Positions 1 to 64,000 of a stretch of 64,000 nucleotides of DNA are shown here, piece after piece. This stretch comes from Anaerobaca lacustris. Lineage in GTDB: Bacteria > Planctomycetota > Phycisphaerae > Sedimentisphaerales > Anaerobacaceae. The stretch spans positions 62,001-126,000 of the forward strand of contig NZ_JASCXX010000009.1 of NCBI RefSeq assembly GCF_030012215.1, written 5' to 3'. A model generated the notes under the pieces. It was not told the DNA's origin. It did not search any database and saw only the letters and a program-made list of their open reading frames with translations. Position 1 is the first letter of the stretch. Each line of letters begins with the position of its first letter. A program made the position numbers and the translations under genes.

Positions 1-45
1 GGGAACTAACCGCCGAAATCTGGTCACTCCAGGGACGAGACTGCG

Positions 46-495
46 TTGAACGACGACTACAGAGACATGTTGTGCGTCTTGTGCAACCACGGAGTTAGGT
101 TCCTCCTCGTTGGGGCCTATGCCATGGGCGCTCATGGTTATCCTCGCGCCACGGCTGATATCGACATTTGGGTCGAGCCCTCCCCGGAGAATTCCAGAAA
201 GGTTTATCGCGCACTGGCCGCGTTTGGCGCCCCACTGCAGACGATCCGTGAGGACGACTTCGTCAAGCCGGGGGTCGTCTTTCAGATCGGCATCGCACCC
301 CGGCGGATCGACATCATCACCGCCATCAGCGGTGTCGAGTTCGACCGCGCCTACGAGCACCGCCAGACCGTCGAGTTGGAAGGCCTGCCCATCGCCGTCC
401 TGTCCTACGACGACCTCGTCACGAACAAACGCGCCACGGGACGAGACAAAGACCAGATCGACCTCCGCCGTCTCGAGAAACACCCGCCGAAGTAG
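46..495 (+). CDS. nucleotidyltransferase-like protein (MNT/DUF6036 type)
   Basis: A 149-residue protein with a nucleotidyltransferase core. The N-terminal half reads LLVGAYAMGAHGYPRATADI followed by DIWVE, the usual G[GA]-x-A-x-x-x-h-G...R-x-T-x-DhDhhh signature with the two acidic metal ligands. Proteins of this shape are found as solo antitoxin-like or nucleotide-transferring enzymes in bacterial toxin-antitoxin loci. The chosen start is TTG, with GGGACGAGA about 5 bases upstream acting as a weak ribosome binding site. No toxin partner is visible because the gene is at the window edge; its partner could lie upstream. Function is inferred from the motif only. Confidence 0.7.
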   Translation: MNDDYRDMLCVLCNHGVRFLLVGAYAMGAHGYPRATADIDIWVEPSPENSRKVYRALAAFGAPLQTIREDDFVKPGVVFQIGIAPRRIDIITAISGVEFDRAYEHRQTVELEGLPIAVLSYDDLVTNKRATGRDKDQIDLRRLEKHPPK

Positions 496-963
496 GCCCA
501 CACACCGGCAGAAGCGTCGGACTCACACGCACCAGCCGCATGCACGTCCCAAACCCAGACCCGCACCAGCCACCCCTTTGTCATGTTGAGCGGAGCAACA
601 CGAAGTCGAAACATATGGCCATGGAACACGCGTAATGCGCTGCTGTTCGGACTGAGGCATCGTTGGCGTCCAGCATGACACCAGACGCTGTGCGCAGCGG
701 CATGCCCGACTCCGTTCTCCGGCTCGTGCGCATGGCGGAACCTTGCTGTTTTCAGTTGTCTCGTCAGGGTGCTTCCGTTCGGCGCGTATATCGGCGGGCC
801 GGTGGGGCCAGATAAGGGAAAAGTGGGCCGACGGGGAGAAAAAGTACCGTCGGGGTTTTCAGGGTTCGACAGGGCGGTTCGCCTGTGCGTTAGCAGGGTA
901 TGCCCCGGCCGGCCGCCGGAGGGGGAAGGCGGCCGGGTGGGCGCTATGGGGCGGGCCGGGCGG
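496..963. other. intergenic stretch with repeat fragment
   Basis: No convincing gene. It holds a partial copy (about 581-621) of the dispersed element seen complete at 3834-3943 (core TGAGCGGAGCAACACGAAGT) and a GC-rich hairpin at 909-936. ORFs here lack ribosome binding sites and protein-like composition. Confidence 0.5.
909..936 (-). terminator. possible hairpin terminator of the 964-1497 gene
   Basis: CCGGCCGCC at 909-917 pairs perfectly with GGCGGCCGG at 928-936 around a 10-base loop. It lies just past the stop of the minus-strand gene ending at 964. There is no U-tract, so intrinsic termination is uncertain. Confidence 0.3.
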
Positions 964-1497
964 TCAGTCGGCGTCGGGCTGCTCGTCCTCGGAGTCGTCC
1001 GCGCATGGGCGGCATTCCTGGCTCTGGTAGACGACGACCGTGGCGCTCTGGGTCACGACGGCCGAGCCGCCCTCGCTGGTGCTGACGGAGGCGTACTGGA
1101 CGCCGCCGACGTACTGGCTCTGGGTGCCGCAGTCGTTGGTCTGGGTCTGGCCGGCGACGCCGCCCTGAATCCCCACGGCCGATCCGTCGCCAGAGTTGGC
1201 CACGACCTGACTCATGCCGGCGGTCATGCCCTGCTCCTGCCAGTCGTCGTCGCCGTCCTGATGCCCAGCGGCCCATTCGGTCTGAACGACGAGTCCGACA
1301 CCGGTCGTCCCATCGGTGTCGGCGTACTGGAACCCGGCCGAGTTGGCGTTCCAGCCGTCGTTGTAGGAAGGCCCTGTGGTGAAGCCTCCCAGTCGGAACG
1401 AGCCGTTGGTCAGCAGGCCCGCCCAGAACTCGGCGGCCGGGGCGGCGGCGGCCAGGGCCAGCACCGCAGCCATGAGAAACCACATTCCCTTGCGCAT
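964..1497 (-). CDS. secreted hypothetical protein
   Basis: A 177-residue protein with a clear signal peptide (MRKGMWFLMAAVLALAAAAP, then AEFWAG). The mature part is rich in Gly, Ser, Thr, Gln and Asn, with many short beta-like segments (for example QTQTNDCGTQSQYVGGVQYA). It ends in an acidic tail with a CxxC (CRPCADDSEDE). A strong AAGGAG sits 8 bases before the ATG (1506-1511 on the other strand). The composition suggests an exported surface or extracellular protein. I do not recognise the family. It is monocistronic, with no same-strand neighbour close by. Confidence 0.65.
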   Translation of the reverse strand: MRKGMWFLMAAVLALAAAAPAAEFWAGLLTNGSFRLGGFTTGPSYNDGWNANSAGFQYADTDGTTGVGLVVQTEWAAGHQDGDDDWQEQGMTAGMSQVVANSGDGSAVGIQGGVAGQTQTNDCGTQSQYVGGVQYASVSTSEGGSAVVTQSATVVVYQSQECRPCADDSEDEQPDAD

Positions 1498-1949
1498 CGC
1501 TCACTCTCCTTGTCTCTGTACGCCCCTCCCCCGCCGGACGAACGCCGCACCGGTCGCCGACCGGTCGCGCGATGGCTGCGCACCGCGGCGGGCGGACAGG
1601 GTCGAAAGCGTGGAATGGCACTTCGGAACGGGAACGGCACAGGCCGGCTCGGCGAGCAGGCCCTCGCCTGCAAAACAACCTCTGCGACCGATCTGTACAC
1701 GGCCATCGGCAGCCCCCCGGTAGCTCGGTCCCCCCGAGCGTCAGAGTCTCCCATCGCCGGGAGAACGCAATGATACACCGGCTCTACGAGCAGACATTAG
1801 GAGCCCAACAATGCCTGTCAAGGGGAATCTGCTGCCAGAGGCATCATCAATTCTGATGATACACCCACCGGGCGCTCCCCCCCTGCTGAGAACCGCAACG
1901 GCGGGTCTGCGCCCACGGCGATGGGCCCAGGATTTCCAGGGAAAGGGGG
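1498..1949. other. intergenic, nothing recognised
   Basis: About 450 bases between the secreted protein and the tRNA promoter. ORFs across it have no ribosome binding site and Arg/Pro-rich shadow composition. I see no gene or clear RNA here. Confidence 0.4.
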
Positions 1950-1978
1950 TTTACAGGGTCGGGGGACCGTGGTAGAAT
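1950..1978 (+). promoter_or_regulatory. sigma-70 promoter of tRNA-Thr
   Basis: TTTACA (1950-1955), a 17-base spacer and TAGAAT (1973-1978) stand 14 bases before the mature 5' end of the tRNA. It may also serve the membrane gene that begins 41 bases after the tRNA. Confidence 0.65.
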
Positions 1979-1991
1979 ATGGGTTTGTGGC

Positions 1992-2063
1992 GCCGATGTA
2001 GCTCAACGGTAGAGCACGGCTTTCGTAAAGCCGGGGTTGAGAGTTCAAATCTCTCCATCGGCT
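1992..2063 (+). tRNA. tRNA-Thr (anticodon CGT)
   Basis: A full cloverleaf can be drawn. The acceptor stem is GCCGATG/CATCGGC, the D-arm GCTC/GAGC, the anticodon stem CGGCT/AGCCG with loop TTCGTAA (anticodon CGT, reading ACG, Thr), and the T-arm GAGAG/CTCTC with loop TTCAAAT. The discriminator is T and CCA is not encoded. A run of six T follows at once, which can serve as a weak terminator. Confidence 0.95.
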
Positions 2064-2103
2064 TTTTTCGCATGCGGAGATAATTTGGACAAAGGAGGCT
2101 GCG

Positions 2104-3750
2104 ATGGAAGCGCAGGAGACGAACAGCCCCTCGAAGGCCCCGACTGGTGGATTGGCTCTGGCGGCCGCCATATCTCTGGCTGGCGGCATCGGCCTGCTTG
2201 GCCTTCTTGTCTTCGTGAATCGCACCTCTGAGGCGTGCGGCTACAGGACCGGGGCCCTTCAGACACTGATCGGCAGTGCGGGATTGCTCTGCTGCCAGGC
2301 TGCGCCGCTGTTCGGCCTGATCGCGGTCTTTGGCGCTATCGGCAAGCGGCAAGAGATCGTTGCCCGCAGTGCAACCGAGAGCGGCCCGACCCGGGCTATG
2401 GCGCGCCGATTCCTCGTCGCCGGACTGCTGTTTGCCACAGTAGCGTTCGTGCCTTCGGTGGTCGCCATCACTTATGGAATCGCGGCGCACCGCATGCTAC
2501 CCCAGTGGTGGGTCGTCGAGCATATGTCTATTGCAGTGCTTGGTTTGGCGATGGGGTGGATTTCGCTGCGTCTGTTCCAGAGAATCCCGGGCGCGAAGTT
2601 GCCTCTGATCGCCTCGGCCTCTGTTGTCGTCCTCGGCGTGGCGTCCGTCGCGGGGACGTTTGGCCTGACCAGCGTGGCCTCTTATCTGGGTCAGCGATTC
2701 CACGACCTTGCGAAGGAAAGAACGTTCAGCGGTGACTCGGGCCAGCTCGAACGGACAGTGGTCGTCCCGACACTCGACACTCCCAGCCCTGCGGGCAAAA
2801 ACGTGATCTGGTGTTCCTCGTTCCAACTGGCGTGGAACGAGATACGTGACAACGTGATCGGCGCGCCGCTCGATGTCGTTGGCGCGGAGGAGCTTGCAGA
2901 CCGTCTGAACAAGGCCCCCCATCGCGCCGGCGACCTCGAACCCGGCTCGTGCTACGCCGCCGGCGGATGGACACGCGACGGGATCGTGGAACGAATCGAG
3001 AAAGAAATGGGCGTCAGGTTCCCTCGTCGGGAACTGCCCGATTTCAACGATTTCGAAGACAGGGGCGGCATACTGGCGTATTCCTACCTGACGGCCAACG
3101 TACCCTTCCGGCGTCCCTTCCGCCAGCTCGACGAAGGGTTCACCTTCACCGACTCGCAGCGCGCCGAAACGCTCGTGGCCGGCTTCGGCCTGTGGCAGGC
3201 CTTCCTGTCGCGATATAGGGACATTCGCGAGCAGGTGGAAATTCTCTATGTGGGATGGGAAGACCCGAATCAGCCCTGGGGCCCGATGAAAGAGTATGCG
3301 CTCGACCTGTGCCGGCACAGTAAGCCCTACCAAGTGGTTGTCGCGGTGGTCGAGCCGAAAGGTTCGCTGGCCGAGACCTACGAACACATTCAGCGCGGCA
3401 TGGAGCAGTTCAAAAACCAGCGCGGTTATGAAAACGGCCGATGGTTTGAGGAATCCGATTTGCTGCGCGTGCCGGAAATGTACTGGCGCATCGACCACCG
3501 CTTCGCTGAACTCATTGGCAGGATGGTGGCCAACGTGGGAATCCCCGTGGTCGAGGCCATGCAAACCATCGAATTTCGTCTCGACCGCTCCGGCGCGATG
3601 CTCGAGAGCGAGGCCCTCGTCGCCATCGCCGCCATACCCAGAAACTTCGTGTTCAACCGTCCGTTTCTAATCTCTATGAAGAAGCGGGATGCGGACCGGC
3701 CGTTCTTCGTCATGTGGGTGGACAACGCGGAACTGCTGGTCCGCCAATAG
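2104..3750 (+). CDS. five-helix membrane protein with serpin-like C-terminal domain
   Basis: A 548-residue protein with about five hydrophobic helices (roughly 16-38, 50-78, 103-124, 140-157, 166-190) followed by a ~317-residue soluble domain. That domain begins NVIWCSSFQLAWNEI, which recalls serpin helix A/B ('NVhhSPhShxxAL'). It ends with a hinge-like FRLDRSGAMLESEALVAI, then FVFNRPFLISMK and RPFFVMWVDNAELL, closely matching the serpin signature F-x-x-x-RPF-h-h-h-h ... P-h-F-h-G/W-h-V-x-x-P. From the hinge Gly (497) to FVFNRPF there are only about 18 residues, shorter than in inhibitory serpins. A strong AAAGGAGG precedes the ATG. The serpin relation is inference from motif order; protease inhibition is not shown. 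Confidence 0.6.
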   Translation: MEAQETNSPSKAPTGGLALAAAISLAGGIGLLGLLVFVNRTSEACGYRTGALQTLIGSAGLLCCQAAPLFGLIAVFGAIGKRQEIVARSATESGPTRAMARRFLVAGLLFATVAFVPSVVAITYGIAAHRMLPQWWVVEHMSIAVLGLAMGWISLRLFQRIPGAKLPLIASASVVVLGVASVAGTFGLTSVASYLGQRFHDLAKERTFSGDSGQLERTVVVPTLDTPSPAGKNVIWCSSFQLAWNEIRDNVIGAPLDVVGAEELADRLNKAPHRAGDLEPGSCYAAGGWTRDGIVERIEKEMGVRFPRRELPDFNDFEDRGGILAYSYLTANVPFRRPFRQLDEGFTFTDSQRAETLVAGFGLWQAFLSRYRDIREQVEILYVGWEDPNQPWGPMKEYALDLCRHSKPYQVVVAVVEPKGSLAETYEHIQRGMEQFKNQRGYENGRWFEESDLLRVPEMYWRIDHRFAELIGRMVANVGIPVVEAMQTIEFRLDRSGAMLESEALVAIAAIPRNFVFNRPFLISMKKRDADRPFFVMWVDNAELLVRQ

Positions 3751-3833
3751 CGCACGCCCGCCCGGAGATTCCCCTGCGGGGCTAGGCGCAAAGACACCGG
3801 CGGCGGGAACAGTGAGAGAGTATACAGGCCTTC

Positions 3834-3943
3834 TTGTCATGTCGAGCGGAGCAACGCGAAGTCGAGACATCTGGCCAGAGACCGAACATGTACCTTATCC
3901 GCGGCCAGATTCCTCCGCTCCGCTTCGCTCCGGTCGGAATGAC
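3834..3943. repeat. imperfect palindromic dispersed repeat
   Basis: The left arm TGTCATGTCGAGCGGAGCAA...GACATCTGGCC and the right arm GGCCAGATTCC...GTCGGAATGACG are imperfect inverted copies enclosing a ~25-base centre. A partial related copy lies at 581-621. It is non-coding and behaves like a REP/MITE-type element. The rest of 3751-4102 shows no gene. Confidence 0.65.
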
Positions 3944-4102
3944 GACGTTGTGTACTGCACTTCGTGAAGATCTGCCTACAGGCGGGAATCGCAGTTGGGG
4001 GCGACGGGTTGAGAATTCCAGGCTGGCGTTGCGATCCGGGTTGCGGTATCTTACGTAGCGCGGGTGATGGCACAACCGCAGAATTGGGCAGGAGATCCGA
4101 CG

Positions 4103-4366
4103 ATGGACGCACAGCCGAAACGCCCGACCGAGGATACGACGCCGCAGGCGCGACAGGCACAGTACGAGATCTATCGCAAGATGCCGGCCGCACGGAAACT
4201 CGAACTGGTGTTCGAGACGTACCACACGGGCCGTCGGCTCGCGATAGCCGGGATCAAGATGCGAAACCCGCACGCCAACGAGGAGGAACTCTGGCATCTC
4301 TGGGCCCGCCAGCATCTTGGGGCCAGATCCTACGACGTCGCCTATGGAGTGATGAGCTATGAGTGA
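4103..4366 (+). CDS. Rv0078B-related antitoxin-like small protein
   Basis: An 87-residue protein. The core, YRKMPAARKLELVFETYHTG followed by RRLAIAGIKMRNPHANEEELWHLWARQHLG, matches a small family (M-x-x-x-x-K-h-x-h-h-x-x-h-Y-x-x-x-R-x-h-x-x-x-x-h-R-x-x-x-P-x-h-x-E-x-x-h) that I know as Rv0078B-related antitoxins or partners of nucleotidyltransferases. The start chosen is ATG 4103 with AGGAG 8 bases upstream; an upstream GTG/ATG at 4064/4067 lacks a better site. It overlaps the next gene by 8 bases, so the two are probably translationally coupled as an antitoxin/toxin-type pair. Confidence 0.6.
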   Translation: MDAQPKRPTEDTTPQARQAQYEIYRKMPAARKLELVFETYHTGRRLAIAGIKMRNPHANEEELWHLWARQHLGARSYDVAYGVMSYE

Positions 4367-4946
4367 GCTGCGCGAAATCCAGGTCCTCGAGCGGCTGGCC
4401 GAGGTGCTCGACGCGCTGGGCATCCCCTACGCGATCGGCGGGTCCATCGCCAGCAGCGTCTACGGCACGGTGCGTTTCACGCGGGACGCCGACATCGCGA
4501 TCCTGCCGTTCGCGGCGGTGGCCGACAAATTCTACGCCCGGCTCAAGGACGAGTTCTACGTCAGCGAAGAGGCGATGCAGCAGGCGCTGGGCTGCTGCGG
4601 CTCGTTCAACATCGTCCACTACGAGACCGCCTTCAAGATCGACCTGTTCCTGCTGGGTCCGAGCGAGTTCGAGCAGCAACTGCTGGTCCGCAGCCGGATG
4701 GTCCGCCTGGGCGAGACCCCCGAAAGCGACCTGTGTTTCGTCTCGCCCGAAGACGTGATCCTGCTGAAACTGCGCCGCCTGAGCGAATCGGACGGGTTCG
4801 AGGAGAGCCAGTGGGGCGACATCCTCGGCGTGCTGGCGATCCAGGGCCAAGCCCTGAATTTCGCACGTCTGACCGAAGATGCGAGAATTCTCGGCGTCGA
4901 GGAACTTTTCGAACGAGCCATCGCCGAAGCTCAGACGTACGTGTGA
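4359..4946 (+). CDS. nucleotidyltransferase-like protein (DUF6036 type), paired
   Basis: A 195-residue protein. The segment GIPYAIGGSIASSVYGTVRF, then TRDADIAIL, carries the GG...G...R-x-T-x-DhDh nucleotidyltransferase signature. The C-terminal half, with SPEDVILLKLRRL and DILGVL-like segments, is typical of DUF6036/AbiEii-like proteins. It starts inside the end of the preceding small gene (ATGAGT at 4359). The arrangement, small helical protein then nucleotidyltransferase, recurs in bacterial genomes as a toxin-antitoxin-like module. Whether it modifies tRNA, protein or nothing cannot be read from the sequence. Confidence 0.75.
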   Translation: MSELREIQVLERLAEVLDALGIPYAIGGSIASSVYGTVRFTRDADIAILPFAAVADKFYARLKDEFYVSEEAMQQALGCCGSFNIVHYETAFKIDLFLLGPSEFEQQLLVRSRMVRLGETPESDLCFVSPEDVILLKLRRLSESDGFEESQWGDILGVLAIQGQALNFARLTEDARILGVEELFERAIAEAQTYV

Positions 4947-5000
4947 ATAGGGACCATGGGCAGAGCCACAATGGTCTGATGGAGAGCCTATTTCATTCGG

Positions 5001-5324
5001 ATGGAGACTGTTTGCATGATCGGTACCTATGTCGGGCATCATTTCCACCAGAGCATAATCTGGGGAATCACCCTGCAATGTTTCGGGGTTCTCATCCCAT
5101 TGAGTCAGAATCGGCCAATTCTGACAGTCTTGGGCGGCGTGATACTGTTTGGAGGCACATTGCTCACGGTTATGGGTTTTGCGGCCTATACAAGAACAAA
5201 AGGGAGGAGTCCGGCGTGGTCATCGCTGGCATTCCTATCGATTATCGGGTGGATCATTCTGATCTCGCTGAAGCCGAAACAGGTGTGTGCCCTGACGGGT
5301 GACAGTTCACAAAGAGCAACATGA
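5001..5324 (+). CDS. small membrane protein
   Basis: A 107-residue ORF with three hydrophobic segments (around YVGHHFHQSIIWGITLQCFG, then LTVLGGVILFGGTLLTVMGF, then WSSLAFLSIIGWIILISL) ending in basic residues. The stop overlaps the larE start as ATGA, which favours a real coupled gene. A second ATG lies at 5016; neither has a strong ribosome binding site. I do not recognise the family. The membrane topology is visible but no function is implied. Confidence 0.5.
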   Translation: METVCMIGTYVGHHFHQSIIWGITLQCFGVLIPLSQNRPILTVLGGVILFGGTLLTVMGFAAYTRTKGRSPAWSSLAFLSIIGWIILISLKPKQVCALTGDSSQRAT

Positions 5325-6154
5325 CACTACAAGAAAAACGCAGCACACTTGAGGGAATCCTTCGAGATCTGGGCCGAGTCGTCGTCGCGTTCTCGGGCGG
5401 CGTGGACAGCTCGCTGCTGCTGAAGGTGGCGGCCGAGACGCTGGGGACGGACAACGTACTGGCCTGCATCAGCGCCGGGGCCTCAGAGCCGAGCCATCAG
5501 CTCGCGCGGGCGGCCGCGCTGGCCCGCGATATCGGCGTCGAACTGATGACGGTCGAGACGGACGAGCTGGACGACCCGAACTTCGTGGTCAACCAGGCGG
5601 ACCGCTGCTTTCACTGCAAGTCGCATCTGTGCCGGACGCTGCTGGACATCGCCGCCGAGCGCGGGTTTGAGCATGTGGTCTTCGGGACCAACTACGACGA
5701 TCTCGACGACTTTCGGCCCGGCAACCGGGCCATCGCAGAACTCGGCGTCCGCTCGCCGCTGGCCGAGGCGAAGCTGACCAAAGACGACATCCGCCGGCTC
5801 AGCCGACAGTTCGGCCTGCCCACCGCCGACATGCCGTCGTCGCCCTGCCTGGCGTCGCGGATCAGCTATGGGCTGGAAGTGACCGCCGAGCGGCTCAGGC
5901 AGATCGATGAGGCCGAGGCCTTTCTGAGAGAGGCGGGTTTCGTCGAGTTTCGCGTCCGCCACCACGACGAGGTCGCCCGCATCGAGGTCCCGCCTGCCGA
6001 GATCACCCGGCTGGCCGCCGAGCCGCTCCGCTCCCATGTGGTGGACAAGCTCAAGAGGATCGGGTTTCGCTATGTCGCCCTGGACCTCCAGGGCTTTCGC
6101 TCCGGCTCGCTGAACGAGGCGCTCTCGGAACAGCAGAAGCGAGCCAGCCTATGA
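5321..6154 (+). CDS. larE: LarE, ATP-dependent sacrificial sulfur transferase
   Basis: LarE adenylates the carboxylates of a pyridinium dinucleotide and donates sulfur from its own cysteine to build the nickel-pincer cofactor of lactate racemase and relatives. This 277-residue protein has the PP-loop SGGVDSS (25-31), the RCFHCK segment (95-100) and SPCLASRI with Cys at 176, the same position as the sacrificial Cys of the Lactobacillus enzyme. The length is normal for the family. larB and larC are not in the window, so the cofactor pathway is either split or incomplete. The ATGA overlap with the upstream small membrane gene suggests co-translation. Confidence 0.93.
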   Translation: MTLQEKRSTLEGILRDLGRVVVAFSGGVDSSLLLKVAAETLGTDNVLACISAGASEPSHQLARAAALARDIGVELMTVETDELDDPNFVVNQADRCFHCKSHLCRTLLDIAAERGFEHVVFGTNYDDLDDFRPGNRAIAELGVRSPLAEAKLTKDDIRRLSRQFGLPTADMPSSPCLASRISYGLEVTAERLRQIDEAEAFLREAGFVEFRVRHHDEVARIEVPPAEITRLAAEPLRSHVVDKLKRIGFRYVALDLQGFRSGSLNEALSEQQKRASL

Positions 6155-6458
6155 TGCACAAGCGCAGGACGGATTCGGCTGATGGCTGTACATCCGTGCC
6201 ATTGTCTGGAGGTTGACGGCCTGCTGCCAAATCCGAAGTTCGAATGTCGAAGCTCGAAGCAAGTACGAAGGCTCGAAGACTTCAAATCCGAGACGGCCGT
6301 TGCGACGCCTGGGTTTGAGACATTGGAGTCTGGATCATTCGGGCTTGTTTCGGATTTCGCATTTCGCGTTTCGAGTTTCAATACGGAAAAGCCTGTTGGC
6401 TCGCGTCGAATCGTGTGGGCGTAGCCGAGATGACGACACCTTTATGCGGGAGGAATTC
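6155..6458. repeat. intergenic region with A+T-rich 'TTCGAATTTC'-type repeat
   Basis: Between larE and the next gene lies a degenerate inverted-repeat array: AATCCGAAGTTCGAATGTCG and AAGCTCGAAGCAAGTACGAA on the left, GTTTCGGATTTCGCATTTCG and CGTTTCGAGTTTC on the right (about 6229-6382). Such TTCGAA/TTTCGG rich elements are dispersed non-coding repeats. No gene is convincing here. Confidence 0.5.
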
Positions 6459-7388
6459 ATGCCATCGAATCGCACGTCACAGACTCGTCGGATGTCACGT
6501 CGTACCGTTCTTTCGATCGCCCTGGCCGTCTGCTTCGCCTGGCCGATCTCCTCGGCCCTGGCCGCCGAGGCAGACGGCGGTAAGAACGAACTCCACGTGA
6601 TGAGTTTCAACATCCGCTACGGGACCGCCAACGACGGGCCGGACCACTGGAAGAACCGCAAGGAGCAGGTCTGCGAACTGATCGGCCGCAGCGACTGCGA
6701 CCTGATCGGTCTGCAGGAGGCCCTGCGGTTCCAGATCGACGAGATTCGCGCCGCCGTGCCCATCTACGGTGAGATCGGCGTCGGACGCGACGACGGCAGG
6801 ACCAAAGGCGAGTACAGCGGCATCCTCTATCGCACCGACCGCCTGATCGTGGCCGAGGCCGGAACGTTCTGGCTGTCCGACACGCCGGAGGTCCCCGGCT
6901 CGATGACGTGGGGCAACCGGATCACGCGAATCTGCACCTGGGCCCGGTTCATCCACAAACCCTCGGGCAAGGCCTTCTATCTGTTCAACACACACTTCGA
7001 CCATCAGTCGCAGCCGTCGCGCGAGAAGGCCGCCGTCCTTGTGGCCCGGCGTATTCGCGATCGCCAGCACCCCGACCCGGTGATCTTCACCGGCGATTTC
7101 AACGCGGGCGAATCCAACCCGGCCGTCCGCTATCTGTTGGGTGATCTCGACCTGGACGGCAAGACGCCCGTTCCGTTCGTCGATTCGTTCCGGCTCCTGC
7201 ACCCGGACGCGACCGAGGTCGGCACGTTCAACGCCTTCAAGGGCACCCGCACGGGCGACAAGATCGACTACATCTTCGTCCTGCCGGACGCCAAGGTCCG
7301 GGAGGCCCGAATCCTCTACGACAACGAAAACGGCCGCTACCCCAGCGACCACTTCCCCATCACCGCCAGGCTCATCCTGCCGGATTGA
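6459..7388 (+). CDS. secreted endonuclease/exonuclease/phosphatase-family hydrolase
   Basis: A 309-residue protein with a twin-arginine-like, basic signal sequence (RRMSRRTVLSIALAVCFAWP, then ISSALAAEA). The EEP fold motifs are LHVMSFNIRYG, DLIGLQEAL, YSGILYRTDRL, FNTHFDHQS (catalytic His), IFTGDFNAGESNP (Asp/Asn pair), DKIDYIFV and YPSDHFPITARL. It probably acts outside the cytoplasm on a phosphodiester or phosphomonoester. The best relatives are the secreted EEP proteins of Bacteroidota and Planctomycetota; the substrate is unknown. The start is set by GGGAGGA 6 bases before ATG 6459; upstream in-frame codons fall in repeat DNA. Confidence 0.88.
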   Translation: MPSNRTSQTRRMSRRTVLSIALAVCFAWPISSALAAEADGGKNELHVMSFNIRYGTANDGPDHWKNRKEQVCELIGRSDCDLIGLQEALRFQIDEIRAAVPIYGEIGVGRDDGRTKGEYSGILYRTDRLIVAEAGTFWLSDTPEVPGSMTWGNRITRICTWARFIHKPSGKAFYLFNTHFDHQSQPSREKAAVLVARRIRDRQHPDPVIFTGDFNAGESNPAVRYLLGDLDLDGKTPVPFVDSFRLLHPDATEVGTFNAFKGTRTGDKIDYIFVLPDAKVREARILYDNENGRYPSDHFPITARLILPD

Positions 7389-7413
7389 GCCGAGTACGAC
7401 ATTGGGAAAACCT

Positions 7414-7821
7414 ATGATGCGGTTTGGTGGACATGTCTACAAGGACAACAGCCATTGGCTGGCGGAGATCCCTTTGCTGGGGTACATGACGCAGGGACGG
7501 ACGAAGAAAGAAGCTCTGGAGATGATCGGCGACCTGATCGAGACGATGGTGGATAAGGATGGCTTCACCGCCCAGGTCCATGCCGCCGGAGAGGACCGTT
7601 TCGAGGTGGGCTCGGAGGACGTCAAGGCCCTCGTGGCGCTGCTTCTCCAGAGGAAACGCGAATTGAGCGGCCTGACCCTGGCCCAGGCGGCCGAGCGACT
7701 CGGCATCGCCTCGCGCAACGCCTACGCCCGCTACGAACAGGGCAAGGCAGCGCCGACCGTGGAGAAACTCTGCCAGCTTCTCCACGCCGTCAGCCCCGAA
7801 GACGACCTCGTCATCGCATAG
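7414..7821 (+). CDS. HicB-like antitoxin fused to XRE-type helix-turn-helix
   Basis: A 135-residue protein. Residues 1-65 form a HicB-type half-RNase-H fold (YKDNSHWLAEIPLLGYMTQG, then RTKKEALEMIGDLIETMV). The C-terminal ~65 residues are a lambda-repressor/XRE helix-turn-helix (SGLTLAQAAERLGIASRNAY, then ARYEQGKAAPTVEKLCQLL). HicB proteins neutralise HicA mRNA interferases and bind their own operator. No HicA-like gene flanks it here, so it may be an orphan regulator. The weak AT-rich TTGGGAAAA precedes two adjacent ATG codons; the first was taken. Confidence 0.8.
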   Translation: MMRFGGHVYKDNSHWLAEIPLLGYMTQGRTKKEALEMIGDLIETMVDKDGFTAQVHAAGEDRFEVGSEDVKALVALLLQRKRELSGLTLAQAAERLGIASRNAYARYEQGKAAPTVEKLCQLLHAVSPEDDLVIA

Positions 7822-7971
7822 AGCATCAGCAGCATGGGCTGAAGCCCATCCTACAATTGACCCCTCAGGTGGAACGGGCAATCGCGTCCGGAGAGGCCTC
7901 TGGACCTGGGGCGGGGTTTCGGGTATACTGGTGCGGCTAAGTTCTTTTGATTCTTTGTGTTGTGGAGTTCT

Positions 7972-9330
7972 ATGGGATTACCGACCGTGGCCATTGTGGG
8001 CCGGCCGAACGTGGGCAAGAGCAGTCTGCTCAACGCGCTGGCCGGAGAGATGATCAGTATCGTCGAGCCGACCGCCGGTGTGACGCGCGACCGCGTCAGC
8101 ACGTTCATCAGCCGGGACGACAGGTACGTCGAACTGATCGACACCGGCGGCTACGGGATCGTCGATTCCGACCAGCTCAGCGACCACATCGAGCGGCAGA
8201 TCTTCCAGGCCATCGGCTCGGCGACGCTGGTGATCTTCATGGTCGATATCCGCGACGGCCTGACGCCCCTTGATGAGAAGATCGCGCGGTTGCTCCGCAA
8301 GCACGCTCTCGACGTCATCGGCGTGGCCAACAAGGCCGACAGCGCCAAAATGTTCCCGTCGGCCGGCGAGTTCGTCCGGCTGGGCTTCGGCGAGTTCCTC
8401 TGCGTCTCAGCCGAGAACAACCTCAACAAGTCGGTCCTGCTCGACCGGATCTTCGAGCGCCTGGCGGACCATGAAGGCATGGGGGCACCGCCGGAACCGG
8501 TGATGAAGATCGCCATGGTCGGCAAACGCAACGCGGGCAAGAGCTCGATGGTCAACGCCATCGCCGGCACCGAGCGCGTCATCGTCAGCGAGGTCCCCGG
8601 CACGACCCGCGACGCGGTGGACGTGCGAATCGAAAAAGATGGCCAGACCCTCATCGTGATCGACACGGCCGGCGTCCGTAAGAAGGGCAAGATGGCCGAC
8701 GATATCGAGTTTTACAGCACTGTCCGCGTCGCCCGCTCCATCCAGAGGGCCGACATCGTCTGGTTCCTCATCGACGCGACCGTTCCCCTGAGCCAGGTGG
8801 ACAAGAAGCTGGCCCGGCAGATCGCCGAGGAGTACAAGAGCTGCATCCTCGTCGTCAACAAATGGGACCTGGCCAAGGACGTCGCCTCCACGGGCGACTA
8901 TGAAGAATACCTGACCGCCAAGCTGCCCGTGCTCAAGTACGCCCCGATCGCGTTCACCACCGCCACCGCCGGCAGGAACGTTCAGGCCGTGCTCGATCTG
9001 TCGGCCGAGCTGTTCAAGCAGACCACGACACGCATCGGCACCGGCCGGCTCAACAAGGCCTTCGAGACCATCCGCGACGAACGGACCGGCGCCAAACGCA
9101 CCGGCGCCGTCTGGCCCAGGATCTACTACGCCACGCAGGTCGCGACGAATCCCGTGACCATCCTGATGTTCGTCAACAACCCCAAGCTCTTCGACGAGAA
9201 CTACCTGCGCTACGTCGCCAACCGAATCGGGGCCCTGCTGCCCATCGGCGAAGTCCCGGTCCGCCTGTTCGTCCGCTCCCACCGCAGCGACGCCTCCTCG
9301 AAGAAGAAGCCCCGAGAAACGGGTTCGTAG
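7972..9330 (+). CDS. der: ribosome-assembly GTPase Der (EngA)
   Basis: A 452-residue protein with two tandem GTPase domains and a C-terminal KH-like domain, the layout unique to Der, which acts in 50S subunit maturation. Domain 1 has G1 GRPNVGKS (10-17), G3 DTGG and G4 NKAD. Domain 2 has G1 GKRNAGKS (184-191), G3 DTAG and G4 NKWD. The tail ILMFVNNPKLFDENYLRYVA, then NRI, matches the family. The second P-loop is slightly unusual (usual GRPNVGKS). The start is ATG 7972 rather than the upstream TTG. The stop codon TAG lies in a small GTTCGTAG...CTGCGAAC palindrome (9323-9344). Confidence 0.95.
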   Translation: MGLPTVAIVGRPNVGKSSLLNALAGEMISIVEPTAGVTRDRVSTFISRDDRYVELIDTGGYGIVDSDQLSDHIERQIFQAIGSATLVIFMVDIRDGLTPLDEKIARLLRKHALDVIGVANKADSAKMFPSAGEFVRLGFGEFLCVSAENNLNKSVLLDRIFERLADHEGMGAPPEPVMKIAMVGKRNAGKSSMVNAIAGTERVIVSEVPGTTRDAVDVRIEKDGQTLIVIDTAGVRKKGKMADDIEFYSTVRVARSIQRADIVWFLIDATVPLSQVDKKLARQIAEEYKSCILVVNKWDLAKDVASTGDYEEYLTAKLPVLKYAPIAFTTATAGRNVQAVLDLSAELFKQTTTRIGTGRLNKAFETIRDERTGAKRTGAVWPRIYYATQVATNPVTILMFVNNPKLFDENYLRYVANRIGALLPIGEVPVRLFVRSHRSDASSKKKPRETGS

Positions 9331-9351
9331 CGGCTACTGCGAACGATCGAT

Positions 9352-9768
9352 TCAAGACGGACGGCTTTCCGGGAAGGCCCGCAGGCTCGTGTCGATATAG
9401 GCCCAGGGTACAGCCCGTTTGGTCCAGGTCTGGCAGCTCGGTTTGACGCGCTGGGGCTCATCCAGACTGCCCGCCTTGAGGAAGACCAGATCGGGACATT
9501 TCTCGGCCCGGGTAAACAGCGGCGAGCCGCACTCGGGACAGAACTGCCGCGTGATCTTCCGCCCGCTGTCGGCGACGGTGGCATGGCCTTTGACCTGGCC
9601 CGAGAGGATGCGCAGGTCCGCCGCCCGGACGAGAACGCCCACCGTGTAGGGCCCTCCCGTCGCCCGCTTGCAGTCGTCGCAGTGACAGTAGCTGGCATCG
9701 CCCGGGTCGCCCGTGCACTCATACCGCACCGCGCCGCACAGGCATCCGCCCCGCAAAATCGTTTCCAT
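9352..9768 (-). CDS. GFA/CENP-V-type zinc protein
   Basis: A 138-residue protein of the glutathione-dependent formaldehyde-activating (GFA) superfamily. It has the ordered cysteine motif GGCLCGAVRYEC, then YCHCDDCKRATGG, and FCPECGSPLF. These bind one structural and one catalytic-type zinc. Most family members are of unproven enzymatic function. The ATG at 9768 follows AGGGAG by 7 bases; an upstream in-frame extension lacks a site and was left out. It is convergent with der, with 21 bases between stops. Confidence 0.88.
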   Translation of the reverse strand: METILRGGCLCGAVRYECTGDPGDASYCHCDDCKRATGGPYTVGVLVRAADLRILSGQVKGHATVADSGRKITRQFCPECGSPLFTRAEKCPDLVFLKAGSLDEPQRVKPSCQTWTKRAVPWAYIDTSLRAFPESRPS

Positions 9769-10138
9769 GTGCACTCCCTGTCGCCCAGAAGTCCCGGCCC
9801 CGGATCGACAACGGTCGATCCCCATCATCTTCCAGGGGGCATTATGGCCAAGCGCCGGCCCGCCGCAAAGCAAAAAGTGCCGTTTGCAGTGACGCCGTCA
9901 GGCGTTCCGTTCGCACGGGCGAAGCATGCCTCGCCCGCCCGCCTTCGAAACGCATCCACCCCCAAAGCGCGCCGGACATCTCTAATTCCTTGGGCGGCAG
10001 GGGTTTAGCAGATGGACAACAAAGGACATATTTCTTTGTATTGTTGTTGACGTAACGGCATGGTCAATATACCATAGATGACATGAGTAGAACGCGAACT
10101 GCCGACCGCTGGACACGCTCGAATGGAGGGATCAGACT
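9769..10138. other. intergenic with palindromic repeat and weak promoter
   Basis: It contains a palindrome GGGCGAAGCATG/CCTCGCCC (9917-9936) of the dispersed family. Nearer the HNH gene is a weak promoter, TTGTTG (10044) - 18 bases - TATACC (10068-10073). A 54-codon frame from ATG 9844 runs through the repeat and is probably not a gene. Confidence 0.45.
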
Positions 10139-10870
10139 ATGGCGACGACGAAGACGATTCGGTGCTGCTATAACTGCGTGTTTGCGTACCTCGACCGCGA
10201 GCACACGCTCGAGTGCTACTCGGCGGGCCTGCTGAACCGGCCCGCCTGTGCCAACCATCCCGAATCGTTCGGGCGGATGCGCCGCACGCCCGACCGGGGG
10301 ATGTGCCCCAACTACCGCCCTCGTCCCGGCACGCCCCAGGGCGACGTCCGCATGATCCCGCTCGGGCGAGGGTACTACACCTACGTCGACGCCGCCGACT
10401 ACGAATGGCTCAGCCAGTGGACCTGGCACGTTCAGAACGGATACGCCGTGCGCTATGGCAAGAAGGTGATCTTCATGCACCGCGAGATCATGCAGCCGCC
10501 CGACGACAAGCTCGTCGATCACCGCAACCATAACAAACTGGACAACACCCGGATCAATCTGCGCGTTTGCACGCACCAGGAGAACATGCAGAACACACGC
10601 AAACGGTCGGGCACCACATCCCGCTTCATCGGTGTGTGCCATTGCAAGAGCTGCAAGAACAAGAAGTGGCGCGCCGCGATCCAGTGGAAGCGCAAACCGC
10701 TCCACATCGGCTATTTCGCGGAGGAGGTCGAGGCCGCCCGCGCCTACGACCACAAGGCCGTCGAGCTGGGCGGCCAGTTCGCCCGCGTCAACTTCCCCGA
10801 AGAATGGCCCCCCGAACGACGCGCCCAGGTCCACGCCCCGCCCCCCGACCCCCCTCGTAGGGGCGAATAA
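10139..10870 (+). CDS. HNH endonuclease with AP2 DNA-binding domain
   Basis: A 243-residue protein. The N-terminus has a putative zinc site (CCYNCVFAYLD...LECYS...CANH...CPNY). The middle is an HNH-3 nuclease: FMHREIMQPP, then VDHRNHNKLDNTRINLRVCT and HQENMQN. The C-terminal part is an AP2-like DNA-binding fold (SRFIGVCHCK, KWRAAIQWKRKPLHIGYFAE and EVEAARAYDHKAVELGGQFA). This layout is typical of homing-type endonucleases that spread as free-standing genes. GGAGGG precedes the ATG. The last residues and stop codon (CGTAGGGGCGAATAA) are supplied by a dispersed palindrome, so the native end may be lost. A broken relative is at 25584-25736. Confidence 0.85.
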   Translation: MATTKTIRCCYNCVFAYLDREHTLECYSAGLLNRPACANHPESFGRMRRTPDRGMCPNYRPRPGTPQGDVRMIPLGRGYYTYVDAADYEWLSQWTWHVQNGYAVRYGKKVIFMHREIMQPPDDKLVDHRNHNKLDNTRINLRVCTHQENMQNTRKRSGTTSRFIGVCHCKSCKNKKWRAAIQWKRKPLHIGYFAEEVEAARAYDHKAVELGGQFARVNFPEEWPPERRAQVHAPPPDPPRRGE

Positions 10871-10880
10871 TGATTCGCCC
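10861..10880. repeat. REP-like palindrome
   Basis: GGGCGAAT AATG ATTCGCCC, a perfect 8-bp stem. It supplies the TAA stop of the HNH gene. Confidence 0.75.
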
Positions 10881-10929
10881 TCTCGATGATGCCCTAAACG
10901 CACATCGCAAACGCCAGCCCCGCTCGTAG

Positions 10930-10949
10930 GGGCGAAGCATGCTTCGCCC
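10930..10949. repeat. REP-like palindrome
   Basis: GGGCGAAGCATGCTTCGCCC is a perfect 20-base palindrome preceded by CGTAG, the same family as 10861-10880, 11439-11458 and 14850-14869. Confidence 0.75.
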
Positions 10950-11438
10950 TTGCGCGGAAGAGAATGGGCGTCTGCCCTCTGGCGTCCCTTATATTGCCCA
11001 TATTCACATCCAGGCCGAAGGCTGGGTAGTCGTTGCGGCCTATATCATCGATGGTTCCAAACATCGAAGAAAACCACGCCGAATGTGTCTCAAAACACCG
11101 CCATGAGTGTTGACCGGCAAGCTGCAACCCCGTATGCTTTGCATAGATGGCAGGCAAGGAGGCGGGCCATTCCGAAAGTGGTTTCAGGCAGGTCTTGGTT
11201 CCAGTGTGGGTGATGACAAGAGCGGTCTGACTCTGTCGACACGAAGCCGACAGAATCAAGTTTTTCAACGACTCGCCACCAAGGACGGTGCCGCCTTCAC
11301 CGGCGCAGCTCACGGACGAGCTTCTTCCTTTGAAATCACGAACAGCCACCTGCCTAAGACCGTGACATCGAACCCAAAACAGGTGCCTGTCCCTTCCGAT
11401 AACCCCTTCCGATAACTCCCGCAAATGCGTGTTTGTAG
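10950..11438. other. intergenic, no supported gene
   Basis: About 490 bases between two palindromes. A long minus-strand frame (10894-11424) crosses a palindrome at its 3' end, has no ribosome binding site and no recognisable domain. I treat the stretch as non-coding or decayed. Confidence 0.4.
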
Positions 11439-11458
11439 GGGCGAATCGTCATTCGCCC
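11439..11458. repeat. REP-like palindrome
   Basis: GGGCGAAT CGTC ATTCGCCC preceded by TTTGTAG, a third copy of the same short palindrome within 600 bases. Confidence 0.7.
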
Positions 11459-11592
11459 TGAAGGGCGCATTACAGGCCCCACCGCTCATCTTCATGCCAT
11501 TCGTAGCGGACACCTTTAGTTCCCCCCGCGCATTTTCGAGGATTTGCCGCACAAGGGTAAAGCCGAACTCGAATTCGTCCGATAGATACTTT

Positions 11593-12225
11593 ATGTGGAC
11601 TGAGCGAGTACGAAGCGCACTGCAACCGCTGAGCGTTGAAAAGCACGCCGTAGGAAGGATGCTGCGCGAATGGTACTACACCGGCAGCACGTATGACTTG
11701 GAAGAACCTGTCGAAGACTGCGAGCTCTGTGGCCACCAAGGTATCCGCTACCAGTTTGAAATCGAAAACAGCCACACCGGGCACTCCTTGTTGGTTGGAT
11801 CTGAGTGCATCACAAAGTTTGACATAACCGCAGTGGATGAAGCAGGTGAACTGCTCGATGCGGACGAAACACGCCACAGGGTTCGTAAGGACCGCCGAAA
11901 GCTGATCACGGACGCTCGACGTCGACGTGTGATCAATGCACTGGTTCAGCTTGCTCACGCCGATACAGAGTTCGAGATAGAATCATTCATTGACTACTTC
12001 CAGGATCGTGACGCCTATACTCCAAACCAGCTTAGTCTTCTCGTCTGGCGACTGAAGAAGCATCGCATCAAATACCGCGAGTCAGATTTGAAAATGATAA
12101 TTCGCCGCGATCGTGAAAAGAACCAGCTACGGTCCATGGCCGACTGGAAAGTTCGGCAGATTTGGCCTTGCATGTCGGCTTCGCAAAAGGCCTGGTACAT
12201 CGATAACGTTGGGCCCGTGAGATAA
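11593..12225 (+). CDS. zinc-binding protein with CELCG motif, unknown function
   Basis: A 210-residue protein with EDCELCGHQGIRYQFEIENS and TGHSLLVGSECITKF. This small conserved block, a CxxC knuckle followed by a strand and 'VGSECI', recurs in phage- and plasmid-associated hypothetical proteins. The rest is helical and strongly charged (RHRVRKDRRKLITDARRRRV and KMIIRRDREKNQLRS), which suggests nucleic-acid binding. The DNA here is clearly less GC-rich than its surroundings, pointing to transfer. The ATG at 11593 has only a weak upstream site. The next gene follows after 22 bases. Function not assignable. Confidence 0.65.
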   Translation: MWTERVRSALQPLSVEKHAVGRMLREWYYTGSTYDLEEPVEDCELCGHQGIRYQFEIENSHTGHSLLVGSECITKFDITAVDEAGELLDADETRHRVRKDRRKLITDARRRRVINALVQLAHADTEFEIESFIDYFQDRDAYTPNQLSLLVWRLKKHRIKYRESDLKMIIRRDREKNQLRSMADWKVRQIWPCMSASQKAWYIDNVGPVR

Positions 12226-12247
12226 CAACATAGCATGAGGTATCGAG

Positions 12248-12502
12248 ATGAAGAAGCAACAACCGTGGGGACTGGCAATTTACGACCGAGACAGGAAGCA
12301 ATACACCCTGACACCTGCCATCACAAGCGACGACGCTTGGAACAAGAAGATTTGCGAGGAGCAGGCCAAGGGGAGAGACATCAATTGCCAGACTTATGTC
12401 GTTGCGAACGCGAACAGCATTCACGAATTCGCCAAGGAGAACGGATTAACGCAGGTGGATGTACGGACCATGTTGCCAGAACTGCCTGTTCCTTACCTAT
12501 AG
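12248..12502 (+). CDS. small hypothetical protein
   Basis: An 84-residue protein (MKKQQPWGLAIYDRDRKQYT..., ending LPELPVPYL) following the CELCG gene by 22 bases, with ATGAGG as a modest ribosome binding site. Composition is normal for a soluble protein, mixed helix and strand. No family is recognised. It is probably co-transcribed with the CELCG protein. The low GC content matches its neighbour. Confidence 0.5.
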   Translation: MKKQQPWGLAIYDRDRKQYTLTPAITSDDAWNKKICEEQAKGRDINCQTYVVANANSIHEFAKENGLTQVDVRTMLPELPVPYL

Positions 12503-12771
12503 AAATCGCCACATCAGTCGAGAATATTCGCGACAGCGACTGGTTTCTCTTTCTGAAGACGAGGGGACTCGTCTCTGGCTGTGTCGTTGCCAAACCGGCG
12601 ATCTGCTCGGCGCTGAGTCGGGCGTAAGCGCGGGAGAGTTCCTCGCGTCGCCTCTGGATGAACGCCACGGCTTCGAACGTGTTCTTCTTTGTATGACACC
12701 CCCCTCGGCCTTCGTACCTCAATCAGGCCGCCGGAGACACTGCTTACCACCTTTAGCTCCACCTCGGCCCA
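12503..12771. other. intergenic with possible decayed antitoxin-like frame (minus strand)
   Basis: On the minus strand around 12590-12690 a frame reads NTFEAVAFIQRRREELSRAY, then ARLSAEQIAGL. This resembles the 'FDAVxFMRxxRDxhSxxhxxMoxEE' helix of short antitoxins, but it has no clean start and runs on into nonsense-like sequence. It is best called a possible remnant. Confidence 0.3.
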
Positions 12772-13854
12772 TTACGAGATCGAGGCACACCCGTCAATCA
12801 GGTTGTATGAGCATTGACGCAACAGTCCTATGAATCGGTTCAATTCATCGGGGCGGAGTCTGATGATCTGATTCAACCTGACAGTCCTGTCACCAGATCG
12901 TTCTATGTATTGGCTGTCTACTCTACCTGCATTATGGGCGAAGATGTGCCTCCTCTGGAACATCATGGTCAGAAACTCACGATTGGTACTAGAAATCCCG
13001 CCAAGTAGTTCGAAACCGTACCAAGCCTGCAACCTTTCATCAGCGCGCTCTATGTTCTGGAAGCGCAGGCCCTCGAGTTCCTTCTTCCTCCTCAATGTTG
13101 CAGGCAGAGTCAACAGCAGTTGTTTGATGTCATCCGCCATGGCTTCGAATTCTCCGACGCAACGGACAAGTGTGTCTCCTATCTCGCCATCACTCAGCTT
13201 CGAGGCGCATAAACGCTTCTCTATGTCGTCAAGCTTCTTGCCGATGACTTCGCGCGAATTGCGTTCTCCACATATAGGACAACTTCCATAGTCACCACAA
13301 ATGTCGAATGCGCATTTGCATTTGCTGCACTTGTATATCGTTTGCTGTGTCTCTTCTCTGTAGGCCCATTTAGGTCTATTTTCAGGCAACGCATCAAGCC
13401 ATTTGTCAAGCTCAATAACTGTGTCCCTCTCCTCTTTGAGAGCAGAGACGACAGCGCTACAGTACAGTCCTACGAATCTCTTCTGGTTCTCTGTCGTGAA
13501 ATGGACATTGTTAGCCCGAGTCCTGCAGTATGGGCAGAACATAAGGCGAGTTGGCGTGTCCACTCGAAAATAACACTTGCACTTCGGGCAAGTCCGCCCA
13601 AACATCCCTTGTCTGTCAGAGACTACAAGCACAAGTATCGAAGGCTGTGGGTAAGGGCCAACGGATCCCATGCCCCCTATCGGTACATAGTCCAAGAGTC
13701 TGCCTTCCCATGAAACGCAGACCTGGAATATGGTACAACGAAAGGGATTCAGGTTGGAGTAGGTCGGAGATACCCCCTGCGCGTCCCATTTGAACTCAAA
13801 TCTTCCCCCTGAGAGGCATATCTCTTCGAAGTCCGCCATCTGTCTACCGATCAT
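12772..13854 (-). CDS. double zinc-ribbon protein with candidate HEPN RNase domain
   Basis: A 360-residue protein. Two treble-clef/zinc-ribbon units are visible: C89-x2-C92...C107-x2-C110 (TCPKCKCYF...MFCPYC) and C176-x2-C179...C192-x2-C195 (KCSKCKCAF...SCPIC). The helical C-terminus carries FLTMMFQRRHIFAHNAGRVD, an R-x4-H motif (R302, H307) in the typical setting of HEPN ribonucleases and HEPN-like abortive-infection proteins. An N-terminal ~80 residues of beta character precede the ribbons. The start may be ATG 13854 or 13839. The low GC and accessory surroundings fit a defence or stress role, which is inference. I know no exact family name. Confidence 0.65.
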   Translation of the reverse strand: MIGRQMADFEEICLSGGRFEFKWDAQGVSPTYSNLNPFRCTIFQVCVSWEGRLLDYVPIGGMGSVGPYPQPSILVLVVSDRQGMFGRTCPKCKCYFRVDTPTRLMFCPYCRTRANNVHFTTENQKRFVGLYCSAVVSALKEERDTVIELDKWLDALPENRPKWAYREETQQTIYKCSKCKCAFDICGDYGSCPICGERNSREVIGKKLDDIEKRLCASKLSDGEIGDTLVRCVGEFEAMADDIKQLLLTLPATLRRKKELEGLRFQNIERADERLQAWYGFELLGGISSTNREFLTMMFQRRHIFAHNAGRVDSQYIERSGDRTVRLNQIIRLRPDELNRFIGLLRQCSYNLIDGCASIS

Positions 13855-14150
13855 TATGGGACATGAGTAGATACTCTATCTCTTCCGAACAAGAGACGCC
13901 CCCTCTATTATATGCGTCAGCTACATAGTTCGCGTCCCCAGCTCTCGAATTCCTGCACGCGTTCCGACCTTTCCGAAACCATACAACCCGCTTCGGGTGC
14001 AGACTAGTCCATCGCAGATAGGTCCGCACCGTCTTCCTCACAGTATTATAGTGGCGGACAGGTACCGGGCCAAGGAAAAAGTGCGTCGTTCGTAGTGGCC
14101 CGCCGCAGCGGGCTATTCTCGGGGGGAATTAAAGGTGTCAGTGATGGGCA
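13855..14150. other. intergenic with GTTCGTAG-type palindrome
   Basis: A palindrome GTAGTGGCCCGC CGCA GCGGGCTATTC lies at about 14094-14119. A 65-codon minus-strand frame (13844-14041) lacks support. No gene is called. Confidence 0.4.
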
Positions 14151-14594
14151 TCAGTACCCCCTGTAGGCGAGTTGCCGGGCGCGGAACGCCATGAGGTCTT
14201 CGTACTCGGCACAAGTTCGCGTGAAAAAGTCAGCGAAATCCTCCTGCCGACCGGGTCGCACGAAGAGCACGCGTCCCCTCAACGCCTCGTGCCGAAGCAC
14301 AGGCCCCGCCGTATTGAGCACCGTCAGATCGCAGGGGACATCGAACGTTTCTTCCACCATGCCCACGATTTCCAGGAGGCGGGCGATGTCCTTCGCCTCG
14401 GCGTCTGCCAACGATACGGCCACATCCAGGTCGGATCCGGCCTGCGCGACGCCGTCCCGAGCCGAGCCAAAGACCATTGCATAATCGATGAACGGAATGC
14501 CGCTAAGAATGGCTGCCAGACGCGGCAAATCGATTGGCTTGGACCTGGACGCCGCTGCAATCGCCATTTGCTCTCTGTCCGATTCGGCTTTCAT
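14151..14594 (-). CDS. MntA-like minimal nucleotidyltransferase
   Basis: A 147-residue protein with the minimal nucleotidyltransferase motif DYAMVFGSARDGVAQAGSDL followed by DVAVSL (GSxxxG...SDhDhxV). Such proteins are antitoxins that AMPylate HEPN toxins in MntA/HepT systems. No HEPN partner gene is next to it: the downstream side is a palindrome and the nearest HEPN-like gene (12772-13854) is of a different type. The ATG at 14594 follows GGAG. It may be orphaned, or it may act on the upstream double zinc-ribbon protein. Confidence 0.75.
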   Translation of the reverse strand: MKAESDREQMAIAAASRSKPIDLPRLAAILSGIPFIDYAMVFGSARDGVAQAGSDLDVAVSLADAEAKDIARLLEIVGMVEETFDVPCDLTVLNTAGPVLRHEALRGRVLFVRPGRQEDFADFFTRTCAEYEDLMAFRARQLAYRGY

Positions 14595-14849
14595 ACCGCC
14601 GTCTCCACGATCTCGATGCTCGTGCCATGTATCCCAGCCAGGCACAGAACCACTTGGACTATAGGCGGTCCGTACCAGGATGTCAAGCGATCGACCGATC
14701 GCCGGGGGGAGATGCGACGGGTGGCAGCCTCAAACGCATCAGCGTTTGGGGATGGTTCTGGGCATTGGCGGCGGCCTGGGATCGACGCGACGTTCCGGTC
14801 CGCCATCCCCAAGCCCTGCGGGCTTGAGGCTGCCACCCCGTTGTGGGTA

Positions 14850-14869
14850 AGGGCGAAGCATGCTTCGCC
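14850..14869. repeat. REP-like palindrome
   Basis: GGGCGAAGCATGCTTCGCCC, a perfect 20-base palindrome just past the stop of the UroD-family gene. The rest of 14595-14883 shows no gene. Confidence 0.75.
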
Positions 14870-14883
14870 CCTACATTAGCACA

Positions 14884-16170
14884 CTACAAGCGGCGGCCGA
14901 GGGCGGCGAACATGGCGAGGAGGTTTTGGGTGGGGGTGTTGCACTGGATGTTGTGGATGGTGTTGAAGACGAAGCCGTGTTTGCGGCTGAAGATTTTCAC
15001 GCGCTCGGCGACCTGGGCGCGGACCTCGTCGGGCGTGCCGAAGGGCAGGGTCTGCTGGGTGTCGACGCCACCGCCCCAGAAGACGATGCGGTCGCCGTAC
15101 TTCTCGACGAGCGTCGCAGGGTCCATCCCCTGGGCGGAGGTCTGGACGGGGTTGAGGATGTCGTATCCGGCGTCGATGAGTCCGTCGATCAGCGGCTCGC
15201 ATCCGCCGCAACAGTGCTTGAGCGTCTTCCACTTTGTGTGGGCGTGCACCCAGTCGTTGAGCTTTTTGGCGTGGGGCAGGTACAGCTCGCGGTAGGCGTC
15301 GGGCGAGCAGAACAGGCTGTTCTGCGACGCCAGGTCGGTGCCGCACATGAAGACCGCGTGCACCCGGTCGCCGACCGCCTGATGGATGCGCTTGAGGTTC
15401 TCCAAAGCGATCTCTGCCTGCCGCGCGAAGACTTGCTGGATGTAGTTCCGCCGGGTGATGGTGCTGATGTACCATTCCTCGATGTCGCGGATGCCCTTGG
15501 GGTCCTTCATCCAGGGGGCGGGCACCAGGGCGATATCGCCGAACGCGGTGCCGGGGAAGCCCGCGGCGATGGCCAGATCGGTGTTGTCGTACAGGTCTTT
15601 GGCGTGCTTTTCGTAGAAGGCGAGGTCCTCGTCGCTGACAGGGCTGAATTCCTCGACATTATCGGCCGGGTCGAGCTTTGCGTCGTCGATGGGGTGCTGG
15701 CGGATGATGGAGTCGAAGTAGAAGCCGCCTTGGGGCATGCGGGCCGAGGGCCTGGCGGACCGGTCGCCCTGCGGATACATCAGGATGTCGCCGTTGGGCT
15801 CGGGCTCGGTGTTGAATTTGGCGGGGACGAGCACATCGGTGCCATCGAACGTCCGCCACCGCTTCCAGCCGGCGTTCTCGAAGCCGAACATGTTCTTCGG
15901 CTTGGGCAGCTCGACGACGTCGATGCCCAGCGCCTCCCGCAGGTCGGCGCCGATTTCGCCCAGCATCTGGTACGGTTCGACGACCTTGACCGGCGTTCCG
16001 GGCTTGTCGAGGCCCAGCGCCTGGCGCAGTCGAGCGACGACGCTGACGTGAGCGCCCGAGCAGGGGGTGCCGCCGAGATCGACGGGAGCGCGGTCGGCGG
16101 GCTGGTGGTTGATTGCGGCGAGGACGCGCTGCCGGCTGGTGAGGCGGGGAGAAGATGAATCCGTGCCCAT
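14884..16170 (-). CDS. uroporphyrinogen decarboxylase-family (methyltransferase-type) protein
   Basis: A 428-residue protein of the UroD fold. The N-terminus LTSRQRVLAAINHQPADRAP is the usual start of the methylcobamide:CoM-methyltransferase-like branch. Later segments include KTLKHCCGGCEPLIDGLIDA, then GYDILNPVQTSAQGMDP, IVFWGGGVDTQ and EVRAQVAERVKIF. The HCCGGC and GGGVD segments supply the metal- and substrate-site positions in this branch, while the strict haem-pathway residues are absent. The planctomycete members are numerous and mostly uncharacterised; a methyl-transfer role is inferred. AGGAG sits 7 bases before ATG 16170. No heme or corrinoid genes adjoin it. Confidence 0.82.
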   Translation of the reverse strand: MGTDSSSPRLTSRQRVLAAINHQPADRAPVDLGGTPCSGAHVSVVARLRQALGLDKPGTPVKVVEPYQMLGEIGADLREALGIDVVELPKPKNMFGFENAGWKRWRTFDGTDVLVPAKFNTEPEPNGDILMYPQGDRSARPSARMPQGGFYFDSIIRQHPIDDAKLDPADNVEEFSPVSDEDLAFYEKHAKDLYDNTDLAIAAGFPGTAFGDIALVPAPWMKDPKGIRDIEEWYISTITRRNYIQQVFARQAEIALENLKRIHQAVGDRVHAVFMCGTDLASQNSLFCSPDAYRELYLPHAKKLNDWVHAHTKWKTLKHCCGGCEPLIDGLIDAGYDILNPVQTSAQGMDPATLVEKYGDRIVFWGGGVDTQQTLPFGTPDEVRAQVAERVKIFSRKHGFVFNTIHNIQCNTPTQNLLAMFAALGRRL

Positions 16171-16443
16171 GTCGATCTCCTGAACAACTCTCAAGGGTCC
16201 TGCTCTACTGACGGCGACCGCGTGCCGGTGCCTTCCAGGCCCTGCACGCAGGGTATTGTACCGCCTCCGGGCTCGGTTTGAAGGCTTTTTCGCATGCCCC
16301 GTGCGTAGCACGCATTGCCGGCAGACCGCCGGAAACGCCGGCCCTGCCGGGTCGCACAGACGCATCGTGTCACGCCCGGATTTTCGCAAGTTGGCTTCTG
16401 GGAAGCGGTTAGGGAGCGTGGGTCCGCAAAATTCTCGCAGCAC

Positions 16444-16472
16444 TTGACACGTTCGGACGGCCGTGCTATAAT
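16444..16472 (+). promoter_or_regulatory. strong sigma-70 promoter of the c-di-AMP operon
   Basis: A consensus promoter: TTGACA (16444-16449), a 17-base spacer and TATAAT (16467-16472). It leaves a leader of about 115 bases before the lipoprotein gene at 16593. It is the best-matching promoter in the window, suggesting strong constitutive expression. Confidence 0.8.
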
Positions 16473-16592
16473 TAAGTCTCTGTCGGGGCAGGTTTTGCGC
16501 CGCTCGGTTCACAGATCCCGTAGCGGGCGGCACCTGGGGTATAGCATGCGGCCGCACAGGATAGGAATAGACACTCAAAAGAAGGGGAAACG

Positions 16593-16862
16593 ATGAAAAG
16601 CGTAGTGGCTGTCGAGAATAGGGGGCAAGGGATGAGTCGCTTCAACCTGCGTGCGCTGGCGCTGGCCTTGATCCTGTGCGTATGGGTGGTCTTGTCTTCT
16701 GGTTGCGCCTCCGGGTGGAACTATCCGGGCGAGACGGCGGCCGAGGGCAGTCGACGTCACAAACGGGTTGTCCGCAACAACTTCGAGCAGATGCGTGCCG
16801 ACATCGATATGGTGCTGCTGCTGGATCGGCCCAGCAACCTCACCGATAAACGGCTGCCATAG
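16593..16862 (+). CDS. small lipoprotein upstream of cdaA
   Basis: An 89-residue protein with a hydrophobic segment LRALALALILCVWVVL and lipobox LSSGC, so Cys-anchored to a membrane. The mature ~45 residues are charged (AAEGSRRHKRVVRNNFEQMR, then ADIDMVLLLDRPSNL). GAAGGGGAAACG precedes the ATG. It is the first gene after a consensus promoter and lies 51 bases before cdaA, so probably in the same operon. Similar short lipoproteins with 'NxxQMxxDIDxxLxLD' tails occur elsewhere in Planctomycetota. Function unknown. Confidence 0.7.
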   Translation: MKSVVAVENRGQGMSRFNLRALALALILCVWVVLSSGCASGWNYPGETAAEGSRRHKRVVRNNFEQMRADIDMVLLLDRPSNLTDKRLP

Positions 16863-16913
16863 TCGCAGCCACGGGTTAGGTGTGACCGGGCCCACGGAAG
16901 GGTTATGGATTAG

Positions 16914-17741
16914 GTGGATACACTGGTTGACTATTTCAGTCGGGTCGCACGCTACGAATGGTGGATCGTTATTGTTGAGCTCGTTCTGATCGGGCTCGTC
17001 GTGTATTGGGTGGTGGATTTTCTCGAAGGCACGCGTGGGGAGAGGCTGTTTCGCGGTGTCATCTTCATTCTGGTCGCGGGGGTGCTGGTCCTGAACCTCG
17101 TGGTCGAGCGGCTTCCTTTCGACCGGCTTCAATTCCTCTACAAAGGGTTCCTGATCGCGATCTTGATCGTGGCGGTGGCAGCGTTCCAGCCCGAGATTCG
17201 CCGCGTATTAATTCAAATAGGTCAACCTCGCATCTGGACGGGGTCTCTGCACCAGCTCTCGCGGACGGTTGAGGCGCTTATCACAGCCGTGACCGAGCTT
17301 TCGGCTGCTCGGATCGGGGCGATCATCGTGCTCGAACGGCAGGTGGCCCTGGGCGAGTTCATTGAGACGGGGGTCAGGCTGGATGCGCGTGTTACGGCCG
17401 ATCTGCTCAAGACCATTTTCTACCCCGGCGCGGCGTTGCACGATATGGCCGTCGTGATCCGCGCCGACAGGATCATTGCCGCCAGGGTCCAGCTTCCGCT
17501 GGCCGAGGCCGGCGCGATGGACGGGATCGAACTGGGTTCGCGGCACCGGGCGGCACTGGGGATCACCGCCGGCTCCGACGCGACGTGTCTGGTGGTCAGC
17601 GAGGAGACCGGGGCCATCTCCGTCGCCCGCAACGGCAGACTGGTCCGCAACGTGACCGAGGCCCAGATCCGCTCGTACCTGACCAGCACCATGACCGCGA
17701 CCGTGCCGCTGGTGGGACGATGGCTCAAGCGACACGGGTAG
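16914..17741 (+). CDS. cdaA: diadenylate cyclase CdaA
   Basis: CdaA joins two ATP into the second messenger c-di-AMP at the cytoplasmic membrane. This 275-residue protein has three N-terminal helices (about 17-37, 47-65, 75-92) and a DAC domain: IGAIIVLERQVALGEFIETG, then PGAALHDMAVVIRADRIIAA, GSRHRAALGIT and LVVSEETGAISVARNG. The RHR motif (210-212) is intact. The usual DGA motif reads DMA (177-179), a departure at an active-site position. The start is GTG 16914. The ybbR-domain gene follows, as in cdaA-cdaR operons of many bacteria. Confidence 0.92.
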   Translation: MDTLVDYFSRVARYEWWIVIVELVLIGLVVYWVVDFLEGTRGERLFRGVIFILVAGVLVLNLVVERLPFDRLQFLYKGFLIAILIVAVAAFQPEIRRVLIQIGQPRIWTGSLHQLSRTVEALITAVTELSAARIGAIIVLERQVALGEFIETGVRLDARVTADLLKTIFYPGAALHDMAVVIRADRIIAARVQLPLAEAGAMDGIELGSRHRAALGITAGSDATCLVVSEETGAISVARNGRLVRNVTEAQIRSYLTSTMTATVPLVGRWLKRHG

Positions 17742-17808
17742 ACGCCGCCGACAGGATCGGGAGCCGGCAGAACGCTGAAACGTGAAAGAGCGGGGTTTGA
17801 AGACATAC

Positions 17809-18837
17809 ATGGCGAACAAACCCAAACTCGGCAAGATATCGATCGTCGTCTTCCTGACGGTCCTGATCTGGGTGTGGTCTGATCTGGCCCAGGATGAGCG
17901 GATGTCGCTCTCGGGGTTCGTAACGATGACCGTAGCTCGGCCGAGCGATCCGACGGTCTGGGTCAGTTTCGAGGGGCCCGACTCGTCGCTCCAGCCTTCC
18001 GTGACCATCCGGGCCATCGACCTGAAAGGCCCCGCCTCCCGCGTGACCGAGGTGGACCGGCTGAGGAAGAAAGGCGAGCTGGCCCTCGATCTGTTCGTCT
18101 CGCCCGAGGAGGAAGGCTGGACGGACGTGGGTTCGCGAACCTTCAACGTGCTGAACTTCCTCAAGGAGAGCGCCGAGATCAAGCAGCTCGGCCTGACGGT
18201 GGAAAACTGCGAACCGAGGACGCTGACGGTCGAGGTCCATCGGCTCGTCGAGAGACCGCTTCCCGTGGAATGCATCGACGAGAACGGTGCGCCTTTGCGT
18301 GCGGAGATCGAGCCCCCGACGGTCGATGCCTTCGTTCCCGACGGCGTCGTCGCCGCCCGCGTTCGCCTCTCGGCGCGCGAGCGAATCCAGGCGGCGGCCT
18401 CGGCAATTCAAAAGACCCCCTACGTCGAGCTCGTCCCCGGACAACAGCGCGACGTGTCCGCCCGCGTCAGTGTGTCCCTGCCGCCCGAGGAAGTGGCCCT
18501 CGCCGAACACCCCGTGCAGGCGGTGCTGGGGTTCTGCTTCAGTCCGAACCTGCAAGGGATGTACCGCGTCCGGCTCGAGAACGAAGCGGAGCTGGCGACC
18601 GTCCTGGTCCGGGCGACCACCGAGGCCTGGCAGGCCTACGAGCGCCAGTCGTTCCATATCTTCCTGCACGTGCTGGACGCCGATCGGCAGGCCTCGGGCG
18701 TCATTACAAGACCGGTGGCGTTCAACTTCCCCCACGAATACGTTCGCAACGGCCAGATCGAAGGCACATCGCCGCCCCCGGCGCGGTTCGTGCTCGAACT
18801 CGTCCCCCAGGAGACCGTCGAGCCCTCGGGGCTATGA
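17809..18837 (+). CDS. YbbR-domain protein (CdaR-like regulator)
   Basis: A 342-residue protein with one N-terminal transmembrane anchor (ISIVVFLTVLIWVWSDLA) and an extracytoplasmic region of repeated beta-rich YbbR-like units (for example NCEPRTLTVEVHRLVERPLP and the PPTVDAFVPDGVV region). In Firmicutes, CdaR binds CdaA and tunes its activity; the position directly downstream of cdaA supports the same role here. Start ATG 17809 was preferred; GTG 17782 is possible. The stop TGA abuts the TAG stop of convergent cstA (CTATGA, 18832-18837), with no room for a terminator. Confidence 0.8.
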   Translation: MANKPKLGKISIVVFLTVLIWVWSDLAQDERMSLSGFVTMTVARPSDPTVWVSFEGPDSSLQPSVTIRAIDLKGPASRVTEVDRLRKKGELALDLFVSPEEEGWTDVGSRTFNVLNFLKESAEIKQLGLTVENCEPRTLTVEVHRLVERPLPVECIDENGAPLRAEIEPPTVDAFVPDGVVAARVRLSARERIQAAASAIQKTPYVELVPGQQRDVSARVSVSLPPEEVALAEHPVQAVLGFCFSPNLQGMYRVRLENEAELATVLVRATTEAWQAYERQSFHIFLHVLDADRQASGVITRPVAFNFPHEYVRNGQIEGTSPPPARFVLELVPQETVEPSGL

Positions 18838-20565
18838 CGCGCCTGCGGTTTCGCCTTCCGCCCTGGCACTGCCGAAGGCGATCGCCGCTTCGATGGTCAT
18901 CCACAGGGCCAGCGCGAAGATGCCTGCCCCGATGACCGCAAGAAGCCAGTTCTCGTCGCGGATGTAGGTCCGCTCGTTCAGAATCATCGCCCAGTTGGTC
19001 ACGACCAGCATGATGACGCAGGGAATGGCGGCAACGAGGAACTTCCGTCCGCCTTTTCGCTTGAGGTACAGCGTGACCACGAGCAGGGCCAGCGACGCCA
19101 GGAGCTGATTGGCGCTGCCGAACAGCGGCCACAGGGCCAGGGCGCCCTTGCCGTCGGCCCCGGTGGCGAAGGCCAAGGCCGCCGCCGTGACCACGGCCAC
19201 CGTCGTGGCGACCCATCGGTTGGACGCAAACGGGATTCGCAGGTCGCCGGCCAGCTCGCCGATGACGTACCGCTGAATCCGCGTGGCGGTGTCGAGCGTC
19301 GTGCCGGCGAACGACGCGATGAAGACGCCCATCAGAGCGATGCCCACCGTCTCCGGCACGCCGAGGCGGCCCATCATATTGGCCGCACCGACCACGACCG
19401 CTGTGAGGTTGGCGGCCATCCCCGAAGCCGTGGACCACGACGAATAGTGCCGGTGCCACGCGTCGAAGCCGGTCAGGAGTTGGCCGTCGGAGGTCGTATA
19501 CACCATCGCAATACCCGCCCCGACGCAGATCAGGATCAGCACGGCCAAGGCCCCCTCGAGCAACATCGAGCCGTAGCCCACGAACTGGGCGTCCGGCTCG
19601 GTGGCGACTTGCTTGGGACTGGTCCCCGATGCCACCAGCGAATGGAACCCGCTGACGGCGCCGCAGGCGATCGTGATGAACAGGAACGGCCAGATCGGTG
19701 GGGCACCCGCCGGCGACAGATCGACCGCGGGAGCGACCATCGGCAGGCCACCCGACAGGCTCGTCCAGGCCACGCCCAGCGCCAGCAAACTCATCATGAT
19801 GAACAACTGCCAGGCGTTGATATAGTCTCGTGGCTGGAGCAGCACCGTCACCGGCAGCGTCGAGGCGATCCAGGCGTAGATCAGCAGAAGGATCGTCCAG
19901 CTGCCCGTCGCCGGCATGCCGGCGATCTCGCGCATCTCGAACGGCAGCCTGCTGCCCAGCCAGACGGTGGCGTACATCGCCGCCACCGCCACCGCCGTCG
20001 CGACCGGCACGCTCGCGCCTTTCTTGTAGACCGCCCACCCCAATATCACGGCGATCGGGATCTGCAGCCACACGGCGGCAACCGAACTGGGGAACCGCGC
20101 GAAGACCACCGCGATCACCACGCCGAAGACCGCGATCACCAGCAGCAGGGTCAGGAAGACGATGGCGAAGAAGATGAAGCGGACGCGGGCGTTGATGTAC
20201 TTGGCTGCTGTCTCGGAGATGCTCTTACCCTCGTTGCGCATCGAGACGACCAGGGCCCCGAGGTCGTGGACGGCCCCCATGAAGATGCAGCCGACGGTGA
20301 CCCAGAGCAGCGCGGGCAGCCAGCCCCAGATGACGCCGATGGCCGGCCCGACGATGGGACCGGTCCCGGCGATCGAGGTGAAGTGATGCCCGAAGATGAT
20401 GCCCCGCCGCGTGGGTACGTAGTCGATCCCGTCCTGCAATTCCCGGCTCGGCACCGCCGCCTCCGGCCGGAGCTTGAATATCCTCCGCGCCAGAAACCGC
20501 CCGTACGTGCAGTAAGCAACCACGTACCCGACCCCACAAATCAACATCAACCAAAGCGCATCCAT
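18832..20565 (-). CDS. cstA: CstA-type carbon-starvation / peptide-pyruvate transporter
   Basis: A 577-residue polytopic protein. It has the CstA opening (AYCTYGRFLARRIFKL, DGIDYVPTRRGIIFGHHFTS, then IAGTGPIVGPAIGVIWGWLP) and the later SGFHSLVASGTSPKQ, FAGTTLDTATRIQRY and WPLFGSANQLLA blocks. CstA proteins import pyruvate or peptides during carbon limitation. The length is shorter than the ~700-residue E. coli protein and matches the short branch common in anaerobes. AAAGGAAAGG precedes ATG 20565. The gene is monocistronic and convergent with ybbR. Confidence 0.92.
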   Translation of the reverse strand: MDALWLMLICGVGYVVAYCTYGRFLARRIFKLRPEAAVPSRELQDGIDYVPTRRGIIFGHHFTSIAGTGPIVGPAIGVIWGWLPALLWVTVGCIFMGAVHDLGALVVSMRNEGKSISETAAKYINARVRFIFFAIVFLTLLLVIAVFGVVIAVVFARFPSSVAAVWLQIPIAVILGWAVYKKGASVPVATAVAVAAMYATVWLGSRLPFEMREIAGMPATGSWTILLLIYAWIASTLPVTVLLQPRDYINAWQLFIMMSLLALGVAWTSLSGGLPMVAPAVDLSPAGAPPIWPFLFITIACGAVSGFHSLVASGTSPKQVATEPDAQFVGYGSMLLEGALAVLILICVGAGIAMVYTTSDGQLLTGFDAWHRHYSSWSTASGMAANLTAVVVGAANMMGRLGVPETVGIALMGVFIASFAGTTLDTATRIQRYVIGELAGDLRIPFASNRWVATTVAVVTAAALAFATGADGKGALALWPLFGSANQLLASLALLVVTLYLKRKGGRKFLVAAIPCVIMLVVTNWAMILNERTYIRDENWLLAVIGAGIFALALWMTIEAAIAFGSARAEGETAGAS

Positions 20566-20640
20566 TTGCCTTTCCTTTCGGATTCGATACCAACAGGCGT
20601 ATCGGTCGATTATAGCGCCCAGATTACGACAGGACAACAA

Positions 20641-20712
20641 AATGCGGGGTTTGTAGTGTGCCCAGGAGGGCATACACACGCCCGACAATAGCCCACCACG
20701 GCGGGCCACTAC
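20641..20712. repeat. GTTCGTAGTG/CACTACGAAC-type repeat pair
   Basis: GTTTGTAGTGTGCCC AGGA GGGCATACAC (about 20648-20680) is followed by AATAGCCC-ACCACGG-CGGGCCACTACGAAC (to 20712). These are two imperfect palindromes of the family also present at 37326, 38279 and 55459. Confidence 0.6.
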
Positions 20713-20749
20713 GAACAGGGGCGGCCCACCGTCGGGGGCCCTTTTTCCG

Positions 20750-20784
20750 CTTGGGCTTGCGCCCCTCCGCGACTATAATACCAC
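20750..20784 (+). promoter_or_regulatory. promoter of the DUF1016 gene
   Basis: TTGGGC, a 17-base spacer and TATAAT, followed by ACC..AGTAAGATGGTGC. The sequence resembles the repeated promoter segments at about 22023-22052 and 23748-23777 (TTGGCT-17-TATCAT). Confidence 0.5.
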
Positions 20785-20879
20785 CAGTAAGATGGTGCGG
20801 GCGAACCTGTGATGAACGGATGGAAACCCCCGCGCGCCGCGCATCTGCCGGTGTGATTCGAGGTTGGAGGACTTGCCGC

Positions 20880-21950
20880 ATGACGCAACGGATGAGGAAG
20901 CAGCCGGTGTCCGCGAAGCGCGCCGTGGAAGGGCCGAAGACCACCGCGTCGGAATACGGACGACTCCTGGCGGAAATCAGGGAGCGGGTTCGCTCGGCAC
21001 AATATGAGGCCCTGCGAGTCGTCAATAAGGAACTGGTGGCCCTCTACTGGGACATCGGACGGATGATCGTCGAACGGCAGAAGGATGCCGTGCATGGTGC
21101 CGCGATTGCAGAACGACTGGCGGAGGATTTACGCGGTGAGTTTCCCGGCATGGGCGGGTTCTCCCGTCGCAACATCTTCTACATGCGCGAATTCTACACG
21201 GTCTATCGTGGCAATCGAAAAGTGCAACCACTGGTTGCACAAATTGCCTGGACGCACAATCTGGTCATCATCCAGCGGTGCAAGGACCCTCTCGAACGCG
21301 AGTTCTATATTCGGATGACCCGCAAGTTCGGCTGGTCCAAGAATGCCTTGATCCATCACATCGAGAACCAGTCGTACGAGAAGACCCTGCTCGGTCAGAC
21401 CAATTTCGATCAAGCGGTCACGCCGGAACGGCGCGCGCAGGCCAAACTGGCGGTGAAAGACGACTACACGTTCGACTTCCTTGAGCTGGGCGAACCGCAC
21501 GCCGAACGTGAACTGGAGCGGGCCATGGTCTCGCGCATCGAGGGATTCCTGCAAGTCATGGGCGGCCTGTTCGCATTCGTCGGTCGTCAATATCGCCTTG
21601 AGGTGGACGGACGGGAATACTCCGTCGATTTGCTGCTCTTTCACCGACGGCTGCGATGCCTCGTGGCGGTCGAGCTGAAGGTGGGCGAGTTCGAGCCGGA
21701 ACACGTGGGCAAGATGCAGTTCTACCTCGCGGCACTCGACGACCGGGCGCGCGAGGAGGATGAGAATCCGTCCATCGGAATCATCCTGTGCAAAGAGAAA
21801 CGGCGGACCATTGTGGAATACGCCCTGCGCGATGCGCGACGACCCATCGGCGTCGCCACGTACCGGATCATCAGGCGTCTGCCCAGGGAGTTGAAGGGTC
21901 AACTCCCCTCGCCCGAGCAGATCGGCAACCTGCTGGAGGATCTCGCGTGA
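20880..21950 (+). CDS. DUF1016 / YhcG-type PD-(D/E)XK nuclease-domain protein
   Basis: A 356-residue protein with the N-terminal DUF1016 helical domain (ALRVVNKELVALYWDIGRMI, GFSRRNIFYMREFY, IAWTHNLVIIQRCKDPLERE, then FYIRM) and a C-terminal PD-(D/E)XK fold. The catalytic pattern is visible as YSVDLLLFHRRLRCLVAVEL followed by K (D...E-x-K) and IGIILCKEK. Homologues sit with restriction-modification or other mobile modules and are thought to act in recombination or defence. Here it stands alone with its own promoter. ATG 20880 was chosen by homology-like length; the ribosome binding site is weak. Confidence 0.85.
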   Translation: MTQRMRKQPVSAKRAVEGPKTTASEYGRLLAEIRERVRSAQYEALRVVNKELVALYWDIGRMIVERQKDAVHGAAIAERLAEDLRGEFPGMGGFSRRNIFYMREFYTVYRGNRKVQPLVAQIAWTHNLVIIQRCKDPLEREFYIRMTRKFGWSKNALIHHIENQSYEKTLLGQTNFDQAVTPERRAQAKLAVKDDYTFDFLELGEPHAERELERAMVSRIEGFLQVMGGLFAFVGRQYRLEVDGREYSVDLLLFHRRLRCLVAVELKVGEFEPEHVGKMQFYLAALDDRAREEDENPSIGIILCKEKRRTIVEYALRDARRPIGVATYRIIRRLPRELKGQLPSPEQIGNLLEDLA

Positions 21951-22004
21951 GGACCGTCGGGCCCGGTGGGGTCCGAGGAATGTGCAGAAGCGTGGCTGTG
22001 TGGC

Positions 22005-22110
22005 TCCCACCCACTTTTCCCTTGGCTCAACCTCCGGCCCCCACTATCATACTGCCGGGAAGATGACGCGAAATGTGGCATACAGGGCCGAGGCAGAAAC
22101 CGGGGGTGCG
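22005..22110. repeat. repeated promoter segment, copy 1
   Basis: The segment CCCTTGGCTCAACCTCCGGC through CCACTATCATACTGCCGGGA and AGATGACGCGAAATGTGGC shares about three quarters of its bases with 23730-23846. Each copy holds TTGGCT-17-TATCAT, a sigma-70-like promoter, upstream of a gene on the plus strand. Confidence 0.55.
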
Positions 22111-22166
22111 TCCCAGTGGACACAACACCTATCCTGATGTCCAATATGCCGGGGCGAAATGCGAGA

Positions 22167-22721
22167 ATGAAAACGCAGTACTACACAGCTACAAGTCTTG
22201 ATGGGTTCATCGCCACCGAGGAAGACTCATTAGAGTGGCTGTTTCCGCTTGGCGACCTGAGGGATTCCGGCTATCCGGAATTCATTGGTGAAGTAGGTGC
22301 GCTGGGGATGGGTTCAGCGACCTACGAATGGATGCTGCGCCACGCCAAGACGGTGGCGGCGGAAACAGGATCGTCGTGGCCGTACGCTCAGCCGGCATGG
22401 GTATTCACCCGTCGGGCGCTTCCTCCGATCGAGGGTGCGGACATACGATTTGTCAAGGGTGACGTGCGGGACGTTCATGCCCAAATGCGAGCGGCTGCAG
22501 GCGCCAAGAACATCTGGATCGTTGGAGGTGGAGATTTGGCGGGCCAGTTCTACGATGCGAACCTGTTGGATGAGATCATCGTGCAGATTGGATCGGCTAC
22601 ATTGGGCAAGGGTAAGCCGTTGTTTCCTCGGCGGGTGTACCATCCGAAGCTGCGACTGGTATCTGTCCGTCAGATCGGCAGTGGCATGGCCGAGTTGCGA
22701 TATGAAGTGTGCAAGGGGTGA
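22167..22721 (+). CDS. dihydrofolate reductase-superfamily (RibD C-terminal type) protein
   Basis: A 184-residue protein of the DHFR/RibD C-terminal fold. It opens YYTATSLDGFIATEEDSLEW, then has ALGMGSATYEWML, AWVFTRRALP and AKNIWIVGGGDLAGQFYDAN, then LLDEIIVQI and LGKGKPLF. The order matches YyaP/YwjB-like reductases, whose substrate is unknown. ATG 22167 lies about 6 bases after GCGAAATGCGAG. It follows the repeated promoter segment at 22005-22110. Single gene. Confidence 0.85.
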   Translation: MKTQYYTATSLDGFIATEEDSLEWLFPLGDLRDSGYPEFIGEVGALGMGSATYEWMLRHAKTVAAETGSSWPYAQPAWVFTRRALPPIEGADIRFVKGDVRDVHAQMRAAAGAKNIWIVGGGDLAGQFYDANLLDEIIVQIGSATLGKGKPLFPRRVYHPKLRLVSVRQIGSGMAELRYEVCKG

Positions 22722-22840
22722 AGTCCGCCCCGCCTCGGGGAGGAATTGACGGGTCCGTGTGTCCAGGACGCTTCTGTGCGGCATTGCCACCCCGCACATC
22801 GCGCCACATGAGTCCTTCACCCGCCGACGATCACTTGCGA

Positions 22841-22868
22841 TTGCACGGGAGGGCGAAGCGGATATAAT
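22841..22868 (+). promoter_or_regulatory. promoter of the MNT/HEPN pair
   Basis: TTGCAC (22841-22846), a 16-base spacer and TATAAT (22863-22868). The in-frame ATG overlapping the -10 box (22867) therefore cannot be the start. Confidence 0.65.
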
Positions 22869-22905
22869 GAGGGTTGTGGACGGACGACAAAGCAAGGAGA
22901 TGGCT

Positions 22906-23241
22906 GTGGTGCGTGTATCGGAGCAACTGATTGAAGAAATGGTTCGGACGATCGTGGACGAGGTCGATCCGCAACGCATCTATCTCTTCGGATCGTCCGT
23001 GCGCGGGGGCCAGACCGCCGACTCCGACGTCGATTTCCTGATTGTCGAAGATGAAGGGTTCGGGCCTGGCCGCAATCGCTGGTCCGAACTGAAGCGCATC
23101 CGCAAGGCCCTGCGCCCGTTTCGCGTCCCGAAGGACATCCTCGTCTACAGCCAGCAGGAATTTGAGACGTGGGAGCGGTCGGTGAACCACATCGTCGCCC
23201 AGGCCGCCAGGGAGGGAAAGCTGCTCTATGAGAGATCCTAA
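22906..23241 (+). CDS. MNT-type nucleotidyltransferase, paired with HEPN
   Basis: A 111-residue protein with RIYLFGSSVRGGQTADSDVD followed by FLIVED, the minimal nucleotidyltransferase motif GSxxxG...SDhDhhh. AAGGAG at 22894-22899 touches the first ATG (22900), so GTG 22906 with a 6-base spacing is the likelier start. It overlaps the HEPN gene by 14 bases. In such pairs the nucleotidyltransferase silences the HEPN RNase, sometimes by AMPylation of a Tyr. This pair is of the longer KDILVYSQQEFE type, distinct from the MntA at 37464. Confidence 0.85.
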   Translation: MVRVSEQLIEEMVRTIVDEVDPQRIYLFGSSVRGGQTADSDVDFLIVEDEGFGPGRNRWSELKRIRKALRPFRVPKDILVYSQQEFETWERSVNHIVAQAAREGKLLYERS

Positions 23242-23614
23242 GCAGGCCGAAGCCCTTCTTGCCATAGCGGAGAGAGACCATCGTGCCCTGTGCGGCATGG
23301 AGGACCCGGCGGTCTTCTCGGATGAGATTTTTGGCTTTCACGTCCAGCAGGCCGTGGAAAAGACCTTGAAGGCTTGGCTGTGCTGTCTGGGAGTGCCCTT
23401 TCCCAGGACCCACGATCTCGATGAACTGGGCGCCCTGCTTGAAGAAGCGGGCCAGACTACTCCCGAGGCTGTTGCCGGACTGCTGGAGTTCACCGATTTC
23501 GCCGTGGTCTTCCGATACGAGGCGTTTGGGGACATGGAGGCCGACATCGACAGACGCGACGCGGTTGACAAGATCGCACGTCTCTTGCAGCACGTCCGGA
23601 AGGTCATCGCGTAG
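23228..23614 (+). CDS. HEPN-domain protein, partner of the MNT
   Basis: A 128-residue all-helical HEPN protein: EALLAIAERDHRAL, then IFGFHVQQAVEKTLKAWLCC and LGVPFPRTHDLDELGALLEE. The C-terminal segment VVFRYEAFGDMEADIDRRDA contains a conserved RYE. The classic R-x4-6-H catalytic motif is not visible, so RNase activity is doubtful. It may be a non-catalytic HEPN that helps the nucleotidyltransferase. It starts inside the MNT gene. The stop TAG is followed by a GTAGGGCGAGCG-CCCC-GCTCGCC palindrome (23630-23652). Confidence 0.82.
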   Translation: MRDPKQAEALLAIAERDHRALCGMEDPAVFSDEIFGFHVQQAVEKTLKAWLCCLGVPFPRTHDLDELGALLEEAGQTTPEAVAGLLEFTDFAVVFRYEAFGDMEADIDRRDAVDKIARLLQHVRKVIA

Positions 23615-23729
23615 GAGACAGCCCACCGTAGGGCGAGCGTCCCCGCTCGCCAGAGAAGTCGTGCGGGGCCGCACGACCTACGCCACGCCGTAGCAATAAG
23701 GCGCGCTCAAGCCTCTGCCATCTGCCATC

Positions 23730-23846
23730 CCCCACGGCACTTCTCCCTTGGCTCAGCGCCCGCCTCCCACTATCATACCGTTGGGAAGATGGTGCAGAAT
23801 ATGGCATATAGGATCGAGGCAGAGACCGGTGTGCGCACCCAGTAGG
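23730..23846. repeat. repeated promoter segment, copy 2
   Basis: Related to 22005-22110; it contains TTGGCT-17-TATCAT followed by CCGTTGGGAAGATGGTGC. It lies upstream of the gene at 23894. Confidence 0.55.
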
Positions 23847-23893
23847 CCACCGTACGCGCCGAGTACTACAGTTAAGATAGGAGCGATGACCGA

Positions 23894-24301
23894 ATGCGAA
23901 AGGTGAGCAAAGTGGTTCTGATAGCATCTGTGGCGACCTGTGCTGCCATTATTGTGGCAGCATTTCGTCTGCCGATGCCTGCGTCATGGCTGTTTCACTT
24001 CCTGAACTGGCGCATCGAGAGCAAGCAGGTGCGTATCTTCTGCAGGACCGATCACGAGGCCTTGTTGAAAGCCTGCCGCGAGCTTTCGGCGCAAATGCCA
24101 AAGGGCGGGCGCGAGGCCCGCGTTTATCCCATGGGAGTCTTCTCTGGACGATCTCTGCCGAGGCCGATCCGCGCCCTTCGGCCGCGCGAGGTGATCGTCA
24201 ACGAAGACGGGACGGTGGACATTTCCATGTTCAGCGGGTGGACCAACAGCACACCTGTAGGGGCTAAGCGTGCTTCGCCCTTACCAACGCCTTGTTTGTA
24301 G
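23894..24301 (+). CDS. membrane-anchored protein truncated by a repeat
   Basis: A 135-codon frame with an N-terminal anchor (VVLIASVATCAAIIVAAFRL) and a short extracytoplasmic part with VIVNEDGTVDISMFSGW. The last ~18 residues (after MFSGWTNS) are encoded by a dispersed palindrome (GTAGGGGCTAAGCGTGCTTC, 24257-24283). The original end of the protein therefore seems lost. No family recognised. It has its own promoter in the repeated segment at 23730-23846. Possibly a decaying gene. Confidence 0.45.
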   Translation: MRKVSKVVLIASVATCAAIIVAAFRLPMPASWLFHFLNWRIESKQVRIFCRTDHEALLKACRELSAQMPKGGREARVYPMGVFSGRSLPRPIRALRPREVIVNEDGTVDISMFSGWTNSTPVGAKRASPLPTPCL

Positions 24302-24465
24302 GGCGAATTGAAGGGGGGCCGGTACTTTTTCGGGGACTGTTTGAATTGGTCCTGGGTATTTTGTTCGATCATTCCATTGCGCCGGGCGTCCGTAGGATAG
24401 AAGAGGCGATGGCCGGAGGTGGCCGTGCCGAGAAGACCCACCGACGCATCGAAAGGAGACGCCAC

Positions 24466-25494
24466 ATGCAATCCATGCAGAGAACCGTACTTGCCCTGAC
24501 GCTTTGTGCCGCTGGGTGCCCCCGTATCTATGCCGCGGAGAAGATCGACTTGCAGTTTCGCCCCCCGCCCGAGCAGAAGCAGACATATCGGGTGACCGCC
24601 ACGATGGACATCGCCACGCAGATGGGCCCCCAGCAGATGCTCATCGCCAACTCCCGGACGACCACCCTGGCGGTCGAACCCATCGAGATGGCCGACAACA
24701 GCACGGTCCTGGCCAACGTCCGTTTCGTGGCCATCCAGGAGAAGAGCGGCATGAAGGGAGCCGAGCCGGGCATCGTGTACGATTCGACCAAGCCCACCGA
24801 CGGCAGCGATCCCCTGGCGAGCCACTATTCGGCCTTCATTGGTGAGTGTTGCCCCGTCACGATCTCACGCAGAGGCGAGATTCTCGAGTTGGGCACAGAC
24901 GATCTGTTCCTGGCGGTCGCACGCAATATCATGGAGCGGGAGGACGACATGGCGCGCCAGCGGCTCAAGGAACGCGCCAGCGACGCCATCATGAAGACCG
25001 ACCAGAGGTTTGGTTCGCGGGAGGGACGACGGCAGGCCCTGAAGAAGCAGGTCGAGGCGTTCCCCCTGATGAACGCGGACCGCATCCGCAGCCTGGTTGG
25101 CGAATTGATCGTCCGCTTTCCCGACGCGCCCGTTCAGCAAGGCGAGCGTTGGCAGATCCCGCTGGCCACTGCTGCGAATACCCCCCTCGCCATGACGGGT
25201 ACCTGCACGCTGACGGCTGCGGCACGCGAGACGTGCACGATCCAAATCAGCGCCGAGCGAGCGATGGACGATCCGCCTATCGTGACGGCCACACCAGGCG
25301 GCAAGACGACGGCCAAACTGGGCGGAACCTGCACGGCCACCGTCAACGTCGATCCAACCACCGGGCTGCTGCTCGACAGCAAGACACGAATGAAGTTCAG
25401 CGGCGAAACCCAGAGGCATGCGGCTCAACAGAGCGAGCCCATGACCGCGAAGATGGCCATGGAAGGTACCACGACCGTCGAACGAATCGAATAG
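24466..25494 (+). CDS. secreted protein, DUF6263-like
   Basis: A 342-residue exported protein with a signal peptide (MQSMQRTVLALTLCAAGCPR, then IYAAEK). The mature domain begins KIDLQFRPPPEQKQTYRVTA and contains EILELGTDDLF, then FPDAPVQQGERWQ and VDPTTGLLLDSKTRMKFSG. This pattern, a paired beta domain with 'P..PV..GD.W' and 'D..TG..L.S', is typical of DUF6263 proteins of Planctomycetota and Bacteroidota, which have no known function. AAGGAG sits 7 bases before ATG 24466. Single gene. Confidence 0.75.
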   Translation: MQSMQRTVLALTLCAAGCPRIYAAEKIDLQFRPPPEQKQTYRVTATMDIATQMGPQQMLIANSRTTTLAVEPIEMADNSTVLANVRFVAIQEKSGMKGAEPGIVYDSTKPTDGSDPLASHYSAFIGECCPVTISRRGEILELGTDDLFLAVARNIMEREDDMARQRLKERASDAIMKTDQRFGSREGRRQALKKQVEAFPLMNADRIRSLVGELIVRFPDAPVQQGERWQIPLATAANTPLAMTGTCTLTAAARETCTIQISAERAMDDPPIVTATPGGKTTAKLGGTCTATVNVDPTTGLLLDSKTRMKFSGETQRHAAQQSEPMTAKMAMEGTTTVERIE

Positions 25495-25583
25495 CGATCG
25501 ACACGTCCCACTCGCCCGCAAGTCGCCGGGCGAGAATCCAAGGGGCGAAGGACGCTGTGCCCCCTACGGTAGCTGACGCCGTT

Positions 25584-25736
25584 CTAGCGGGAGTACGTGC
25601 CCTGGATCTTGCGTGCGTTCTGCGTGTTCTCGGCGTGGGTGCAGACCCGCAGATTGATCCGTGTGTTGTCCAGGCGGTTTCGGTTTTTGTGATCGACGAC
25701 CTTGCCCTTGGGCGGGTCCATGATCTGGCGGTGCAT
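25584..25736 (-). pseudogene. HNH endonuclease remnant
   Basis: A 50-codon frame reading MHRQIMDPPKGKVVDHKNRN, then RLDNTRINLRVCTHAENTQN. It matches the HNH core of the protein at 10139-10870 nearly residue for residue (MHREIMQPPDDKLVDHRNHN). A TGA lies 12 bases upstream in frame and a TAG ends it right after SR, so both the N-terminal domain and the AP2 domain are missing. It is a relic of a second HNH-AP2 homing-type gene. Confidence 0.7.
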
Positions 25737-25837
25737 AGGCGACAGTCAATAAACACTATCGGGTACCCTGCGAGCCGGGAACGTGGTAGGATGGCGGGGG
25801 TGGCATGGGCCGAAATGGATGAATGCAGGAGCAGGTT

Positions 25838-27994
25838 ATGAGAACGGCGGTCGTGCTTTTCGGTGTTGGCGTGTTGGTGTCGATGGTTGGTGGTGCGCCT
25901 GTAGGGGCGTCAGGAGTAACGCATGACGGCGTCACTACGAACAGGAGAATCATCGATCTGAACGGGACGTGGCAGGTGGCGGAAGGGGCGATGGACTCGA
26001 TCCCGGGGCGATTCGGGCACACGGTTCTGGTGCCGGGACTGATCGACATGGCCCGTCCGGCGTTTGCCGGGGTGGGCAAGAAAAGCGAGCGGCGGCAGGC
26101 GTTCTGGTATCGGCGGACGCTCACCGTGGAGGGGCCGATTCCCGACGTCGCGATGCTCAAGCTCAACAAGGCGCGGTACGGCACAAAGGTCTGGCTCAAC
26201 GGGCAACTTGTCGGCGAGCACCTGCCGTGCTTTACGCCGACGTACCTGGATGTCAAGCCGCACCTCAAGGGATCGGGACAAGACAACGAGTTGATCGTGC
26301 GCGTCGGGGCCGACCGCGACGCCCTGCCCGCCGGGCAGCCGACCGGCTGGGACTTCGAAAAGTACCTTTACATCCCCGGCATCTACGACGACGTCGCGCT
26401 GATCCTCACGAGCGAGCCGTTTATCCGAAACGTCCAAGTCGTCCCCGACATCGAGGCCGAGCGGGTGCGGATCGTCGCCGAACTGCAATCGTCGCGATCG
26501 GGCTCCTGCACGACGGTGTGCAAGGTCTCCGAGGCCGGCAGCGGCAAGGTCGTCGTTACTGTGGAGCGGGCGGATGTTCCCTTCTCCGGCGAGGGGCTGA
26601 CCCGCCTGGACATCACGATCCCGCTGGAAGCTTGTCGGCTGTGGAGTCCCGAAGACCCGTTCCTCTATGGGCTTCGGCTCAGCACGGGCGGCGACGAGGT
26701 CGTAACGCGCTTCGGGATGCGGTCGTTCCGATTCGATCGCGAGACGGGCCGGGCGATCCTGAACGGAAAGCCCTATCTGATGCGGGGCACCAACGTCTGC
26801 GCGTATCGATTCTTCGAGGACGCCGAGCGTGGCGACAAGCCCTGGGACCGGGACTGGGTACGCCGCCTGCACGAGCGGTTCAAGGGCATGCACTGGAACA
26901 GCATTCGTTATTGCATCGGCTTTCCGCCGGAGTTGTGGTACGACGTCGCCGACGAGGTGGGCTTCCTGATCCAGGACGAGTTCCCCATCTGGACGCTCAG
27001 CGAGGACCCGGAGAAACTCACGGCCGAGAAGATCGTCCCCGAATACACCGAATGGATGCGCGAGCGTTGGAACCATCCGTGCGTGGTGATCTGGGACGCG
27101 CAGAACGAGAGCAACACGCCCGAGACGGGCAAGGCAATCAATGCGGTTCGGCATCTCGATCTCTCGAATCGGCCGTGGGACAACGGCTGGGCCGAGCCGC
27201 AGAGCGAGCAGGATTGCGTCGAAGCCCATCCCTATCTGATGATCGGCCTGTTCAACCCCGCCTGGGGCAGCGCGAAGGTCGCCAGTCTCAAGGACATGGT
27301 CAACGTCTCGCCGCTGCCGCCCCTGAACGAGGCCCAGCGAAAGCTCAAGGTTCCGATCATCATCAACGAATACGCCTGGCTGTGGCTCAACCGGGACGGC
27401 ACGCCCACGTGCCTGACGGAGCCGGTGTATGGGAAGCTGCTCGGCCCGAACTCGACCACGGAGGAGCGGCGACTGCTCTTCGCGAGGTACCTCGCGGCCA
27501 AGACGGAGTTCTGGCGCAGCGGCCGGCAGTGCGCAGGCGTGCTGCACTTCTGCGGGCTGGGCTACTCCCGCGCCGGCGACAAGCCCCGGCCCGAAGGCGG
27601 CGCGACCAGCGACCACTTCATCGACCTGGAGAAGCTCGTCTTCGAGCCGCACTTCGAGCGGTACGTCGGCGACGCGTTTGCGCCGGTCGGGGTCATGCTC
27701 GACTACTGGGGTCAGGATCTGCCGGCCGGCGAGAAGCATGAATTCGAGATCGTCGTGACCAACGATCTGGCCCTGGAGCGGGAAGGCAACGTGCGGCTGC
27801 TAATCCGCAAGGGCGATGCGCTCCTCGCCCGCCAGGAGAAGCCGTTCAGGGTCGACGCGCTAGGCCAAAAGCGCCTTTCGTTCACACAAACCGTTCCCTA
27901 CGATCCGGGCCTGTACCTCGTGATGGCCGATCTGGCGGTTGCCGGACAGGAACCGGTTCGCAGCGTTCGAGATCTGACCGTCGTAGCCAAGTAG
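25838..27994 (+). CDS. glycoside hydrolase family 2 protein
   Basis: A 718-residue secreted enzyme with sugar-binding, Ig-like and TIM-barrel domains of GH2 (beta-galactosidase/glucuronidase/mannosidase clan): LNGTWQVAEG near the N-terminus, ARYGTKVWLNGQLVGEH, FGMRSFRFDRETGRAILNGK and WDAQNES with acid/base Glu ~424. The nucleophile candidate is Glu ~511 in IIINEYAW. The signal peptide (MRTAVVLFGVGVLVSMVGGA) is followed by a stretch PVGASGVTHDGVTTNRR that is encoded by a dispersed palindrome. AGGAG precedes ATG 25838. It is first in an operon with a sulfatase (gap 14 bases) and an MFS sugar carrier; together these suggest use of a sulfated glycan. Confidence 0.88.
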   Translation: MRTAVVLFGVGVLVSMVGGAPVGASGVTHDGVTTNRRIIDLNGTWQVAEGAMDSIPGRFGHTVLVPGLIDMARPAFAGVGKKSERRQAFWYRRTLTVEGPIPDVAMLKLNKARYGTKVWLNGQLVGEHLPCFTPTYLDVKPHLKGSGQDNELIVRVGADRDALPAGQPTGWDFEKYLYIPGIYDDVALILTSEPFIRNVQVVPDIEAERVRIVAELQSSRSGSCTTVCKVSEAGSGKVVVTVERADVPFSGEGLTRLDITIPLEACRLWSPEDPFLYGLRLSTGGDEVVTRFGMRSFRFDRETGRAILNGKPYLMRGTNVCAYRFFEDAERGDKPWDRDWVRRLHERFKGMHWNSIRYCIGFPPELWYDVADEVGFLIQDEFPIWTLSEDPEKLTAEKIVPEYTEWMRERWNHPCVVIWDAQNESNTPETGKAINAVRHLDLSNRPWDNGWAEPQSEQDCVEAHPYLMIGLFNPAWGSAKVASLKDMVNVSPLPPLNEAQRKLKVPIIINEYAWLWLNRDGTPTCLTEPVYGKLLGPNSTTEERRLLFARYLAAKTEFWRSGRQCAGVLHFCGLGYSRAGDKPRPEGGATSDHFIDLEKLVFEPHFERYVGDAFAPVGVMLDYWGQDLPAGEKHEFEIVVTNDLALEREGNVRLLIRKGDALLARQEKPFRVDALGQKRLSFTQTVPYDPGLYLVMADLAVAGQEPVRSVRDLTVVAK
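25903..25944. repeat. palindromic repeat inside a coding region
   Basis: TGTAGGGGCGTCAGGAGTAA through CGGCGTCACTACGAAC is the GTTCGTAGTG-family element, in frame within the GH2 gene just after the signal peptide. Confidence 0.6.
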
Positions 27995-28008
27995 ATGAGG
28001 ATGATATC

Positions 28009-29949
28009 ATGAAGGATCGAGTCCAGACGCGCCGTGGCTTTCTGCGAACGGCCGGCTTGTGCGCCGCAGGAGCGGCACTATCGGGATGCACCCCATCCAA
28101 GCGACCCACGTCCGGCATTGCTGAAACGCCCCGAGCGAAACCCAACATTCTCTGGATCACCTGTGAGGACATCAGCCCGTATCTGGGCAGCTACGGCGAC
28201 CCGCACGCGCGAACGCCGAATCTCGACAGGCTGGCGGACGAAGGCACACGCTATACCCAGGCGTTCGTCACCGCCCCCGTTTGCAGCCCCGTCCGGTCGT
28301 GCCTGATCACGGGGGTCTACGCGACCTCGCTGGGCAGCCAGCACCTGCGGTCCACCGTGCCGCCGCCGGCGTCGATCCAGCCGTTCCCGAAGCGGCTGCG
28401 CGCCGCCGGCTACTACTGCTCGAACAACGAAAAGGAAGACTACAACTTCAAGGACCCGACGATCTGGGACGAATCCGGCCCGAACGCCCACTGGCGTAAC
28501 CGCCGGCCGGGCCAGCCCTTCTTCAGCGTCTTCAACTTCGTCTCTACCCACCAGGGCCAGATCAACGGCTCCGATGAGGAGTTCTTCGCCAAGTACCGCT
28601 CGAAGCTCGCGCCCGAGGAACGGCACGACCGCGAGACGCTTGTCTTGCCGCCCTACTATCCGGACACGCCGATGGTGCGAAACATCTGGACGCGCTACTA
28701 CGACCTGATCACGTACATGGACAAACAGGTCGGCGACCTGCTGGCTCAGCTCGACACCGACGGCCTGAGCGACAACACCATCGTGTTCTTCTATTCCGAT
28801 CACGGGATGGGCCTGCCCCGGTTCAAACGCACGCTATACGATTCGGGATTGCGCGTGCCGCTGATCGTGCGGTTCGGCGCGCGCCACCGGTCGCTGGCGC
28901 CTTCGAGGCCGGGCCGCCGAATCGACCGGCTCGTCAGCTCCATCGACCTGCCGCCGACCGTCCTGACCCTGGCCGGGCAGAGCGTGCCGGACCACATGCA
29001 GGGCCGTCCCTTCCTCGGGCCACAGGCCGCCCCGCCGCGCGACTACATCTACGGCGCATCCAGCCGGGTCGATGAGGCATACGAAATGTCACGGTGTGTC
29101 CGCGACAAGCGGTACAAGTACATCCGCCATTTCATGCCGCACCTGCCCTACATCCAGCCCAGCACATACTGCGACCAGGCCGAGATCACGCAGGAGCTGC
29201 GCCGCATCGCGGCTTCCGGCCGATTGACCGGCCCGCAGAAGTCTTGGTGGGAGCCGACCAAGCCGGTTGAGGAGCTGTACGACACACAGGCGGACCCGCA
29301 CGAGATGAACAATCTGATCGACTCGCCGGACCATCGACGCACGCGCGAGCGCCTGCGCATGGAGCTTCGCGCCTGGATGCTCCGAACGAGGGACGTGGGG
29401 CTTTTGCCTGAGGCCCAGATGCACATCCGAGCCGCCGGATCGACCCCGTACGAGATCGCGCGCAAGGGCGGCGCCTATCCGCAGGAACGCATCCTGGCGA
29501 CGGCCGAACGCGTCGGCATCGGTCCACAGGCCCTGGCCGATTTGCGGGTCGGCCTGGCCGACGACGACAGCGCGGTCCGGTACTGGGCCGCGGTCGGGCT
29601 CGATGCGCTGGGCCCCGAAGCAGCGCCGGCGCTCGATGCGCTGGAGAACGTGCTGGCCGATCCGAGCCCGAACGTCCGCTTCACCGCTGCCGGCCTCCTG
29701 TGCCGGTTCGGCCGGGGCGAGCGCGCTCTTCCCGTGCTGACGGCGGGACTGAGCGACCCGCGAGAGACGGTCGTCCTGCACGCCGCCCGCACGCTGGAGC
29801 TTCTCGGCGACAAGGCCTGTCCGGCCGTCGAGTCGATGGAGCAGGCCCGCCGGCGATACGTGAAACCCGACGGCAGCTACACAAACAACGACCACGCCAT
29901 GTTCATCGCCTGGGCGCTGACGAATGCGATAGACCACTGCAAACCTTGA
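28009..29949 (+). CDS. exported sulfatase with C-terminal HEAT repeats
   Basis: A 646-residue type I sulfatase. The N-terminus has a Tat motif (TRRGFLRTAG) and a lipobox LSGC (Cys 27), so it is probably a Tat-exported lipoprotein. The core has PNILWITCEDISPYLGSYGD, then PNLDRLADEGTRYTQAFVTA and the formylglycine motif CSPVR (Cys 92). FYSDHGMG and the later ELYDTQADPHEMNNL are also typical. Residues ~515-620 form HEAT-like repeats (DSAVRYWAAVGLDALGPEAA, then PNVRFTAAGLLCRFG). No sulfatase-maturating enzyme is in the window. It is co-oriented between the GH2 and MFS genes, fitting removal of sulfate from a polysaccharide. Confidence 0.92.
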   Translation: MKDRVQTRRGFLRTAGLCAAGAALSGCTPSKRPTSGIAETPRAKPNILWITCEDISPYLGSYGDPHARTPNLDRLADEGTRYTQAFVTAPVCSPVRSCLITGVYATSLGSQHLRSTVPPPASIQPFPKRLRAAGYYCSNNEKEDYNFKDPTIWDESGPNAHWRNRRPGQPFFSVFNFVSTHQGQINGSDEEFFAKYRSKLAPEERHDRETLVLPPYYPDTPMVRNIWTRYYDLITYMDKQVGDLLAQLDTDGLSDNTIVFFYSDHGMGLPRFKRTLYDSGLRVPLIVRFGARHRSLAPSRPGRRIDRLVSSIDLPPTVLTLAGQSVPDHMQGRPFLGPQAAPPRDYIYGASSRVDEAYEMSRCVRDKRYKYIRHFMPHLPYIQPSTYCDQAEITQELRRIAASGRLTGPQKSWWEPTKPVEELYDTQADPHEMNNLIDSPDHRRTRERLRMELRAWMLRTRDVGLLPEAQMHIRAAGSTPYEIARKGGAYPQERILATAERVGIGPQALADLRVGLADDDSAVRYWAAVGLDALGPEAAPALDALENVLADPSPNVRFTAAGLLCRFGRGERALPVLTAGLSDPRETVVLHAARTLELLGDKACPAVESMEQARRRYVKPDGSYTNNDHAMFIAWALTNAIDHCKP

Positions 29950-29971
29950 CCGAACGGGAGTCACCAGCCTC

Positions 29972-31375
29972 ATGAGCCAGGACCTCGATCCGACGGCCCC
30001 ACAGGGCAGCATGCGTTACGTCTTTCTGGTCAGCATCGTCGCCGCGTTGGGCGGGCTGCTCTTCGGCTATGATACGGGGGTGATCAACGGGGCCATCGGG
30101 CCGCTGACGGCCCACTTCGAACTCAACGACGTCCAGCAGGGCTGGGCCACCGGCTGCGCGCTGTTGGGCTGCGCGCTCGGGGCGGCCGGGGCCGGCGCGC
30201 TGAGCGACCGGTTCGGGCGAAAGAAGGTGCTCATTCTTTCGGCCGTCCTGTTCCTGATCTCGGCCATCGGGACCGCGATCCCCAAGACCGTCACCACGTT
30301 CATCATCTATCGCATCCTCGGCGGCATCGGCGTCGGCGCCGCGTCCTTCTCGTCGCCCATGTACATCGCGGAGATCAGCCCGGCGCGGATGCGGGGTCGT
30401 CTGGTTTCGGTCAACCAATTCGCCATCGTCTCCGGCTTTCTCGTCGTCTACTTCGTCAACTACATCATCGCCCTGCAAGGCGACGAGATGTGGAACGTGC
30501 AGACGGGATGGCGCTGGATGTTCGGGTCTGAATCGCTACCGGCCCTGCTGCTGTTGGTCCTTCTGTTCTTCGTCCCGGAGAGCCCCCGGTGGCTGACCAA
30601 GCAGGGCCGATCCGACGAGGCGCTGGGCATCCTGACGCGCGTCGATGGAGCCCGATACGCCCAGGCGGAGCTGGCCGAGATCACCGACACGCTGGCGCAC
30701 GAGAGCGGCTCGCTCAAACAACTGCTGCAGCCGGGCATGAAGATCATCCTCGTGATCGGGATCGTCCTGGCCGTGCTCCAGCAGGTGACGGGGATCAACG
30801 TCTTTCTGTACTTCGGGACCGAGATCTTCAAGAAGATGGGCTCGGAAACGAACGCAGCGCTCTTGCAGACCGTCGTGGTGGGCGTGGTGAACCTGACGTT
30901 CACCGTCGTGGCGATCTGGACGGTAGACAGGCTCGGTCGAAGGCCGCTGATGATGATCGGCTCGGCCGGGATGGGCGTCTGCCTTTTCGCGATGGGGCTG
31001 GCCGCCTATCGGCAGGCGACCGGGCTCTGGATGCTGCTGTTCATCCTCGGCTACATCGCCTGCTTCGCGCTGAGCGTCGGGCCGGTCACGTGGGTGATCC
31101 TCTCGGAGATCTTCCCCACTCGGATTCGCGGCCGGGCCATGGCCATCGCCACGGTCTGCCTCTGGATCGCCAACTACGTCGTCTCGCAGACCTTCCCCAT
31201 GATGGACGAGAACCCCTGGCTGATCGCCACCTTCCGCCGGGGCTTCCCCTTCTGGCTCTACGGGGCCTTCTGCATCGTACTGTTTCTGTTCGTCCGGGCC
31301 TTCGTGCCCGAAACCAAGGGCAGGACGCTGGAGGAGATCGAACGCCGGTGGCTGCAATCGGCTCGCCGCCCGTAG
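29972..31375 (+). CDS. MFS sugar:H+ symporter (SP family)
   Basis: A 467-residue 12-helix carrier of the sugar-porter family. It has LGGLLFGYDTGVINGAIGPL (helix 1), DRFGRKK after helix 2, the FVPESPRWL motif after helix 6, QQVTGINVFLYFGTEIF (helix 7), DRLGRRPLM and the terminal PETKGRTLEEIE. These match XylE/GalP/GLUT-type transporters. It follows the sulfatase by 22 bases, with GGGAG upstream. It probably imports the sugar released by the GH2/sulfatase pair; the sugar is unknown. Confidence 0.93.
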   Translation: MSQDLDPTAPQGSMRYVFLVSIVAALGGLLFGYDTGVINGAIGPLTAHFELNDVQQGWATGCALLGCALGAAGAGALSDRFGRKKVLILSAVLFLISAIGTAIPKTVTTFIIYRILGGIGVGAASFSSPMYIAEISPARMRGRLVSVNQFAIVSGFLVVYFVNYIIALQGDEMWNVQTGWRWMFGSESLPALLLLVLLFFVPESPRWLTKQGRSDEALGILTRVDGARYAQAELAEITDTLAHESGSLKQLLQPGMKIILVIGIVLAVLQQVTGINVFLYFGTEIFKKMGSETNAALLQTVVVGVVNLTFTVVAIWTVDRLGRRPLMMIGSAGMGVCLFAMGLAAYRQATGLWMLLFILGYIACFALSVGPVTWVILSEIFPTRIRGRAMAIATVCLWIANYVVSQTFPMMDENPWLIATFRRGFPFWLYGAFCIVLFLFVRAFVPETKGRTLEEIERRWLQSARRP

Positions 31376-31782
31376 GGGCACACCAATACAAGCCGGGCGA
31401 AATCAAACCAAGGGGGATTCCCTTCGGCTCCGATCGGGCAGACATCGACACACCCGAGATTCAAAGAAGCCCCTGCGCGGCGGAGGGAGAGGAAAAGCGA
31501 GATAACACGCAGGGGCTTGAGGGCACATCCTGCTACTTCACTATCGAGAATATACCCTTTGCCCTGCTCCCGGTAAAGAGAAATCTGCCGGAAATTTTCC
31601 CGTTCAGGCCCCAAACATCCGATGGAGGAGCCCCGGCTGATAGAGACGGGGTCGTGTCAGGCTCGGCCTTCCCATCTCCGGCAATGCCACTTCCCATTTT
31701 CGGCAATCCATGGGTCCGCCACCGCCCGCTTTCTGGCGCAGCGGACTTGAAAGCGGCGCGCAGATTGGTATCCTATGCCGTC
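31376..31782. other. intergenic with a long-loop hairpin and promoter
   Basis: It has an inverted repeat AGCCCCTGCG (31468-31477)/CGCAGGGGCT (31508-31517) with a 30-base loop, possibly ending the GH2 operon. Near its end is a promoter: TTGAAA (31747), 16 bases, TATCCT (31769-31774). No gene seen. Confidence 0.5.
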
Positions 31783-32208
31783 ATGAAAGAGCAACTGCCC
31801 AGGCATATGACCCTGTCGAGTCACACGATCCCCATCGTGCCCCGTTACGCCGAGACCGACCGGGGCGGCGTGGTCCACCACAGCGTTTTTCCCGTCTGGT
31901 TCGAGATGGGACGGACCGAGTTGCTCCGCGCCAACGGCGTTGCTTACAAAGACCTGGAAGATGCCGGGATATTCTTCGTCGTGGCCGAGCTGCAGATCAA
32001 GTACCGCCGGCCCGTGTTCTACGACGAGCCCCTGCTGCTGGAGACCACCTGCTCGAACGTCACGGCCGCCAAGGTCGAGCACACCTACCGCCTGCTGCGG
32101 CGCGAGACGGGCCTGCTTCTGACGGAGGGCGCCAGCGTGCTGGCCTGCATCAGCGCCGAACGCAAGCTCCGGCGCATCCCTGAATTCATGTATCCGCAGG
32201 ACGCCTGA
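31783..32208 (+). CDS. acyl-CoA thioesterase, YbgC/4HBT family
   Basis: A 141-residue hot-dog-fold thioesterase. The motif YAETDRGGVVHHSVFPVWFE, then MGRTELLRANG, is the YbgC-type active site with the conserved Asp and the GVVhHxxh..hFExgR helix. The C-terminus ELQIKYRRPVFYDEPLLLET matches the fold. The promoter -10 (31769-31774) is so close to ATG 31783 that the true start may be ATG 31807. The substrate acyl-CoA is unknown. Single gene. Confidence 0.86.
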   Translation: MKEQLPRHMTLSSHTIPIVPRYAETDRGGVVHHSVFPVWFEMGRTELLRANGVAYKDLEDAGIFFVVAELQIKYRRPVFYDEPLLLETTCSNVTAAKVEHTYRLLRRETGLLLTEGASVLACISAERKLRRIPEFMYPQDA

Positions 32209-32277
32209 CATAACGAGGCGTGCCGGGCGGAATACCGGCGGCAAATCGATTGAGACATTGACTTTGGGAGATCGAAG

Positions 32278-33753
32278 ATGAGACGGTTGTGGTCGCGTGT
32301 GGTGGTGCTCTCGCTTACGGTATTGGTCTTCTCGACCTGCCCCCTGACGGCGGCGCTGCCCGTGTATGTCACCTTCTGGTTCGATACGGAAGACTTCATC
32401 CTGTCCGAGGCCGACGACGCGGCGATGCGGCTGGCCGAGATGTTCGCCGCCAGAGGCGTCCAGGCCACATTCAAGATCGTCGGCGAGAAGGCCCGGGTCC
32501 TGGAGGAGCGCGGGCGGGACGACGTGATCGCGGCGCTGGCGAAGAACGACATCGCCTACCATTCCACCGATCACAGCGTCCATCCGACGCCGTCGGAGTA
32601 CTGCCGGGACCTGACGTGGCACGAAGGCGTCTCGGAATTCACCCGGCGCGAGGGGCCCGGGCTTCGCACGCTGCGGAAGGTCTTCGGCGTCAACGCCTCC
32701 TGCTATGGCCAGCCGGGAGGATCGTGGACGCCACAGAGCTATGCGGCGCTGCGTGCCTTCGACATCCCGCTCTACCTCGACGAGACCTCGCACGTCAACG
32801 TGAACGACCGGCCCTTCTGGTATTGCGGCATGCTGAACATCCTGCGGCTCGGCGACGCCGTCATACGTACCGGCTGGACCGACGAAGAGGTCAAGCAGGC
32901 CTGCGAGAAGTTCGACCGGGTCCACAAGAAGCTGCTCGGTGAAGGCGGAGGCATCATCAGCATCTATTACCATCCGTGCGAATTCGTCCATCGTGAGTTC
33001 TGGGACGGCGTCAACTTCGCCCGCGGCGCCAATCCGCCCCGCTCGCAATGGAAGCGGCCGCCCGTGAAATCGCCACAGGAGCAGGAGCAGGCCTTCGGCG
33101 CGTTCGAAGCGTTCCTCGACCACATCGTCCGTCATCCCGATACCCGCCTCGTAACCGCCCGGGAGATCCCATCGCTGTATCCCGACCGGGTCTACTCCCG
33201 TCCGCTGACGCGACGCGACGTTCAGATGATCGCCGAGGCCTTCGGCAAGGAGCTTTCGTATGTCGATCTGGGCGGCAAGATCGCCTCAGCGGCCGAAGGC
33301 CTGCTGGCGCTGGCCGAGACAGTCGCCAAGGCGGATAGCAGTTCCGCAACTGACGAAATCTCTCTCGAATTCGCCTGCGGCCCAGCTTCGGCGACCCAGC
33401 GATTCGTCACCGAAGGCACATATTCCCCGACCGCGATTCGGGAGGCCTCGCAGGAACTGCTCGATATCGTGCATCAGAACACACAAATGCCTTCCGTGGT
33501 CTGGGTGGCGGGCAAACCGGTGCGCCCGGAGGACTTCGCCGTCACGCTGGCGCACGTGGTGGCGTCCGGCGGCCTGTCGGGCGATGTTCCGTTACGACGA
33601 GGCGAACTGGCGGCGAAGAAACACGTGGCCGACGATTCGGCGCGTCTCTGGGGATGGGTGATCTTCCCCGAAGGCTTCCGCGCCCCGCACATGATGGAGG
33701 TCGCCAAGCTCCAGGCCTGGACGATCAAGCCCGCCGTCCTGCGCAGGCCGTAG
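32278..33753 (+). CDS. secreted polysaccharide deacetylase-like protein
   Basis: A 491-residue exported protein with a signal peptide (VVVLSLTVLVFSTCPLTAAL). Residues ~28-300 are a NodB-like barrel: YVTFWFDTEDFILSEADDAA, then FAARGVQATFKIVGEKARVL, HSTDHSVHP and IISIYYHPCEF. The Asp-Thr-Glu-Asp and H..DH segments correspond to the metal-binding motifs of deacetylases, though not identical to the consensus. A ~180-residue C-terminal region has no family I know. GGGAGA precedes the ATG. The stop TAG lies at the edge of a palindrome (33752-33781). Confidence 0.75.
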   Translation: MRRLWSRVVVLSLTVLVFSTCPLTAALPVYVTFWFDTEDFILSEADDAAMRLAEMFAARGVQATFKIVGEKARVLEERGRDDVIAALAKNDIAYHSTDHSVHPTPSEYCRDLTWHEGVSEFTRREGPGLRTLRKVFGVNASCYGQPGGSWTPQSYAALRAFDIPLYLDETSHVNVNDRPFWYCGMLNILRLGDAVIRTGWTDEEVKQACEKFDRVHKKLLGEGGGIISIYYHPCEFVHREFWDGVNFARGANPPRSQWKRPPVKSPQEQEQAFGAFEAFLDHIVRHPDTRLVTAREIPSLYPDRVYSRPLTRRDVQMIAEAFGKELSYVDLGGKIASAAEGLLALAETVAKADSSSATDEISLEFACGPASATQRFVTEGTYSPTAIREASQELLDIVHQNTQMPSVVWVAGKPVRPEDFAVTLAHVVASGGLSGDVPLRRGELAAKKHVADDSARLWGWVIFPEGFRAPHMMEVAKLQAWTIKPAVLRRP

Positions 33754-33781
33754 GGTGCGAATGATGATTCGCCCCTACGAA
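33752..33781. repeat. REP-like palindrome shared by two gene ends
   Basis: GTAGGGTGCGAATGATGATT followed by CGCCCCTACGAAC. It supplies TAG stops to both the deacetylase gene (plus strand) and the DUF6768-like gene (minus strand). Confidence 0.7.
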
Positions 33782-34134
33782 CGCCCGCCGGACAGTTCGG
33801 CGATGCGGAGTTCGAGGCGCTTGATCTCACGGAGGATGCCGTTGCGGTGGATCAACTGCCAAGCGAAGATCTTCGTCAGCGCCAGGAACTCGACGCAGCA
33901 AACGAAGAGGGCCGCATACATGATCTGGGACCGAGTTTGCTCGGCGTCGAAGAATCGTATCGCACAGTACGTCGCACCGGCGACGACCACAAGGCCCCAG
34001 ACCCAGATGAAGATGACGGTTGAGAGCATCTTGCGGTTGTAGAAGTCGCTTAGCATTGAGCGCAGCGTGTCTTCTTTCGAGTCCTCGTAGTCCTGCGGTC
34101 CGTCGATGATCTTTCTGATCTGTTCGTCGTTCAT
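33775..34134 (-). CDS. DUF6768-like membrane protein
   Basis: A 119-residue protein with two transmembrane helices (STVIFIWVWGLVVVAGATYC and IMYAALFVCCVEFLALTKIF) between a charged N-terminus (MNDEQIRKIIDGPQDYEDSK) and a coiled C-terminus ending in RIAELSGGRS. This matches small planctomycete proteins that follow ECF sigma genes and may act as partner or anti-sigma. AAGGAG precedes ATG 34134, 18 bases after the sigma stop, so the two are co-transcribed. The stop TAG comes from the palindrome at 33752-33781. Confidence 0.75.
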   Translation of the reverse strand: MNDEQIRKIIDGPQDYEDSKEDTLRSMLSDFYNRKMLSTVIFIWVWGLVVVAGATYCAIRFFDAEQTRSQIMYAALFVCCVEFLALTKIFAWQLIHRNGILREIKRLELRIAELSGGRS

Positions 34135-34152
34135 GGTGGCTCTCCTTACAGG

Positions 34153-34695
34153 CTATCCTGTGGATTGCTGCCAGATTTCCTTGAACTCATTTCTGGCGTG
34201 AAACAGTCGCGACTTGACCGTCCCGGCCGGAACATCCAGCACGCGGGCGACCTCCGACAGCCCGAGCCCTTCCAGGTAGTAGAGGGTCAGCACCACCCGG
34301 CTGCGAACCGCCAACTGCCGCAGGACGCTCTGCAGGTCGGCCGAGACATCCACGTCCAACGTGTCGTCCGACGCCGGATCGGAGGCAACGACCGGCGCTC
34401 GAGTCTGGGCCACAGACCGAATCCAGTCGTTGGCCTTGTTGGTCACGATGCGATAGAGCCAGGGTCGCAGCCGGGCCGGGTCGTTCAACTTGCGAAGGCC
34501 GCGCACCACGCCCAGCCAGCTTTCCTGCGTAACGTCCCAGGCCGCCTCGGAACTGCCCGTCAGACGACGGGCGTACTGCCAGAGCCTCTTCTGCCAGCGA
34601 CTGACCAGCGCCTCGAAGGCCTTGGCGTTGCCGCTTTGGGCCTCCATCACCAGCAGCTCGTCGACGAGTTGTCCGGTCGCATCATGCATGTCCAC
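34153..34695 (-). CDS. ECF-type RNA polymerase sigma factor
   Basis: A 180-residue sigma factor with region 2 (NAKAFEALVSRWQKRLWQYA, AAWDVTQESWLGVVRGL, then RPWLYRIVTNKANDWIRS) and region 4 (RSRVVLTLYYLEGLGLSEVA, then RVLDVPAGTVKSRLFHAR). ECF factors direct RNA polymerase to stress- or envelope-linked promoters. The downstream DUF6768-like membrane gene probably belongs to its control. GGGGA lies before ATG 34695; a second ATG at 34689 is possible. Confidence 0.93.
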   Translation of the reverse strand: MDMHDATGQLVDELLVMEAQSGNAKAFEALVSRWQKRLWQYARRLTGSSEAAWDVTQESWLGVVRGLRKLNDPARLRPWLYRIVTNKANDWIRSVAQTRAPVVASDPASDDTLDVDVSADLQSVLRQLAVRSRVVLTLYYLEGLGLSEVARVLDVPAGTVKSRLFHARNEFKEIWQQSTG

Positions 34696-34823
34696 ATATC
34701 CAGTCCCCGCGGCAGACGCCCCGGTTCACCATTCTGCGACGTTCGTCTGCAAAAGTCCACTGCCGGCCCCCACTCGCGGGGATCCGGGTGGGTTTTTGGC
34801 ATTTGGGCTTGTCTTGGAGCCGG

Positions 34824-34851
34824 ATTTTCGTAGAATCAGACTGCTGCTGCC
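34824..34851 (+). promoter_or_regulatory. promoter of tRNA-Ser
   Basis: TTGTCT, a 16-base spacer and TAGAAT just before the tRNA, of the same quality as the tRNA-Thr promoter. Confidence 0.5.
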
Positions 34852-34939
34852 GGAGAGGTGTCGGAGTGGCTGATCGAGCAGCCTTGGAAAGGCTGTGTGG
34901 GGCTTGTCCCTACCGCGGGTTCGAATCCCGCCCTCTCCG
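34852..34939 (+). tRNA. tRNA-Ser (anticodon GGA)
   Basis: A type II tRNA with acceptor stem GGAGAGG/CCTCTCC and anticodon stem CAGCC/GGCTG with loop TTGGAAA (GGA, reading UCC). A long variable arm (TGTGGGGCTTGTCCCTACC) and T-arm CGGGTTCGAATCCCG follow. The discriminator is G and CCA is not encoded. Confidence 0.95.
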
Positions 34940-35030
34940 TTCGTTTTGGCCTTCGGGGCGCTGTTCACAAGCGAACGTGAGCGACGCGTAGGACAGGCTT
35001 GCTGTGCGCCCGCGCTAAGGAGAGTAGGAC

Positions 35031-36779
35031 GTGACAGAAGCTCGCAGTGGTGGGGGAAAAGTCATCCGCCGGGGGCCGTATCCCGAACTGACGTGGACGG
35101 CCGTTCTCGTCGGCTACGGGCTGGGCTTTCTCATCACCATCAGCATGGGCTACGCCTGCCTGATCCTGGGCTTCTCGCACGAGGGCTCGGAGCTGGCGGC
35201 CATCCTGGGCTTCGGCGTGCTGCGCGGTATCCTGCGGCGCAACAGCATCATCGAGAACAACATCAGCCAGACGGTGGCCAGCAGCGTCAACGGCGCCTCG
35301 GCGGGCATCATGTTCTCCGTGCCGGCCCTGTTCATCCTGGGCCGCACCGATTTCAATCCCTACCTGATGGTCTTCGGCGCCATCGCCGGCGGCGTCCTCG
35401 GCATCGCCTTCATCATCCCGCTTCGAAAGCAGATGATCGACTTCGAGCGGCTCACCTATCCGGGCGGCGTGGCCGTCGCGACCGTGCTCAAGAGCCCCGG
35501 CGCCGGCGTCCACAAGGCGATCCTGCTGGTCATCGGCGCAGCGCTCAGCGCGACCGTCGCCATCGTCAGCCACGCAACGGGTTTCGAGAACTGGGCGCTG
35601 GGCGCCTATATCGGCATGCCCGACTACATGAACGGCGTCTGGTTCGTCTCGCTGCTGACGATCGGCATCGGGTTCATCGCCGGCAAGGGCGGGCTTTGTT
35701 TCGTGATCGGCGGGTACGCCTGCTATTGGGTGCTGGCCCCGATCCTGGCGAGGATGGGCCTGCTGCCTTCGCCGGAGCAATTGCAGGATCTTCGTCTGGC
35801 GACACCCGACTACCTTCGGGTGATGCTGTTCCGCCCGGTGGGCATCGGGATGCTCGTCGGCGGCGCACTGGCCGGGATCGCCTTGGCCCTGCCGCTGATC
35901 GTCAGCGCCGTCCGCAGCATGCAATCGGCGGCCAGGAGCGGGGCCTCGCTGTCGAAGGACGAGATGCCGATCAAACTGCTCTACGTGGGCGTCGTCGGTG
36001 CCGTGATCGTCCTGGGTGTCGTCGCGGTCCTTTCCGTCGAGGAAATGGGGCTGGGGCGCGGCATCCTCATGGCGGTGCTCGGGACGATCTGGATCTGGAT
36101 GGCGGGGGTAATCCTGTCGGAGTGCATCGGGCGGACCAACTGGTCGCCGATGAGCGGCATGACCCTGATCGCCGTAACGATCCTGATCGTCATCACCAAA
36201 GGCCTCGGCGACCGGGCCGCGATGATCTCCTCGGTGATGGTCGGCGCCGCTACCTGCATGGCGATGTCGCAGGCGACGGACCTGATGCTGGACTTGAAGA
36301 CAGGCTACCTCGTCGGCGCGATCCCCCGGCGACAGCAAATGGGCCAGTTCCTCGCGACCTGGATGGGGCCGATCCTGATGATCGGCCTGCTGTTCGTTCT
36401 GCACAAGGCCTACGGGCTGGGCAGCGACAGGCTTCCCGCCCCGCAGGGGACGGTGCTGGCGAGCATGATGCGGGGCATCCTCGAAGGCGACGTGCCCGTG
36501 CACAAGTACCTGGCCGGCGCGGGTCTCGGAGCGCTTCTGAGCACGACCGGGATCGGCGGGCTCGGCATCCAGGTGGGCCTCGGGTTCTATCTGCCGTTCA
36601 GCATCGTGCTGACCTACACCATCGGCACGGTCCTGCGGATCGTCAGCGACAGGATCAAGGGCCGCCACTATAGCGAGCAGGTGGGCATCCCCATCGCCGC
36701 CGGGCTGGTCATCGGCGAAGGGATCGTCGGCGTCGGTTTCGCCGTCTACTCGGTCATTGCGGGAATGAAGGGGGGATAG
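35031..36779 (+). CDS. OPT-family oligopeptide/metal transporter
   Basis: A 582-residue polytopic protein of the oligopeptide transporter (OPT) family. Typical blocks are PELTWTAVLVGYGLGFLITI, SIIENNISQTVASSVNGASA, IAFIIPLRKQMI followed by LTYPGGVAVATVLKS, and the later LGGLxIQVGLGFYLPFSIVL-like segment (residues ~510-530). OPT carriers import peptides or metal chelates using the proton gradient. The start is GTG 35031, set by AAGGAG 8 bases upstream. The next gene follows by 25 bases and may be in the same operon. Confidence 0.9.
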   Translation: MTEARSGGGKVIRRGPYPELTWTAVLVGYGLGFLITISMGYACLILGFSHEGSELAAILGFGVLRGILRRNSIIENNISQTVASSVNGASAGIMFSVPALFILGRTDFNPYLMVFGAIAGGVLGIAFIIPLRKQMIDFERLTYPGGVAVATVLKSPGAGVHKAILLVIGAALSATVAIVSHATGFENWALGAYIGMPDYMNGVWFVSLLTIGIGFIAGKGGLCFVIGGYACYWVLAPILARMGLLPSPEQLQDLRLATPDYLRVMLFRPVGIGMLVGGALAGIALALPLIVSAVRSMQSAARSGASLSKDEMPIKLLYVGVVGAVIVLGVVAVLSVEEMGLGRGILMAVLGTIWIWMAGVILSECIGRTNWSPMSGMTLIAVTILIVITKGLGDRAAMISSVMVGAATCMAMSQATDLMLDLKTGYLVGAIPRRQQMGQFLATWMGPILMIGLLFVLHKAYGLGSDRLPAPQGTVLASMMRGILEGDVPVHKYLAGAGLGALLSTTGIGGLGIQVGLGFYLPFSIVLTYTIGTVLRIVSDRIKGRHYSEQVGIPIAAGLVIGEGIVGVGFAVYSVIAGMKGG

Positions 36780-36804
36780 ACTTCTGAGACTGCTTGGATT
36801 CCTG

Positions 36805-37332
36805 ATGGTAACGATCGGTTTCATCATCGCATCATTGGCCTCTGTGGTCGATGAGGACATGGTGAAGTGGCTGTGGTATGTGCCGGCGCTGGCGCTGGGC
36901 GTTGCGGGAGTCGTGGTGATCCGGACCCACGTGGCCCGCCGCACCAAGGCCGACCACCACGTCGCCGCCAATATCGAGACCATCGAGGCCAGCCTGGGCC
37001 GGATCGCGGCCAATATCGACAAACTCAACGCCGACAAGCACACGATCGACACCTACGACGTGCGGCATCGGATCGACGATCTGTTCATCGACGACCTCGA
37101 AACGTTCGTGGACGCCCGACAGAGCATCGCCCATCGACATGGACTGGCCGCCTACGGCGAGGTCATGACCGCCTTCGCCGCCGGCGAACGCTACCTCAAC
37201 CGCGTCTGGTCCGCCTCATCCGACGGTTACATCGACGAGGTCCACGCCTACCTCGAAAAGGCCAAAGACCAGTTCGCCGAAACCCTCGCCATCCTCCACC
37301 GCCTCCAGAGCCCCTCAGGCGTTCGTTCGTAG
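36805..37332 (+). CDS. membrane-anchored coiled-coil protein, unknown
   Basis: A 175-residue protein with two N-terminal helices (MVTIGFIIASLASVV and WLWYVPALALGVAGVVVI) and a long helical, heptad-like cytoplasmic region (NIETIEASLGRIAANIDKLN, then VHAYLEKAKDQFAETLAILH). It follows the OPT gene by 25 bases. The last 32 codons and the TAG stop lie in a 159-bp sequence repeated exactly at 38188-38346. The end of the protein (GVRS) and stop are part of a palindrome. No family name known; a helper of the transporter is possible. Confidence 0.65.
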   Translation: MVTIGFIIASLASVVDEDMVKWLWYVPALALGVAGVVVIRTHVARRTKADHHVAANIETIEASLGRIAANIDKLNADKHTIDTYDVRHRIDDLFIDDLETFVDARQSIAHRHGLAAYGEVMTAFAAGERYLNRVWSASSDGYIDEVHAYLEKAKDQFAETLAILHRLQSPSGVRS

Positions 37333-37393
37333 TGGCGTCGTGAGACGCTACTCCTATATGCCCTTACGGGCACACTACGAACAGCGCATCGCC
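37235..37393 (+). repeat. 159-bp direct repeat, copy 1
   Basis: It is identical base for base to 38188-38346. It comprises the 3' end of the gene at 36805 plus the palindromes GTTCGTAGTGGCGTCGTGAG and TGCCC-TTAC-GGGCA...CACTACGAAC. Confidence 0.9.
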
Positions 37394-37404
37394 CTTGCGT
37401 GGCT

Positions 37405-37434
37405 CCCAGGCGGTGTAGTATCATGGCAGGAAGA
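37405..37434 (+). promoter_or_regulatory. promoter of the MntA/HepT pair
   Basis: TTGCGT, an 18-base spacer and TATCAT followed by GGCAGGAAGAG, about 35 bases before the mntA-like start. Spacing is a little long. Confidence 0.45.
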
Positions 37435-37463
37435 GAGTCGCCCACTGTAATGGGAGTTCACTG

Positions 37464-37793
37464 ATGGTCGCCACGCGAAAACAAGCGATGGCAATTGCTA
37501 TGAGGGCCCGTCAGAGCCTGGAGCAACTGTACGGCCCCCGCCTTCGAGGGGTATATCTCTATGGCTCAGCCGCACGCGATGAGTTGACATCCGACAGCGA
37601 CATCGATATCGCGGTGATCCTCGATGAGATCCCCAACCGCTCCGCCGAGCACAAACGCACCAGCCGGCTCGGTGCCGACCTGAGCCTTGAATTCGGCACG
37701 GTCGTCCTCTTCTTCTTTGCCGAAGAAAAGGACTTTGCCGCCGGACGTTTCGCCATCCACAGAGCCATCCGAGACGAGGGCATCGCCGCGTGA
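37464..37793 (+). CDS. MntA-like nucleotidyltransferase antitoxin
   Basis: A 109-residue minimal nucleotidyltransferase: LRGVYLYGSAARDELTSDSD followed by IDIAVIL shows the GSxxxG...SDhDhhV motif. MntA antitoxins transfer AMP to a Tyr of the HepT toxin. GGGAG precedes the ATG, and the stop overlaps the HepT start as GTGA. Together with the next gene it forms a complete two-gene toxin-antitoxin cassette, placed between two identical 159-bp repeats. Confidence 0.88.
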   Translation: MVATRKQAMAIAMRARQSLEQLYGPRLRGVYLYGSAARDELTSDSDIDIAVILDEIPNRSAEHKRTSRLGADLSLEFGTVVLFFFAEEKDFAAGRFAIHRAIRDEGIAA

Positions 37794-38164
37794 CCGAGGA
37801 AATTCAACGCCATCTTGCGCAGGCCGCCGAATGTATCGAGGACGCTCAGGTTCTTCTCGATCACGACCGCTTGGCCGCGATGGTCACACGAGCCTATTAT
37901 GCGATGTTCCACGCGGCGACCGCCGCACTGCTCGGCGAGGATGTCCGCCGCAGTTCGCATCGTGGTCTGTTGTCTGTCTTCGGCGAGCGACTGGTCAAGA
38001 CCGATCGCATCGATCGAGAGTCCTTCGAGCACTTGCGGGAAGCCTTCGAACGTCGCCAGCAGGCCGACTACGAGCCCCTTACGGATGTCGATCACCAAAC
38101 CGCACGGGAGTCCTTGAATCGTGCCATTGACTTCGTCGACGCGTGCAGAAGGCTCCTGGATTGA
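37790..38164 (+). CDS. HepT-like HEPN RNase toxin
   Basis: A 124-residue helical HEPN protein: HLAQAAECIEDAQVLLDHDR, then LAAMVTRAYYAMFHAATAAL. The segment RAYYAMFH is an R-x6-H catalytic motif, the hallmark of HEPN RNases. A tyrosine-containing segment RRQQADYEPLTDVDHQTARE follows, typical of this subfamily and possibly the AMPylated site. Starts with GTG 37790, overlapping the antitoxin by 4 bases. The role, a cleavable-RNA toxin under MntA control, is inferred from the family. Confidence 0.88.
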   Translation: MTEEIQRHLAQAAECIEDAQVLLDHDRLAAMVTRAYYAMFHAATAALLGEDVRRSSHRGLLSVFGERLVKTDRIDRESFEHLREAFERRQQADYEPLTDVDHQTARESLNRAIDFVDACRRLLD

Positions 38165-38187
38165 CCTGGCCCGACGACTCTTCATCC

Positions 38188-38346
38188 ACGAGGTCCACGC
38201 CTACCTCGAAAAGGCCAAAGACCAGTTCGCCGAAACCCTCGCCATCCTCCACCGCCTCCAGAGCCCCTCAGGCGTTCGTTCGTAGTGGCGTCGTGAGACG
38301 CTACTCCTATATGCCCTTACGGGCACACTACGAACAGCGCATCGCC
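38188..38346 (+). repeat. 159-bp direct repeat, copy 2
   Basis: An exact copy of 37235-37393, 24 bases after the HepT stop. Its right end continues GCATCGCCGCGTGA, matching the end of the mntA-like gene (near 37782-37793). The 5' part is gene-end sequence without its gene. Confidence 0.9.
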
Positions 38347-38387
38347 GCGTGATGACGCCTTGTGCAATGCACGCCATCCACATCGAC

Positions 38388-39269
38388 TCAAACGTGTGAT
38401 TCAAACAGGCCCTTGAGCCAGTCCGTTGCTTCACGAGTTTCCGGCATGTCGAAGACGAACTCCTGCCGTCTGCCGCCGCTGTTGAAAGGCAGATGGTTCC
38501 CGTCGCACAGCCACCTTCCCTCAATGTGCCCCTGACAAAGCCAGTTGGGCAGGCACCAGTGACTTCTCAAGCGTTCGCTTGGAGCCGTCAGTTGCAGCGA
38601 AGGGCCGCGCCGAGCAACAGAAGGATTAAAGCCTTGGAAAGTCCCTGCACCTTCCACCGATAGCCCATTCAAGCGAAACCCCTTGGAAGCGATGTAGATT
38701 GTGTTGTTGGTATATAGACCTCGGTTGACAACATGCGGGTGGTAGTGTAGCCAGGCTGGAATATCGGTCGGGTCTTGGTCTCTAGCAATAGGACAAGCTT
38801 CGCCGACATGGAGCCAGCCGAGAATCAAGTGCAGGTCCTTAGCACGTGGGACATAACGCCACTGGCCGTTTTCATGGCTGGCTCTTTTGAACCAGCCGAA
38901 GAATAGAAACAGGTCGCCCACGCCGACGCCTCGGTTTGTTAGGTAAGTCTGGGCGCCTCCCTGTTGGCCAAAGGATCGCTTCCAGTCCGGCTCGCGAGGT
39001 GCGAATCGCCCCGGGTCGAGGTCGGGATCGAGATGTGCCTCTTCATATGGGAATGGATCGCGGCAGCGAAACCGCAATTGCCGGATGATTTCGTCGAGAG
39101 GCTGACCGTCGAATTCCAGGTCTTGATAGCGAATGCCTTGCTCCCTTCTTGCGCGTTGACTCTCTGTGACGGGAATCGGCAGCGATAGCAGTTTCCTGTC
39201 CGGCATGATCGGACTCGGGATACCACCAGCGGTGCTGTCGAACCCTTTGCGACTCAGAATGATCTTCAT
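38388..39269 (-). CDS. nucleotide-modification-associated domain 3 (Nmad3) protein
   Basis: A 293-residue protein that begins MKIILSRKGFDSTAGGIPSP, then has LLSLPIPV. Later segments are TYLTNRGVGVGDLFLFFGWF, KDLHLILGWLHVGE and LHYHPHVVN. The opening and the 'GVG(D)LFLFFGWF' strand match Nmad3, a family predicted to act on nucleotides or modified DNA because it is linked to DNA-base-modification genes in phages. No such genes adjoin it here. AAGGAG precedes ATG 39269. The role is inferred from family knowledge. Confidence 0.75.
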   Translation of the reverse strand: MKIILSRKGFDSTAGGIPSPIMPDRKLLSLPIPVTESQRARREQGIRYQDLEFDGQPLDEIIRQLRFRCRDPFPYEEAHLDPDLDPGRFAPREPDWKRSFGQQGGAQTYLTNRGVGVGDLFLFFGWFKRASHENGQWRYVPRAKDLHLILGWLHVGEACPIARDQDPTDIPAWLHYHPHVVNRGLYTNNTIYIASKGFRLNGLSVEGAGTFQGFNPSVARRGPSLQLTAPSERLRSHWCLPNWLCQGHIEGRWLCDGNHLPFNSGGRRQEFVFDMPETREATDWLKGLFESHV

Positions 39270-39463
39270 GTGCTGTCTCCTTTCTCGCGCCTTGCCGTGC
39301 CATGCGCATTCGCATGCAAGCCCGGCTGGTATGGTCGGCTGAAGAATCCCGCTGCATCCTGCACTGTCTCGTTACGACCGCTCGCTCGGTCTATCTCGCC
39401 TATCGGCACGAACCGTCTGCCACTTGAGCACTTGAACTCTGCGGGGGGTCTGCATGAATGGGC

Positions 39464-39492
39464 TTGTCCGACGGGCTTGGGCGGGGTATACT
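39464..39492 (+). promoter_or_regulatory. promoter placed for a leaderless transcript
   Basis: TTGTCC (39464-39469), a 17-base spacer and TATACT (39487-39492). The ATG of the antitoxin starts 6 bases after the -10 box, at the expected transcription start. Confidence 0.6.
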
Positions 39493-39498
39493 GACCGT

Positions 39499-39684
39499 AT
39501 GACGACCAAAGACATGGCCATCAAGACGATTCAGGAACTGCCGGACTCGGCGACTTGGGAGGACATCGAGGAGCGCGTGCGCTTTCTGAGTGGAATCGAC
39601 AAAGGCCTGGCCGACATCAAGGCGGGCAGGGTCGTTGCCCATGAGGACGTCAAGGAAAGCCTCAAGAAATGGCTTGCCGGATAG
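39499..39684 (+). CDS. antitoxin of a ParE/RelE-type module
   Basis: A 61-residue acidic helical protein: MTTKDMAIKTIQELPDSATW, then EDIEERVRFLSGIDKGLADI and HEDVKESLKKWLAG. The pattern 'LPDdaTWEDI..R...........A...I..G.vv.he.v...l..WL' is typical of small antitoxins that pair with ParE-type toxins. No ribosome binding site is present; promoter geometry suggests a leaderless mRNA. It overlaps the toxin gene by 16 bases. Confidence 0.78.
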   Translation: MTTKDMAIKTIQELPDSATWEDIEERVRFLSGIDKGLADIKAGRVVAHEDVKESLKKWLAG

Positions 39685-39968
39685 TCTGGTCCCAGCAAGC
39701 TGTCGAGGACCTCAAGCAGATCGTCCGATTCATTGCGTTGGACGACGCCAACGCCGCCGCCAAGCTCGCAGCCCGCATCCTCAGCCACCTCGAACGAGCG
39801 GCCGAATTGCCCTTCTCCAATCGAGCCGTTCCTGAGAAAGCGGAAGAAGCGATCCGAGAAATCATTCTGCGTCCCTACCGCATCATCTATCAGACGGATG
39901 AGCGACGAGATGCCATTTACATCCTGCGAATCTGGCACGCTGCTCGTGGCGTACCCAGTATAGAATGA
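39669..39968 (+). CDS. ParE/RelE-superfamily toxin
   Basis: A 99-residue protein with the ParE fold: RIVWSQQAVEDLKQIVRFIA, then LDDANAAAKLAARILSHLER and IREIILRPYRIIYQTDERRD, then AIYILRIWHAAR. The 'EIILRPYRIIYQ' and 'hYILRIWHAAR' strands are the family core. ParE toxins inhibit DNA gyrase, RelE toxins cut mRNA; the sequence favours ParE. It starts inside the antitoxin gene. Confidence 0.85.
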   Translation: MACRIVWSQQAVEDLKQIVRFIALDDANAAAKLAARILSHLERAAELPFSNRAVPEKAEEAIREIILRPYRIIYQTDERRDAIYILRIWHAARGVPSIE

Positions 39969-40036
39969 GTAGCGGAGGCATGGGGAGACTCTGTACTCGG
40001 ATCATGAACACGGCCGCGTCGAGACAGGCGATTGCG

Positions 40037-40070
40037 ACAAGGGCCGGGATTGAATCTCCACGGCCCTTGT
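40037..40070. terminator. hairpin between convergent toxin and ilv genes
   Basis: ACAAGGGCCG (40037-40046) pairs with CGGCCCTTGT (40061-40070), a 10-bp stem with a 14-base loop. It lies between the parE stop (39968) and the ilvN stop (40120), so it may stop transcription from both sides. The T-tract is weak. Confidence 0.6.
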
Positions 40071-40119
40071 TCGTCGGTGTGCCCAGCGTTTCGTTCGGTG
40101 CCTCCGGCGGCGCGACAAC

Positions 40120-40608
40120 TTACATGTCGCTCTTGCCCTGGCGGGGCATGGCGATGGTGCCGGTTCGGGCGACGCTCTTGATGCCGTAGGGCTTGCAGAC
40201 GTTGATGAACGCATCGATCTTCGTCTCGGGTCCGCTGACCTCGACCATGATGGACTTAAGGCCGATATCGACGACGCGCCCTCGGAACATCTCGATCAGC
40301 GCGAAGATCTCGGGCCGCTTCTCCGGCGGCGCCGAGACGCCGATGAGCATGAGGTCGCGGGCGACCACGGGCTGGCCGGCGAAGTCCTGGACCTTGACGA
40401 CGGGAATGATCTTGGCCAGTTGTTTTCGCACCTGTTCGAGGACCCGGTCGTCGCCGACGACGACGATCGTCATCCGGCTCAGGTCGGGGTCCTCGGTGCG
40501 TCCGACGACCAGCGAATCGATATTGAAGGCGCGCGCGGCGAACATCCCCGCGACGTGGGCCAGAACGCCCGGCTTGTTCTCGACGAGAGCACTGATAATG
40601 TGTTTCAT
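40120..40608 (-). CDS. ilvN: acetolactate synthase regulatory (small) subunit
   Basis: A 162-residue ACT-domain protein, the feedback-controlled small subunit of acetohydroxyacid synthase in branched-chain amino-acid synthesis. It has the typical KHIISALVENKPGVLAHVAG, then MFAARAFNIDSLVVGRTEDP and the second ACT-like half (KRPEIFALIEMFRGRVVDIG). The length is normal. The ATG is 27 bases after the ilvB stop, with GCGGGG as the ribosome binding site. Confidence 0.95.
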   Translation of the reverse strand: MKHIISALVENKPGVLAHVAGMFAARAFNIDSLVVGRTEDPDLSRMTIVVVGDDRVLEQVRKQLAKIIPVVKVQDFAGQPVVARDLMLIGVSAPPEKRPEIFALIEMFRGRVVDIGLKSIMVEVSGPETKIDAFINVCKPYGIKSVARTGTIAMPRQGKSDM

Positions 40609-40635
40609 GGCAAACCCCGCTTTCTATGCAGTCGG

Positions 40636-42366
<1,731 letters not shown>

Positions 42367-42492
42367 TGTGATCTCCTTTCTCGATTGGCACGACACCGGC
42401 GGTATTCCGCCGTCGCAACCTTCTTATCTGACACCGTCAGCTCTTTGGCGATTGATCCCACAGGATCTGTCTTCCAGGCAACCGCCCGGAGT

Positions 42493-42762
42493 CTACATGG
42501 CACTTTCGAGCACTCGCAGACCGTCCATCTCGCGGAGGCCTTTGCCCGCCGGGACCATTGGCCAGACATTCTCATGGGCCTCGACGTGAAAATCAACAAG
42601 GCACGGCTTTTTCTCCGCGAGCATCTGCTCGATCGCGGCGCCGATGTAGCCGAAGACCGTGTCGACACCATGCGCAAGTAGCGCATCGACAACGACTTGA
42701 GCGCCGGTTGTGCAGTGAGGGCTTGCGGCCGGTCCGGCCGCGTAGGGGTGATCCGATGACAT
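42493..42762 (-). pseudogene. miniature ilvB (internal deletion, both ends in frame)
   Basis: An 89-codon frame. Residues ~18-41 (CTTGAQVVVDALLAHGVDTV, then FGYIGA) match the N-terminus of ilvB. Residues ~42-89 (AIEQMLAEKKPCLVDFHVEA, then HENVWPMVPAGKGLREMDGL) match its C-terminus. The ~490 residues between are missing, leaving an exact in-frame fusion without ThDP or catalytic sites. It keeps an ATG, an AAAGGAA site and a stop. It differs from the neighbouring ilvB at many positions, so it is an old duplicate. It could also be a translated leader-like ORF. Confidence 0.75.
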
Positions 42763-43177
42763 ATTCCGTTCCTTTCCCGATCAACGCGTCGGGCTCCTAC
42801 CGTCAGGGGCCCTTTGGTCATTCCGGTGGATCGTGGCTTTGAGGGCCTCCCCCGAGACGACCAACCGCTCCTGCACTGAGGAGCAGCCGATGCACCCGGA
42901 GATACATGCTCTTACCACGACCCCGTAACCATCCCACATTCACAGGGATGTACCAGGATCTTGCCCGTGCTCATGCACGGCGTGTATAGCATAATGAACA
43001 TCGGCCCGATTTGTCAAGTCCTTTCGCGACGAGGGCACAAATCTACGTATTTCTACTTATGTGAACACGATGGCAGGGACGATGCTAAGACAAAGGCTTT
43101 GTGCCGCATCGCGCCCCGAATCACACATTGTGTGGGCCCGCCTGCGTGGCTTCGGCAAGCCGCTCATAGCCTTTGGC
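42763..43177. promoter_or_regulatory. ilv leader and promoter region (minus strand), intergenic
   Basis: On the minus strand TTGACA (43017-43012) and TATGCT (42993-42988) with an 18-base spacer form a promoter reading toward the ilv genes. The 220-base leader holds a small hairpin GCTCCT-GCACTG-AGGAGC (42867-42884). I see no T-box or clear leader peptide. No gene lies in this stretch. Confidence 0.5.
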
Positions 43178-43205
43178 TTGCATTGGGCGAGCCATGTGCT
43201 ATAAT
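43178..43205 (+). promoter_or_regulatory. promoter of the ECF sigma/anti-sigma pair
   Basis: TTGCAT (43178-43183), 16 bases, TATAAT (43200-43205). It is a housekeeping-type promoter; the sigma start must lie downstream of about 43212. Confidence 0.6.
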
Positions 43206-43268
43206 AGTCTGTGTGATTTGCGTGTGTTTTTTCTCATTACGGCCTGGGAACCTGGGAACAAAGCGACG

Positions 43269-43808
43269 GTGGCAGCATACTATCGAAACGAAGGGTCACG
43301 CAAGCATGCCGTGGACGCGGCTGCGGCGGTATTTCGCGAGCACGGGGCATTTATCCGGACCACCATTCGTTTCCAGGCCAGGAATGAGTCTCAGGAAGAC
43401 GACCTGTTGCAGCAGCTCTTTCTTTCGCTCGTGAGCCGCCCCATCCCGGCAGACGTCGAGAACGTCAGGAGTTATCTCTACCGGGCGATTGCCAACGACA
43501 TTATCGATCTGGCCCGGCGAAAGGCCCGCCAGCGGAGACGTTTTGAAAGATTTGCAGAAGATTTTCGGATTTCCATCCACAAACAGGCACCGACCGACGC
43601 TATTGTCAGTGAAGAAGACGGCAATGCGACGTTCGCTTGCCTGACCCGAAAGCTGAGCAGGAGAGAGGCGCAAGCCGTCACGTTGCGGTATCGGGACGAT
43701 CGGAGCATTCCGGAGATCGCCCGGATGATGGGGGTTGACAGGCGAACTGTCAGCCACTATCTGGCCGCCGCCGTGAGGCAGTTGAGGAGAGTCTTGGCGA
43801 TTGAATGA
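43269..43808 (+). CDS. ECF-like RNA polymerase sigma factor
   Basis: A 179-residue sigma factor with region 2 (AVFREHGAFIRTTIRFQARN, then DDLLQQLFLSLV, VRSYLYRAIANDIIDLARRK) and region 4 (LTRKLSRREAQAVTLRYRDD, then IPEIARMMGVDRRTVSHYLA). The reading frame extends upstream to 43173, but the promoter there rules this out. GTG 43269 with GGGAAC upstream was chosen, and alternatives remain. The anti-sigma-like gene follows after 9 bases. Confidence 0.85.
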   Translation: MAAYYRNEGSRKHAVDAAAAVFREHGAFIRTTIRFQARNESQEDDLLQQLFLSLVSRPIPADVENVRSYLYRAIANDIIDLARRKARQRRRFERFAEDFRISIHKQAPTDAIVSEEDGNATFACLTRKLSRREAQAVTLRYRDDRSIPEIARMMGVDRRTVSHYLAAAVRQLRRVLAIE

Positions 43809-43817
43809 GGGATAGGG

Positions 43818-45488
43818 ATGGTTGCGTTCGACGGAAGCGAGTCGTGTCGAGAAGCGGAAGCCTATTACCATGATTATCTCCAGAATCCGAATGGTTCTTC
43901 CGTTCCGCACTCCGTATTAGTTCATATCGAGGAATGTGCCATCTGCCGGCAGCGGGTCCGGATGCTGCGCGAGGCCCTCTGCGAACTGGACGAAGGGTCC
44001 CCGTCGGCGTTGTCCCAGAGGGATTCGCAACTCATTGCGGACCTGCAGTCGCACTTCGAACACCTCGACGAGCCGCTCGCCTGCGCGCACGTCCGGCCGT
44101 TTCTTTGCCGTCTTCTTTCGGCATCCGTGAGGATCCGGATCCCCACACCCGTGACGGTTCACATAGACCAGTGCACTCAGTGCGCAGACGATCTCGACTC
44201 GCTCAGGCAACTGAGGCTTGGCGCCGACCGGCTGGCCCGCCTGAGCCTGCTCTATCGAGAGGGCGGACGACAAGACCCGCATCTGTGCCTGCCGGCCCGG
44301 TCGCACAGTGCCGCTGTCGCCGCCGCCAACCTGGAGGGCGTCTCTGCGGAGATCCTCGATCACCTGTGCGTGTGCCTGCATTGCCGCAACGCTGTGTACC
44401 AGCACCGCCAGCGTCTGCTGGACCACGCCGAACGCGAGGCGGACCAGCCAGGATCGCTCTTTTGCGAACGCATCTCGACAGCCGAGCTGTTCGACTGTGT
44501 CGTTTTCTACGGCCAGCAGCCCGAGTTCCTCCAAGGGGCCGAGCGGCGCGCCCTTTGTGAACACGTCCGCGCCTGCTCCAGGTGCCTGGAGAGAATGCAG
44601 CAGATTCATCGCGCCGTCTTCGGGATCGCCGAGCGCACCGATTCCGGCGTGATCTCCGTATACACAGTGGACAGCCTTGGCAGAACGATCCGTCAGGATG
44701 CCCTGCCCGCGTCCTATGAGGCCTATCCGATCGACGTCCGGGTCGAGCGGCGCGACCCGGCGACGGCTGCGAGCGACGTTGGATTCGCGGGACGCCTGGC
44801 GCACCGCCTCGGCGGACCGACCGTCAAGCCGCTTGCTAGAGCTGCCTTTCTCGCGGTCGCGATGATCCCACTGGCGGTCCTGTTCGTGGTGAGCATGCCA
44901 TCGGCATCGGGGTTGAGCGTTCGCCAGGTCGATCAGACCCTCGCCAGTGCCAGAACGTTGCACATGGCGGTATTTCGCACCGGCAAGAGCGAGCCCATCC
45001 ATCAGTTGTGGGTCTCCCGAGGCAGGGGGATCGTCATTTCGGAGACAGCGTCGGAGCGGCGGGTCTATGACCTGACGAACCGTCGCATGACGGTCATCCA
45101 GCCCGGACTCGGGACGGTCGAGCACACGAATCTGGACAGATCCGATGGCGAAGCCGTCGAACGCTCCGTACGCCGCATCCTGGAATCCTCGCTGCTCGAC
45201 GCGCCGCTCGACGCCGAGTTGAGTCGCCAGACAGCCCCTCCCGAGCCGGAGCTGGCCGGACTGGACGTATATGAACTGACCTGGGATCGCTCGCCCGATG
45301 CCCGCCGCGCCCCACTACCGGGCAGACTGCAAATCTACGTCGATCCCGTCACGAGACTGCCCCGACGACAGGAGGTCTATTCGTGGGTCCCTGCCTTGAA
45401 TGATTGGCACATCCAAACGAGCCTGTACGCGTATCCGGCGGATGACGAGATCGAGGCCCGTCGCCGGAAACTGCTGTCGGAGAAATAG
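43818..45488 (+). CDS. membrane anti-sigma-like protein with four zf-HC2 units
   Basis: A 556-residue protein, far longer than common ZAS anti-sigma factors. Its cytoplasmic N-terminus has four H-x3-C-x2-C zinc fingers (H36/C40/C43, H115/C119/C122, H182/C186/C189, H249/C253/C256), spaced roughly 70 residues apart. One transmembrane helix follows (about 338-359, ARAAFLAVAMIPLAVLFVVS). The extracytoplasmic part (VRQVDQTLASARTLHMAVFR, then IVISETASERRVYDLTNRRM) resembles a LolA/LppX-like sensor fold. It is 9 bases after the sigma gene. It likely holds the sigma factor at the membrane; the number of fingers is unusual. Confidence 0.78.
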   Translation: MVAFDGSESCREAEAYYHDYLQNPNGSSVPHSVLVHIEECAICRQRVRMLREALCELDEGSPSALSQRDSQLIADLQSHFEHLDEPLACAHVRPFLCRLLSASVRIRIPTPVTVHIDQCTQCADDLDSLRQLRLGADRLARLSLLYREGGRQDPHLCLPARSHSAAVAAANLEGVSAEILDHLCVCLHCRNAVYQHRQRLLDHAEREADQPGSLFCERISTAELFDCVVFYGQQPEFLQGAERRALCEHVRACSRCLERMQQIHRAVFGIAERTDSGVISVYTVDSLGRTIRQDALPASYEAYPIDVRVERRDPATAASDVGFAGRLAHRLGGPTVKPLARAAFLAVAMIPLAVLFVVSMPSASGLSVRQVDQTLASARTLHMAVFRTGKSEPIHQLWVSRGRGIVISETASERRVYDLTNRRMTVIQPGLGTVEHTNLDRSDGEAVERSVRRILESSLLDAPLDAELSRQTAPPEPELAGLDVYELTWDRSPDARRAPLPGRLQIYVDPVTRLPRRQEVYSWVPALNDWHIQTSLYAYPADDEIEARRRKLLSEK

Positions 45489-45495
45489 CACCCTC

Positions 45496-46314
45496 TCACC
45501 TCGGGACCCACAAAGGCGTCCGATGGTGGTACGTCGGCGCGTCCTCTTCGCCGGCGCTCTCCACAGCCAGCGCCTCCGCCTTCATGCGATCGACGTGCCC
45601 ATCGGCAAACCCGACGTTTACGGTCTTGTTCGGATGCCGGCCGCCGATGGCGTCGTCGAGCTGTCCGGGCAGCAGTTCCTTCTCCTTGTTGATCGCAAGG
45701 CCGGGGATGTACGCCGGCCCCACCGCCAGGGCGCCGGAGTAACGATGGGGAGGATCGGCCGTCGCATCCCACCAGCAAATGAGGGCATAGCCGCTGTCGA
45801 CCAGTAGGAGCGTTGCACCCGGGTGGCGGATCGTGCTCGTGGACAATGGGGGCCCCGGGAACTCCCGCCTGTAGGGACTGACATCGACGGCGCTCCGGCA
45901 CAGGGACCGGTTGATGCCGTAGTTGCCATACAGGACGCTCCGCGACAGGCTTGATTCTCCAATCCGTCGCGAGGGACACTCCAGTATCTTCCTGTCCCGC
46001 GAGGATTGATGGCGGACGGCGCCGATGAAGTCCGGCCAATACCAGCCCGGCAGATCGCGAGTCGGATCACAAAGGTAGCCACCCGGCGGCGGCGGCCGCA
46101 GGGCCCAGATGCCATAAGGCAGGGTCTCGTGTTCCGCTTCGTACTGATGGAATTGGATCGCCAAGTCCCGAATGCGGGCCTGACAGACCGTCGCTCTCGC
46201 CTGCGCGCGTGCGCGGTGGAGCACCGGAAACAGCAGCGCCGCCAGAAACGTGATGACGGCGATCACGACAATCAGCTCAACGAGCGCAAAACCTCTGAGT
46301 CCCATGGTCCGCAT
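45496..46314 (-). CDS. prepilin-type / H-X9-DG-like pseudopilin
   Basis: A 272-residue protein starting MRTMGLRGFALVELIVVIAV, then ITFLAALLFPVLHRARAQAR. This is a type IV prepilin N-terminus: Gly before Phe as the peptidase site, Glu at position +5, hydrophobic helix. The C-terminus ends with VNVGFADGHVDRMKAEALAV, the planctomycete 'processing-associated H-X9-DG' tail. It is probably a pseudopilin-like surface protein. It is convergent with the anti-sigma gene, 7 bases between stops, and 111 bases downstream of the C39 gene on the same strand. Confidence 0.85.
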   Translation of the reverse strand: MRTMGLRGFALVELIVVIAVITFLAALLFPVLHRARAQARATVCQARIRDLAIQFHQYEAEHETLPYGIWALRPPPPGGYLCDPTRDLPGWYWPDFIGAVRHQSSRDRKILECPSRRIGESSLSRSVLYGNYGINRSLCRSAVDVSPYRREFPGPPLSTSTIRHPGATLLLVDSGYALICWWDATADPPHRYSGALAVGPAYIPGLAINKEKELLPGQLDDAIGGRHPNKTVNVGFADGHVDRMKAEALAVESAGEEDAPTYHHRTPLWVPR

Positions 46315-46425
46315 TGTAGGGGCGGTTATAGGTAAGTCAATCAAGACCTGGTTTGGCACAAGCAGGGGAGGATCATCCAATCCTCGCCTGCCCGTAACGA
46401 TACGATAGTATGGGGGTTGTCCCGC

Positions 46426-48222
46426 CTAATCGCAGGCGTACATGCCGTACCAGTCCCATACGCCGGTCACCCGACACTCTACGGCAATCAGGTCCCAATA
46501 GCAGTCCGATCCGGCCATCCGGGCGTACAGAAAGGTCTCACACATCCCAAACGGAGCAGGCTCGCAACCCCACCGTTCGAAGTACCACTGGAAGTAGCCC
46601 CAGCAGTTGAGTCCGGTACTCTCGCACGGAATGATCCATTCCTCTTGAATCACCAGCGTGCAGCTCCAGCCGTCGCCACCGGTGATGCGACGCAGGACAT
46701 CGTCCGAAACATCCGCGAACGGCCCTTCAATCGGCTGATTCGACAGCAACAGGGCGGTTCCCTCGGACCAGTCCATCGCCATGAAGGCTCTGTCCTTGCG
46801 AGAGTAGAATCTGTCGTTGGCGAGATCAACGATCCAGGCGTAGCGATCGTCGACGTGATCGAGCACCACAAAATGCTCCTGTCCCGGCAGGTGCAGAATC
46901 GCCTGGCACCCCGACAAGGTCTCCAGGGTCGCGATGTCCGTCTGGACGACACGACAATGCAGACCGAGACTCTGAGCGCTTCGCTTCAGGTCGTACATCG
47001 TCGTCCGCCCGTCCGACCCGATCATCTGTGTCAGCCTGGCCTCCGGGGCGACCTTGCCCAACTGGGTCGCGGCATACTGGAGCGAGGCGGTAGCACAGTT
47101 CTGAGGCCGCCTGCCCTGCTCGGCGGCATAGGCCAGTCGCTCGGCCAGAAGCAGGTCCGTGTCGACTGTATTGGAATGGTGGTACACCGAAGCCTTCGTC
47201 GTCATCGCCGAATGGTACTCGACGACGGTGCCGCCGCCGAAGGCGACTTGGAACCTCTCCGGTCCCGGAACGCGGGTGTCGACGGCGGTGAAATCCCATT
47301 TGTCGGAGCGCAGCAGCCGATTCGTGAAGGCGTCATGCTGCTCGATCAGAACCGTGGTGGGCACCCAGTAGCCCCCGAAATTCCGGTAGCCGGAGCAGTA
47401 GGTGGACGTCAACGTGTTGTCGCCGGCGGGCAGCGTGTAGGCGGTCACCGCCAAGTCTTTCGATGCGTCCAGGACAAACGTCATCTCCGAACCGTTGGAT
47501 CGTCTCACAGTCATCTCGATTTGTGTGGTGCCGTCACGCGTGATCTCGTTGGCGGAGACCTGCGCTGCGGCCAAGCTCGCGTACGACAGCACGCCGGTGC
47601 CCCAGGGGATGACGCCGGCCGTCAGCGGCCCCGTAACCGCGCGAGGCAACCGGCCGCTCGTATCCACAATGGCTCCGCCGGCCGAGGCCGCGTAGATCGT
47701 ATACTTCTGCCCGTCCCAGGCGAAAACCCGGCGATTGTTCCAGTTCCTGTTGAAGAAGTTGACCATGGAGTTCCCCGCCAGGTCGGCCGACGGTGTGACC
47801 GAATCGCTCCGCGACGCAATCGCCACCTCCCAATAAAACCTTGTGCCATCGTATCTTAGCACCACTGAAGAGGTCATGTTCGATTCGTTGGACAACTCGT
47901 ATCGTACGTTGAACGGGATGGCGTCCAGGCGCATCTTCTGGAGTTCGCTCGTGCGTTCGGGCTTGTCGGCCTTGCTCTGGTACTCACGAATCTCCTGCTC
48001 GATCCGGCTGGCAATCAACGCTGCGTCTGTGGTTCTGGGCGCCCTGTACTGCTGGTGTCTGGCCTCGATGGTACCGGCTGGAACCCAGGTCTCCCGGCCG
48101 GCACTGGTGAGTTTCTCTATGACGTCGAGCACCTCGCCCCGGTCCAGAGCCCTCTGGCCATAGACCGGTGCGCCGGCGCACACCACCAGCACCAGGACCG
48201 TTCTAACCTTTGAAAACATCAT
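46426..48222 (-). CDS. secreted LolA-like / C39-peptidase protein with its own GG-site and Cys-rich tail
   Basis: A 598-residue exported protein (signal MMFSKVRTVLVLVVCAGAPV, then YG). Residues ~100-350 are a beta-rich LolA-like domain. Residues ~372-495 look like a C39 papain-fold peptidase: QNCATASLQYAATQLGK (Cys 376), then CQAILHLPGQEHFVVLDHVD (His 450) and YAWIVDLANDRFYS (Asp 466). After it comes FADVSDDVLRRITGG (GG 515-516), which has the form of a double-glycine leader. It is followed by an 82-residue tail with eight Cys (521, 533, 540, 553, 561, 574, 583, 597) and many Trp/Tyr. So protease and a GG-type substrate appear in one chain. AAGGAGGT precedes ATG 48222. Self-processing is inference. 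Confidence 0.72.
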   Translation of the reverse strand: MMFSKVRTVLVLVVCAGAPVYGQRALDRGEVLDVIEKLTSAGRETWVPAGTIEARHQQYRAPRTTDAALIASRIEQEIREYQSKADKPERTSELQKMRLDAIPFNVRYELSNESNMTSSVVLRYDGTRFYWEVAIASRSDSVTPSADLAGNSMVNFFNRNWNNRRVFAWDGQKYTIYAASAGGAIVDTSGRLPRAVTGPLTAGVIPWGTGVLSYASLAAAQVSANEITRDGTTQIEMTVRRSNGSEMTFVLDASKDLAVTAYTLPAGDNTLTSTYCSGYRNFGGYWVPTTVLIEQHDAFTNRLLRSDKWDFTAVDTRVPGPERFQVAFGGGTVVEYHSAMTTKASVYHHSNTVDTDLLLAERLAYAAEQGRRPQNCATASLQYAATQLGKVAPEARLTQMIGSDGRTTMYDLKRSAQSLGLHCRVVQTDIATLETLSGCQAILHLPGQEHFVVLDHVDDRYAWIVDLANDRFYSRKDRAFMAMDWSEGTALLLSNQPIEGPFADVSDDVLRRITGGDGWSCTLVIQEEWIIPCESTGLNCWGYFQWYFERWGCEPAPFGMCETFLYARMAGSDCYWDLIAVECRVTGVWDWYGMYACD

Positions 48223-48427
48223 AGCTTACCTCCTTGTCATGAAATGTTTCTTCGCCGCGATCGAGTACGCGGCTGGTTCGAAACGGGCCCGGCGCCGATA
48301 TATAGCCGAACACTCCCATTTTTGAGCGAATCTCGTGGCGCAGATGTGGACGTCCATTTGTAGAAAACGGCAGAAAAAATCGTCTCGGCACACTCTCGTT
48401 GGCGAACGACCGCTCTGGGAGAACGGT
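48223..48427. other. intergenic with hairpin
   Basis: It holds a hairpin ACCG-TTCTCCCAGAGC-GGT type (about 48409-48428) just after the dockerin gene stop, possibly a weak terminator, and the upstream region of the C39 gene. A T-run on the minus strand at 48379-48374 follows. No gene. Confidence 0.35.
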
Positions 48428-49342
48428 CTACGGCATGGCGTCCGGCGTGTCGGAGTCCTGGCCAGCCGCGATGACTTCCGTCCGCGCGAGCCAGTAATCG
48501 CTGAAGAGCGCCAGGTCGCAGACGTCGATTCGATCGTCGCCGTTCAGATCGACTGCCATCGCCTCGTTCGGGTCGAAAACGAAGCTCTGGCGCCAACGAG
48601 CGGCCAACCGGGCGAAATCAGCGAAGTTGACGAGCGTGTCGGCATCGTAGTCACGAGATGCAACATGATGGAAAGAAAGGACTTGGATCAAGATCGCTTC
48701 GAACGGCGGTGGATCGCCGGGATCGTAGGGATTCGGCTCGGCCACGATGTCCGCGCTCGGCGCGTATCCGTACAACCCGACGCTGCACGTCCCGACGGCC
48801 TCGGCCTGGTAATCCAGAACGAACCATGGGCCGGGAACCGCATTCCAGGACGAAAGCAGGTGAAATGACAGCCCGCGCGCATCTGCGGCGGCCGTGACCA
48901 AGGCGTTTGTGCCGGCCGACGGAAGACACGAGCCTTCGTAGCTGAAGAAGGGAGCAGCCGGATTGTCGCCCCTCGCCGAGATGACCCCCGTGTCCAGGTT
49001 CGCCCGCGAAAGCCACAGCGCACCATCCCAACCCGATGCCATATCGGACGTTACGATAATGACGAGCCGGGTCCCCACCATGATGTCGCGATACACACCG
49101 GGCACGTTGGGATCGGCCAGGGCCAGAGGCGTGGCCTCATCGCCCAGGAAAACGTGGGCTGAAACCCCCGCAGCGACGGTCGAGCCAAGGAGCCCCGCTA
49201 AGATCAGCGAAAAAGAGGCGATCGCGCGCGGACTAATCCGCGCCGTATGGCTCCCGCTCCGCGCATACAGGCCACGATCGAGCATCGGGCGGCCGACGCG
49301 CTGCCCCCGTCGCCCCCGAACGTCCGTATCTACGATTCCCAT
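48428..49342 (-). CDS. secreted protein with dockerin-type calcium repeat
   Basis: A 304-residue protein with a late signal segment (AIASFSLILAGLLGSTVAAG), a ~165-residue beta domain (LVIIVTSDMASGWDGALWLS, then VPGPWFVLDYQAE) and a C-terminal dockerin type I pair: SRDYDADTLVNFADFARLAA, then VDLNGDDRIDVCDLALFSDY. Such tails in Phycisphaerae mark extracellular proteins. The -10 box TATAAT (49354-49349) lies right before ATG 49342, implying a leaderless start; ATG 49285 is an alternative. Function unknown. Confidence 0.78.
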   Translation of the reverse strand: MGIVDTDVRGRRGQRVGRPMLDRGLYARSGSHTARISPRAIASFSLILAGLLGSTVAAGVSAHVFLGDEATPLALADPNVPGVYRDIMVGTRLVIIVTSDMASGWDGALWLSRANLDTGVISARGDNPAAPFFSYEGSCLPSAGTNALVTAAADARGLSFHLLSSWNAVPGPWFVLDYQAEAVGTCSVGLYGYAPSADIVAEPNPYDPGDPPPFEAILIQVLSFHHVASRDYDADTLVNFADFARLAARWRQSFVFDPNEAMAVDLNGDDRIDVCDLALFSDYWLARTEVIAAGQDSDTPDAMP

Positions 49343-49348
49343 CCCCGC

Positions 49349-49377
49349 ATTATAGGGATTTGGCGTTTCCAGGTCAA
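49349..49377 (-). promoter_or_regulatory. promoter of the dockerin gene
   Basis: On the minus strand TTGACC (49377-49372), a 17-base spacer and TATAAT (49354-49349). The predicted transcription start coincides with the ATG at 49342. Confidence 0.65.
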
Positions 49378-49492
49378 CCCGCTTGCCTTGGTAAGCGACA
49401 GCAGGGCCCAAGGCCCTGAATGCCCCAGATCGGCCCCCGGACACGGAACAGGAAGCCTTTCGCAACACGGGCGCGTCATGGATCGGGAAACA

Positions 49493-49687
49493 CTATCGAC
49501 GCAACAGGGATTGTCTTCGCCTGACAAAGTGCGGGCAGGTGTCATCGGCCCATGTGAACAGGCCCTCCATCCTGCCCTGGTCGGCGTCAGTGCCGGTCGC
49601 CCAGGTGCAATGGCCCCAGGTGGGTTTCTCGATACATGTTCGAGCCGGCGAGAAATACCGGCACCCTTCACATTGTTGATCCACCAT
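49493..49687 (-). CDS. small Cys-rich protein
   Basis: A 64-residue protein with MVDQQCEGCRYFSPARTCIE, then WGHCTWATG and DDTCPHFVRRR, i.e. CxxC...C...C...C spacing compatible with a zinc knuckle. GGATGG lies before ATG 49687. A longer frame to 49879 lacks a site. It is not a family I recognise, though 'C..CRYF...C......C....CPhF' small proteins are common. Confidence 0.5.
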   Translation of the reverse strand: MVDQQCEGCRYFSPARTCIEKPTWGHCTWATGTDADQGRMEGLFTWADDTCPHFVRRRQSLLRR

Positions 49688-49925
49688 CTCAATCCATCCG
49701 TTCCGCGGAGGCAGCGTCTTGCCGTCTCCAAAATCCGCCAAAGACGAACGGACACATTCGCCCTTCGCAATTGAGGCGACAATCGACAGGCGAATGTGGA
49801 TGGGAAAATCTCGCTGCGGCGTGGTTTTCTTGGCGATGAGCGCGCAAAAAAAGAGGGAGACAGCGACCCCCCTTGGCATAGATACCCGGTCTGCCGCCCC
49901 CCCTGGAAAAGAAGGAAGGAGTATT

Positions 49926-49982
49926 ATGAGCGAGCCTTCACGATCTCAGGCTTTTGACTACCCCCTTACACCCAAAGTATAG
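49926..49982 (+). CDS. 18-codon ORF with strong ribosome binding site
   Basis: MSEPSRSQAFDYPLTPKV preceded by GAAGGAAGGAGTATT, one of the best Shine-Dalgarno sequences here. It may be a small peptide, a leader of the antiporter gene 175 bases downstream, or the start of a lost gene. The remaining 49688-50156 shows no other gene. Confidence 0.3.
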   Translation: MSEPSRSQAFDYPLTPKV

Positions 49983-50156
49983 CTCAGCTTTCGACCGAAG
50001 CAAAAAGGGCAGGAAGATTCTCGCACGTGTTTGCGCGGGCCCGCCGCCAGGGGGCCGCCTGGGGCAATTGCCGCTTGTGGCGCCGAAATCGATCCACTAT
50101 GATCGCGCGACGATGACGATACCGACTGCCGCCAGAAATTCGAATGAGGACTGCGG

Positions 50157-52646
50157 ATGCTACCGTTTTCCGACCCTGTGCTGATTTTTGGCAGCGTGAT
50201 GACGCTGATCCTGGTCGTGCCGCTGTTCGCGCGGAAACTGCGGCTTCCCGAAATCGTCGGGCTGATCGCCGCCGGAACGATCATCGGGCCTCACGGTATC
50301 GGGATTCTGGCCCGCGACCAGACAGTGCACCTGCTCGGCACGGTCGGCCTGCTGTACATCATGTTTCTGGCAGGACTTGAGATCGACCTGCACCAGGTCC
50401 GGAAGAACAGAAGCCATACCATCGTCTTCGGGCTGCTGACGTTCAGCGTCCCTCTGGCGATGGGCATTCCGATGGGCATCTGGCTGCTCGGCATGGCCGT
50501 GCCCTCGGCCATTCTCCTGGCCAGCATGTTCAGCTCTCACACGCTTGTGACGTTTCCGGCGGTGGGCAAGCTCGGCCTGGCCAAATCGCGCGCCGTCACG
50601 GCGGTGATCGGCGGAACCATCATCACCGACACGCTGGCCCTGCTGTTGCTTTCGGTCATCGCCAGCACCACACGTGGCGATCCAACCGTCGGGTTCTGGG
50701 TTCGGCTGTTGTCCCTGATGGCCCTGTACGTCGCGGCCGTTCTGGTTCTGATCCCCTTGCTCGGTCGATGGTTCTTTCGCCACGTCGCGGTCGATGAGAA
50801 TAGTGAGTTCGTCTTCGTCCTGGCCGTCGCTCTGCTCAGTTCCTTTCTGGCCCACGTCGCCGGGCTCGAACCGATCATCGGCGCCTTCCTGGCGGGAATT
50901 GCCCTGAACTCGCTGATCCCCGAGAAGAGCCTGCTCATGACTCGGATTCACTTCACGGGCGACATCATCTTCATCCCGTTCTTTCTGCTGTCCGTGGGCA
51001 TGCTGGTCGATCTGAGCCTGCTGTGGACCGGGTCGGGGGCATGGATCATTGCCATCAGCATGACCGTCGTCGCCATCGTGGCCAAACTCGGCGCCGCCTG
51101 GGCCAGCCAGTTGGCGCTGCGGTACCGCCGGGACGAAGGCCGGCTGATCTTCGGGCTCAGCGTCAACCAGGCCGCCGCCACGCTGGCCGCCGTGATGGTG
51201 GGCTACGATATTGGATTGTTCTCCGAAGCAGTGATCACCGGCACGATCATGATGATCGCCGTAACCTGCCTGGTCGGCTCGATCGTCACCGAACGGGCGG
51301 GACGCACGGTGGCCTTGCATGAGGAACAGGCGGACTTCGATGCGTCGTCGGCGCCGCACAGAATCCTGATCCCTCTGGAGGAACGCGAAGGGGCCCGAGA
51401 GCTGCTCGACGTCGCGATGCTGCTTCGGGAGAAGGGTTCCCACGAACCCGTGTACCCCGTTCGTGTGGCCCAGGAGGGCAGCGATTCGGAACAGCAGGTG
51501 GCGGCGGCCGAGAAGATTCTCGCGCACACAGTCGTCCGAGCGATGGCGGCCGGCGTTCCGGTGACTCCGCTGACCAGCGTGGACGTCAGCGTCACATCAG
51601 GCGTCCTGCGGGTCGTTCGAGACAATCGGATCTCCATGATCCTTCTGGGGTGGGATGGGCGCGTCGGTTCGAAGACCCGAACGTTCGGCCGCATCATCGA
51701 CGCTGTCGTCGAACAGAGCCTTCAGCTCGTCATGGTCAACCGCTTCTGCGAACCTGTCAGCACGGCCGGACGAATCGTGCTCATCCTGCCGCCCTTTGCC
51801 GAACGTCAGCCCGGCTTCGAAGCGGTCATCACCGCGGTCAAGACCCTGGCCAGCCAGGCCGGAACGACCTTGTTGGCCCTCTGCTCGGCCCAGACGAAAG
51901 CCGCGGCGGAAGCTTTCATTGCGAAGACGCCCCCGTCCGTTTCCACGTCCATCCAGCCGCTCGGCGAATGGAAAGCCGTACAGCGGAGCATCGCCGACCA
52001 GATCGAGACGGACGACTGGCTGATCCTCATGGGTGCAAGAAAAGGCGAGGTCGCGTGGCAGCCCATCCTCGACCGCCTGCCGGGCCGTCTGGCCTCGCAA
52101 CTGCCCACGACGACGTTCTCGGTCATCATACCGCCCACCCAGAGGTGGGACAGCCAGCAGGCGGCCGAGAAGATCCTCGATTCGTCCTACATCTTCTCAA
52201 CGTTCACCCGCGACAGAACCATGCTGCAAATGGACGTCGAGACCGTCGAGGAGGCGCTGCGACGGCTGCTGGGCAGCCATTTCGGCGAGGGCTCCGAACC
52301 GACCCGAGCGGTCACCGAACTGCTGCACGCCATCAGCCAGGAGGAGCCGGTGGAACTGACCGGAGACGTCGTGCTTCTTCATACGCACGTGCCGAACGTC
52401 TCCGGGTCGGCGGTGTTCCTGGGGGTCTCGAAACACCCGTTGGATGTGCCCCTCGCCTCGGGCCGGCCCCATATCCTCATCATCCTGCTCGACCCGGTCG
52501 GGCAGGACCCGGCCAGGCATCTTCAGGCCCTGGCCGACATCGCCCGAATCATGCGGGTGCCGGACATGGCCCAGGTGCTCCGGACGGCCCGGGATTACGA
52601 CAACCTGATCGCAGAGATCGCCCTTCGAACGATCGCCGAGACGTAG
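50157..52646 (+). CDS. CPA2-type cation:proton antiporter with USP-like C-terminus
   Basis: An 829-residue protein. Residues ~1-390 are a 12-13-helix monovalent-cation antiporter (KefB/CPA2): LRLPEIVGLIAAGTIIGPHG, then GLLYIMFLAGLEIDLHQVRK, GTIITDTLALLLLSVIAS with the conserved Asp, and EPIIGAFLAGIALNSLIP. The C-terminal ~430 residues hold two USP-like regions (RILIPLEEREGARELLDVAM; later RIVLILPPFAERQPGFEAVI). It probably exchanges Na+ or K+ for H+ with nucleotide or stress control. GAGGA lies before ATG 50157. Single gene. Confidence 0.86.
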   Translation: MLPFSDPVLIFGSVMTLILVVPLFARKLRLPEIVGLIAAGTIIGPHGIGILARDQTVHLLGTVGLLYIMFLAGLEIDLHQVRKNRSHTIVFGLLTFSVPLAMGIPMGIWLLGMAVPSAILLASMFSSHTLVTFPAVGKLGLAKSRAVTAVIGGTIITDTLALLLLSVIASTTRGDPTVGFWVRLLSLMALYVAAVLVLIPLLGRWFFRHVAVDENSEFVFVLAVALLSSFLAHVAGLEPIIGAFLAGIALNSLIPEKSLLMTRIHFTGDIIFIPFFLLSVGMLVDLSLLWTGSGAWIIAISMTVVAIVAKLGAAWASQLALRYRRDEGRLIFGLSVNQAAATLAAVMVGYDIGLFSEAVITGTIMMIAVTCLVGSIVTERAGRTVALHEEQADFDASSAPHRILIPLEEREGARELLDVAMLLREKGSHEPVYPVRVAQEGSDSEQQVAAAEKILAHTVVRAMAAGVPVTPLTSVDVSVTSGVLRVVRDNRISMILLGWDGRVGSKTRTFGRIIDAVVEQSLQLVMVNRFCEPVSTAGRIVLILPPFAERQPGFEAVITAVKTLASQAGTTLLALCSAQTKAAAEAFIAKTPPSVSTSIQPLGEWKAVQRSIADQIETDDWLILMGARKGEVAWQPILDRLPGRLASQLPTTTFSVIIPPTQRWDSQQAAEKILDSSYIFSTFTRDRTMLQMDVETVEEALRRLLGSHFGEGSEPTRAVTELLHAISQEEPVELTGDVVLLHTHVPNVSGSAVFLGVSKHPLDVPLASGRPHILIILLDPVGQDPARHLQALADIARIMRVPDMAQVLRTARDYDNLIAEIALRTIAET

Positions 52647-52710
52647 GGGCCGGCCGGGGCCTTTCGCAGGAATTCGGCGGAAAATCAGGCTTTCTCTCGC
52701 TTGGCAATCC

Positions 52711-52739
52711 TTGACTTGGGCCACCGTCGGTGGTAGGCT
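52711..52739 (+). promoter_or_regulatory. probable promoter of gyrA
   Basis: TTGACT (52711-52716), a 17-base spacer and TAGGCT (52734-52739), 165 bases before the gyrA start. The -10 box is weak. A T7 run at 52800 and a GTAGGGTGTGCCCCGCACACC repeat-like stretch lie between. Confidence 0.4.
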
Positions 52740-52904
52740 ATGCGTTTCTCGGAACCCTGGCTAAGGACGGTGACCGCTATTTGCACTGTCGCGTCACACC
52801 TTTTTTTGAACAGAATCCAGGCCACAGTTGTAGGGTGTGCCCCGCACACCGCGTTCGAGGCAACTGCCGCCTGACCCGAATCCGGACAGATTGAGATCGA
52901 AGAT

Positions 52905-55466
52905 ATGACGAAGGACGTGGAACAACCCCAGGAACGCTTCGAAGATATGCCGATTCTTGACGAGCTCAAGAATTCGTATCTGAACTACGCCATGAGCGTG
53001 ATCGTCGCGCGGGCCCTGCCCGACGCCCGGGACGGGCTGAAACCCTCCCAGCGGCGCATTCTCGTGGCGATGAACGATCTGAACCTGGGGCCGCGAAGCT
53101 CCCATCGCAAATGCGCCAAGATCGTCGGCGACACGAGCGGCAACTACCACCCCCACGGGGACCAGGCCACCTACGGAACGCTCGTTCGCCTCGGCCAGGA
53201 CTGGAACATGCGGTACACGCTGGTGGACCCGCAGGGCAACTTCGGCAGCATCGACGCCGACCCGCCGGCGGCCATGCGTTATACCGAGGCCCGCATGGCG
53301 GCGCCCGCCATGGAGATGCTCCAGGACCTCAACTATGAGACGGTCGACTTCATCCCGAACTACGACGAGACACGGATGGAGCCGGTGGTGCTGCCGTCGA
53401 GATTTCCGAACCTGCTGGTCAATGGCTCGACCGGCATCGCCGTCGGCATGGCGACGAACATCCCCCCGCACAACCTCAAGGAAATCTGCGACGCGCTGCT
53501 GCTGGTGATCAACGATCCGAAGTGCGGGTTCAAGGACATCATGAAGGTGCTGCCCGGGCCGGACTTTCCCACCGGGGGCATCATCTGCGGCAAAAAGGGC
53601 ATCGTCGACGCCTACACGACCGGTCGGGGTCACCTGAAGGTGCGCGCCAAGACCGAGGTCGAGACCGACAAGCGAGGCCGACAACGAATCGTCGTCACCG
53701 AGATTCCCTACACCGTCGTCAAGACGTCGATCGTCTCGAAGATCGCCGAGTGCGTTCACAGCGGGACCATCCCGGAGATCTCCGACGTGCGCGACGAGTC
53801 CGACCGTCACGGGCTGCGCATCGTCGTGGAGCTGAAAAAGGACGCCGATCCTGAGATCGTGCTGAACAAGCTGTATCGCTACACCTCGTTGCAGACGACC
53901 TTCGCCATCGCCAACATCGCGTTGGTCAACAATCAGCCGGAGACGCTGAACATCCGTGAGATGCTCCAGTGTTTCATCGACCATCGCAGGAACGTCATTC
54001 GTCGGCGGAGCCGATTCCTTCTGAGGCGGTGCCGCAATCGGGCCCACATCCTCGAAGGCCTGATCCTGGCAGTGACGGACATCGACGAGATCATCGACAT
54101 CATCAAGAAGTCGCCCGATGCGCCAACGGCCAAACTGAACCTGATGAACAAGCCGCTGCGGCTGGCCGAGGTGGCGACGCTGCACAAGCTGCTGCCGGCC
54201 GAGTTCGTCAAGGCCAAGAGCCAGGGCGACCATTTCCTCACCGGTCCGCAGGCCGACGCGATCCTGACGATGCAGTTGCAGCGTCTGACCGGCCTGGAGA
54301 TCGAGAAGCTGGCCAAGGAATACGCCGGACTCGTAGAGCAGATCGAAGGCTATGAGGCGATCCTGTCCAACGAAAGCGTCCTGCTCGACATCATCCGCGA
54401 AGACCTGCACGAGATGAAGGAGAAGCACGGCGACCGACGTCGCACGCAGATCGCCGGCGCCGTCGAAACGCTCGATATCGAAGACCTGATCGCCGACGAG
54501 GACGTCATCGTCACCGTCAGCCATATCGGCTATATCAAGCGGATGCCCACCGACACCTACCGCCGCCAGGGCCGGGGCGGACGCGGCATCATCGGCTCGG
54601 ACACGAAGGAAGGCGACTTCATCAAGCACCTGTTCATCGCCTCGACGCACGACTACCTGCTGGTCTTCACCAACCGGGGCAAGTGCTACTGGCTGCGGGT
54701 CTACGATGTGCCCGCCATGAGCCGCCAGAGCAAGGGGCGGAGCATCGCCAACCTCCTGAACCTTGGCAGCCAGCAGATCGCTTCGATCATTGCGGTCAGC
54801 AGTTTCGAGGACGAGGAAGGCAGTCCCGAGCGACAACTCGTGATGGCCACGCAGAACGGCGTCGTGAAGAAGACGCGACTCAGCGCCTACGGCAATCCGC
54901 GCTCGAACGGCGTCATTGCGATCAACCTGGACCCGAACGACGCCCTGATCGGGGTGGCCCAAACCACCGGCGGGAACCACATCATCCTGGGTACGCGCGA
55001 CGGGATGACGATCCGCTTCGATGAACAGGAGGTCCGCTCGATGGGCCGCGCCTCTCGGGGCGTTCGCGGCATCAACCTGCGGGGCGGCGACACGGTTGTC
55101 GGCATGGTGATCGTCGAGGAGAAATCCGCTCTGTTCACGGTCTGCGAAAACGGCTACGGCAAGCGGACGGGCATCGAGAACTACAAGGCGCAGTCTCGCG
55201 GCGGGCTCGGGCTCAAGAACATCAAGACCTCGGATCGCAACGGGAAGGTCGTGGCGCTCAAGGCGGTCCAAAGCGAAGACGACCTGATGCTCATCACCGC
55301 CAACGGGATGATTATCCGCACGGGCCTCGACGAGATTCGCTCCATCGGCCGTAACACGCAGGGCGTACGGCTGATCAACCTCAAGGAAGGCGACAAACTG
55401 GTCGCCGCCGAGAAGATCGCCGCCGAGGACCTGGAGGACGAAGCCGAAGGTGAGGGCAGTTCGTAG
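52905..55466 (+). CDS. gyrA: DNA gyrase subunit A
   Basis: An 853-residue type IIA topoisomerase subunit that introduces negative supercoils with GyrB. Landmarks are [29 protein letters not shown] (catalytic Tyr 126), the coiled-coil gate and the six-bladed C-terminal domain. The GyrA box QGRGGRG identifies gyrase rather than topoisomerase IV. In the quinolone region [14 protein letters not shown], the Ser83-equivalent is Gln and the Asp87-equivalent is Gly. gyrB is not in the window. The TAG stop is part of a GTTCGTAGTG repeat (55459-55525). Confidence 0.97.
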
Positions 55467-55525
55467 TGTGCCCCCAAGGGCATAAGGCCGCGGGAGAATA
55501 ACGTCTCACGACGTCACTGCAAACG
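55459..55525. repeat. GTTCGTAGTG-type repeat at the gyrA stop
   Basis: AGTTCGTAGTGTGCCCCCAA, GGGCATAAGG and then CTCACGACGTCACTGCAAAC. It is related to the elements at 37326 and 20648. Its first bases supply the gyrA TAG stop and its last bases reach the holA ribosome binding region. Confidence 0.65.
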
Positions 55526-55541
55526 GGGACAGGACCCGTTC

Positions 55542-56495
55542 ATGAGCGAACAGATCTACGTCATCGCCGGCAAAGATGAGCCGCTGGTCAACGCCAGGTG
55601 CCAGGAGCTGGTCAATCGTCTTGTCGATCCGGAGGACCGCATGACGGGACTCCTCTCGGCCGAGGGCGCCCAGATTCCGATCTCCGACGTCCTCGATGAA
55701 CTGCGAACGGCGCCGTTCCTGACGGGCCGGCGGGTCGTCGTCGTCAAGGGCGCCGACGATTTCGTCTCGAAGAACCGCCCGGCCCTGGAGAAGTACTTCG
55801 ACAAACCTTGCCCGACGGGGGTCCTCGTGCTGACCGTCAGCAGTTGGCCCAAGCAGACCAAACTGGCCAAGAAGCTGCCGAAGGTCGGTACGCTGATCGA
55901 GGTCAGTCCGCCAAAACGTCATGAGCTGCCCCGGTATCTCATCGAATACGCTCAACGGACGAGCAAGATGAAGCTGGACCGCCCCGCCGCCGAGATGCTG
56001 ATCGAGCTGGTCGGCGAGGACCTGACCCTGCTCTACAACGAGATCGACAAACTGGCCCTGTTCGCGCGGGACGAGAAGGCAATCACGAGCAGGCACGTCG
56101 AGGCGTTGGCCGGACACAATCGCATCTTCGGCGCGTTCGAGGTGATCGAAGCGATGCTCGCGGGCCAGCCGCTCCAGGCCATCCGGCGGCTGCGCAACAT
56201 GTTCGAAGAGGACAAGAGCGCCGAGTACACCGTCGTCGGCGCCTTCGCCTATCACCTGCGCCGCATGTTCAGCGCCAAGGCCATGCTCCAGAAAGGCGCC
56301 GGACCGGGTGATGTCGCCGGCAAGCTACGGATCTGGAACAACAAGGACCGTTTCTTCGCTCAGTTGCGACAGACCTCACTGGAACAGTTGGGCAAGTACC
56401 TCGAACAACTGGCCGCCATCGACTACGCCGTCAAAACCGGCCAGGCCAAGACCCAGGTCGCCATGGAACAGCTCGTGCTCCAACTTGCGGGCTAA
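55542..56495 (+). CDS. holA: DNA polymerase III delta subunit
   Basis: A 317-residue clamp-loader subunit. It begins QIYVIAGKDEPLVNARCQEL and has TAPFLTGRRVVVVKGADDFV, then EVSPPKRHELPRYLIEYAQR, LTLLYNEIDKLALFARDEKA and the collar region (YAVKTGQAKTQVAMEQLVLQ). The order matches HolA. HolA opens the beta clamp during loading. The gene is 75 bases after gyrA and co-oriented. It converges on the DUF1848 gene, whose stop overlaps its own (CTAA, 56492-56495). Confidence 0.92.
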   Translation: MSEQIYVIAGKDEPLVNARCQELVNRLVDPEDRMTGLLSAEGAQIPISDVLDELRTAPFLTGRRVVVVKGADDFVSKNRPALEKYFDKPCPTGVLVLTVSSWPKQTKLAKKLPKVGTLIEVSPPKRHELPRYLIEYAQRTSKMKLDRPAAEMLIELVGEDLTLLYNEIDKLALFARDEKAITSRHVEALAGHNRIFGAFEVIEAMLAGQPLQAIRRLRNMFEEDKSAEYTVVGAFAYHLRRMFSAKAMLQKGAGPGDVAGKLRIWNNKDRFFAQLRQTSLEQLGKYLEQLAAIDYAVKTGQAKTQVAMEQLVLQLAG

Positions 56496-57421
56496 CACTG
56501 TTCCTGTAGCGCCGCCAGCCATGCGTCGGACTGGGCCTTGCTGTGGCCGAGGAACGCGGAACTGGGGTCGTGCTGCGCGAAGGACTGGCGGGCCGTCGGC
56601 TTGTTGGCGTTGGCGTAGCAGTACGCGCAGCCGTGGGGACACGTGTCATATGTCCCGATGTCGGTGCTTTCCGTGCAGCCGCATTGGGGCCTCGTGCCCT
56701 TGTCCTTGTATGCGATCTCGCTCGGACCGAACAGTCGCTCGATGATCGCCCCATCGATGCAATGGGCCTTCCGAATTCGCTCGCCGAGCAGATAATCGCC
56801 GCAACAGGAGTGCATCGCGATGCCGTGCTCAGCGGCGATCTCCGCAAGCTGATTGGCCAGGTCGATCCGCATCTCCTCGCTCGGCTCATTCACCTGAATG
56901 CTTCGGGTCTTCTCGATGTCCTTGAAGTTCCGCCGGACCTTGCCATAGAAGGCAACGAAACTGAAGTAACACCGCTCGACGAGGCCCTCCAATTCGTCCG
57001 CAAGGGACTCGAACGCGCGGAGGTAGAACGCGCTGTCGCTGATGTTCGAGAGGATGATCGGATCGAACCGCCAGTTGATATGCGCCGGCGAGTAGCGCAA
57101 GGCAAGGTGTTTCAACGTACGCAGCGCCGCCGGTCTGTCGACGTCGCTCTCGAAGACCGAAGGCAGCGCCGTCACCGTGTAGTTGAAGTAGAACCGATAG
57201 CCGAGCCGGTCGAGGGCTTCGAGATGATCCAGGAACGGCGTGAAGTCCTTGGACCAGAAGACGAGGCAGGCCACATCCTCCTGCTCCAACGACACACGGT
57301 ACCTCTGCCCGCCGAACGGGTTCACCACACCGACGAATCCCTCTCGAATCCGCCGCAGGAACCAATCGCCGTAGAACGCCGGGACGTCGGTCCGTCGCGA
57401 TACCGAAACGATCCGTTTCAT
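56492..57421 (-). CDS. DUF1848 protein (radical-SAM-like)
   Basis: A 309-residue protein of DUF1848: IVSVSRRTDVPAFYGDWFLR, VNPFGGQRYRVSL, then CLVFWSKDFTPFL, FNYTVTALP and C-terminal CGCTESTDIGTYDTCPHGCA followed by YCYAN. The terminal cysteine cluster resembles a 4Fe-4S/radical-SAM-type metal site. The substrate is unknown. It starts 6 bases after the stop of the DUF362 gene upstream, with no own ribosome binding site, so it is translationally coupled. Confidence 0.85.
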   Translation of the reverse strand: MKRIVSVSRRTDVPAFYGDWFLRRIREGFVGVVNPFGGQRYRVSLEQEDVACLVFWSKDFTPFLDHLEALDRLGYRFYFNYTVTALPSVFESDVDRPAALRTLKHLALRYSPAHINWRFDPIILSNISDSAFYLRAFESLADELEGLVERCYFSFVAFYGKVRRNFKDIEKTRSIQVNEPSEEMRIDLANQLAEIAAEHGIAMHSCCGDYLLGERIRKAHCIDGAIIERLFGPSEIAYKDKGTRPQCGCTESTDIGTYDTCPHGCAYCYANANKPTARQSFAQHDPSSAFLGHSKAQSDAWLAALQEQC

Positions 57422-57427
57422 CGTACT

Positions 57428-59914
57428 CTACGGAACCTCGTCGCAGCCGAGATCCGGCCGGGGTCCGCTGATGCGCGGATCGCCGTCGATATCGGTGGGA
57501 ACCTCGACGACGAAATCAGGGTCGCCCGCATCGATGCAAGGCGAATCGGCCCGCAGATGATAGTCTCCGTGAATCCAGACCTCGACGCCGGACGGCAACC
57601 GGGACCAGTAGCCCGGGGTCACGAAGCCGGGCTCGACGTCGATGTTGCCCGTCCCGGGGAAGCCGCCCTGAACGTTGCTGTAGTTGACGGTGGGAAGGTC
57701 GCCCGTCACTTGAGGGACGTTGCCGGCCGGCCCGTTGCCGTAGAGAACGGAGTTGACGATGGTGGGCTTGTCACCCGCAACCCCCTCGGTGCCGTTGCCG
57801 ACGATCGTACAGTGAACGATCATCGCGGCGTTGTATGGGATCATGCGCCCGCCCCGCGGGGCCCACATCTCGATGCCGGAACCGCCGTTGCCGGCGATGA
57901 CGCAGTTGACGAGCATCGGATCGCTCGACTCGCCCAATTTCACCCCGGCCTCGTCGTTGTCCACAATCCGGCAATTGATCAGCGTCGGCGACGACATCGT
58001 GCAGTACACACCCTGCACAGCCCCCGTGAGGGTCAGGCCCGCCAGCACGCAGTCGCGTCCCTGCCCATTGGCGAACACCACGGACCGGATGTTTCCGGCG
58101 ATCACCGTAGCGGCGACGACCATCGGATCGTTGGGGTCCTCCGAGCGGACTGTGACGTTCTTGTCGGCGAAATCGACCGTCTCGCGATAGTGACCCGGAG
58201 GCACGACGATCGTGTCCCCATCGTCGGCGTCCTGGACCGCATGGCGGATGGCATCGTATCGCGTCCCCTTCGTGGCGTTCAGGACGGGCCCGTTCTCGCT
58301 GGTCAGCGCAGGCGTGACCAGTTCGATGCCCTCCTCGGCCCCCAGATTGCGCGAATACTGCCTGTCGATCGCATTGTTCCAGTGCTCGTGCACGCCCAAG
58401 CTCGCCAGTCGGATTCCATCGCCGTCGGGATCGTAAAACGCCCCCGAAGGAGGATCATGGGCCAGCGCGGCCTCGTGAAGGTAGTTGTCCACGCCCTGGC
58501 CGGTGCAATCGGTCGCGCGCGGCTCGTTGCGAATGAAGTCCAGCGCGACCGAGTCGATCGCGACCGGATCCTGCGACAGAAACAGGCTGGCACACCAGTT
58601 GTCTCCGAACGACTGGTATTTCATCACCTCGGCACTTTGGTTCCGGGCCGAGTACAGGCCGTCGATCAGGACCAGCAGCGTCTTGCCGCCGAGATGGGCG
58701 TGGCCCATAAGATCGACGAGGCAGTTGTACGTGCCCATCGCTCCGGTGCGGGAGCCGTAGTTGTGCAGCGGTTCGGGGGTCCAGCCGCGATTGCCCGACC
58801 ACGTAGGAAAGCGGATCGAGCCGAAGTGGTTCTTAGCGCATACGGTAATGCCAAACAGGCTATGGGCCCGGAGCAGCGCCATATTGATCAGGTACTTGGC
58901 CTCCGTCACGCACTGCGGAAGATAGGCCGTAGCACCACCATAGATGGCAGGATGGGCGAAACGAACGGGAACTGTCGAGTCGCCTACGGCAGCGATGCGA
59001 CCGGCCCTCGCCAGGTCCGGCCGAACCACGAACCGGACAGCCTGGAAATCCGGGTCGGAATCGCCTCGCACTTTGTCATACAGCGGATCGCCGATGAAAC
59101 GCGAGGCATCGTAAAGGGTGATCGCCTCCCCCGGCACCCCGGCAACGCGGATGAGCTGATCCAGAAGCGAGTGGAGCGCCTGCGGGCTGGGCATCCCGCT
59201 CCGCATCCCCCAGGCGCCGCCGCTGTCCTGATTCATGTTGATCTTGATCGCGATCTTCTCGCCCGGCCGATAACCGACGTCGCCCAACCCACGAACCGCA
59301 TTGAAGTGCCGGAACAGGGCGTCCCAGGCCGCGACATCGTTCGGCTCCCCCGTCAAGGCCCGAATGGACCGCGACACCATCGAATCGACCACAGCCTGAT
59401 CGGTGTTCTCGTCGCTCCACCATCGCCCCGTCCTTTCATCCCAGTTCGCGGCGGCGGGATCGTGCGTCCATACAACCCGGCCCGGGTAGATCCCCTTGCC
59501 GACGCCGATCGGCTGGTTGCTCGGCTCGCTGGGGACGAACGCGGCCTGGGTTTCGCGTTCGCCGGCGACATGGAGCGAGAGCCACATCACGGAGACAGCC
59601 GCCGCCAGAAACATGCCGGCCGTAACGTAGCGCGATTGTCCCAGCAGACGCCGTGCCCTGCGCCACAGGAGCGTCGAGCCGACGAGGCCTGTCAGCCAGA
59701 CCACAAAGGCGCTGGCGAACGGCGCCACCAATCGCTGACAGGGATAAGCTGCTCGTGAAGGCTTGGGAATGACGCGTATAAGAAACCAGATCAGCGATGC
59801 CAGCCCGAGAACGGGCAGGAGCCAGAGAGGCCAACGGCTTCGACTCCAGTATCCGAGCCGGTGGCCTGTCCCGGGGCAAACCTTCGGTCTGTGCTCGTTC
59901 CGCTTGCACGACAT
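57428..59914 (-). CDS. membrane-anchored DUF362 / parallel beta-helix protein
   Basis: An 828-residue protein. Two or three N-terminal helices (WPLWLLPVLGLASLIWFLIR; FASAFVVWLTGLVGSTLLWR; VTAGMFLAAAVSVMWLSLHV) precede a DUF362 domain (KIAIKINMNQDSGGAWGMRS; YLINMALLRAHSLFGITVCA; LGGKTLLVLIDGLYSARNQS; DPVAIDSVALDFI). A right-handed parallel beta-helix follows (DAIRHAVQDADDGDTIVVPP, then VIAGNGGSGIEMWAPRGGRM) and the planctomycete-type end (SPCIDAGDPD...DIDGDPRISGPRPDLGCDE). GGGAGGT precedes ATG 59914. It is in one operon with DUF1848. The reaction is unknown. Confidence 0.85.
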   Translation of the reverse strand: MSCKRNEHRPKVCPGTGHRLGYWSRSRWPLWLLPVLGLASLIWFLIRVIPKPSRAAYPCQRLVAPFASAFVVWLTGLVGSTLLWRRARRLLGQSRYVTAGMFLAAAVSVMWLSLHVAGERETQAAFVPSEPSNQPIGVGKGIYPGRVVWTHDPAAANWDERTGRWWSDENTDQAVVDSMVSRSIRALTGEPNDVAAWDALFRHFNAVRGLGDVGYRPGEKIAIKINMNQDSGGAWGMRSGMPSPQALHSLLDQLIRVAGVPGEAITLYDASRFIGDPLYDKVRGDSDPDFQAVRFVVRPDLARAGRIAAVGDSTVPVRFAHPAIYGGATAYLPQCVTEAKYLINMALLRAHSLFGITVCAKNHFGSIRFPTWSGNRGWTPEPLHNYGSRTGAMGTYNCLVDLMGHAHLGGKTLLVLIDGLYSARNQSAEVMKYQSFGDNWCASLFLSQDPVAIDSVALDFIRNEPRATDCTGQGVDNYLHEAALAHDPPSGAFYDPDGDGIRLASLGVHEHWNNAIDRQYSRNLGAEEGIELVTPALTSENGPVLNATKGTRYDAIRHAVQDADDGDTIVVPPGHYRETVDFADKNVTVRSEDPNDPMVVAATVIAGNIRSVVFANGQGRDCVLAGLTLTGAVQGVYCTMSSPTLINCRIVDNDEAGVKLGESSDPMLVNCVIAGNGGSGIEMWAPRGGRMIPYNAAMIVHCTIVGNGTEGVAGDKPTIVNSVLYGNGPAGNVPQVTGDLPTVNYSNVQGGFPGTGNIDVEPGFVTPGYWSRLPSGVEVWIHGDYHLRADSPCIDAGDPDFVVEVPTDIDGDPRISGPRPDLGCDEVP

Positions 59915-60415
59915 GAGGCACCTCCCAACTTGGCGTGGACACAACACGTCACCTCTACCGGCCCGCGTCCGATATTGTATCAAAGATCGCACGAAAAGGC
60001 AAACACACGACATCGGCGCCCTCTGGTCCGGCGGAAGAACGCTCTGGGCAGGTGTAAAAAGGAAGACGGAGTCGCCCTCCTCCGGAACGACTCCGTAGCT
60101 TCTGGGAAACCACGCCAAGCCATGAGCCCAACCTCGGTTCTTGCCATGACAATGGTCCGGGCGGCACCGCCGCCCCACGCCGTCGTGGGTGATTGCCCAC
60201 GACTCGCGACCGGCAGTTTAGCACATTGTCGGCGAGATAGCAATCGCCTATCTCCCCCATACACGCTAGTTATCCACATCGCGCCATGAAACCCACCTTT
60301 ATCCACGTAGATCCCCTGATTTCATCTGCGATGAGGGAGACACCAGAAGCCACAGGGGGCCCTGATTATTCGGGACAGAACGATCGTCGGCGTCGACCGC
60401 CTCAGCGGCACCGGC
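59915..60415. other. intergenic with two DnaA-box-like sequences
   Basis: About 500 bases without a gene. TTATCCACA (60270-60278) and TTATCCACG (60299-60307) match the DnaA box consensus and lie 29 bases apart. No dnaA, dnaN or AT-rich unwinding region is near. Confidence 0.45.
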
Positions 60416-62425
60416 CTAACGACCCGGCTCGATGTACCGTACGCTGGAGATCCGATTGTTCCATCTGCACAACCACGAATCGAAGAGCACCACCTGCCCT
60501 GTCCGCTCCTGGTCGATGCGAAAGATCGTGTCCTTTCGCCATTGGATGATCTCTTGGCTGAATTCATTCGCGACGTACTCCGGCAAGTCGAACCGCCACA
60601 GCTCCAGTGGGTCCGTTCTCAGGCGGAAAAGCGAGACCTTGTTGTGCTCGGGATAATACACGAACTTGTTGCCGTCCTGTACGAAGCCGGAGGGCCCCTG
60701 CTGCGTCCAGCCGGCGAAATAGGTCTTGCGATGCAGCGGCAGCGGCCCAAGCGCGTTGTCGCCGTCGAAGCCGAGCGGATCGACGTGGAACCCCAGCAGG
60801 TCCAGGATCGTGGGGGCCAGATCGACGGAGCTGACCGGACGATCCACCCGCCGTCCCGCCTCGATCAACAGAGGCGCCCGAATGCACATGACGATCCGCA
60901 GCACCTCTTCGTACGCGACGCGGTCATGGCCCTGGATCCGATGCTCACCGAAGGCCTCGCCGTGGTCGCCCACCACACAAAAGACCGTATTCTCGGCAAG
61001 TCCCAGGCGGGCCAGCTCGATGTCCAGAGCCTGGATGAACCGGTCGGTGTAGGCAATCGTCTGTTTGTAGCGCTCCACAGGCGTGGCCGCCATCGGACCG
61101 TACCAGGCCGGGACCTCGTACGGGTCGTGGGTCACCGAGCACATGATCGTCAGCAGGAACGGCGTGTCGTCCGACTCAATCCAATCGCGAATCGGTTCGA
61201 GAAGGGCGAACTCATCGGCGCCCAGATAGCCCACGTGAACGTTCGGATCGTTCAAGTCCTCTCGGGCGTAGAACTTCTGATATCCCAGGTTGTGCACCAA
61301 TCCGGCCCGGGACTCGAAGGTGCCGGTGGCCGATTGAAAGAAAGCCGTCCGAAAGCCCATCCCTTGTTCGAGAATCGTCGCCAAGCTGGCATACGGCTCC
61401 GCCATCGGGACGGTCTCGCCGATATCCTGGCACGCGCCGGGCCGTTGACCCGACAGCAGGGCAAACAACGCCTTGGTCGTGTGCGTCACCACCGAGCGGG
61501 CATTCGTAAAGGATACTCCCTGAGACGCCACCGTCGCCAGATAGGGAGTGGGATCGTGGCGGTCACCGTCGCTTTCGACCAGATTGGCGGCCAACGAGGT
61601 GGCGCGGTACTGGATGCCCTCCAGGACGAGGAGCACGACGTTGTGGTTGGTCCTTCGCGGCTTGAGCGACACGGGAACCTCGCTGGCCAGCGGGATCTGA
61701 CGCGTGGCGTTGCTGAAATCGTCCGAGGCCAGGTGTCGGTATTCGGGCAGAAGAAAGGCGAGGATGGCGCGCGCGTGGCAGTTGAACCGCAGCCCGACCG
61801 CCGTGATCTGGGCGGACCCCAGACGGGAGGCCGCCGCCGTGCCGACGATTGCGACGACGATCGCGACGAGGGAGAAGCCGACCTTCGCACGAAACGTCCT
61901 GGGATCGTAGCCGGGCGGCACCGGCCGCGCCAACACGGAGAAGAAGAAGGCCAAGGCAACCGCACTGGGCAACAGCAACGCCGCGGCCGCACCCGGCATG
62001 CGAACCAGGTTCAGGCCCACCAGCTTGCCGATATTCATCGGATCGCGGATCAGCGACAGCAGTTGCATGGGAAGGATCTGCGTCCCCGTTCGGATCAGCC
62101 AGCCCGCATTGACCACCGACCAGGTGCACACGACCGCCGCCGCAATCAAGGCCCCCCGCCAGACCGCCTTGCGGGGCCAGCGGTAGCAGATCAGCGACAG
62201 AACGACTTCAAAGCTCAGCAGCACGGCGATGTCGGTCAGAATCCAACTGGGATACTCACGCAGCAGACCGTAGCGCAGCGCATGGTAGAGCTTCACCGCC
62301 AGACTGCAGAACAACGCCGCGAAGACAATGACGCTCCAAGCCCGTGGCGCCAGCAGGCCGTAGAGCCTGCGAACGAACCCAGCGTGTTCGCGCTGCGCGT
62401 TGAATACTGCTTTCGGTCTACTCAT
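60416..62425 (-). CDS. LtaS-type membrane sulfatase / phosphoglycerol transferase-like
   Basis: A 669-residue protein with about five N-terminal helices (for example VIVFAALFCSLAVKLYHALR; ALIAAAVVCTWSVVNAGWLI; FSLVAIVVAIVGTAAASRLG) and an extracytoplasmic sulfatase-fold domain. It has VVLLVLEGIQYRATS, THTTKALFALLSGQRPGA (nucleophile Thr region), VVGDHGEAFGEHRIQGHDRV, then APLLIEAGRR. The layout is that of LtaS/MdoB-like phosphoglycerol or phosphoethanolamine transferases. Thr rather than Cys in the active segment argues against a true sulfatase. The substrate is unknown. Start 62425 lacks a strong ribosome binding site. Confidence 0.85.
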   Translation of the reverse strand: MSRPKAVFNAQREHAGFVRRLYGLLAPRAWSVIVFAALFCSLAVKLYHALRYGLLREYPSWILTDIAVLLSFEVVLSLICYRWPRKAVWRGALIAAAVVCTWSVVNAGWLIRTGTQILPMQLLSLIRDPMNIGKLVGLNLVRMPGAAAALLLPSAVALAFFFSVLARPVPPGYDPRTFRAKVGFSLVAIVVAIVGTAAASRLGSAQITAVGLRFNCHARAILAFLLPEYRHLASDDFSNATRQIPLASEVPVSLKPRRTNHNVVLLVLEGIQYRATSLAANLVESDGDRHDPTPYLATVASQGVSFTNARSVVTHTTKALFALLSGQRPGACQDIGETVPMAEPYASLATILEQGMGFRTAFFQSATGTFESRAGLVHNLGYQKFYAREDLNDPNVHVGYLGADEFALLEPIRDWIESDDTPFLLTIMCSVTHDPYEVPAWYGPMAATPVERYKQTIAYTDRFIQALDIELARLGLAENTVFCVVGDHGEAFGEHRIQGHDRVAYEEVLRIVMCIRAPLLIEAGRRVDRPVSSVDLAPTILDLLGFHVDPLGFDGDNALGPLPLHRKTYFAGWTQQGPSGFVQDGNKFVYYPEHNKVSLFRLRTDPLELWRFDLPEYVANEFSQEIIQWRKDTIFRIDQERTGQVVLFDSWLCRWNNRISSVRYIEPGR

Positions 62426-62534
62426 GGGGTCGCCATGCTATCCGGGCCACCCCGATAACGCAAGCTGTATATGTCTGGGCCCAGTGCGAGACTCACACGC
62501 ATCATCCGCCGGCGGGCGCGTCGCATGGCAGGCG

Positions 62535-63833
62535 TCAGAAGCTGTAGCGGACGGCGAGGTAGGCGTTGGTGTTGTTGCGGAACTGATTGAAGAAGGTGTA
62601 GTCCTCGTCGCCAAAGAAGATGTTCCCGCCGATCTCGAGCGCCAGGTTGTCGGTGGCCTTGTAGTTGGCGATCGGGCGCATGTAGACGTCCTCATCGGAC
62701 GGTGAGTAGTACGTGAACAGCGAGAGCCGCAGGTTCTGGTTCATCAGGAGCTTGGTCAGACGCAGCGTGGCAAGATGGCGATATTCATCCCGTTTGGGCA
62801 TTCCATCCGGCTGATTGGCCTTGTAGTTACCGTAATCGAGCATCTGTTCAACGTAGTACTGTACGCCGGCGGTGAAATCACGTCCGATGTCCTGCGTGTA
62901 ACCGATCAAGTAGCGCATTTCCGAGTTGTTGACAAGGAAATCATCTCCGCCGCGGTCGTCAACCGAATCGTAGTAGCCCACCTCCGCGTTGCCAATGCCC
63001 TTGCCGATCGCGCCGCGAAGGCTGGCGCCATAGACGTGCAGCTCGGGGAAGATCGCGGCGGTCATCGCCTCGTTGAACCCGCCGGGACTCTTCCAATAGC
63101 CCCAGTACCCGTAGAACGCCAGTTCGTAGTTGCGGATGTTGCGGTACAGACGAAGGGCCAACTCATCGTCGTCAAAGAACGTACGTCGTCGCTCGGTGCT
63201 GAGCTTGTCGTCCCGCCCCGCTCTGTCGCCCAGCACGGGGTTCCAGTAGGACAGTCGCTCTCCGCTGATGAACCGGTCGGAATCGAACTCCGGCGTGTAT
63301 GCGATGTCGAGGTTGGCCCAGTCCATGAAGAGACTGACCTTCACCGCGTCCGACGGCGCCTTGAGGTACTCCGTGTCGCGGCCGATGAAGAACGACTGCC
63401 AGTCTTTGGGAAACAGATCGTTGATGAAGAGCAGATCGCCCGTGCCCCAGGTCAGGACCTGGCGACCCAGCTTGACATCCATGAAGTCGGTCGGACGTCC
63501 GAAGATGTTCGCCTCGCGCATGTCGAAGACGCCCTTCTCTTCGACGCCGTCGCCGTAGACGTCGCCTTTGATCTTGATGTCGCCCCAGTCGCGCATCGAG
63601 AACAGGTCGAACTGGTAGCGCGCCTCCAGGATCGACAGGTCCTTCTCGTGCGGGTCGTTCTGAAGGCGGGAACCGGCGCGCACCTCATAGAAGCCGTGGT
63701 ACTCGGTGTCGAGCTTGTCGAAGAACTCCCGGATCGGGTTCTCCTTCGGCAACTCGTCCTGTGCAACAACGATCGCGGAGCAGGCGACAGCCAACAAGAC
63801 CGCCGCGGCCGCAATACGGCGGGATACGATCAT
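62535..63833 (-). CDS. outer-membrane beta-barrel protein (DUF1302-like)
   Basis: A 432-residue exported protein with signal AAAAVLLAVACSAIVVAQ and a barrel of alternating strands (GFYEVRAGSRLQNDPHEKDL, VKLGRQVLTWGTGDLLFIND, NLALEIGGNIFFGDEDYTFF) ending YLAVRYSF with C-terminal Phe, the BAM signal. The 'GRQ.h.WG.gD.hFhND.FP' block is typical of the DUF1302/alginate-porin group. GGGAGG precedes ATG 63833, which overlaps the stop of the upstream LolA-like gene (ATGA). The pair suggests envelope lipid or hydrophobic-compound export. Confidence 0.82.
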   Translation of the reverse strand: MIVSRRIAAAAVLLAVACSAIVVAQDELPKENPIREFFDKLDTEYHGFYEVRAGSRLQNDPHEKDLSILEARYQFDLFSMRDWGDIKIKGDVYGDGVEEKGVFDMREANIFGRPTDFMDVKLGRQVLTWGTGDLLFINDLFPKDWQSFFIGRDTEYLKAPSDAVKVSLFMDWANLDIAYTPEFDSDRFISGERLSYWNPVLGDRAGRDDKLSTERRRTFFDDDELALRLYRNIRNYELAFYGYWGYWKSPGGFNEAMTAAIFPELHVYGASLRGAIGKGIGNAEVGYYDSVDDRGGDDFLVNNSEMRYLIGYTQDIGRDFTAGVQYYVEQMLDYGNYKANQPDGMPKRDEYRHLATLRLTKLLMNQNLRLSLFTYYSPSDEDVYMRPIANYKATDNLALEIGGNIFFGDEDYTFFNQFRNNTNAYLAVRYSF

Positions 63834-64000
63834 CTCATGGCCTCCCGAGGGGGTCTGCGGAGATAGCGTTCCTCGAAGATATCACCGATGCCGATGTTGT
63901 ACTGGATATCCGTGAACTCCATTTCGGTCTGTCCGCCGGTCTTGAGGTCCTTGACAACCGATTTGGTCACCGTGGCAAAGTCCTGGATCACTTTGACTTC
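63830..64000 (-). CDS. outer-membrane lipoprotein-sorting protein (C-terminus, partial)
   Basis: The last 56 codons of a gene that enters from the right edge: EVKVIQDFATVTKSVVKDLK, then TEMEFTDIQYNIGIGDIFEE and RYLRRPPREAMR. This tail ('hxFxDIxxNxGhxxxhFxxRYLxRPP') is typical of LolA-like 'outer membrane lipoprotein-sorting' proteins that sit with DUF1302 barrels and RND exporters. The stop TGA overlaps the barrel gene's ATG. The rest of the gene lies outside the window. Confidence 0.75.
   Translation of the reverse strand, partial: EVKVIQDFATVTKSVVKDLKTGGQTEMEFTDIQYNIGIGDIFEERYLRRPPREAMR

Follow-up and report, generated by a model that had tools for sequence, protein, structure and literature searches.

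C39 peptidases are known chiefly as the cytoplasmic front ends of ABC exporters. To our knowledge, product release is otherwise performed by a separate enzyme or transporter. In the structure of LahT150 with its leader, the C39 domain accommodates leader positions -4, -7, and -12 in a hydrophobic groove, and the accepted leader ends are GG, GA, or GS (PMC6363468). The substrate of FapD from the Pseudomonas Fap amyloid system is unsettled, and canonical C39 sites are absent there (PMC5557850). Among polymorphic toxins, a C39-like domain has been listed as a toxin, not as a releasing peptidase (PMC3482391).

The few exported C39 peptidases leave their substrates open, while in the protein described here the enzyme, the recognition sequence, and the cargo share one chain. 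No description of such a C39-leader-cargo fusion was found in the literature searched, which largely lacked subscription papers. The protein is encoded in a stretch of 64,000 nucleotides from Anaerobaca lacustris, referred to below as the window.

Overall architecture of the protein

The protein is specified by an ATG-started open reading frame of 598 amino acids (46426..48222, (-)), present in the open reading frame translation. A preliminary description of this DNA had proposed a C39-type peptidase joined in a single chain to a double-glycine leader and an eight-cysteine tail, and this organization was confirmed by the open reading frame, a Pfam match, and conservation among homologues. The chain starts with a predicted Sec signal peptide, MMFSKVRTVLVLVVCAGAPVYGQ (residues 1-23; 48154..48222, (-); from the sequence). 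A signal-peptide-like N-terminus was scored by a simple rule in 70 of 77 homologues, and several of the remaining seven start with a residue other than Met or carry a frame extension.

The signal peptide is followed by a conserved N-terminal domain (residues 25-345; 47188..48150, (-)), which was delimited in alignment A6 and has a mean column identity of 59% there. A PDB search with this domain returned no match. A LolA/RseB-like fold, common to this domain and the outer domain of the neighboring anti-sigma factor, was also considered, and neither hhalign nor the PDB search gave support for it. The structure prediction, made from a three-sequence alignment only (the window protein, L031, and L032), reached a pLDDT of 30.7, too low for interpretation. 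Purifying selection acts along the whole chain.

C39 peptidase domain

Residues 372-495 (46738..47109, (-)) match Peptidase_C39 (Pfam PF03412) with an E-value of 8.8e-13 and a score of 48.7 bits, well above the cut-off of 22. The papain-type arrangement of Cys376, His450, and Asp466 noticed earlier was borne out, as all three residues fall on catalytic columns and are near-invariant in the 77 homologues (Cys in 77, His in 77, and Asp in 76). In the PDB, the profile of the protein family matches the C39 domains of ComA, PCAT1, and LahT, and the catalytic residues align with those of ComA and PCAT1. The dN/dS ratio in the domain is 0.13-0.22.

Neither an ABC nor a membrane domain was detected in the 598-aa protein with Pfam. 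Its C39 domain is the sole one in the genome, so there is no C39-ABC transporter to do the job; a separate transporter of this kind encoded elsewhere was searched for throughout the genome, and none is present.

Other C39 fusions were observed during the searches. A 932-aa protein (L121:1351-4146 (-), genome G009, contig C3) has TPR repeats and a C39 domain, then a leader-like segment FAKLAKKELSNILLG and, immediately after it, a cysteine-rich segment and many RHS repeats; with LG replacing GG, it may represent another type of auto-processing C39 fusion. In the same bacterial family, exported transporter-free C39 peptidases are fused to a redoxin/thioredoxin-like domain (L123:2194-3675 (-)) or to DUF1573 (L122:2936-4408 (+)); these two have neither the leader nor the eight-cysteine tail.

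Double-glycine leader

Directly after the C39 domain, residues 504-516 read DVSDDVLRRITGG and end in GG. The leader as delimited from 80 aligned leaders comprises residues 502-516 (46675..46719, (-)), with F at -15, V at -12, L at -7, I at -4, and G at -2 and -1 in the window protein, and the predicted cut falls after Gly516. When the 80 leaders were aligned by anchoring at the P2 glycine, positions -12 and -4 were each filled by a large hydrophobic residue in 99% (at -4 predominantly Ile) and position -7 in 81% (predominantly Leu), the anchoring rule being slightly biased toward -4 and -7 and leaving -12 free. The residues separating these hydrophobic positions are polar, and there are no indels between -12 and -1. 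P2 is Gly in 79 of the 80 leaders, and 76 have G, A, or S at P1; exceptional P2-P1 pairs are AG in L017 and GT in L025. The same pattern was obtained in an independent MAFFT alignment. In a thinned set of 39 segments less than 50% identical, position -12 was hydrophobic in 97%, -7 in 64%, and -4 in 97%.

For the window protein, composition shuffling gave a 2.3% chance of hydrophobic residues at -12, -7, and -4 together with G[G/A/S] in the leader stretch. The pattern in this one protein is mild evidence; because it is conserved over 80 leaders, it is secure and beyond chance. Judged from these positions, the leader grammar of the family is the one read by the C39 groove of LahT. A check for homologues lacking the GG site or the tail found the site, the tail, and the catalytic triad kept in practically all.

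In L127, L128, and L129 (order-level family f5), Met or Leu takes the P1 position, and the distance to the first cysteine is shortened by one residue. These three may have either a shifted cut site or altered cutting.

Eight-cysteine tail

The predicted released product consists of residues 517-598 (82 aa; 46429..46674, (-)), as delimited in the homologue alignment. Exactly eight cysteines were counted in it (positions 521, 533, 540, 553, 561, 574, 583, and 597), just as had been noted at the outset. All 76 tailed homologues have at least eight cysteines, and 48 have exactly eight. Genuine loss of a conserved cysteine was seen among them only at 553 and 561, both in L112, and this joint loss suggests one disulfide, 553-561.

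The homologues carry a single tail family with the eight conserved cysteines throughout, and no variable C-terminal toxin domain occurs across them. With a dN/dS of 0.14-0.41, the tail evolves faster than the protease, yet it is under purifying selection. No known family or relative was retrieved for the tail in Pfam, NCBIfam, or the PDB.

In L098, L111, and L112 (order-level family f2), an additional cysteine pair (e.g., DDCEFGC) follows the glycine site and precedes the first of the conserved cysteines, and a fifth disulfide may occur in this branch. A weak match to the leader and the start of the tail, containing two stop codons, was located at G281:C7:11886-12071 (-) and is perhaps a decayed second copy.

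A natural split version

The search with a tail-only profile gave two additional matches, both in genome G079. They are small genes at G079:C198, 131 and 145 aa from stop to stop, each encoding a signal peptide, a leader, and an eight-cysteine core, and their leaders end in IPDDEAAQVTGG or VPESEAALIVGG. Immediately downstream of both, a distant relative of the protease is encoded, which ends where its leader would start. This relative has Gln at the position of the catalytic Asp and scores no Pfam C39 match; the standalone precursor matched nothing in Pfam or NCBIfam.

The idea that the tail is the substrate of the protease was thereby put to a natural test, since the sole tail-less relative is the one adjoined by two genes of the signal peptide-leader-GG-eight-cysteine type. 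Although this is the only split case found, in one genome, no other observation speaks as strongly for the tail being what the protease acts on as this cargo with its own leader beside a tail-less protease. The split form also means that the protease need not be encoded together with its cargo, the two occurring either fused or as separate genes. The reading of the GG stretch as a plain linker was rejected on the conservation of the leader and on this split form.

Gene neighborhood

Just downstream of the C39 gene lies a pseudopilin-like gene (45496..46314, (-); DUF1559/SBP_bac_10 with an N-terminal methylation motif, from Pfam and NCBIfam), whose start is likely Met23 of the open reading frame opening at 46380. 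Among family loci with sufficient flanking sequence it occupies this place in 38 of 47, and among order-level loci in 24 of 26. Upstream and in the same direction, a secreted dockerin-type protein is encoded (48428..49468, (-); start codon uncertain), with a Dockerin_1 match of E 2e-4 that is slightly under the cut-off. The dockerin-type gene was found at 34 of the 46 family loci whose flanks were long enough and at 24 of 26 order-level loci, and the N-terminal part of its product in 23 of 25 genomes that have the C39 gene versus 0 of 16 that do not.

Convergent with the pilin gene is the gene of a probable anti-sigma factor (43818..45488, (+)), assigned by a weak NCBIfam anti-sigma match and by its layout of a cysteine-rich cytoplasmic part, one transmembrane segment, and an extracytoplasmic domain. 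It was in the same place at 33 of the 47 family loci with long enough flanks and at most order-level loci. Its outer domain gave no match in Pfam. The cytoplasmic part of this candidate is unusually long, with several HxxxCxxC-like motifs. The adjacent ECF sigma factor gene (43173..43808, (+); TIGR02937, E 3.6e-20) also keeps its place in order-level loci.

The dockerin-type gene, the C39/tail gene, the DUF1559 pseudopilin gene, and the convergent ECF sigma/anti-sigma pair form a conserved five-gene locus. The preliminary description had suggested that the prepilin-like gene and the sigma/anti-sigma pair might be part of the same locus, and their conservation across the order agrees with this; the dockerin-type gene had been overlooked, as had the order-wide extent of the leader pattern and its split form. 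At some loci neighbors are rearranged or missing, so the link to the neighbors is strong but short of absolute. No immunity-like gene recurs beside the C39/tail gene within the five-gene locus.

Distribution among genomes

The protein was present, mostly at full length, in 56 of 89 genomes of the same bacterial family, and a class-wide search added full-length members in three more families of the same order. In the class and phylum searches its occurrence was confined to this order of Phycisphaerae. The tail profile gave nothing convincing beyond the order in 397 class genomes, and in 392 phylum genomes it gave one marginal match (0.0065) that holds a stop. Two relatives are Planctomycetota/Phycisphaerales MAGs, and the carriers are uncultured planctomycete bacteria. 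The five-gene locus stands out as a conserved unit in a little-studied bacterial order.

Proposed mechanism and alternatives

We regard it as probable that the protein is a self-contained export-and-maturation protein that is exported by Sec, cut by its C39 domain after Gly516, and frees its cargo outside the cytoplasm. The signal peptide implies that Sec would carry the protein over the inner membrane. Once exported, the 82 residues at the C-terminus would fold as a compact disulfide-rich domain, and the segment around residues 502-516 would bind the hydrophobic groove of C39 via the conserved positions -12, -7, and -4. The site formed by Cys376, His450, and Asp466 would then cut after Gly516 and free the cargo; the enzyme may cut its own chain or an adjacent copy. 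Rather than a fast-evolving toxin, the cargo most likely represents a conserved component of the envelope or surface, or a signal. Its probable partners are the dockerin-type surface protein and the pseudopilin, both conserved with it, and the locus is probably under the control of the adjacent ECF sigma/anti-sigma pair. That the protein might cut itself and release its tail had already been suggested, and at the sequence level this idea is supported by the conservation of the leader, triad, and tail, and by the split operon.

It is unlikely, but worth weighing first, that the leader never leaves the C39 groove, serving there as a permanent tether or pseudosubstrate, so that the tail is held, or the enzyme is inactive, until another substrate displaces it, and nothing is released. 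Conservation of the leader would be equally expected here, P1 deviates from G/A/S in some leaders, and joining each enzyme to a single cargo would waste a catalyst. Against this, the Cys and His that are invariant in all 77 homologues would be needless for a pure tether, and the split G079 cargo, having its own leader and signal peptide, is no tethered domain there.

Distinctly improbable is a bacteriocin- or toxin-like effector freed by auto-processing in the style of polymorphic toxins. Such an effector would fit the double-glycine leader, a typical feature of bacteriocins; polymorphic toxins include some with papain-like domains for auto-processing (PMC3482391), and a related genome encodes the protein with a C39 domain, a leader-like segment, and RHS repeats. 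The tail, however, is conserved, under purifying selection, and unswapped between homologues; the five-gene locus lacks a recurrent immunity-like gene, and the standalone precursor is without a Pfam or NCBIfam match. Slow evolution of the cargo and its conserved partners point to a surface or signaling component and not to a weapon.

Very improbable is a mere linker at the GG stretch with C39 targeting other proteins, e.g., the dockerin-type neighbor or the pilin, for although FapD is a Sec-exported C39 peptidase free of an ABC transporter with a substrate from another gene (PMC5557850) and is the best, if weak, NCBIfam match, and although the neighbor genes are conserved, the hydrophobic residues at -4, -7, and -12 and the Gly at -2 are kept in 80 sequences, two of which have a quite different N-terminus, and no comparable leader was seen in those neighbor proteins that were inspected by eye.

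One chain holding the enzyme, leader, and cargo, together with a natural set of about 75 variants and one split form, makes cleavage, the extracytoplasmic leader grammar, and action in cis versus in trans directly testable. The finding also suggests hunting for precursors with a Sec signal and a GG leader, a class overlooked by exporter-based searches. More tentatively, the locus could represent maturation without a transporter: a Sec-exported C39 peptidase with leader and cargo in cis would yield a four-disulfide protein that, with a dedicated pseudopilin and a dockerin-type partner and under the control of an ECF sigma factor, makes up an order-specific surface or signaling system with no described counterpart.

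Comparison with known systems

With the PCAT/AMS transporters (ComA, PCAT1, LahT), the window protein has in common the C39 fold, the C/H/D triad, and, by prediction, the reading of leader positions -4, -7, and -12 and the cut after GG, GA, or GS. It differs in having a Sec signal instead of the ABC transporter, which is the defining feature of PCATs, in its predicted cut outside the cytoplasm, and in carrying the leader and cargo fused C-terminally to the protease. FapD (NF058616) is similarly a Sec-exported, transporter-free C39 peptidase from an operon for a surface structure, but FapD is a separate protein, whereas here the enzyme, leader, and cargo are in one chain; the window protein fails the FapD equivalog in NCBIfam with 20 bits against a cut-off of 330. 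In auto-processing polymorphic toxins (papain-like, caspase, HINT), a peptidase frees the adjoining C-terminal module of the same chain, as is predicted here, while the window protein has a conserved cargo in place of swapped toxin domains and a double-glycine leader as the cut site. Class II bacteriocins, microcins, and RiPP precursors resemble it in the grammar of the leader and cut site and in the small cysteine-rich core, a likeness that is clearest for the split precursors of G079. Unlike these peptides with GG leaders, the window protein has a Sec signal preceding the leader, a genome without a C39-ABC exporter, and a slowly evolving core.
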